In this document: piece by piece, positions 1 through 34,095 of the stretch | How positions within the stretch are numbered: the stretch's first letter is position 1 | Layout of the letters: every line of letters starts with the position of its first letter | Origin: PVC group bacterium (ex Bugula neritina AB1) | GTDB taxonomy: Bacteria > GCA-001730085 | Reading direction: 5' to 3' | Assembly: GCA_001730085.1 (NCBI GenBank) | Contig: MDLB01000097.1 | Span: 1 to 34,095, forward strand | DNA length: 34,095 nucleotides | Made by a program: the position numbers and the translations under genes | Notes under the pieces: model-generated | What the model saw: the letters and a program-made list of their open reading frames with translations, nothing else | Databases searched by the model: none | What the model was told of the DNA's origin: nothing

Positions 1-513
1 CTCAATCTCCGTCTGAATAGAAACGAACCAATCACCTGCATAATAAGTCACAGTGGCATTTTTGGGAGTACCTATTACTTCTTGGCTCTTGAAAAAATGC
101 ACCCAGCCTATTTTAGGAAGAAATACTTGTTTGTTTTTTATTTTGACACCTACAGGGTATCTAAATCCTGAGTCTGATTTTTTATGTTTGAATCTAGGGA
201 ATCCCCGTCCTTTGACTTTTTTCGTCAAACAATCCCAAATAGCTCTATCTAACATTTGCAACGTTTGATTAAGTGGTTGCGACGAAACCTCTTTTAAGAA
301 ATCATATTCTTCGCTTTTCTTCCAAAAATTATTTTTCCACCAGTCAAGTTCGTACCAGCTCAAAAGCTTTTGCTTGTTCTCCAGTCTTTCCTTTTGAATA
401 GCAAGAGCTTTGTTCCAAACAAAACGATTACAACCAAGATTTTTCTTCAAAGTAATTTCTTGTTCTTTACTTTTTAATTTTAATTTAAATTTAAAACTCT
501 TAACTTTTTTCAT
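1..513 (-). CDS. tnpB: TnpB-family protein of an IS1341-like element (IS200/IS605 superfamily), N-terminal 171 residues
   Basis: Reading leftward from an ATG at 511-513 the frame stays open to the window edge (171 codons), so the gene is partial only because the window ends. The start has the basic TnpB N-terminus (MKKVKSFKFKLKLKSKEQ), then NRFVWNKAL at about 29-37, typical of the OrfB/IS605 N-terminal helix-turn-helix region. GRGFPRFKHKKS (about 104-115) and a beta-rich wedge-like stretch (LPKIGWVHF) follow. TnpB is an RNA-guided nuclease using an omega-RNA made from the element's right end; the RuvC residues lie outside the window. The left end of the element is only about 140 bp upstream, leaving no room for tnpA, so this looks tnpB-only. 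Its C-terminus cannot be checked, so activity is unknown. Confidence 0.9.
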   Translation of the reverse strand, partial: MKKVKSFKFKLKLKSKEQEITLKKNLGCNRFVWNKALAIQKERLENKQKLLSWYELDWWKNNFWKKSEEYDFLKEVSSQPLNQTLQMLDRAIWDCLTKKVKGRGFPRFKHKKSDSGFRYPVGVKIKNKQVFLPKIGWVHFFKSQEVIGTPKNATVTYYAGDWFVSIQTEIE

Positions 514-557
514 TCACACACTTTAACATAGGCTCTATGGAAAATTAAAAAATATAT

Positions 558-651
558 TAAAAACCAAAGCTCTCCACATTTTTAATATCTGTGAAAAAGA
601 CTCTCATCCTCCACCTAAAGGAAGAGGTCTTCTCGGCTTGAAATGATAAAA
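558..651 (-). mobile_element. Left end (LE) of the tnpB element
   Basis: This 94-bp segment recurs at 27708-27801 with one mismatch, and its outer half recurs at 19582-19636. It contains an imperfect palindrome, CCTCCACCTAAAGGAAGAGG (610-629 region), the kind of subterminal hairpin IS200/IS605 transposases bind. All three copies lose similarity just after the same outer sequence (GGCTTGAAATGATAAAA), which defines the outer boundary to within a few bases. On the minus strand a 16-codon frame (557-607) starts right after GGTGGAGG, which forms one arm of the palindrome. Confidence 0.8.
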
Positions 652-1404
652 CCAAAACTATACGTTTCTAATAGGCTATTTTTTTCTATTATAATTTTTG
701 TATAAAACTCTCCCTACTGCGTATTAAAACCTCTGTAGAACTTCTAAAAATAGGGGGATATGCCTGTAACGATATGATAGTAAAAAAGAAAGATAAAGAA
801 ATATAATCAAAACGACCCTCGTTTCGTTACAGAATACGGAAACCGAAAGTAGTTGGGTATTCTATACCAACAACAGGCTCAATATGCAAGAAAATTAACT
901 TAACTTAACATATATCAATACAAAAGTTGATTATTTTAGTATCACAAATATTTTAAAAAAATGGTCTCGTTCTATTTTGAACCATACACAAAAATCTTAA
1001 ACCTTCCAAACCAAGGGCTAAGCAGCTCTCTTCATCTCATAAAAGGAGCGAAATAGGCAAGCTAAATCATTTATATTCTTAGTTAGTTTATTAGATCTTA
1101 CTTTAGAACTATTAGAATATGTTTCATTTTTTTTAAATATATATTTTTTATTTATAGTTTTAAATATGTTTATCTTTAAAATATAAAAATAAGAAATAAA
1201 ACAGAAGGAATATAAAAGTAGATATAAAAAAGAAAAATATTTATAAAAATTTTAAGTAATTAATTAGAATAAAAAGATTCATTCTATTATTTTAAGCTCT
1301 AGAGATGGAAATCCTTATAAGCACCTTGTTAAGTTTGAGTCCGCTGGACTTTAAAGCAAATGAGCTAAAAGAATATCTCTATCAATAAGTCTTTAAAAAC
1401 TAAA
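652..1404. other. Gene-free AT-rich spacer between IS element and rRNA operon
   Basis: About 750 bp with no convincing coding frame on either strand. It contains short inverted repeats (AACGA-CCC-TCGTT near 803) and a possible structured segment at 1290-1370 described separately. 1130-1260 is almost pure A/T. I see no tRNA and no recognisable gene remnant. Confidence 0.6.
1290..1370. other. Possible structured RNA segment (weak)
   Basis: TTT-A-AGCTC at 1291-1299 can pair with GAGCTAAAA at 1362-1370. The enclosed ~60 nt contain a GTCC-GCT-GGAC hairpin. It is the most GC-balanced stretch in an otherwise A/T-only spacer. No known RNA family is recognised and it lacks tRNA D- and T-loop motifs. 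This is a fold seen by eye only. Confidence 0.2.
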
Positions 1405-1439
1405 TAAATAAAAAAGCCCTTATCATAAAGACAAGGGCT
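1405..1439 (-). terminator. Intrinsic terminator of the rRNA operon
   Basis: Just 3' of 5S on the minus strand, AGCCCTT and AAGGGCT form a 7-bp stem (1415-1421 with 1433-1439) with an 11-nt loop, followed by a T-rich run. The other side also has a T-run on the plus strand, so it could work in both directions. Confidence 0.85.
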
Positions 1440-1448
1440 ATTTTTAAA

Positions 1449-1562
1449 CCGGCAACGACCTACTCTCCCACACCGTCACCAGTGCAGTACCATCGGCACA
1501 GGAGGACTTAACTTCCGTATTCGAAATGGGAACGGGTGTATCCCCTCCGTTATAGTCACCGA
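1449..1562 (-). rRNA. rrf: 5S ribosomal RNA
   Basis: The minus strand carries 5S landmarks, including CCCGTTCCCATTTCGAATAC, AAGTTAAG and GGTACTGC, ending in GGGAGAGTAGGTCGTTGCCGG. It lies about 100 bp after the 23S 3' end and directly before the terminator. Ends are estimated to within a few bases. Confidence 0.93.
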
Positions 1563-1662
1563 AAAATTTCTTTAATAATTCTATTTTTTTATCTTTACAG
1601 CTAAAATATTGAGCAAATACTCTGTTAAATGGCTCTTTAAAAACCTTAAATTTTTTAATAAG

Positions 1663-4675
<3,013 letters not shown>

Positions 4676-4861
4676 TATTTTTTTTTGTCTAAATCCAATA
4701 TAAATTGAATCCAGAAACAGAATCTCAATTATAAGATACCAATTAACATAAGAATTTATTCAAATTCTTGATTTACTCAATATTCAGTTGTAAAAGATCA
4801 AAAGTGAATCATCTAGGATTCACCAAATTCTAAAAATAACTTTAACATCACCTCTTTAATA

Positions 4862-4934
4862 TGGAGATGAAGGGATTCGAACCCTCGACCCCCGCCTTGC
4901 AAGGGCGGTGCTCTTCCAGCTGAGCTACATCCCC
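4862..4934 (-). tRNA. tRNA-Ala (anticodon TGC)
   Basis: A 73-nt cloverleaf on the minus strand: acceptor GGGGATG/CATCTCC, D-arm AGCTCAGCTGG, anticodon loop with TGC, T-arm with GTTCGAAT. CCA is not encoded. It lies in the 16S-23S spacer in the standard Ile-Ala order. Confidence 0.97.
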
Positions 4935-4950
4935 TAAAACGTGACTATAA

Positions 4951-5024
4951 TGGGCCCAGATAGATTCGAACTACCGACCTCAGCCTTATCAGGGCTGCGC
5001 TCTAACCAGCTGAGCTATGAGCCC
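4951..5024 (-). tRNA. tRNA-Ile (anticodon GAT)
   Basis: A 74-nt cloverleaf on the minus strand: acceptor GGGCTCA/TGGGCCC with a G-T pair, D-arm AGCTCAGCTGGTTAGAGC, anticodon GAT, T-loop GTTCGAAT. CCA is not encoded. It is the first tRNA after 16S. Confidence 0.97.
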
Positions 5025-5140
5025 TAGAAATCTTTAAAGTTCCTTTTAAAGAATAGGATAGTTGATAGTAAGGCTACATCGACAAGCCACGGTCAAATAT
5101 TTTCGATTTAAAACCGTAAATAAAGACCTTTTTACTCCTT

Positions 5141-6717
<1,577 letters not shown>

Positions 6718-6920
6718 TAAAAGCTTGAAATCCACAGCGCTATAAAGCACTGGAAAAAATACTTTTCAATTTTAAAAAGAAAATAACCTTAAAGGTTTTT
6801 TCTAAGAAAAAAGGAAAGTACTATTAATAATTTTGGAAATGACTTTTCGCACAAACTATCAAACCTATCCTATTAAATTTTTAAAGATCGTCTCCGGCTA
6901 AGCACCAGAGGTAGAAGAAA

Positions 6921-6949
6921 ATAATATCCTAACTTTGAAAACGTGTCAA
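6921..6949 (-). promoter_or_regulatory. Sigma-70 promoter of the rRNA operon
   Basis: Minus strand: TTGACA (complement of 6944-6949), a 17-bp spacer, and TATTAT (complement of 6921-6926). This is a near-perfect housekeeping promoter about 200 bp upstream of 16S, preceded by an A/T-rich block that could act as an UP element. Confidence 0.85.
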
Positions 6950-7421
6950 CACTTTTATTTTTATTTTTTTCTATAGATCCATTTTTTACCAGATATAGAG
7001 CCTAGAAACACCTAAATCTAAGACGCAAAAAGTTTCCAGAGACCCCACTTTAATCACTCTCCAAAAGCTCTAAACATTCCAAAATCTCTCTTGCTTTAGG
7101 AGCATCTTAAAGCAACTTATTGTTTAAAAAATTATTATTTTTATTATTAAGTAGTATTTCATTCCTTCCTTCCGCAAGGTCACTATAAGAAACCCCTTAA
7201 AAAAAAACCTCTAAAATCATATTTTTTTTTAATTTATACCGACGAAACATTATTAGAAAAAACTTTTTTTATATTTAAAAATATAAATTTAAAACTTTAA
7301 AATTTATTTTAAAAAAACTTTCTTTTAAACAAAAAAGAACCCCCTAAAGATATTAATATCTTTCAAAATCTCTAAAAAAAACTTATATTTTTTATACATC
7401 ACAAATATCCAAACCAGCAGA
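6950..7421. other. Gene-free, extremely AT-rich spacer upstream of the rRNA promoter
   Basis: No credible coding frame on either strand; homopolymeric A/T runs dominate 7200-7400. No RNA gene is recognised. It leads directly into the repeat array. Confidence 0.6.
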
Positions 7422-8501
7422 AAAAGACTCTCACACCTTCCTAGCAACCTTAACAACTAAATATTTCTCAAAAATATCTATCCTCAGATTAGAAAACAGA
7501 TTATGTCGATCGATCTCACCTCACTCTGATACTTCTTTCTTTATGATCACCTTATAAAAAATGCTCTTTTCTCTCGTTAAAGGTGCTTTTTCTCTTTGAC
7601 TAATCTTTCAAAAGAGATAAACTCTCACCCCCTCTCTTCAAAAAAAGACTCTTTTACCTTTCTCAGCAACCTTAACAACTAACTATTTCTCAAAAATATC
7701 TATCATCATCTTAGAAAACCGCGTATGTCATTCAATCTGACCTTACTCTTATACTTCTTTCTTTATGATCACCTTATAAAAAATGCTTTTTTCTCTCTTT
7801 AAAGGTGCTTTTCTCTTTGACTAATCTTTCAAAAGAAATAAACTCTCATCTCATCTTTAAAAAAAAGACTCTTCTAGCTTTCTCAGCAACCTTAACAACT
7901 AACTATTTCTCAAAAATATCTATTCTTAGGCTAGAAAATAGGTTATGTCGATCAATCTAATCTTACTTTTATACTCCTTTCTTTATGATTACCTTATAAA
8001 AAGGTGCTTTTTCTCTTTAACTAATCTTTCAAAAGAGATAAACTCTCACCCCCTCTCTTCAAAAAAAGACTCTTTTACCTTTCTCAGCAACCTTCATAAG
8101 TAAATATTTATCAAAAACATCTATCCTCAGATTAGAAAACAGATTATGTCGATCGATCTCACCTTACTCTGATACTTCTTTCTTTATGATCAACTTATAA
8201 AAAATGCTCTTTTCTCTCTTTAAAGGTGCTTTTCTCTTTGACTAATCTTTCAAAAGAAATAAACTCTCATCTCATCTTTAAAAAAAAGACTCTTCTAGCT
8301 TTCTCAGCAACCTTCATAACTAAGTATTTATCAAAAACATCTATCCTCAGATTAGAAAAACCGCGCATGTCATTCAACCTGACCTTACTCTTATACTTCT
8401 TTCTTTATGATCAACTTATAAAAAATGCTCTTTTCTCTCTTTGAAGGTGCTTTTTCTCTTTGACTAATCCTTCAAAAGAGATAAAAGCTCATTGTAGGTC
8501 T
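7422..8501. repeat. Tandem array of about five 218-bp direct repeats
   Basis: Five diverged copies start at about 7422, 7641, 7859, 8061 and 8279. Each carries CAGCAACCTT, a block like CAAAAATATCTATCCTCAGA, TTCTTTCTTTATGAT, GGTGCTTTTCTCTTTGACTA and GATAAACTCTC. Copy 3 is about 16-20 bp shorter through loss of the segment before GGTGC. Copies 1 and 4 share AAAACAGATTATGTCGATCG (offset 643 bp), and copies 2 and 5 share ACCGCG-ATGTCATTCAA (offset 642 bp). A three-unit block of about 643 bp was therefore itself duplicated. Possible short frames in single copies are interrupted in others, so I regard the array as non-coding. Confidence 0.9.
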
Positions 8502-9281
8502 TCAAAAATAAACCCTTTTATAGATATCGCTTTATCAATAATAGCAAACGCGGGGGTATTTTCATTTCATGCAAATATAACCTTATTTTTTTAACCAAAA
8601 GAAAGACCTCTTGAAAGATTAATAGAAAGTCGAAGATATATTAAATATAAAAACGGCCTGCACCACACTTAAATAGCCCCTCCTCTGTGTGAAAAGCAGT
8701 GCATATTAAAAAAAGAAGACTTCAAAGAAAATAAAAATAAAGAAGACAATAAGGGCATTTTCGTTATAGATTACTGTGGAGCAAAAGATATTTACCCGAA
8801 AGTCAGACATCTAGCTATATTAAGATATTTATTTTAAAAATAATAAAATACACTTACGAGTTTTCGAGTGGAACCTAAATAAAGGTCGCTTTAAAACATT
8901 TAAGTTATCTAGATTTTCGAAAATCCATAAAAATTTCCCACCTTGCAGGTCCGATTAAATTTTATAGAAGTAAAAAATAAGAGAAAGACCTCTGTTTCAA
9001 AAAGTAAAATTAACTAGATAGTTTTAGACAGGTCTACTTTTAATAATATATTTGAAAAAATGAAAGATAATACTTTTTTATAAAAAATAATTTTAGATTT
9101 GATAGATAAAGAATTTACCTTGAGGTTCTCTTTTCTCTCTTTGGAAAAGACTTCTGCACCCTGAAAAAAGTTTCAAAAGAAAAAACATTTGTTCCTATCT
9201 CTTCAAAAAAATCTTCGAAGTCACTTAGCAATCTTAACAAACAAGCATTTTTAAAAAATATCGGTGATTAGTCTTTTTATT
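8502..9281. other. Gene-free spacer between repeat array and queC
   Basis: About 780 bp without a credible gene. It contains a nested inverted repeat at 8659-8703 (TGCAC/GTGCA outside, CACAC/GTGTG inside) and, at 9120-9275, a strongly diverged stretch resembling the 218-bp unit (CTCTTTTCTCTCTTTG, then TTAGCAATCTTAACAA). Confidence 0.55.
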
Positions 9282-9977
9282 TTAAAGAAGATTCTCTGTA
9301 TATTTTGTAGGATCCTCAACTTCGGCTTCTTTGAAGCCTTTTTTCCTTAAAAGGCAACTTTCACAAAACCCACATGCATTTCCATCAGAAGAAGGATCAT
9401 AACAGCTATGCGTCTTGCCGTAATTTAAGTCTAGAAAAGTACCCAAGGTTATAATTTCTGACTTACTTAGATAAATAAAAGGAGTATGAACATTAAAAGA
9501 CCTCCCAGAAACACCTGCTTTTGTCCCTAAGTTAGCCATTTTTACAAAAGAGTCTATAAAATTTTTCCGACAATCTGGATAACCACTGTAATCAATCTGA
9601 CTAACGCCAATAAAAATATCATAAACTTCATTCACTTCACCCCATGCCAAAGCATACGATAAAAAAAGAATATTTCGTGCGGGAACATATGTTAAAGGGA
9701 TTTCATTTGTTGTAAAATTTTCCGAAAGGTGCTTATTAACAGGAACATTAGATGTTAAGGATGAGCCACCAAAGGACCTTAGGTCAATTGTGATCACTTT
9801 AGAATCTTTGACAGAATAGTCTTTAGAAAGAAGAGTAGATTTTTCCAACTCTACAGAATGTTTTTGACCATAATCAAAAGTGAGAGTATATATCTCATAC
9901 CCTCTATAATGCAGGAGAGCCAAAAGGGTAGAAGAATCAAGACCCCCACTATAAAGTATAATAGCTTTTTTTAACAT
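9282..9977 (-). CDS. queC: 7-cyano-7-deazaguanine synthase QueC
   Basis: QueC converts 7-carboxy-7-deazaguanine to preQ0 with ATP and ammonia, the last step before reduction to preQ1 in queuosine synthesis. The 231-residue protein has full family length. It has the PP-loop SGGLDSS at residues 10-16 and a C-terminal zinc site formed by C192, C202, C205 and C208. The ATG start follows AAAATATAAAA with no clear Shine-Dalgarno site. queE lies 250 bp upstream on the same strand, so the two enzymes acting in sequence are close but not tightly coupled. queD and queF are not in the window. No preQ1 riboswitch was recognised upstream. Confidence 0.96.
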   Translation of the reverse strand: MLKKAIILYSGGLDSSTLLALLHYRGYEIYTLTFDYGQKHSVELEKSTLLSKDYSVKDSKVITIDLRSFGGSSLTSNVPVNKHLSENFTTNEIPLTYVPARNILFLSYALAWGEVNEVYDIFIGVSQIDYSGYPDCRKNFIDSFVKMANLGTKAGVSGRSFNVHTPFIYLSKSEIITLGTFLDLNYGKTHSCYDPSSDGNACGFCESCLLRKKGFKEAEVEDPTKYTENLL

Positions 9978-10083
9978 TTTTATATTTTAACACGTTTAAA
10001 AGAACTTTACAAAAAATATTCCCTATCATAAAAACGATTTACAAGATTAAAAAAAATATAAGGAATTTGACAATAATTTCAAT

Positions 10084-10203
10084 ATGAGCTTATTTCAAAA
10101 AATCTTCTATGCTTTATTGAATAAATATAAGGTTTTTACGGAACAAAAATTTTTTTTAAGAGAACGAGAAGAAATCTTATCCAACATTTGGCAAAGATCT
10201 TAA
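10084..10203 (+). CDS. Possible 39-residue small protein
   Basis: A short ATG frame between queC and queE on the opposite strand. The product is basic and aromatic-rich with a charged centre (FFLREREEILSNIW) and could form an amphipathic helix. The nearest AGGA lies more than 20 nt upstream of the ATG, so initiation is poorly supported. The codons near the start overlap a sequence (TATGCTTTATTGAA) similar to intergenic repeats at 16717 and 31843, which argues for chance or for a repeat remnant. No family recognised. Confidence 0.2.
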   Translation: MSLFQKIFYALLNKYKVFTEQKFFLREREEILSNIWQRS

Positions 10204-10230
10204 GGTATAGTAGGTCGGAAACTAGGAGAA

Positions 10231-10863
10231 TTATACCCCTTCCACATCTTCACCCCAAATATATTTATGAATCTGTATTTGCATCCGCACTTTTAAGTTA
10301 TCTTCTAAAATCCATCCTGCCAATATTTTAGGATCCAAAACTCCATGAACTGGAGAAAACAAAATAGGAACATCTATATCATAAGCTTCAAAAGTTTCTA
10401 CCGCCCAGTCGTAATCCATCCGGTCAGCCAAAACAAACTTAACTTCATCACCATGCTTCAAATAAGACAAGTTATTCATCATAAAGCTTTCACCTTCATC
10501 ACTAGAAGGTGTTTTTATATCCATAATCACATGAACCTTTTTGGGCAAATCTTTAATCGACAAGCTCCCACTTGTTTCAAGTAAAACAGTATAATCTCGA
10601 TCACATAGTTCTCTTAAAAGGGATAAACTTTCTTGTTGCAAAAGCGGCTCTCCACCTGTCAGCTCAACAACTCTTGTTTTCATTTCAAAAACTTTTTTAA
10701 GAATATCTTCTATAGAAAATTTATCTCCCTTGGAAAAAGCATGTTCGGTATCACAATAGTTACAACGCAAATGACAGCCTGACAAACGTATAAAAACGCA
10801 AGGAAGGCCTGCATGAGAAGATTCACCCTGAATACTTTTATAAATTTCAGAAACATATAACAT
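10231..10863 (-). CDS. queE: 7-carboxy-7-deazaguanine synthase QueE (radical SAM)
   Basis: QueE rearranges 6-carboxy-tetrahydropterin to 7-carboxy-7-deazaguanine using a [4Fe-4S] cluster and S-adenosylmethionine. Visible motifs are IQGES at 11-15 (substrate loop), the cluster motif with C30, C34 and C37 (GCHLRCNYCDT), and the SAM-contacting TGGEP around 69-73. The 210-residue length is normal. The first cysteines are spaced CxxxCxxC, the canonical radical-SAM pattern. It lies upstream of queC on the same strand and 59 bp downstream of a large exported protein gene. The product is the substrate of QueC. Confidence 0.95.
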   Translation of the reverse strand: MLYVSEIYKSIQGESSHAGLPCVFIRLSGCHLRCNYCDTEHAFSKGDKFSIEDILKKVFEMKTRVVELTGGEPLLQQESLSLLRELCDRDYTVLLETSGSLSIKDLPKKVHVIMDIKTPSSDEGESFMMNNLSYLKHGDEVKFVLADRMDYDWAVETFEAYDIDVPILFSPVHGVLDPKILAGWILEDNLKVRMQIQIHKYIWGEDVEGV

Positions 10864-10922
10864 TAAAAAAACCCATCACAAAAATGCAACTCTTAACAAA
10901 AAAGTTCACAGTTAATAACTCA

Positions 10923-13022
10923 TTAAGACGCCATCAATGAACGATATTTTTTTGTTTTACGTGTTTTTTGATAAAAGTTTAAAACTACCAAAAAAACAGC
11001 GCTGATATTATCATTCAAATTATTCTTATTTACACCCATTGATGTATCTATAATATTTAAAGTTAAAAGAGGATCAAAGTCAACTGATTTAATATCTTCT
11101 CCATCAACAAAACCTATCAAATGATTTTCAAAATATTGAAACATCAGTCTCTTTTCAGACTCAGAAAAGTTTTCAAGAAAATAGACAAGCAAGCAAATAC
11201 TTATTTTTATTTCATCCACACCTAGTGATCGAAATAACGCTGGAAACAAAAAGATTTTTGCCCACAATGTTGCTCCTTTTTCATTATTCAAAATACCTTT
11301 CTCCAAAAAATGAAAAATATTTTCCCTCAACTTCAAAACATTTCCATCTTTTAAATAAGTTTTATCTAAACTTGAAAGATACTTGGAGCCTGCTTCATAA
11401 ACATATTTTTGTCGCAAAAAATTTTGCCTTCTAAACATTTGCTTTATAAATCTAGACTGACCAAACCCTATATAGTTTAAGTATTCCGAAGAAATTTCCT
11501 CAACACATTCCTGTATAAGAGAAGCCCACGGATCACTTTTCTGACTAATTTCCGACTTTCTTCCACGATCCACAAAATCCTCCTCAAAACCTTCCTTCAT
11601 TATATAAAAAAAGTAATCTTGAAAAACAATATAAGCCAGAACATATTCAATTTGCTTAAAATGATCACTTTTAGTAAAAAAAGACCGAAAATCCATTGAT
11701 TTTTTCAAGACTTTTTTCCCATTATTAAGAGCTTCATCACAAACACTCACAATCCTCTTATATTTCATTTTGATATTATCTGAATAATAGGCCGCTTTAC
11801 TCAACTCTAAAGAGGATTTACGAATATTTTTTATGTCTTCAATCAAAACATCTCGATGCTTTTTGTAAATATTTTGTAGAAAATATTCATGCTTTTTTAA
11901 ATGTTTTGTCAAAAGGAGAATAACTTGATTATCTTTTCCTTGTCTCAAATAATAGCTCTTTTCTTGACCAAGATTACCCGACTTTTTAATAATAAAAAGC
12001 CCTCTCAGCCGATCAATAAAAGCACTCAAATCTTTTAAGTCAACATCAGCTTTTTGCGCTTTATCAAATACAAGTAATATTTTTTGAATCCCATCCGTCT
12101 TTTGCAAAAGATCTTGCAACTCCCCTGTTGATATTTTTGTTGGCATAAGATCTAAAATATTTTTCATCAAGTCTCTTTCTATAGAAGAATCTTCAAAAAA
12201 ATATCCACTGGTTTTAATATGTTTTAAGATTTGCAAGTACCACAAAAATTGAATAGATTTTAAAGAGGTAGCTCGTGCTTTTTCCATTTCTAGCAAAACC
12301 GCTTCAACAAAAGTCTTTGGAGCTTGTCCCAAGAAAACCTTTCCCCAGTTATTATCACCTGTCTTTTCCTCTATACTTTCTTTTGATTTTTTTTCAAACA
12401 AAGCAAGGTCTATTTTCTTTTTTAAATCATAAATACGTGAGTCTAAAAATCCCACTCTATTCTGACTTTCCAAAGAAGGGACGATCTCAACATGGATACC
12501 TTTTTCTTTAAAATCAAATATTAACAACCCTTTCTTCTCATCAATACGCAGGGTCATCCAATCACCTGAAAGCAAGGTTTCTTTTATTTTTTTTTGTAAA
12601 CTTTTTTTTGAATAAATATTAGGTAAGTTGCAAATAAAGCCATTTAAAGAGAAAATTTCACCAGAGGGCCAATAATACTTTTGAAAAAAAAGATTCTCAT
12701 CCTCATGATATTGATGATAAATCCGGATCTCAACTTTACCAACTTTTTGATTTTTAGAAAAAAGATCCTGAAAAGAAACTCTCATAGAAGACGTTTCTTG
12801 TATTTGCTTATTTACGCTTAAGTTTATTTTTTTTAAAAGGGTCAATTGATCAAACAAATATTTTTGTTCTTTTTGGAAAAGATCTAATTCATCTTGCCAT
12901 AAAAAAAGCTCCTCGACCTCAGAAGATGCAAAGCCACTCACAAAAAAGAAAAAAACAAGCCAAAATATTTTATAAAAAAAAACTCGACTTCTATCAAATA
13001 TCATAAAATTTGTCTGCAACAT
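10923..13022 (-). CDS. Large exported protein of unknown function (699 aa)
   Basis: Not recognised. The N-terminus has a hydrophobic stretch (about 16-32, FYKIFWLVFFFFVSGFASS) typical of a signal peptide with a possible cleavage after FAS, so the protein is probably periplasmic or surface-located. The rest is rich in Lys, Glu, Phe and Leu, mostly helical in appearance, with a coiled-coil-like start (about 45-65) and no further clear membrane segments. No cysteine cluster, P-loop or other catalytic motif is visible. ATG start with a purine-rich GAGGGGATAGAAG upstream. It lies between the small lipoprotein gene and queE, all on the minus strand, but the gaps (114 and 59 bp) do not require co-transcription. 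Confidence 0.8.
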   Translation of the reverse strand: MLQTNFMIFDRSRVFFYKIFWLVFFFFVSGFASSEVEELFLWQDELDLFQKEQKYLFDQLTLLKKINLSVNKQIQETSSMRVSFQDLFSKNQKVGKVEIRIYHQYHEDENLFFQKYYWPSGEIFSLNGFICNLPNIYSKKSLQKKIKETLLSGDWMTLRIDEKKGLLIFDFKEKGIHVEIVPSLESQNRVGFLDSRIYDLKKKIDLALFEKKSKESIEEKTGDNNWGKVFLGQAPKTFVEAVLLEMEKARATSLKSIQFLWYLQILKHIKTSGYFFEDSSIERDLMKNILDLMPTKISTGELQDLLQKTDGIQKILLVFDKAQKADVDLKDLSAFIDRLRGLFIIKKSGNLGQEKSYYLRQGKDNQVILLLTKHLKKHEYFLQNIYKKHRDVLIEDIKNIRKSSLELSKAAYYSDNIKMKYKRIVSVCDEALNNGKKVLKKSMDFRSFFTKSDHFKQIEYVLAYIVFQDYFFYIMKEGFEEDFVDRGRKSEISQKSDPWASLIQECVEEISSEYLNYIGFGQSRFIKQMFRRQNFLRQKYVYEAGSKYLSSLDKTYLKDGNVLKLRENIFHFLEKGILNNEKGATLWAKIFLFPALFRSLGVDEIKISICLLVYFLENFSESEKRLMFQYFENHLIGFVDGEDIKSVDFDPLLTLNIIDTSMGVNKNNLNDNISAVFLVVLNFYQKTRKTKKYRSLMAS

Positions 13023-13136
13023 TCTTCTATCCCCTCAAAAAAGAAAGACAAATCAAAAGTTTTTGAACAGTCTCAAAAATACCCCATTAAATCTTAATTT
13101 CAAAGAAGTCTGTCTAAAAAAAATATTTTTTAACCA

Positions 13137-13352
13137 TTACCCAGCAACAAAATTAAAAGCATCCGTAACATCAAGCTCCAAAACATGTCTTTTGGAAACT
13201 TTCTTAGACTTATTATTTTTAGGGGGATTCCCCATGATATATCCTTGATTACCTTTTCTTTCTTGATCTTCCCTAGGGATTTCTAAAACCTTCGCCGTAA
13301 CAGCACATCCTGAAAAAAGCATAAAGACCAAAACAAGCTTTAACCATTTCAT
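13137..13352 (-). CDS. Small lipoprotein (71 aa)
   Basis: A type II signal peptide is evident: MKWLKLVLVFMLFSGC, with lipobox LFSGC and acylated C16. The mature part is short and contains REDQERKGNQGYIMGNPP (about 27-44), then KKVSKRHVLELDV. This combination (polar repeat, GYxxGxPP, a Lys/Arg stretch, a hydrophobic-acidic strand) resembles the N-terminal region of some larger Gram-negative lipoproteins that carry LysM domains. Here the protein stops right after it. A strong AAGGAGG sits 7 nt before the ATG, and the gene starts 15 bp after aspS, so it is very probably the last gene of hisS-aspS. Function unknown. Confidence 0.75.
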   Translation of the reverse strand: MKWLKLVLVFMLFSGCAVTAKVLEIPREDQERKGNQGYIMGNPPKNNKSKKVSKRHVLELDVTDAFNFVAG

Positions 13353-13367
13353 ACATGAACCTCCTTA

Positions 13368-15134
13368 TTACTCTTCATCCAAAAATTTTAAAGATAAGCC
13401 TTTGAGTTGAGAATCATCAACTTCTGACGGTGCCGCTGAAAGCAAACAACTGGCCTTTTGAGTTTTAGGGAAAGCTATCACATCACGCAAACTTCTTTGG
13501 CCTAAAAGTAACATCACTAATCGGTCTAGGCCCAAAGCAATCCCTCCATGGGGTGGTGCACCAAAAGATAAAGCTTTCAGCAAAAAGCCAAACTTATCAT
13601 TCGCCTCTTCTGTGGAAATCCCTAAAAAAGAAAACATTTTTTCTTGAACTTCTTTTTTATGAATCCGAATGCTTCCTCCTCCGATTTCAACACCATTAAG
13701 AACAATATCATAAGCTCTTGCTCTAAGGTTCTGAGGATTCGCATCCCAACTTTCTTGATCACACTCCTTTGGAGAAGTGAAGGGGTGATGCATAGCAACA
13801 TACCTTGATGCTTCTTCGTCCCACTCTAAAAGAGGAAAATCCGTTACCCAGGCAAAAACAAAAAGATCATCTTTAATCAATCCAAGCCTTTCCGCCATCT
13901 CTAAACGAAGTTTCCCTAGAACATCATGAACCATGTTTTTCTCGCCTGCAACAAAAAGTAACAAATCTCCCTCAGACGCACCTGATTTTTTCTGGATTTT
14001 CTCTATCTGATCTGACGTAAAAAATTTAGCGATAGGAGATTGAGCGCCCTCACTTGTAACCTTAAACCAAGCCAATCCATTAGCACCAAAGGATTCTGCT
14101 TTCTTTCTAAGCTTGTCTATTTCTCCTGAAGAATACTTAGCACAATCAGGGGCAACAATACACTTAACAGCTCCCCCACTCTCAATAACCTGCTTGAAAA
14201 CCCGAAAGTCAACATCCTGAACTTCTTTAGAAAGATCAGATATCTCCATATCAAAACGCATATCTGGCTTATCTGAACCAAAGCGATTCATGGCGTCATC
14301 ATAACTTATCCTTAGAAAAGGTATCTCTAAGTCTTTGCCCAAAACATTGGCAAAAACACTTTTCATAAGCCCCTCTATTAATTGAAAAATATCATCCTCA
14401 TCAACGAAAGACATTTCTAAGTCGATTTGAGTAAACTCTGGCTGACGATCAGCTCTTAAGTCTTCATCTCTAAAACACTTAGCAACCTGATAATACCTAT
14501 CCATTCCTGCCATCATTAAACACTGTTTATACAGTTGAGGAGACTGGGGCAATGCAAAAAATTCTCTCGGATGTGTCCGACTTGGAATTAAATAATCTCT
14601 AGCACCTTCTGGTGTACTTCTACAAAGTACGGGAGTTTCAATATCTAAAAATCTATTATCATCGAGATAGTTACGTATGGTTCGAACGATCTGATGCCTT
14701 TGTATAAAATTATTTTGAACCATCGGACGTCTAAGATCTAAAAATCTATACTTTAAACACAAGCTTTCACTAATTTCCCCTTCCTCTGAAACCAAAAAAG
14801 GAGGTGTTTGAGCAATGTTTTGGATCTCAAAATGCTCGGCAACAAGCTCAATTTCACCTGTCGAGATCTTTTCATTTTCTGTCCCTTCCAACCTTGGAAC
14901 AACTTTCCCTTGAACTAAAATCACATATTCATCACGTAATGACTCTGCTTTGGGATAGTCCTCCTCAGTTAAGTTCGTGGGATTAAAAACAACCTGAGTT
15001 AACCCATATCTATCTCTAAGATCAACAAAAAGGATTCCACCATGGTCACGTCTCGAATGAACCCATCCCTCCAAAGTTACCTGCTCATTCAAATGTTTTG
15101 TTGATAACTCTCCGCAAGTGTGCGTTCTTTTCAT
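13368..15134 (-). CDS. aspS: Aspartyl-tRNA synthetase, bacterial type
   Basis: Charges tRNA-Asp (and, in organisms lacking AsnRS, often tRNA-Asn) with aspartate. The 588-residue length matches the bacterial class IIb form. Domains in order: N-terminal OB-fold anticodon-binding domain (1-105, including VHSRRDHGGILFVDLRDR), class II motif 2 (FRDEDLRADRQPEFTQID, about 222-239), the inserted GAD domain of bacterial AspRS (about 290-420), and motif 3 (GGIALGLDRLVMLLLG, near 544-559). The ATG start follows hisS by 3 bp, so the two synthetases form an operon. Whether it is discriminating cannot be decided here. Confidence 0.97.
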   Translation of the reverse strand: MKRTHTCGELSTKHLNEQVTLEGWVHSRRDHGGILFVDLRDRYGLTQVVFNPTNLTEEDYPKAESLRDEYVILVQGKVVPRLEGTENEKISTGEIELVAEHFEIQNIAQTPPFLVSEEGEISESLCLKYRFLDLRRPMVQNNFIQRHQIVRTIRNYLDDNRFLDIETPVLCRSTPEGARDYLIPSRTHPREFFALPQSPQLYKQCLMMAGMDRYYQVAKCFRDEDLRADRQPEFTQIDLEMSFVDEDDIFQLIEGLMKSVFANVLGKDLEIPFLRISYDDAMNRFGSDKPDMRFDMEISDLSKEVQDVDFRVFKQVIESGGAVKCIVAPDCAKYSSGEIDKLRKKAESFGANGLAWFKVTSEGAQSPIAKFFTSDQIEKIQKKSGASEGDLLLFVAGEKNMVHDVLGKLRLEMAERLGLIKDDLFVFAWVTDFPLLEWDEEASRYVAMHHPFTSPKECDQESWDANPQNLRARAYDIVLNGVEIGGGSIRIHKKEVQEKMFSFLGISTEEANDKFGFLLKALSFGAPPHGGIALGLDRLVMLLLGQRSLRDVIAFPKTQKASCLLSAAPSEVDDSQLKGLSLKFLDEE

Positions 15135-15137
15135 TCT

Positions 15138-16403
15138 TTACTCATCCTTATTTTCAAAACGTTGTAACCAATGAGAAAGTTCATCTTCCCTAAGATCCAT
15201 TTCAACATGCGTTTCCAGGTTCTTGACTTGAAACTTCCCTTCCTCTAACTCTTTTTGTCCGATTATAAAAATCCACTCAAAATTATTTTTATCCGCATAC
15301 CTCATCTGAGATTTCAAGCTTCTATCTTCGTAAGACATTTCAGCTTTCCAACCTTTTTCCCTCATCCATTGTACACGAGAAAAAAAAGACTGACGGGCCT
15401 TATCTTCTAAAAAAATCCAATACACTCCGGTTCTACTCTGACTTAAGTTAAAATCTTCCGGCAAAGATAAAATCAATCTCTCTAAACCACAAGCAAACCC
15501 AAAAGCTGGCGTCTCTTTTCCACCCAGCGTTTGCACCAAATTATCATATCTTCCACCAGCAGCAATAGCATTTTGTGCACCCAAAGATGAACATAAAAAC
15601 TCAAAAACGGTATCAGTATAATAATCAAGTCCTCTCACTAAATAAAGGTCTTTTTCATAAGGTACACCTGCTTTATCTAAATATAAACAAACAGTCTCAA
15701 AGTACTCTCTTCTTTCTGGTCCTATGATTTCACTCAAAGGAGTCATTTCCTTCACAATCGAAGAACAATTCTGATTAGAACAGTCCAAAACCCTTAAAAC
15801 ATTTTTTTCATAACGAACCTGACAATCTTTACATAAATGTGTTTTTTTAGCAGATAAAAAGTCCTTGAGGTTGTTTTGATAGGCTATTTTGTCTTCTCGA
15901 CTGCCTAAAGTGTTCACTTTTAACGTAACATTCAAAATGCCTAACTCTTTTAAAAAGTGGTGAACAAAAATCATCATATCAACATCTAAAAGAGGAGCTT
16001 TTACCCCAAGAACTTCAGCGCCTATCTGGTAAAACTGACGCATTCTACCTTTTTGAGGTCTTTCATAACGAAACATAGGTCCTAGATAAAATAGCTTATG
16101 CAAAGCACCCATTTGAGGTAGATGATTTTCTAAAAAAGCTCTGATAACAGGAGCTGTACCTTCCGGCCGCAAGGTGATACGATTTTTCTTAGGATCTTCA
16201 AACGTATACATTTCTTTTTGAACAATATCACTTCCTTCTCCGATCCCGGACAAAAAAAGCTCCGTCTTTTCAAAAATAGGGGTCCTTATTTCATCAAACC
16301 CATACTGACAAAATAAACACCTCGCAACATTTTCAATAAAAGTCCAAGTATTCACCTCACTGGGTAAAATGTCTTTTGTTCCTCTAATAGCCTTAATACT
16401 CAT
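15138..16403 (-). CDS. hisS: Histidyl-tRNA synthetase
   Basis: Class II synthetase that charges tRNA-His; 421 residues, normal for the bacterial enzyme. Motif 2 reads FRYERPQKGRMRQFYQIGAE (about 111-130), with histidine-specific elements LVRGLDYYTDTVFEF (about 257-271) and motif 3-like FGFACGLERLI. The C-terminal anticodon-binding domain spans about 325-410. Motif 2 is close to the canonical bacterial form rather than the diverged form of Rhizobiales, Rhodobacterales and Caulobacterales, which fits a deep-branching alphaproteobacterium (inference). The ATG start has only a weak Shine-Dalgarno sequence. First gene of hisS-aspS-lipoprotein. Confidence 0.97.
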   Translation of the reverse strand: MSIKAIRGTKDILPSEVNTWTFIENVARCLFCQYGFDEIRTPIFEKTELFLSGIGEGSDIVQKEMYTFEDPKKNRITLRPEGTAPVIRAFLENHLPQMGALHKLFYLGPMFRYERPQKGRMRQFYQIGAEVLGVKAPLLDVDMMIFVHHFLKELGILNVTLKVNTLGSREDKIAYQNNLKDFLSAKKTHLCKDCQVRYEKNVLRVLDCSNQNCSSIVKEMTPLSEIIGPERREYFETVCLYLDKAGVPYEKDLYLVRGLDYYTDTVFEFLCSSLGAQNAIAAGGRYDNLVQTLGGKETPAFGFACGLERLILSLPEDFNLSQSRTGVYWIFLEDKARQSFFSRVQWMREKGWKAEMSYEDRSLKSQMRYADKNNFEWIFIIGQKELEEGKFQVKNLETHVEMDLREDELSHWLQRFENKDE

Positions 16404-17085
16404 GAATCAAAAAATACCCTAAAAATCGATTAAAAATCAGCCTCTAATTAGTTTCAAAGCTACTATTAACGAACGAAACTATAAGAAAAAAGAGATAAAA
16501 ATAGCATAAAAAAACTGTTGCCATTTAAAAAAAACATCCCTAGCTAAAGATATAAACGTTTCCTAAGGCAACAAACTACTCTAATATTTTTCTTCTACTA
16601 CAAAACATATGCTATTTTTCAACAATCTCAAGCTATTATTCTATTAAAAAATCTAAAAATTATCTACCTTTTCATACTTTCGGATAAAAAACATGAGATT
16701 GTTACAAAACACTCCCTATGCTTTATTGTAAAGAAGCTTTACAATAGCTTGTTATTTCAAAAAAGTTAATATCCTAATAAGAGATCTAAAGACAAGAAAA
16801 CTTCTCCGCTGCTTTTCAAAGGACTCTAGACATAAACTTTACCCCAAATCCACACTTAAGATCACTCCACCTGTTCCTATTTGCAAAAATTTTTATACCT
16901 TTTAGCTATCGGGTTAATTCTTTTTATAAGACCTCTTTTCTTATTGATGTTTTTTACAAAAATATTTAAAATCATTAAGATTCAAAACGTTACGAACCCC
17001 TAAGCTTTTTGAATCGATTTTAAAAAAATCTATCATTTTGGGGAAATTTTATATCGTCTATTGAATATTATTTTGGAGAACCTAC
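16404..17085. other. Gene-free divergent spacer between hisS and the MBL-fold gene
   Basis: About 680 bp without a coding frame. It must hold promoters for both flanking genes. It also holds decayed repeat material: GTTGCC/GGCAAC inverted repeat (16517-16575), a minus-strand copy of the dispersed TTTTGTAACAATCTC motif (16694-16709) and a perfect 8-bp hairpin TTGTAAAG-AAG-CTTTACAA at 16726-16744 followed by AGCTTGTTATTTC. Confidence 0.55.
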
Positions 17086-17736
17086 ATGTCAAACATACCA
17101 AATTTATACCTTAAACAAATCGAGCTTGGCCCTATGAATAATTACATCTATATTATTGGAAATAGTGAGAGTCGCGAGGTCATGATCGTTGATCCTGCAT
17201 GGGAACCTGAACATTTAAAAACTATTTTAAAAAATGAAAATCTATCGATTAAAGGGCTCCTTATAACACACGGTCACCCTGATCACTGCAATGGTGTTTC
17301 GGGAATATTGGACAGCTATGACGTTCCAGTCTATGTGTCAAAAGCAGAAGCTTCTTTCTATAAACCCATTGGTGAAAATATCAAAAATGTTCTTCCTGGA
17401 GACATATTATCACTTGGAAATATAAACATCGAATGTATTCACACCCCTGGACACACCCCTGGTTCTCAATGTTTTAAAGTTGGTGAAAACCTTATTTCTG
17501 GGGATACCCTTTTTTTAGATGGGTGTGGAAGGTGTGACCTTCCTGGGGGAAATGTTGAAGACCTATACAAATCTCTCTACAACATCATTCTAAAATTACC
17601 ATTTTCAACTACTCTTTATCCAGGGCATAACTACCATCATTTAAAAAAAGATACTTTAGAAAACCAATCTGAAACCAATGGATACCTTCAATGCTCCAAT
17701 ATGCACGAATTTGTCCATACCCGTATGAAAAGATAA
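17086..17736 (+). CDS. MBL-fold metallo-hydrolase (glyoxalase II-like)
   Basis: Metallo-beta-lactamase fold hydrolase of 216 residues. The metal-binding THGHPDH motif is at 61-67 (H62, H64, D66, H67), the next ligand H123 is in PGHTPGS, the bridging aspartate D140 is in SGDTLF, and the last ligand H181 is in YPGHNYHH. The GCGRCDLPGG segment at 146-155 follows the pattern of compact glyoxalase II/persulfide dioxygenase-like enzymes. It lacks a long C-terminal glutathione-binding domain, so the substrate is uncertain: a small thioester or persulfide hydrolase is plausible. The ATG is preceded by TTTTGGAG at good spacing. It stands alone on the plus strand. Confidence 0.9.
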   Translation: MSNIPNLYLKQIELGPMNNYIYIIGNSESREVMIVDPAWEPEHLKTILKNENLSIKGLLITHGHPDHCNGVSGILDSYDVPVYVSKAEASFYKPIGENIKNVLPGDILSLGNINIECIHTPGHTPGSQCFKVGENLISGDTLFLDGCGRCDLPGGNVEDLYKSLYNIILKLPFSTTLYPGHNYHHLKKDTLENQSETNGYLQCSNMHEFVHTRMKR

Positions 17737-17772
17737 AAATTTTCTCGTTTTGTCTCTACCGACTTTTTTTAT

Positions 17773-17826
17773 TAAAAAAATAGCAAGCTGTTATAAAAAA
17801 TCTCATATACTTTATAATAGCTTGTT
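17773..17826 (-). terminator. Long hairpin, probable terminator downstream of mrp
   Basis: 17782-17797 and 17811-17826 form a 16-bp stem, perfect if two G-T positions are allowed, with a 13-nt loop. On the minus strand the stem is followed by ATTTTTTTAAT, as expected of an intrinsic terminator for mrp. The right arm ends in AGCTTGTTATTT, shared with other intergenic sites, so it may derive from a repeat. Confidence 0.6.
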
Positions 17827-18015
17827 ATTTATAAAAAAATTCAGACCTTCATTAGACTATAGGCTTGTTTCGAAATAACAAATTTTAAAAAATAAGAAAG
17901 AATATTGGAAAACGCTTTACAAGGAGTTCCATCTCTTACGAAAAGTCTTATATGTTTTGATTAAGCAAAAACTCATATCACATTAGAAAGCTCGTAGGTA
18001 TTTTTAAAAGAAATC

Positions 18016-19320
18016 TCAAAGAATCTCTTGGATCCGCTTATACGGGTAAATACCGGAAGAATGACCGTCATTCCATTGAATAGCCAAGGCATAGTTACCT
18101 AAGATATCTATTTTCTTAGGAAAAATGTCTTCCGAAATATCTGAAAGGACTATCTTGTTTTGACCTGTCAACTCATCAACACAGTGAGCACACTTACAAG
18201 AAAATCTTAAGTCACGGTGAGTGACCTTCCAATCTTTTTCTCCCCCCTCCCATTTTAAAATCACAGCATTGTTTTCAATCGAAACTCGGGGGATCAGGCT
18301 ATCTCTCTTTTTATACTTTTCCAAAGAAATCATTAAAGAATCAACCGAACTCGAAATCAAACCCTTATGAATAGCTAGATCAAGAGATTTCGTCCACTCT
18401 TTCTCAAGAGGCCATTGTGCCAAAACATTAACGCCACATAAATCTTCTATTTTTTCTATATTAGACTGACCAAACGTTTCATTTTTTGCAGAACAAGAGC
18501 AACACAGCTGATATGCCATATTTTCTATGATACCTAAAATAGGAACATTAACTTTTTCGAACATTTTTATGCCGCGAATCACATCATTCAAAGACAAAAT
18601 CTGGGATGTTGTCACAACCAAAGCGCCGTCTAACGGTACAGTTTGTGTCATCGTCAACTGTATATCACCTGTCCCTGGGGGTGCATCGATGATCAAATAG
18701 TCCAGCTCTCCCCAAAAAGTTTGAGTCAAAAGTTGTTTTGTATAGTTTGTTGCGATAGGACCACGAACTACTGCTGGCGCATCTCCAACTAAAAAGCCAA
18801 AAGACATTAACTTTATTCCATCAACATCATGTGGAATAAATTCTCTGTTTTCGGATAAAGAAACCCGTTCATGTTTTCTAAAAAGGGTTGGCAAAGAAGG
18901 TCCAAATATATCTAAATCAACAATCCCAACTTTGAACCCTCGTGAAGATATTTCCTTCGCCAGTAACGCCGCCACAGTAGATTTACCCACTCCTCCTTTG
19001 CAAGAGGAAACAGCTATTATCTTTTTGACTCCCGAAAGTCCCCTTATCCCCCCATATTTAGAGCTGACTTGATGACTACTCCCTGCACTTAAAGAGACAT
19101 GAACCTCATCAATCCCATCTATAGCTAAAAGTAAATCTTCCGCATCTTTTTTAAACTTATCCTTAATAGGGCAGTTTTTCGTCGTCAATTCAAGTATAAA
19201 AGAAACAGACCGTCCATCAATTAACATGTCTTTGACAAAGCCTAAACTAACAATATCTTTTTTCAAATCCGGATCAACGATTTTCGCTAATTCATTCAAA
19301 ATAAGATTTTTTAAATCCAT
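18016..19320 (-). CDS. mrp: Mrp/ApbC-type Fe-S carrier P-loop ATPase fused to a C-terminal DUF971 domain
   Basis: Scaffold/carrier ATPase that delivers Fe-S clusters in the cytosol. Three parts are visible. Residues 1-80 are a MIP18/DUF59 domain with the conserved Cys in TTKNCPIKD (C50). Residues 98-340 are the deviant Walker-A ATPase with CKGGVGKST (107-115), IDAPPGTGD (211-219) and a cluster-binding CxxC (C273, C276 in QLCCSC). Residues 345-434 are a DUF971 domain with LRFSCKCAHCVDE (C375, C377, C380) and WNDGHSSGIYPY. Ordinary bacterial Mrp ends after the ATPase (about 350-380 residues), and DUF971 is normally a separate small protein. The three-part architecture is that of chloroplast HCF101. 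The ATG at 19320 lies next to the IS remnant. Confidence 0.93.
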   Translation of the reverse strand: MDLKNLILNELAKIVDPDLKKDIVSLGFVKDMLIDGRSVSFILELTTKNCPIKDKFKKDAEDLLLAIDGIDEVHVSLSAGSSHQVSSKYGGIRGLSGVKKIIAVSSCKGGVGKSTVAALLAKEISSRGFKVGIVDLDIFGPSLPTLFRKHERVSLSENREFIPHDVDGIKLMSFGFLVGDAPAVVRGPIATNYTKQLLTQTFWGELDYLIIDAPPGTGDIQLTMTQTVPLDGALVVTTSQILSLNDVIRGIKMFEKVNVPILGIIENMAYQLCCSCSAKNETFGQSNIEKIEDLCGVNVLAQWPLEKEWTKSLDLAIHKGLISSSVDSLMISLEKYKKRDSLIPRVSIENNAVILKWEGGEKDWKVTHRDLRFSCKCAHCVDELTGQNKIVLSDISEDIFPKKIDILGNYALAIQWNDGHSSGIYPYKRIQEIL

Positions 19321-19382
19321 ATATCATTTTTCCCTATTTTTAAAAAGCGACTCAATACATCTCCAAGTCGGAATACTATTAC

Positions 19383-19636
19383 TTGACATCCTCACCTACC
19401 TAAAGGAAGGTGATTCCTAGATTTACTAAGCTATTTTCTTAGCAACCAGGGGTTCTTGCTTCATAGAAACTCCTAACGGATTTTCTCCACAAGCTTAAAA
19501 TCGGTTCTGCCCAAACCTACTATTTTTCATCTGCACGTTTTAAACGACTGCAGTTTTATAAAAAGGAACATTTTAACACAGAAGCCTCTCATCCTCTACC
19601 TGAAGGAAGGGGTCTTCTCGGCTTGAAATGATAAAA
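19383..19636 (-). mobile_element. 254-bp internally deleted IS200/IS605-type element (mini-element)
   Basis: Both ends of the tnpB element are present. The left end at 19582-19636 matches 558-651 and 27708-27801 over its outer half. The right end at 19383-19490 matches 33918-34030 with few changes. The right half still encodes the TnpB tail [22 protein letters not shown], then the right-end palindrome TCACCTACCTAAAGGAAGGTGA (split across 19391-19412) and the terminal TCAA. tnpB is otherwise gone; the ~90 bp between the ends do not match TnpB. It lies in the 319-bp gap between orn and mrp. Confidence 0.8.
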
Positions 19637-19639
19637 TTT

Positions 19640-20191
19640 TTATTTTAAAAAATGCTTGCGATAATGAGCAAGTTCAGCAATAGACTCACGGATATCATCT
19701 AACGCCAAGTGCTTCCTCGTTTTTTCAAAATCAACGAAAGGACTCTCTGGATACCAACGTGTCAGCATTTCTTTAAATGAACTCACATTCACATGGCGGT
19801 AATTAAGAAATTTATCAAAAGATGGCATATAGCGAACGATAAATCGCCTATCTTGTTCAATAGAATTTCCACACAAAGGAGACTGTTCTGGCTCACAATA
19901 CTTGCTAACAAAGCTCAAGATCTGTTCTTCCGCCTGCTCTACGGTAACATTGGACGAACGAACCTTCTCCAAAAGTCCACTTTCACTATGGCAACGAACA
20001 CACCAATCATTCATTCCTTTTAAAATCTCTTCCGGCTGATGAATAACCAAGTGCAACTCCTCTTCATAAATATTCAAGCTTTCATCTGTTATGAGGATTG
20101 CCACTTCCAGAATATGGTCAAAAAAAGGATTCAAACCTGTCATTTCCATATCCAACCAAATTAAAGGAGGTTTTTTTTCTATAGATTTCAT
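19640..20191 (-). CDS. orn: Oligoribonuclease Orn
   Basis: DEDDh 3'-5' exoribonuclease that degrades 2-5 nt RNAs to mononucleotides. Signature blocks are IWLDMEMTGLNP (two metal-binding acids), MNDWCVRCHSESGLL, PLCGNSIEQDRRF (third Asp) and RKHLALDDIRESI (catalytic His and last Asp). All five catalytic residues are kept; the usual DVSS after the third block is NVSS here. I chose the ATG at 20191 (183 residues, MKSIEKKPP). A TTG at 20206 in frame would add five residues and overlap the stop of the upstream gene as TTGA, and cannot be excluded. Co-oriented with, and touching, a DHH phosphoesterase that may share its substrate. Confidence 0.95.
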   Translation of the reverse strand: MKSIEKKPPLIWLDMEMTGLNPFFDHILEVAILITDESLNIYEEELHLVIHQPEEILKGMNDWCVRCHSESGLLEKVRSSNVTVEQAEEQILSFVSKYCEPEQSPLCGNSIEQDRRFIVRYMPSFDKFLNYRHVNVSSFKEMLTRWYPESPFVDFEKTRKHLALDDIRESIAELAHYRKHFLK

Positions 20192-20202
20192 CCGTTTCAC
20201 TT

Positions 20203-21261
20203 TCAAAATGAGCTAAACTTATTAAAAGATAAATCATCTCCCGGTAAAATTTTAACCAAAGGGATGAAAGAACGATCAACACGAGCAAGACTCTCTATGA
20301 TGATTTTTTCAAACTTTTCATTTTGAGTAAGATCGATTTTTGTAAAGTACTTTGCATCAATCTCTGCTCGCCCCATTGTTTTATGCCCTCCAGAACTACC
20401 AATCTCTCCAAACGCAACTTGGGCTAGTTCTCCAGCATTTTTATCTCGTCCATCAGAGCGAAAAACAATCACAAGCGTCCTGTTAACAACCCCTGAAACA
20501 ATAGCCCAATGGATATCTTGAACAGAAATAAAAAAATCAGCGATCTGGGCACAAATATCAGCCATTGGGATCGAACCCAAATGTGTATAAATGCGATTTT
20601 TAGCATAGCGACGCTTTGCCAAAGCAATAGCAAAATAATCTAAGCCATTCAAAGAGTATTGAGAAAGTTCAAGTCTCCTGAGTAAATTATGGTCAACCCG
20701 CGAGTCTAAATATTCAAGTGCTTTTCTGTCAACATCGGTAGCACTTCGCCTTAAACCCTTCATATCAACTTGTATGCCATAGTACAAAGCTGTGGCCAAG
20801 CGTTTGTCAACTTTAACTTTCGCCTCTAACAAATATTCCGTCAAAATAGAAGCCGTTGCTAAACACTTTGATCGGATATCCGAAAAATCTGTCACCTTAT
20901 CTGATTTACGAGGGTGATGATCAATAACAATATCAAAGCGAGGAAGTTCGTAATCTTTAAAAAATTCTGGCTGAGCATCAACAATAGCTATTTTTTCTGC
21001 ACTCAATAACTCTTCTTTGGAAACAGGTCCAACTGGGATCTTTAAAGAATTAATCATTGCCTGATTTTGAAGTCGACCCACTTTCCCTGTGTATCCAATT
21101 TTAACCGCTATATCTCGTGTTTTCAAAAGTTCTTTAAGAGCCCATGCACTGCCCAAGGCATCCGGATCAACATTCCCATAAATAAGCACGTAAACAGAAC
21201 TAACACCTTTTGTAAAATTTATCAATTCATGCACAGGACTTGCTTTAGCTTCTAGTTTCAC
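20203..21261 (-). CDS. DHH-family phosphoesterase (NrnA-like)
   Basis: Two-domain DHH/DHHA1 protein (about 352 residues). The N-terminal domain has GNVDPDALGSA (about 30-40), IVDAQPE with the second metal Asp (about 96) and VIDHHPRKSD carrying the DHH triad (about 115-117). The C-terminal DHHA1 domain has GSSGGHKTMGRA, the substrate-binding glycine/His loop. Relatives degrade nanoRNA, pAp or cyclic dinucleotides. In motif I the position normally held by His (HxxPDxD) appears to be Tyr, so metal site 1 may be altered. I chose GTG at 21261 because GAGGAG lies 6 nt upstream; a TTG at 21264 is too close to that site. The stop overlaps or abuts orn, suggesting translational coupling. Confidence 0.88.
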   Translation of the reverse strand: MKLEAKASPVHELINFTKGVSSVYVLIYGNVDPDALGSAWALKELLKTRDIAVKIGYTGKVGRLQNQAMINSLKIPVGPVSKEELLSAEKIAIVDAQPEFFKDYELPRFDIVIDHHPRKSDKVTDFSDIRSKCLATASILTEYLLEAKVKVDKRLATALYYGIQVDMKGLRRSATDVDRKALEYLDSRVDHNLLRRLELSQYSLNGLDYFAIALAKRRYAKNRIYTHLGSIPMADICAQIADFFISVQDIHWAIVSGVVNRTLVIVFRSDGRDKNAGELAQVAFGEIGSSGGHKTMGRAEIDAKYFTKIDLTQNEKFEKIIIESLARVDRSFIPLVKILPGDDLSFNKFSSF

Positions 21262-21264
21262 CAA

Positions 21265-21612
21265 AATCTCCTCATTATTTTTCTCAATTTTTAAGGTATA
21301 AAAGTCAGAACCTCTTTGAAGCTTATTAAAATAATTATAAAAAATTTGTATTTTAAATCTTTATATAGAGTCTTTAAATAAGGCTCACAGCGTTAAAAAT
21401 CATCCCTTATATTGAAAAAATTCTCCCCATAAAACATCTTGAATACTTCGGAAAAATATTCAAAGAAGTGTGTGCATTATTTCGAAATAGTATTACATTA
21501 TAACAAACCTCGACATATTTTTATACCTCTATACCCTGACAAACTAACATAAAAGTTTTTTGGAATTCTTTTAAAAAGTTTACAACTATCTAAGGCTCCA
21601 TCAAAAGAGGCT
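21265..21612. other. Gene-free spacer upstream of the DHH-orn operon
   Basis: About 350 bp of AT-rich sequence with no frame of note. It should contain the promoter of the DHH-orn pair, but no convincing -35/-10 pair stands out. A partial motif TGTGCATTATTTCGAAATA is at 21470-21488. Confidence 0.5.
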
Positions 21613-22653
21613 TCATATCATCACAATATCATGGCTCTTCATTTCTTTATTTTTTTTAAAATCCGTTTTAAAGCTTGCCCATACAGATCTATGCTCATCT
21701 ACAAATATTTCTCGCCCATACTTTGTTTTTTTGAAACGTTTTTCTTCAAAGCTATCTTCTCCAGATTGATTCGTGAATTCTGGAAAAGAATCCCGAGAAA
21801 AAATGATATTGCTATTTAGGTCCTTCGGGTTAGAACCAGACCCTTCTTGATTTGCAAGAATAATATCCTTATCGACACTCATCAAATGTGACAAAGATTC
21901 ATCGAATGCCCTAAGTCCAAAGTTACCCATAACCATTATACTTTTTCTACGGATTTCACGCCCTCTTAAACGATCATAAGCATCTCCAAGTCTTTCCATC
22001 TCTATCCCTAAAGCTTCCCTATTTTTAGCATTAAGGTCGACATTCAGAGCAAGATATTCAAGATTGCCAGACTTAAAAACAGCATAGTAAGGTGTTTTCT
22101 GAAAAATAAACCTATTGGAAGTTAAAAGCCTTGCTCTTTGAACAACCTTAACTTTATGTTTCAAAAAAAGGAATGCCAGTTTTTCTTTTTGGGTTTTCCC
22201 CACCCACGGACTAACCATGGCCTCATAGATCCTTCCAAAGCGTTTAAGTTTATCAATCACGATTTCAAGATTGTCTTCATTCCGAATACCTTGCAAAGCA
22301 ATAAAATCATATTTTTTTAAAGTATCAACAATATTTTTCATATTTTCTTTTTTGAAAAAATCTTCTGAGAAAACAGAAAAATTAACCGTACAAACTCTTA
22401 GCTTTGAACGATCATCCCTTACAATGAAGCTCTTTGCCTTTGCAAAATTTTCATAAAAATAATATAAACCTCGATCTCTGATTTTTTTTATATTATTCTC
22501 TATAAAATCTTTTTTTAGATCTATTGACAAACGTTCCTTAACAAATCTTTTTGAAAAAATATCATCTTTTTTTAAGGAAGACGTTTCGTAAAAGTGCACG
22601 CCATATATAATAGCTCCCATAGCCAGAATCAATAAACATACGTTCTTTTTCAC
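21613..22653 (-). CDS. Membrane-anchored, catalytically degenerate endonuclease/exonuclease/phosphatase (EEP) family protein
   Basis: 346 residues. An N-terminal hydrophobic segment (5-22) gives a signal anchor or uncleaved signal peptide. Residues 85-335 follow the order of the DNase I-like fold: RVCTVNF (usual tWN), YDFIALQGIRNED (usual LQEIR), KLAFLFLKHKV (usual FlYRkdkV), YLALNVDL (usual NxHL), IMVMGNFGLRAF (usual lGDFN) and FVDEHRSVWASF (usual SDHrPVwa). Only the first Asn and the final His survive. Metal-binding Glu is Gly122, the catalytic His is Asp206, Asp-Asn of GDFN are Asn244 and Gly246, and the last Asp is Glu320. An active nuclease is unlikely. The GTG start overlaps the stop of the preceding gene as GTGA, so the two are translated together. 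Confidence 0.75.
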   Translation of the reverse strand: MKKNVCLLILAMGAIIYGVHFYETSSLKKDDIFSKRFVKERLSIDLKKDFIENNIKKIRDRGLYYFYENFAKAKSFIVRDDRSKLRVCTVNFSVFSEDFFKKENMKNIVDTLKKYDFIALQGIRNEDNLEIVIDKLKRFGRIYEAMVSPWVGKTQKEKLAFLFLKHKVKVVQRARLLTSNRFIFQKTPYYAVFKSGNLEYLALNVDLNAKNREALGIEMERLGDAYDRLRGREIRRKSIMVMGNFGLRAFDESLSHLMSVDKDIILANQEGSGSNPKDLNSNIIFSRDSFPEFTNQSGEDSFEEKRFKKTKYGREIFVDEHRSVWASFKTDFKKNKEMKSHDIVMI

Positions 22654-23576
22654 CCACTAGCCCCCTCTGTAATAAGGTTGGATAAAAATTTTTCATATTG
22701 ACGCCACTTACTTGTGAGCAATAAATCTTCCTCTTTCATAAAGGCATTTACCACTGGGACAACATTCTTCAAATGTAACTGCACATATGTTTCCCAAGAA
22801 AAAGCCCGATGTGAATGAGCCCAATTTATGATCCCCATATCTTGGTCTTCTAATAAAAAATCCTGCTTCACAGGCAAAAGAACTTTATATTTGTGGCGCA
22901 GATGATTCACCCAGTCTTTCCCCACAAAATACTCTTTTGTAACAGAGGTTTTATCTGAAAAAAAAGAGGTGTGCAAAATTTTATCAATTTTTCCATCTTT
23001 GTTTATATCTTGAAACTGCCACGTCTGTTTATAAATTTTATATTTTTCTTCAAAAGAACTCTCATGCCATACATACAACAAAAGGACATTGCCATTGAGA
23101 GTTTTTCGTTGCCAAGATATCATGCAGTGATCATCAACTTTGACATAAGCTTTTTTCTTCTTCACTGGATCGAACTTTGTTCGACCTTCTTCGATTTCAA
23201 AGGCGGAAACTAATTTTTCTAATGAAGAGAACGGATCCGTCTTTGTCCAAATATATAGATTTTTTTTCGATTCAAGAGAGAAAGATGTTTGTGCTGAATA
23301 TAAACATTTGGGCATAAAAGAAGTGATCGCACCTAGGCAAGTCATTTTAACCTGAAAAAGGTAGGGCGTTTCTCTAGAAAAAGAAATTTTTAAATCAACA
23401 TCTCGTGGAGACTTATAGGAAACTAAAGCTTTGACTTTTCTACCATATCCATTAATCAAAAAGCTCTCTTCTTCCCCTCCCTCATATACAGAATACTCAA
23501 ACGAGGCTTCCACAAAACTTATTAAAAAGTGTTGAATAAAAATCAGAGAAAATAAAAAAAACAGTTTTTTTTTCAT
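22650..23576 (-). CDS. Exported protein of unknown function (308 aa)
   Basis: Not recognised. I chose the ATG at 23576, which gives a classical signal peptide (MKKKLFFLFSLIFIQHFLIS, then SFVEA before a likely cleavage); an upstream in-frame TTG at 23594 would only add MRRLLN before it. The mature part is beta-strand rich. It includes FQDINKDGKIDKIL (about 190-203), whose DINKDGKID resembles a calcium-binding DxDxDG loop of the EF-hand/dockerin type and could bind a metal. Two cysteines occur near the middle (CLGA, KCLYS). It overlaps the downstream EEP-like pseudo-nuclease by 4 bp, so the two probably work in the same extracytoplasmic process. Confidence 0.75.
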   Translation of the reverse strand: MKKKLFFLFSLIFIQHFLISFVEASFEYSVYEGGEEESFLINGYGRKVKALVSYKSPRDVDLKISFSRETPYLFQVKMTCLGAITSFMPKCLYSAQTSFSLESKKNLYIWTKTDPFSSLEKLVSAFEIEEGRTKFDPVKKKKAYVKVDDHCMISWQRKTLNGNVLLLYVWHESSFEEKYKIYKQTWQFQDINKDGKIDKILHTSFFSDKTSVTKEYFVGKDWVNHLRHKYKVLLPVKQDFLLEDQDMGIINWAHSHRAFSWETYVQLHLKNVVPVVNAFMKEEDLLLTSKWRQYEKFLSNLITEGASG

Positions 23577-23876
23577 ATTAAGCAACCGTCTCAAAATATT
23601 TTAAACTTCCTTACCACTTAAAGAATATTAGACATTCTGAAAAAGCTTGGGTTTTGGGATTTTCGTTTATTTTACAAACTTTTTTGATTTTTTTATGATA
23701 TCATTTAGAAAACCTCTGCACAATGATAAATGTTTCTTTCTTAAAAAAATTCTATAAGGAATATTTCTGATTGAGCAAAAGGATTCTTAAAAAAGAATCC
23801 CCTAAAAGCGTAAAAAAAATAGTCTTTAATATTTAAAGGTATGCCGTCCACCATACTCGGAGGTTCAGAAAATATA

Positions 23877-24590
23877 ATGGATAAAAAAGACAGTTTTATT
23901 ATTGATGAAATGATCAAACTTATCGGACCACTTTTCAAGGCTCACCCATGGCACGGCGTCCCGATTGGAGACTTAGCTCCTCGCGAAGTCACAGCATATA
24001 TCGAATTAATCCCATCAGACACAATAAAATACGAATTAGATAAAAATACAGGGTATTTAAAAGTTGATCGCCCTCAACAGTTTTCAAACATCTGTCCTTT
24101 GATTTATGGACTTATACCTCAAACCTATTGTGCCGAGGAAGTTGCAGACCTATGCTCGAAGGCCACGGGAAAAGAGAATGTTGTCGGAGACAAAGACCCT
24201 TTAGATATTTGCATTATCACTGAGAAAACAATCTCCTACAGTGATATTCTTGTGAAAGCTATACCTATCGGAGGGTTTCGACTCATAGATGGATCAGAAG
24301 CTGATGATAAAATTTTGTCTGTCATGAAAGAAGATGCCATATATGGACAGTGGAAAGACCTTTCAGAGGTTCCATCCTCGTTAATAGAGAGAATCAAACA
24401 TTATTTTCTAACTTACAAAGATGCTCCTCAGTCTACAAAACGAAAATGTGAGATCACTCATATTTATGGTCACGAAGAAGCCTATCAAGTCATAACTCGC
24501 AGTCAAAAAGACTACCTCAACCATTACGGGCCTCTTGCTGAATCTTTACAGCACTGTAAAGACGTTTGGAAAAAAAATAACGAGAAATAA
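23877..24590 (+). CDS. ppa: Inorganic pyrophosphatase, family I
   Basis: Hydrolyses pyrophosphate from biosynthetic reactions. The family I signature D-x-D-P-x-D is present as GDKDPLDICI, preceded by KYELDKNTGYLKVDRP (substrate Lys/Arg/Glu positions) and followed by VKAIPIGGFRLIDGSEADDK. The sequence differs from the ~175-residue enzyme of most alphaproteobacteria. At 237 residues, with AHPWHGVPIGD, DRPQQFSNICPLIYGLIPQT and a long helical C-terminus, it looks like the form found in Chlamydiae and Bacteroidetes. I prefer the ATG at 23877 because CGGAGG lies upstream, although its 13-nt spacing is long; an in-frame ATG at 23841 would add 12 residues. Single plus-strand gene between two minus-strand groups. 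Confidence 0.93.
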   Translation: MDKKDSFIIDEMIKLIGPLFKAHPWHGVPIGDLAPREVTAYIELIPSDTIKYELDKNTGYLKVDRPQQFSNICPLIYGLIPQTYCAEEVADLCSKATGKENVVGDKDPLDICIITEKTISYSDILVKAIPIGGFRLIDGSEADDKILSVMKEDAIYGQWKDLSEVPSSLIERIKHYFLTYKDAPQSTKRKCEITHIYGHEEAYQVITRSQKDYLNHYGPLAESLQHCKDVWKKNNEK

Positions 24591-24697
24591 AAAACATTCA
24601 CCCATAGCGATTTTTGTGATATGTGTTAATGTAAAAAAACAAGTTGATGATCTTTGAGCTATGTCGGAAACATATATTCATAGATATTTAGGTGGGC

Positions 24698-25219
24698 TTA
24701 AACGCTTTGAAGCTCTTGCAAATAATTTTTAGCCTCATCTTCCCACTTACCTTGAACATCAAACTGTAAATATTTCTTTAACATTTTTTTAGACAAGGCA
24801 GCATTCTTGGTTTTATAATAAATTTTTCCTAACTGAAAATAAACATCAGCATCTTTTTTATTTTTACCAATAATTGAACGAAAAAGTCTAATCGCTTCAT
24901 CGTAATCCTTGTGAAGATAAGCTGCAACTGCTTGATCATAAAAGGCTTGCCATTCTTGTTCGACTTTTACCGATTTTAAACGGTCTCCTTTGTTTTCAAA
25001 AAAGTCAATAAAATTATATGCATATATAAAAACAAACAATAAAAAGCCGGAAAACGTATATAAAAATATATCGATATCTTCTAAGTGAAGGCCATACCAA
25101 ATCAAACCCAAAGACGAAAAAAACAAGCTATTCAAAAATAAGGCCTTAAAGTATTCTCGACGAAGAAACGCCCCTAAGCCACAAAACAGAAGACACACCA
25201 AAGATCTAAAAAACCTCAC
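24698..25219 (-). CDS. Membrane protein with C-terminal TPR repeats (173 aa)
   Basis: The N-terminal half has two or three hydrophobic segments (about 5-18, 27-45, 50-70), and the C-terminal half (about 88-170) contains two tetratricopeptide-like repeats. These include AYLHKDYDEAIRLFRSII and DVYFQLGKIYYKTKNAALSK. This suggests a small inner-membrane protein exposing a protein-protein interaction domain to the cytoplasm. The GTG start overlaps the folC stop as GTGA, so it is translationally coupled to folC. No specific family recognised; a role tied to folate or lipid synthesis is not implied by the position alone. Confidence 0.8.
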   Translation of the reverse strand: MRFFRSLVCLLFCGLGAFLRREYFKALFLNSLFFSSLGLIWYGLHLEDIDIFLYTFSGFLLFVFIYAYNFIDFFENKGDRLKSVKVEQEWQAFYDQAVAAYLHKDYDEAIRLFRSIIGKNKKDADVYFQLGKIYYKTKNAALSKKMLKKYLQFDVQGKWEDEAKNYLQELQSV

Positions 25220-26373
25220 TTCATCAACCTCCGTACCTTAGAAATCAAAACAAGCGAACCAGCAACAAAGTTATATTTTTTCTGAATGCTTAAATAGTGC
25301 CTAAGATTTTTCATATCCATAATGCTCACTTTAGACAAATACTTCAAACATTCATCTTCTAATTTTCTAACAGAGTGCTGATCCTCAGAAAACCCTCTTA
25401 CCAAACAAACCTCACTCACAAAAGGAGCAATCGCTTCGATCATAGGTTTATAAGACTTTCTTTCCAAAATACCTAAAACCAAAGACACATCTCCTTTCAT
25501 CTTTTTCATTTCTATCGCCAATGCCTTCATCCCATCAACATTATGAGCAGCATCTACACACACATTAGACATCAACCACTCCATCCGTCCTTGCAAAGGA
25601 GAAAAGCTTTGGCAGTCATTTAGTCCTATAGAAAAACCCATATTTTCAAAAACAGATTTCGCCAATATCTTATTATTAGTATCAAAAGAAGCGGTTGGGG
25701 GCAAGTCAATATATTGAACCTTGATGTCTTTTTTTTTCGCTATTTTATCTAATTCAGGCCTTAGTTTTGCCTCGAGCATACTTACAACTTTCTGGTCTTT
25801 TTTTAAAATACCTGCTTTTTCATGCAAAATATCTTTTTTCGTTTCTCCCAAGTACTCCTGATGATCTAAACCTATATTTGTTATAACCGCATAAGAAGAA
25901 CAAATAACATTCGTAGCATCGAGCCTTCCCCCTAAGCCAACCTCCCAAATACATGTATCAATTTTTTGCTCATCAAACCATTTAATAGCTATCGCTGTTA
26001 CTATTTCAAAGTATGACAACTTAATATTTTTAAGATTTTCTACATTCTTAAAAAATCGAAAATATTTAACAAAAGTTTCTGGAGAGATATATATCTGCTC
26101 TTCCTTGTCCCCTATCCGAATTCTTTCGATGATAGAGTCTAAGTGTGGAGAAGTATACAGACCAACCTTCTGTCCTTTAGATCTAAGCATTTGATAAAGA
26201 TAATGAGCTGTAGAGCCCTTACCATTAGTTCCTGCAATATGAACATGGACTGTTTCAAAGTGGTTCCTAAGATTCATTTGATCAAAAGCTGTTTGAATGC
26301 GCTCTAACCCAGGCTTAATCGATTGTTCCCCGATTAGGTTTAATTCCTCAACAGCTTTATCAAAATCATCCAC
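25216..26373 (-). CDS. folC: Folylpolyglutamate synthase / dihydrofolate synthase
   Basis: Mur-ligase family enzyme that adds glutamate to dihydropteroate and to folates. It shows the P-loop HIAGTNGKGST, YTSPHLDSIIERI (the folate-binding loop region), WEVGLGGRLDATNV, ITNIGLDHQEYLG with the metal-binding His, and KAGILK. The C-terminal domain has DAAHNVDGM. At 385 residues it is short for the family (about 420-450). The sequence reads through normally, with the shortening in surface regions of the C-terminal half. I chose GTG at 26373 because AAGGAGG sits 5 nt upstream; a TTG at 26388 overlapping the accD stop lies inside that ribosome site and is less likely. accD-folC is a common proteobacterial pair. 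Confidence 0.93.
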   Translation of the reverse strand: MDDFDKAVEELNLIGEQSIKPGLERIQTAFDQMNLRNHFETVHVHIAGTNGKGSTAHYLYQMLRSKGQKVGLYTSPHLDSIIERIRIGDKEEQIYISPETFVKYFRFFKNVENLKNIKLSYFEIVTAIAIKWFDEQKIDTCIWEVGLGGRLDATNVICSSYAVITNIGLDHQEYLGETKKDILHEKAGILKKDQKVVSMLEAKLRPELDKIAKKKDIKVQYIDLPPTASFDTNNKILAKSVFENMGFSIGLNDCQSFSPLQGRMEWLMSNVCVDAAHNVDGMKALAIEMKKMKGDVSLVLGILERKSYKPMIEAIAPFVSEVCLVRGFSEDQHSVRKLEDECLKYLSKVSIMDMKNLRHYLSIQKKYNFVAGSLVLISKVRRLMK

Positions 26374-26384
26374 TAATGCCTCCT

Positions 26385-27227
26385 TCAAAAAAGAGAAATA
26401 ACCTTAGACAAGTAGTCTTTCATTTGCCCCCTTGCAACAACTTCATCAAGAAAGCCGTGCTCCAAAAGAAACTCTGAACTTTGAAAACCTTCAGGAAGTT
26501 TTTGCTTTATCGTCTGCTCAATAACTCGAGGCCCTGTAAACCCTATCAAGGCTTTAGGCTCAGCAATCGTAATATCTCCGAGCGATGCAAAACTAGCCAT
26601 GATTCCAGCCATAGTCGGGTTCGTTAGAACAGAGATATAAAGTTGACCAGCTTGATTTAACTTGGAAATAGCCGCACTCGTCTTTGCCAACTGCATAAGA
26701 GAGTTAATCCCTTCATACATCCGAGCCCCCCCTCCTGATCCAGAAACAATAATTAAGGGTACTTTTCTCTCAATCGACCTATCAACAGCTCTTGCTATTT
26801 TTTCACCAACAACAACCCCCATACTTCCCATAATAAAGCGAGCATCTGTGACACAAAAACTAACTTCTCTGCCATCGATTTTTCCAATTCCAGTAAGTAT
26901 AGCATCCTTGAGCCCTGTTTTTTTCTGCTCATCTCGGAGTTTATCCTTGTAAGACTTAACCCCTTTAAACCCAAGAAGGTCAACACTCTCCAAGTCCGAG
27001 TCATGCTCTTCGAAAGAATCCTTATCCATCAAAAGTGACACCCTTTGCCAAGCAGAAAGTGTCAAGTGATGCTCACAAGAAGGACAAACCATAAAGTTTT
27101 CGCGTAAAACTTTATTAAAGACAGTTTCGTAACAGCCATCACAGCGAGACCATAAGCCATCTGGCAAAGATTTTCTTTTTAATTCTAAATTTTTTATACT
27201 TTTTTTAGGGCGCAAAAACCAAGGCAT
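26385..27227 (-). CDS. accD: Acetyl-CoA carboxylase carboxyltransferase subunit beta
   Basis: With AccA it transfers carboxyl from biotin to acetyl-CoA to form malonyl-CoA. The 280-residue protein has the N-terminal four-cysteine zinc ribbon (C29, C32, C48, C51) and the crotonase-like core with SGSGGGARMYEGINSLMQL (usual SASGGARMQE), GDITIAEPKALIGFTGPRVI and QKLPEGFQSSEFLLEHGFLD. All hallmarks are present, so it should be active. The ATG start follows GGGGATTTTC. It is the first gene of accD-folC-TPR protein. The trpFBA genes that precede accD in many proteobacteria are missing; a gene-free spacer lies upstream. Confidence 0.96.
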   Translation of the reverse strand: MPWFLRPKKSIKNLELKRKSLPDGLWSRCDGCYETVFNKVLRENFMVCPSCEHHLTLSAWQRVSLLMDKDSFEEHDSDLESVDLLGFKGVKSYKDKLRDEQKKTGLKDAILTGIGKIDGREVSFCVTDARFIMGSMGVVVGEKIARAVDRSIERKVPLIIVSGSGGGARMYEGINSLMQLAKTSAAISKLNQAGQLYISVLTNPTMAGIMASFASLGDITIAEPKALIGFTGPRVIEQTIKQKLPEGFQSSEFLLEHGFLDEVVARGQMKDYLSKVISLF

Positions 27228-27627
27228 ATTAATGAAAATCCCCTTTCACTTGACTATTGAAATCTCTGCACAATCTCAAATATTCTTTATTTTTAGATAT
27301 TTATAAATGAATTATTTGGAATTATTCAGATTTTTCTCATTGCAATGTATTTTAAAAAAATACATATCCGGTATTTCGCAATAATCTAACTATCCTTAAA
27401 GATATGAGATATTTTGCAACAGTCTAGTTTCATTTTAACATAAAAAAGACCTCTTTGTGAGAGTCTTACAAACAACAAAGCACTCTCAAAACTTTTCTAA
27501 TAAGAAGGGTATAAAATATCTCTCAACAAAATCCATTTTTTGAGCGTGTAAAAAAACACCGCATAAACTTTCTTTAATGGGGTATTTTTCAAGAATCTCA
27601 TTTGTTAATAGATTTTTCGAAAAGACT
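27228..27627. other. Gene-free spacer upstream of accD
   Basis: About 400 bp without a coding frame. It carries three plus-orientation copies of the dispersed TTTTGCAACA-TCT-like motif (27264-27277, 27374-27388, 27411-27427). It should contain the accD promoter, which I cannot place with confidence. Confidence 0.5.
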
Positions 27628-27897
27628 TCACTCTTTTAAGTTGTCATTGATAAAGTTATCCGTAACCTTAAATAGGTCTCCGACAGGAGGTCCAAAACTA
27701 TTACTCATAAAAACCAAAGCTCTCCACATTTTTAATATCTGTGAAAAAGCCTCTCATCCTCCACCTAAAGGAAGAGGTCTTCTCGGCTTGAAATGATAAA
27801 AAGCAGGATTCTGTTCATAGATTTTTTCATATTTGGAAGCACATCCTCCCAAAAAAAACATTTGAATAAGAACAAAAGACTTTATAACATTTAACAT
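27628..27897 (-). pseudogene. Small lipoprotein gene interrupted by an IS left end
   Basis: A minus-strand frame starts at 27897 and encodes MLNVIKSFVLIQMFFLGGC, a lipoprotein signal with lipobox FLGGC, then ASKYEKIYEQNPAF. At that point (about 27801) the sequence becomes the IS200/IS605 left end, and the frame ends at a TGA in the palindrome (27754-27756). On the far side of the 94-bp insert the same frame (codon phase preserved) opens again at 27708 with MSNSFGPPVGDLFKVTDNFI and stops at 27628. The simplest reading is an ancestral lipoprotein of about 60 residues split by the insert. The first ATG has GGGAG directly against it, so the exact start is uncertain. Confidence 0.55.
27708..27801 (-). 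mobile_element. Solo IS200/IS605-type left end (94 bp)
   Basis: Identical to 558-651 except one base (600 A versus 27750 C). It contains the same palindrome and outer boundary. No matching right end and no tnpB sequence are found on the inner side, so it is a solo end or the smallest possible derivative. Near-identity with the copy 27 kb away indicates recent movement or copying. Confidence 0.75.
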
Positions 27898-28297
27898 CTC
27901 CCTACTGTTTCAAAACCTGTCAAATTTTGCAACAATCTTAGCCCTCATTGTGTTAGAATGTGTTTAGGGCTTTGCACAATATCTCGTATTATTCGAGATC
28001 ATTGAAAAATCTCAGATAAACCTTTTTAGTTTTCTTTAAAAAAGCACTGATCACTTAAATTTTTAAAATAATAAAGCCTTATAATTAAGCAAACTAAATT
28101 TGTTTGATCATTTTGAAACGAATGAGATCATTGCAAAATCCCACCTACCTTATTGGGAAAGCTTTTGAACATAAGATTATTATTTGATAAAAACACCATC
28201 CTTATCGCATATATTTTTTCTCAAAATAACAATCTCTTGCAAAAAAACTCCTACAATAGGTATATTTAAAGATTATATATAATAAGGAATAAATGCA
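27898..28297. other. Gene-free spacer upstream of aatA
   Basis: No gene. It carries three copies of the dispersed motif (27924-27940, 27970-27986, 28129-28142), the second followed by a small inverted repeat CTCG-TATTATT-CGAG. A possible promoter for aatA is TTGCAA at 28237-28242 and TATATT at 28261-28266 with an 18-bp spacer (weak). Confidence 0.5.
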
Positions 28298-29467
28298 ATG
28301 ACAACCATGAATAAGAGACTACAAGAAGTCTCCCCTTCTGTAACTTTGGCTATTTCTTCTGAAGCCAAAAGACTCAAATCTCAAGGCATTCCTGTTATCG
28401 GATTTGGAGCAGGAGAACCCGACTTCGACACACCTGACTTTATCAAAGATGCCGCTATCCAAGCTATTAAAGAAGGGTTTACTCGTTACACACCTGTCTC
28501 GGGAATCCAAGAGCTCAAAGAAGCTATTTGTCAAAAGTTTCAAAAAGATAACAATCTTCATTACAAACCTTCTGAAGTCGCTGTATCCTGCGGTGCTAAG
28601 CACAGCATTTTCAACCTCATACAAGTTTTGTGTAACGAAGGAGACGAGGTTGTTATACCTGCACCCTACTGGTTAAGCTATGTGGAAATGGTCAGAATCG
28701 CTGGAGCAAAACCGGTTGTTATTCCATGCACAGAAGACACTGACTTTAAAATAACCCCACAAATGTTAAAAGAAAATCTAAATGAACGAACAAAAATCGT
28801 CATTTTAAATAGCCCTTCGAATCCCACAGGGATGATATATACCTCACAAGAATTATCTGACTTGGGAGATATCTTAAAAACATCAGAAACAATGATAATT
28901 TCTGATGAAATTTATGAACACATCGTTTACGAACAAAAACACTATAGCATCGCTTCTATTGTTCCAGAACTTAAAGATCGAACAATCGTGGTTAATGGAC
29001 ACTCAAAGGCCTATGCCATGACAGGCTGGAGAATCGGTTATGCCGCAGGCGCAGAAAACATCATCCAAAGTTTGTCTAAGTATCAAAGCCATAGCACATC
29101 TAACCCCTGTTCTATTGCCCAGAAAGCTGCCCATTCAGCACTTACCGCTGATCAATCTTTTTTATCAGAAAATGTGGCAACTTTTCGAAAAAGGAGAGAC
29201 CTTATGGTTTCGATGCTCAACGATATACCAGGGGTCTCTTGTCTAAAGCCTTCGGGAGCTTTTTATGCTTTTGCCAATATTTCAAACTTAGGAAGGGGAA
29301 AGTCATGTGAAGTCGCAGAAGCCTTACTCAAAGAAGCTCATGTCGCTCTTGTCCCTGGGAAAGCTTTTGGAGCCGATGATTTTGTAAGGTTATCTTACGC
29401 TTTAGATTTAGACTCTATTTCAGAAGGATTAGAGCGTTTTGCCCGCTGGGCCAAAACAAAAAAATAA
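28298..29467 (+). CDS. aatA: Aspartate aminotransferase (class I PLP-dependent)
   Basis: Interconverts aspartate and 2-oxoglutarate with oxaloacetate and glutamate. The 389-residue protein is of the bacterial aspartate aminotransferase/prephenate aminotransferase subgroup common in alphaproteobacteria. Visible are GAGEPDFDTP (about 37-46), SNPTG with N175, ISDEIYEHIVY with D203 and Y206, the PLP lysine K237 in HSKAYAMTGWRIGY with the phosphate-binding R245, and the substrate carboxylate Arg near the C-terminus (DFVRLSYA). ATG start with AAGGA about 10 nt upstream. It is followed after 112 bp by the isocitrate dehydrogenase gene, so both link to the TCA cycle and glutamate. Confidence 0.95.
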   Translation: MTTMNKRLQEVSPSVTLAISSEAKRLKSQGIPVIGFGAGEPDFDTPDFIKDAAIQAIKEGFTRYTPVSGIQELKEAICQKFQKDNNLHYKPSEVAVSCGAKHSIFNLIQVLCNEGDEVVIPAPYWLSYVEMVRIAGAKPVVIPCTEDTDFKITPQMLKENLNERTKIVILNSPSNPTGMIYTSQELSDLGDILKTSETMIISDEIYEHIVYEQKHYSIASIVPELKDRTIVVNGHSKAYAMTGWRIGYAAGAENIIQSLSKYQSHSTSNPCSIAQKAAHSALTADQSFLSENVATFRKRRDLMVSMLNDIPGVSCLKPSGAFYAFANISNLGRGKSCEVAEALLKEAHVALVPGKAFGADDFVRLSYALDLDSISEGLERFARWAKTKK

Positions 29468-29504
29468 AGTTTATCTATTATTTATTAACCAAAGAGAGAT
29501 ATTC

Positions 29505-29539
29505 GCAAAGTGACTTTACTCGTATTTAAGAGACTTTGC
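29505..29539 (+). repeat. Inverted repeat in the aatA-icd spacer
   Basis: GCAAAGT (29505-29511) and ACTTTGC (29533-29539) form a perfect 7-bp stem around a 21-nt loop; the right arm overlaps a copy of the dispersed TTTGCAATA-TCT motif. No T-run follows, so it is not a clear terminator. Confidence 0.5.
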
Positions 29540-29579
29540 AATACTCTAAAAACCTAAAACTTTAGAGGAGACTTAAACT

Positions 29580-30659
29580 ATGCACAAAGTGACATTTATT
29601 GATGGGGATGGTATCGGGCCCGAAATCGCGAAAGTTACCAGAGACTGCCTAGAAGCTACAGGCGTAAAGTTTGACTGGGACATCAAACAAGCTGGTATTG
29701 ATATTATGGAAAAAGAAGGAACTCCACTTCCAGCAAATGTTATCGAATCTATTAAAAAAAATAAAATTGCCATAAAAGCCCCTATAACAACTCCTATTGG
29801 GAAAGGCTTTCGGAGTGTCAATGTTACTCTTCGGAAAGAACTAGATCTTTACGCATGTTTAAGACCTTGCAGGATTTACCCTGGCGTAAAAACAAAGTTC
29901 AAAGATGTTGATCTCGTTGTTGTAAGAGAGAACACAGAAGACCTCTACGCAGGTATAGAGTTTGACTTAGGTTCATCAGAGCTCGAGGATATAAAAAAGT
30001 GTGTTAACCAACTTTCACCACAAAAGATTAAAGATGATGCCGCTTTATCTTTAAAACCTATCTCTATTTCAGGAACAGAGCGTATCGTAAAGTTTGCCTT
30101 TGAATACGCTAAAGCACACGGTCGCAAAAAAGTTACAGCTGTCACAAAAGCTAATATCATGAAGCATACAGATGGGTTATTCTATCGAGTAGCAAGAGAT
30201 ATCGCAACAAGTTATCCAGGCATCACCTATGAAGAAACACTCGTAGATGCCATGTGCATGCATTTAGTACAACACCCTGAATGGTATGATGTTTTAGTTA
30301 TGCCTAACTTGTATGGAGATATCCTTTCAGACCTTTGCGCAGGTCTTGTTGGAGGACTCGGAGTCGCACCCGGAGGAAACTTTGGTAAAGATATGGCTAT
30401 TTTTGAAGCCACACATGGGAGTGCTCCAAAGTACAAAGGGATGAACAAAGTTAACCCTACAGCCCTATTGCTTTCGGGAGTAATGATGTTACACCACTTG
30501 AATGAATCTGACGCTGCTAATCGCTTGGAAAAAGCGATTTCTCATGTTATCCAAGAAGGGAAAGATGTGACCTACGATTTAAAGCCTCGCAAAGATGATG
30601 TCACAGCCGTCGGGACATCACAAATGGGAGAAGCCATCATAAGGCATTTAAAAGGATAG
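29580..30659 (+). CDS. icd: Isocitrate dehydrogenase (isocitrate/isopropylmalate dehydrogenase family)
   Basis: Oxidative decarboxylation of isocitrate to 2-oxoglutarate. 359 residues. Substrate and metal motifs are [20 protein letters not shown] (76-95), [12 protein letters not shown] (116-127), K190 and N192 in [13 protein letters not shown]223, and NLYGDILSD (243-251). Isopropylmalate dehydrogenase is excluded by the SVNVTLRK substrate loop, which has the isocitrate pattern. Compact enzymes of this size are usually NAD-linked and related to eukaryotic IDH3. However, the cofactor loop reads [15 protein letters not shown], with K284-Y285 where E. coli NADP-IDH has its NADP-selecting Lys344-Tyr345. 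ATG start after TAGAGGAG. The ApbE gene follows 4 bp later. Confidence 0.92.
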
Positions 30660-30663
30660 TCCG

Positions 30664-31731
30664 GTGTCTTTTAAAAAAAATCATTCCCACAGCCAGAATT
30701 TTTTTTTCACATTGATAAAAATTTTTCTGGTTGTGGCTTTTTTTTCTTTTGTTATTCACACAACCTTTACACAAAAAAAAGGTCTCAAAAAATACGAAGA
30801 CTTTGCCTTAAAAATAGGTACGATGGTTCACTTGGCAACTATTTTGCCAGAAAGTGCCCGCTCACAAGAACGTTCTAAATTGCTCTTTCAAATGGCCTAT
30901 GATGAAATTGACCGTTTAGATCAGATTTTCAGCCGCTATCGCTCGGATAGCGAAGTTGCTAAAATCAACAAATCTCCGAATAAACCACATAAGTTAAGCT
31001 CTGAATTAGCATATGTTTTTGAAAAAGCTCTCAGTATTCATAAGGAAAGCCTTCAGTCTTTTGATATAACAGTTTTACCTCTTATAAAACTATGGAAAAT
31101 GTCAGAAAAAGCAAACACTTTCCCTTCTCAAATGCAACTACAGGAAAACCTTTCCTTGGTTGGCATAAAAAACATAACATACAACCAAGAAAAGCGAACT
31201 TTACGCATGAAAAAAGGAATGCAACTAGACCTTGGAGGAATCGCTAAAGGATATCTTATCGAAAGAATCCGTGATATCTGGAAAAAAAACAACCTTCACA
31301 ATGGAATGATCAATATTGGTGGAGATGTTTGGGCGTTAGGCCTAAATGAAAGAAAACAAAGTTGGGCTCTCGGGATCCAAGACCCCGAAAATGAAAAAAA
31401 TTTTTTAAAAATCATCAAATTGAGCGACCAAGGCATGGTAACCTCTGGCGATTATCAAAGGTACTTTACTATAAACTCTCAAAAATATAGCCACATCATA
31501 GATCCTCGCAATGGATTGCCCATCAAAGGCTCCAGAAGTTTAACCTTGGTTGGCTCCGACATGCTCAAAATAGATGCTTGGGCAACAGCTTGTTCCATCT
31601 TAGGTCCTGATCAAATAAACTCTTTCTTGCCTCGTTTTTGTGAGGCTTCTTACACTTTTCTATATGAAAATAACGCAAATGAACTTACACTAAAAAGCTC
31701 AAACATTAAAAAAGCTAAATCACTCTTATAG
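30664..31731 (+). CDS. apbE: FAD:protein FMN transferase ApbE
   Basis: Attaches FMN covalently to threonine/serine of target flavoproteins such as NqrB/NqrC and RnfG. 355 residues with an N-terminal membrane segment (about 13-33) and no lipobox cysteine, so it is anchored to the periplasmic face by a signal anchor rather than a lipid. Family motifs are DRLDQIFSRYRSDSEVAKIN, DLGGIAKGYLIERI (FAD-binding), NIGGDVWALG, TSGDYQRYF, YSHIIDPRNGLPI and the metal-binding DAWATACSILG. The start is GTG with AAGGA upstream, 4 bp after icd, so the two are probably co-transcribed. No flavinylation target (nqr/rnf) is in the window. Confidence 0.93.
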   Translation: MSFKKNHSHSQNFFFTLIKIFLVVAFFSFVIHTTFTQKKGLKKYEDFALKIGTMVHLATILPESARSQERSKLLFQMAYDEIDRLDQIFSRYRSDSEVAKINKSPNKPHKLSSELAYVFEKALSIHKESLQSFDITVLPLIKLWKMSEKANTFPSQMQLQENLSLVGIKNITYNQEKRTLRMKKGMQLDLGGIAKGYLIERIRDIWKKNNLHNGMINIGGDVWALGLNERKQSWALGIQDPENEKNFLKIIKLSDQGMVTSGDYQRYFTINSQKYSHIIDPRNGLPIKGSRSLTLVGSDMLKIDAWATACSILGPDQINSFLPRFCEASYTFLYENNANELTLKSSNIKKAKSLL

Positions 31732-31953
31732 TTAAACCCTTACCTCCCCCTGCAAACCTAGGCTTCGTAAATCCTAGAGGGATACTCAAAGATCTAACCT
31801 AAAAGATTAAAAAATCCGAGGATCCTTGGAAAATACCCCCCTATGCTATATTGAAAAAAGCTTTCGCACCCTTTATTTTGTTATTTCACTGAAAACAACC
31901 TAACTAAAGAGCGCCAAGAAAACTTATGTCGTACTTTGTAACAGTCTCGACCC
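31732..31953. other. Convergent spacer with repeat remnant
   Basis: Between two convergent genes. 31838-31894 resembles the intergenic element at 16693-16758 (CCCTATGCTATATTGA, then TTTTGTTATTTCA), and 31933-31949 is a copy of the dispersed motif (ACTTTGTAACAGTCTCG). No obvious hairpin plus T-run. Confidence 0.5.
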
Positions 31954-33738
31954 TTAAGCAGATTTTCTTCTCGCTTGATCTTCTATCTCGAGCTTCATTC
32001 CTACAGATAACGAGGTTAAGGCACGCAAAGTATTCACTATAGAAGATTCTCCTCTTGAAGCTGATTCATTATCTGGCCACAAATCTTGGAATAAGTCACA
32101 CATGAATTTATTTTCCAGAAGTAGCATTTGAAAAGTTAAGACCTCTTCTAAAATATTGGAACTTCCTCCACGGACCTCTTCTAAAATATTGGAACTTCCT
32201 CCACGGACCTCTTCTAAAATATTGGAACTTCCTCCACGGACCTCTTCTAAAATATTGGGACTTCCTCCACGGACCTCTTCTTTAAGCTTTGCTAAATTTT
32301 CATTAAACCTTGGAATCTCTATTTTAATTAAATCTAGTTTATAATTACTTTTTTTTGTAAAGTAACTATCTCTATCTTTATCAAAATCATCTTTTAATGT
32401 TTGATTTAACCCTTGAAACAAGCCCTGTAGCTTTTCACTAACTACAGGAGTTTCTAGTCCAAATTTTCCTATCGGTTTATCTATAATACAGCATATTAAA
32501 TCACTTAAATGTCTATTTAATTGACCTATCAAGCTTTGAGATCTTGTAAAGACTTTTTTACGCAACCTTTCATACTCTATAAGGTTGATATTTTTTTCTT
32601 TTAATCTAGAAATAAGATCTTCAGTCTCTATTATATATCTATTAATAAGATTTATATTTTTTTTAGTTGCTTTTTTATATATATTTAAATTTTGAATTTT
32701 TACTTTTTTATCGCTATCTTTTTCTTTCATTAACGTTTCTTGTAATTTTGAAAGTATAACTATTTGAGACTCAAAATGTTCTTTCTGAAGCTCAATATAG
32801 CTTAATAAGCTATCATCATTTGCTTCTTTAACCCCAGCCCAAAGATCTTCTTCAAAAGCCTTAAATGATTCTGAATCACTAGGTTCCTCATCCGCATTAT
32901 CAATACCCATAGAAGTAAAAAGTGAATTTGACTCATTATTCTCTATTTTTCTTTCAACATACTCACTAGGAATATCAGAATTAAACTCATTAGAAGTGTG
33001 CACATAAGAAGCATCATCATCAGCAAAACCTGCCTCATCAAGTTCATTTTGAGAAACCTTACCTTCTTTAAAAGAAGATCTAATAATATGAATCGCCGGT
33101 ACAGCAAGTTCTAAAGCAAATAGCACCCAACACATAGAAAAAAGCCAAGCACAAGAGCTATCCTTCAATAAATAAAACATCTCAGGTCTAATTAAAAATA
33201 AAGCAAGAAAGAAACTTGCTATAATTAGAATAATTCCTGTGTACAAAAGAAAAAAAGCACAAAAAAGGTTGTGGTTTTTGCCCCCATATTCGGATTTATT
33301 CCTTTTAAAAATCCATGTTTTATTCCTAAAATTGACCAATAGCAACCCTAAAAAGATAATTAGTCCCAAACTAAAAAAAACAAAAGTTGCAATAACACTA
33401 TTTTCTTTAATAACAAAGATTTTTCCGAAAAACATCACCGTTGATAAGATTACACAAATGATAGGAATATGAAAAATAGATATAAATAAAAATTTATTCC
33501 ATTTCCATGAGGACTCGCTTAAAGGCACCCTCTCACCTTCATTAAGAGAAGTCGCTTCTATTGATCCGTCTAGATTAGGAAAGGGATTCTCAACATTGTG
33601 TATTGGTGAATCGGAAGAAGTGTCAACAACCTCCTTTCCTCTATAGCTAAAAGACTGTGTCGCTAACCCCCAAGAAAAATCTAAATACTGGTTTATTAAA
33701 AAAATTTGTATCAAAATAAAAAAAATATTTTTTTTCAT
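31954..33738 (-). CDS. Membrane protein with coiled-coil C-terminal half and 11-residue tandem repeats (594 aa)
   Basis: Not recognised. I chose the ATG at 33738 (start of MKKNIFFILIQIFLINQYL, a signal peptide or first membrane helix); a TTG at 33762 would add eight residues. Four further hydrophobic helices lie within about 80-235. An acidic linker (about 235-320) follows, then a long Lys/Glu/Leu-rich helical region (about 320-490) of coiled-coil character. Near residues 505-550 an 11-residue unit, EEVRGGSSNIL, is repeated four times, coded by perfect or nearly perfect 33-bp repeats. The C-terminus is helical and basic. Such a build suggests a surface or inclusion-type protein of a host-associated bacterium, but this is inference. 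Confidence 0.8.
   Translation of the reverse strand: MKKNIFFILIQIFLINQYLDFSWGLATQSFSYRGKEVVDTSSDSPIHNVENPFPNLDGSIEATSLNEGERVPLSESSWKWNKFLFISIFHIPIICVILSTVMFFGKIFVIKENSVIATFVFFSLGLIIFLGLLLVNFRNKTWIFKRNKSEYGGKNHNLFCAFFLLYTGIILIIASFFLALFLIRPEMFYLLKDSSCAWLFSMCWVLFALELAVPAIHIIRSSFKEGKVSQNELDEAGFADDDASYVHTSNEFNSDIPSEYVERKIENNESNSLFTSMGIDNADEEPSDSESFKAFEEDLWAGVKEANDDSLLSYIELQKEHFESQIVILSKLQETLMKEKDSDKKVKIQNLNIYKKATKKNINLINRYIIETEDLISRLKEKNINLIEYERLRKKVFTRSQSLIGQLNRHLSDLICCIIDKPIGKFGLETPVVSEKLQGLFQGLNQTLKDDFDKDRDSYFTKKSNYKLDLIKIEIPRFNENLAKLKEEVRGGSPNILEEVRGGSSNILEEVRGGSSNILEEVRGGSSNILEEVLTFQMLLLENKFMCDLFQDLWPDNESASRGESSIVNTLRALTSLSVGMKLEIEDQARRKSA
32141..32281 (-). repeat. 33-bp in-frame tandem repeat (4 copies plus partial)
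   Basis: Copies start at 32141, 32174, 32207 and 32240, with a partial fifth at 32273 (ACCTCTTCT). Three are identical and one has a single change (Ser to Pro, GGSPNIL). The near-identity points to recent expansion or contraction by replication slippage. Each unit encodes EEVRGGSSNIL. Confidence 0.97.
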
Positions 33739-33917
33739 CCCAGTAAGTTCCCCTAACTTCAAAAAAACCTCAAAAAAGTCTTTTTAAAAAATATCACCTT
33801 CTATCAAAATCTTTCCTAAGAAAGATTTTACAATAGTTTTTTATTTTGTAAAAAAATAATACTCTATACACGTATAAGTTTTTCTCTAAATCAAGAAGAC
33901 TTTTTAAAATAAGACTA

Positions 33918-34095
33918 TTGACATCCTCACCTACCTAAAGGAAGGTGATTCCTAGATTTACTAAGCTATTTTTTTAGCAACTAGGGGTTCTTGCTTCATA
34001 GAAATTCCTAACGGATTTTCTCCACAAGCTAACAAGGCATGCCCTGCCTCTAAGATATTACGCCCCGCATTACGGTCAGCGTTTGCACTGTAGCC
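33918..34095 (-). mobile_element. Right end (RE) of an IS200/IS605-type tnpB element, with candidate omega-RNA region
   Basis: After the tnpB stop the minus strand has the palindrome TCACCT-ACCT-AAAGGA-AGGTGA (arms in about 33927-33949) and ends at TCAA, the same boundary as at 19383. TCAA is the known right cleavage site of the well-studied IS608. In TnpB systems the omega-RNA covers the tnpB 3' end and the right end, with the guide being the host bases just beyond. The element continues beyond the window. Confidence 0.75.
33961..34095 (-). CDS. tnpB: TnpB C-terminal 44 residues
   Basis: The frame enters from the window edge and stops at TAG (33961-33963). It encodes [15 protein letters not shown], which has the last RuvC motif (DxN; this Asp is the third catalytic residue), then [20 protein letters not shown], a common TnpB tail. 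The upstream part, including the zinc-finger cysteines, is outside the window. The same tail occurs in the mini-element at 19425-19490 with one or two substitutions. The reading frame is open throughout the visible part, so this copy could be intact. Confidence 0.88.

Follow-up and report, generated by a model that had tools for sequence, protein, structure and literature searches.

A gene in the 34,095-nucleotide window (the whole stretch of DNA that was analysed) encodes a strongly degenerate, new variant within a known family, and recurrent losses among its relatives add to its interest. Sequence comparison identifies its product as a divergent member of the bacterial and archaeal secreted DNase I-like (MnuA-type) EEP branch. 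The explanation that we favour as a whole, with moderate confidence, is that the protein is a non-catalytic, membrane-tethered binding pseudoenzyme of this MnuA-type EEP family.

The gene, its locus and its upstream partner

The 346-codon ORF is a real gene with normal coding statistics, which overlaps the upstream ORF. At the local base composition, the probability of finding 346 open codons by chance is about 1e-11. Among the frames compared, only that of the ORF itself gave a positive codon score; its value of 0.256 falls within the range of the named neighbouring genes (0.157-0.361). The position given in the first-pass annotation was an exact match, and the intact frame that it had described is borne out by these values. 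The GTG start and the stop of the upstream ORF share four nucleotides (GTGA), an overlap preceded by the purine-rich stretch GAGGGGG. On one side the gene is flanked by a DHH-family phosphoesterase and on the other by an inorganic pyrophosphatase.

An overlap of 4 nt is typical of translational coupling. Of the earlier claim of co-translation with an exported partner the overlap is confirmed, and co-translation itself is likely; the upstream ORF is thus the likely co-translated partner of the EEP protein. The partner protein is basic (pI 9.15) and predicted to be exported. No homologues of it were detected among 386 genomes, and structure prediction (pLDDT 40) gave no usable model.

Elsewhere in the window, a 16S rRNA gene at 5143-6718 shares no more than about 77% identity with the plasmid-borne rRNA genes listed as its best matches. 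Together with the presence of a single other genome of the phylum in the sample, this low identity points to a deep, poorly sampled host lineage. Two further ORFs, at 10923-13022 (699 aa) and 31954-33762 (602 aa), gave no significant family match, and an incomplete ORF at the window edge (1-513) encodes an IS605 OrfB helix-turn-helix domain.

Table 1. Features of the EEP gene and its upstream partner, with window coordinates
Feature	Position	Strand	Description
EEP gene	21613-22653	(-)	346 aa, GTG start; EEP-fold protein, membrane anchor predicted, active site dismantled
Partner ORF, 314 aa	22650..23594	(-)	Predicted signal peptide or anchor; EF-hand-like DINKDGKIDK loop; 4-nt overlap
N-terminal hydrophobic helix, residues 2-26	22576..22650	(-)	AlphaFold2 helix 2-26; hydropathy 2.28
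EEP domain, residues 84-330	21664..22404	(-)	Homology to L013, L031 and others; AlphaFold2; Foldseek
N91 = DNase I N7, kept	22381..22383	(-)	Alignment with homologues
G122 = E39 (Mg-binding Glu), lost	22288..22290	(-)	E in 68/69 homologues
E157 = E78, kept	22183..22185	(-)	Alignment with homologues
D206 = H134 (catalytic His), lost	22036..22038	(-)	H in 67/69 homologues; R in L030/L020
N244-F-G246 = D168-F-N170 (GDFN), both lost	21916..21924	(-)	D and N each in 68/69
S281 = D212, lost	21811..21813	(-)	D in 69/69 homologues
D319-E320-H321 = S250-D251-H252; S and D changed, H kept	21691..21699	(-)	Alignment

Family placement, predicted fold and active site

No Pfam, NCBIfam, PHROGs or phmmer-PDB match was obtained for the EEP protein itself, and annotation would miss the gene because of this lack of a direct family match. 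Scans of genomes and viral contigs with the query alone returned no relative, nor did the viral contig scan with the query plus L013. In a diverse whole-genome search an intact EEP protein was found, L002 of genome G023 (E 7.8e-12; BLASTP 7e-13), which matches Pfam Exo_endo_phos, NCBIfam MnuA and the DNase gamma and DNase I entries in PDB, so that the query is significantly similar to a recognised EEP protein. The wider genome sample yielded a stronger match (L013 in G317, E 4.5e-27), and a scan seeded with the group of this match gave 71 named loci spanning Poribacteria, Omnitrophota, Planctomycetota, Spirochaetota, Pseudomonadota and methanogenic/ANME archaea. The nearest relative, L031 from an Omnitrophota MAG, is 28% identical (BLASTP E 1e-36 over 324 query residues). 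It shares the query's layout of anchor, linker and domain, aligns with it from the anchor through to the C-terminus, and has every one of the nine catalytic residues. Against the NCBIfam model NF045851 (MnuA), for which the cut-off is 185 bits, the query was unmatched and L002, L014 and L013 reached 93, 48 and 47 bits, all below that value. The membrane anchoring that belongs to NF045851 is represented in the query by its predicted hydrophobic N-terminal helix.

In the tree the query stands beside L031; its terminal branch measures 3.5-4 changes per site, a length that makes the exact placement unsure. No close orthologue was found in the genome collections searched, and the one other genome of the same phylum gave neither a match nor synteny. 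Within the source genome (assembly 97.6% complete) no paralogue of the DNase I-like branch was found, the sole Exo_endo_phos match being an intact ExoIII. The idea of an inactive regulator of an active same-genome paralogue was ruled out on the same grounds.

The AlphaFold2 model, built on 54 aligned sequences, had a mean pLDDT of 80.5 and a pTM of 0.73. Values were mostly above 90 for residues 110-230, weaker in loops near 270-280 and 300-320, and of low confidence in the linker (residues 27-83). Foldseek returned DNase I (1atn_D) first, with E 1.6e-15 and TMt 0.79, and its leading matches were DNase I and DNase1L3 structures (including 7kiu_A; E 1.6e-15 to 3.9e-14, TMt 0.78-0.81). The predicted architecture is thus the four-layered alpha/beta sandwich of the DNase I-like EEP fold; the input alignment consisted mostly of active homologues, and the model is stronger evidence for the fold than for local geometry. 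The DNase I fold proposed in the first-pass annotation is therefore supported by sequence, alignment, model and structural matches alike, no different fold having emerged from the prediction, and the hydrophobic helix likewise speaks for the membrane anchor. This helix is predicted to be a signal anchor with its positive side in, placing the EEP domain outside the inner membrane.

Nine DNase I sites were scored (N7, E39, E78, H134, D168, N170, D212, D251 and H252), assigned by alignment and near-invariant first in 69 and then in 103 homologues. Six of them are changed in the query (E39G, H134D, D168N, N170G, D212S and D251E), which therefore lacks the set of nine conserved residues of a catalytically active EEP/DNase I nuclease and, by alignment and Foldseek, has the character of a pseudoenzyme, that is, an enzyme fold with required catalytic residues lost. 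In DNase I, metal sub-site IVa consists of D168/D212/H252 and IVb of N7/E39, and mutating E39, D168 or D212 singly leaves very little activity (PMC2987838). With both sub-sites broken and H134 lost, metal-dependent DNase-type hydrolysis is very unlikely, and from its residues we consider the query very probably catalytically dead. The order of the motifs and the changes from LQE to LQG, NxHL to NVDL, GDFN to GNFG and SDH to DEH are seen in the alignment as they had first been described. The accompanying statement that nearly all catalytic residues are lost holds in part: the change of D212 to S281 had been overlooked, and N7, E78 and H252 are intact. Catalytic residues at shifted positions were ruled out, the close relatives carrying intact residues in the same alignment columns.

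Maintenance, decay and possible function

Losses at the active site are not confined to the query. L030 (= L020; Poribacteria, L030:2902-3771) carries H134R and H252R with its metal carboxylates intact, and its genome also encodes an intact paralogue (L013/L023). L086 (Pirellulales, 957-2033) has N7H, E39G, D168N, N170S and D251E in an open frame; its sister L066 is intact. In L117 and L119, from two genera of one family of Planctomycetota, most sites are lost and the frames are open. These two cluster together on the tree, with moderate support (97/75), at 38% identity, which suggests a degenerate lineage that persisted. Two further degenerate members, L118 and L125, each contain one in-frame stop in the match region and may be decaying, possibly pseudogenes. 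The exchange of E39 for Gly is found in the query, L086, L117, L119 and L125. On the tree the degenerate label needs five changes, at least three of which are forced by well-supported branches; as read from these sequences, active-site loss arose at least three independent times, including in the Planctomycetota and Poribacteria relatives.

Among near-invariant sites outside the active site, 15 of 25 were kept in the query and 10 lost, compared with three kept of the nine catalytic ones (p = 0.25). The loss is thus not significantly concentrated at the active site, and rapid divergence of the whole sequence once constraint had been relaxed would fit as well. Catalysis appears to have been lost with fold and frame kept, and selection targeting the active site does not follow from these data. 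Maintenance is supported by a frame that has stayed open along a very long branch, the neighbour-like codon score, the conserved core positions and the recurrent losses, and the query is probably still a functional protein. The first-pass annotation had seen a pseudo-enzyme kept for binding and not a pseudogene; the pseudo-enzyme is strongly supported, and on the same four observations its retention for binding is plausible.

The EEP domain of the query has a net charge of +10 and a pI of 9.5, the most basic of 104 domains compared; the 103 homologue domains average -13 (sd 8, maximum +5). R41 and R111 belong to the DNase I-DNA interface (PMC2987838). At the DNA-contact positions the query has kept R41, has Lys for R111 and Ser for R9. 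The neighbouring DHH, FolC and AccD proteins and the upstream partner are also basic, and part of the charge reflects the Lys-rich proteins of an AT-rich genome. Since the remaining degenerate members are acidic and some have not kept R41/R111, DNA binding is not common to them all. The most economical guess from these features is that the protein is possibly a tethered, non-cutting binder of DNA or another polyanion; that the ligand is a nucleic acid we propose only tentatively.

In the mechanism that we envisage, the signal-anchor helix would tether the protein in the membrane, its predicted DNase I fold lying on the outer side of the inner membrane. Without E39 one Mg sub-site would be gone, without D168 and D212 the other, and without H134 the catalytic acid/base, so that hydrolysis of DNA by the family mechanism would not occur, as the sequence strongly implies. 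What is retained would be a binding protein, whose likeliest ligand, given the basic domain, R41 and the Lys at R111, may be a polyanion such as extracellular DNA. Judging by the 4-nt overlap, the two proteins of this transcript, the EEP protein and its exported orphan partner, probably work together. A broader scenario, in which environmental bacteria repeatedly and independently converted their membrane-anchored DNase I-like nucleases to non-catalytic surface binders, the change from E39 to Gly recurring among them, and in which the query is an extreme basic case that holds extracellular DNA at the cell surface with its co-translated partner, seems to us rather doubtful as a whole.

The binding reading has to be weighed against simple decay, in which activity was lost recently in the source lineage and a functionless protein is left in a frame still unbroken. 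The very long end branch, the erosion of catalytic and other conserved positions alike, the lack of a paralogue and the lack of a match in the one other genome of the phylum would fit such a history. Against it, 346 codons are open with a codon score like that of the neighbours, coupling with the upstream ORF is intact, and the fold core is kept along with several near-invariant positions. A recent neutral event could hardly have produced so much divergence without a stop, although the catalytic loss may have come early or late on the branch, and we judge decay unlikely.

A re-wired enzyme, in which N91, E157 and H321 together with the new acids D206, D319 and E320 would build another metal site and confer another hydrolase activity, is quite improbable: neither known sub-site retains its anionic ligands (E39, D168, D212), and in DNase I already the single mutants at these positions have very low activity (PMC2987838). 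The retention of N7, E78 and H252 and the placement of the new acids at or next to active-site positions can nevertheless be read in its favour, as can USP53/USP54, which had carried a pseudoenzyme annotation and proved active (PMC12037411). That the protein is not an EEP protein at all, its motifs having arisen by chance, could draw on the missing Pfam, NCBIfam, PHROGs and phmmer-PDB matches of the query itself; the E values to L002 (7e-13), L013 (4.5e-27) and L031 (1e-36 over 324 query residues), the colinear motifs and leading Foldseek matches that all belong to the DNase I family reduce this to a negligible probability.

Comparison with known systems

The non-catalytic binding pseudoenzyme that we favour can be compared with several known systems. 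MnuA-type nucleases (NF045851) and the relatives L031, L013 and L023-L029 share with it the EEP domain with colinear motifs, an N-terminal anchor or lipoprotein signal, and export. They differ in keeping all nine active-site residues (L030 excepted), and the query is set apart by 20-28% identity, its very long branch and the lack of an NCBIfam match. Mammalian DNase I and DNase1L3 resemble it in predicted fold (Foldseek E ~1e-15, TMt 0.78-0.81), in R41 and, as Lys, at R111, whereas the query has lost 6/9 catalytic positions, has an anchor and is only ~16-20% identical. The ExoIII of the same genome (C81, L021) has the EEP fold as well, but is cytosolic, has intact motifs (LQE, GDYN, SDH) and belongs to a different branch.

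In a limited literature search no paper was found that joins the term pseudoenzyme with the DNase I/EEP superfamily, and pseudoenzymes of this superfamily appear to be little described. Should these losses turn out to be maintained, they would demonstrate that the DNase I fold lends itself to use as a tethered binder, which bears on the capture and uptake of DNA and on biofilm DNA; homology-based annotation of such genes as nucleases would be mistaken. Parallels in kind are the Planctomycetota proteins L086, L117 and L119, which like the query have open frames and several active-site losses, with E39 to Gly in all three, but which have a separate origin on the tree, are acidic and have lost other residues. 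Such separate losses in distant relatives suggest that the fold is sometimes retained for binding instead of cutting. Repeated catalytic loss within a nuclease family is also described for the fungal Dis3/RNase II pseudonucleases (PMC8097288), a product of which is reported to bind nucleic acid (RNA); their fold is unrelated, and their function is experimental where that of the query is inferred.
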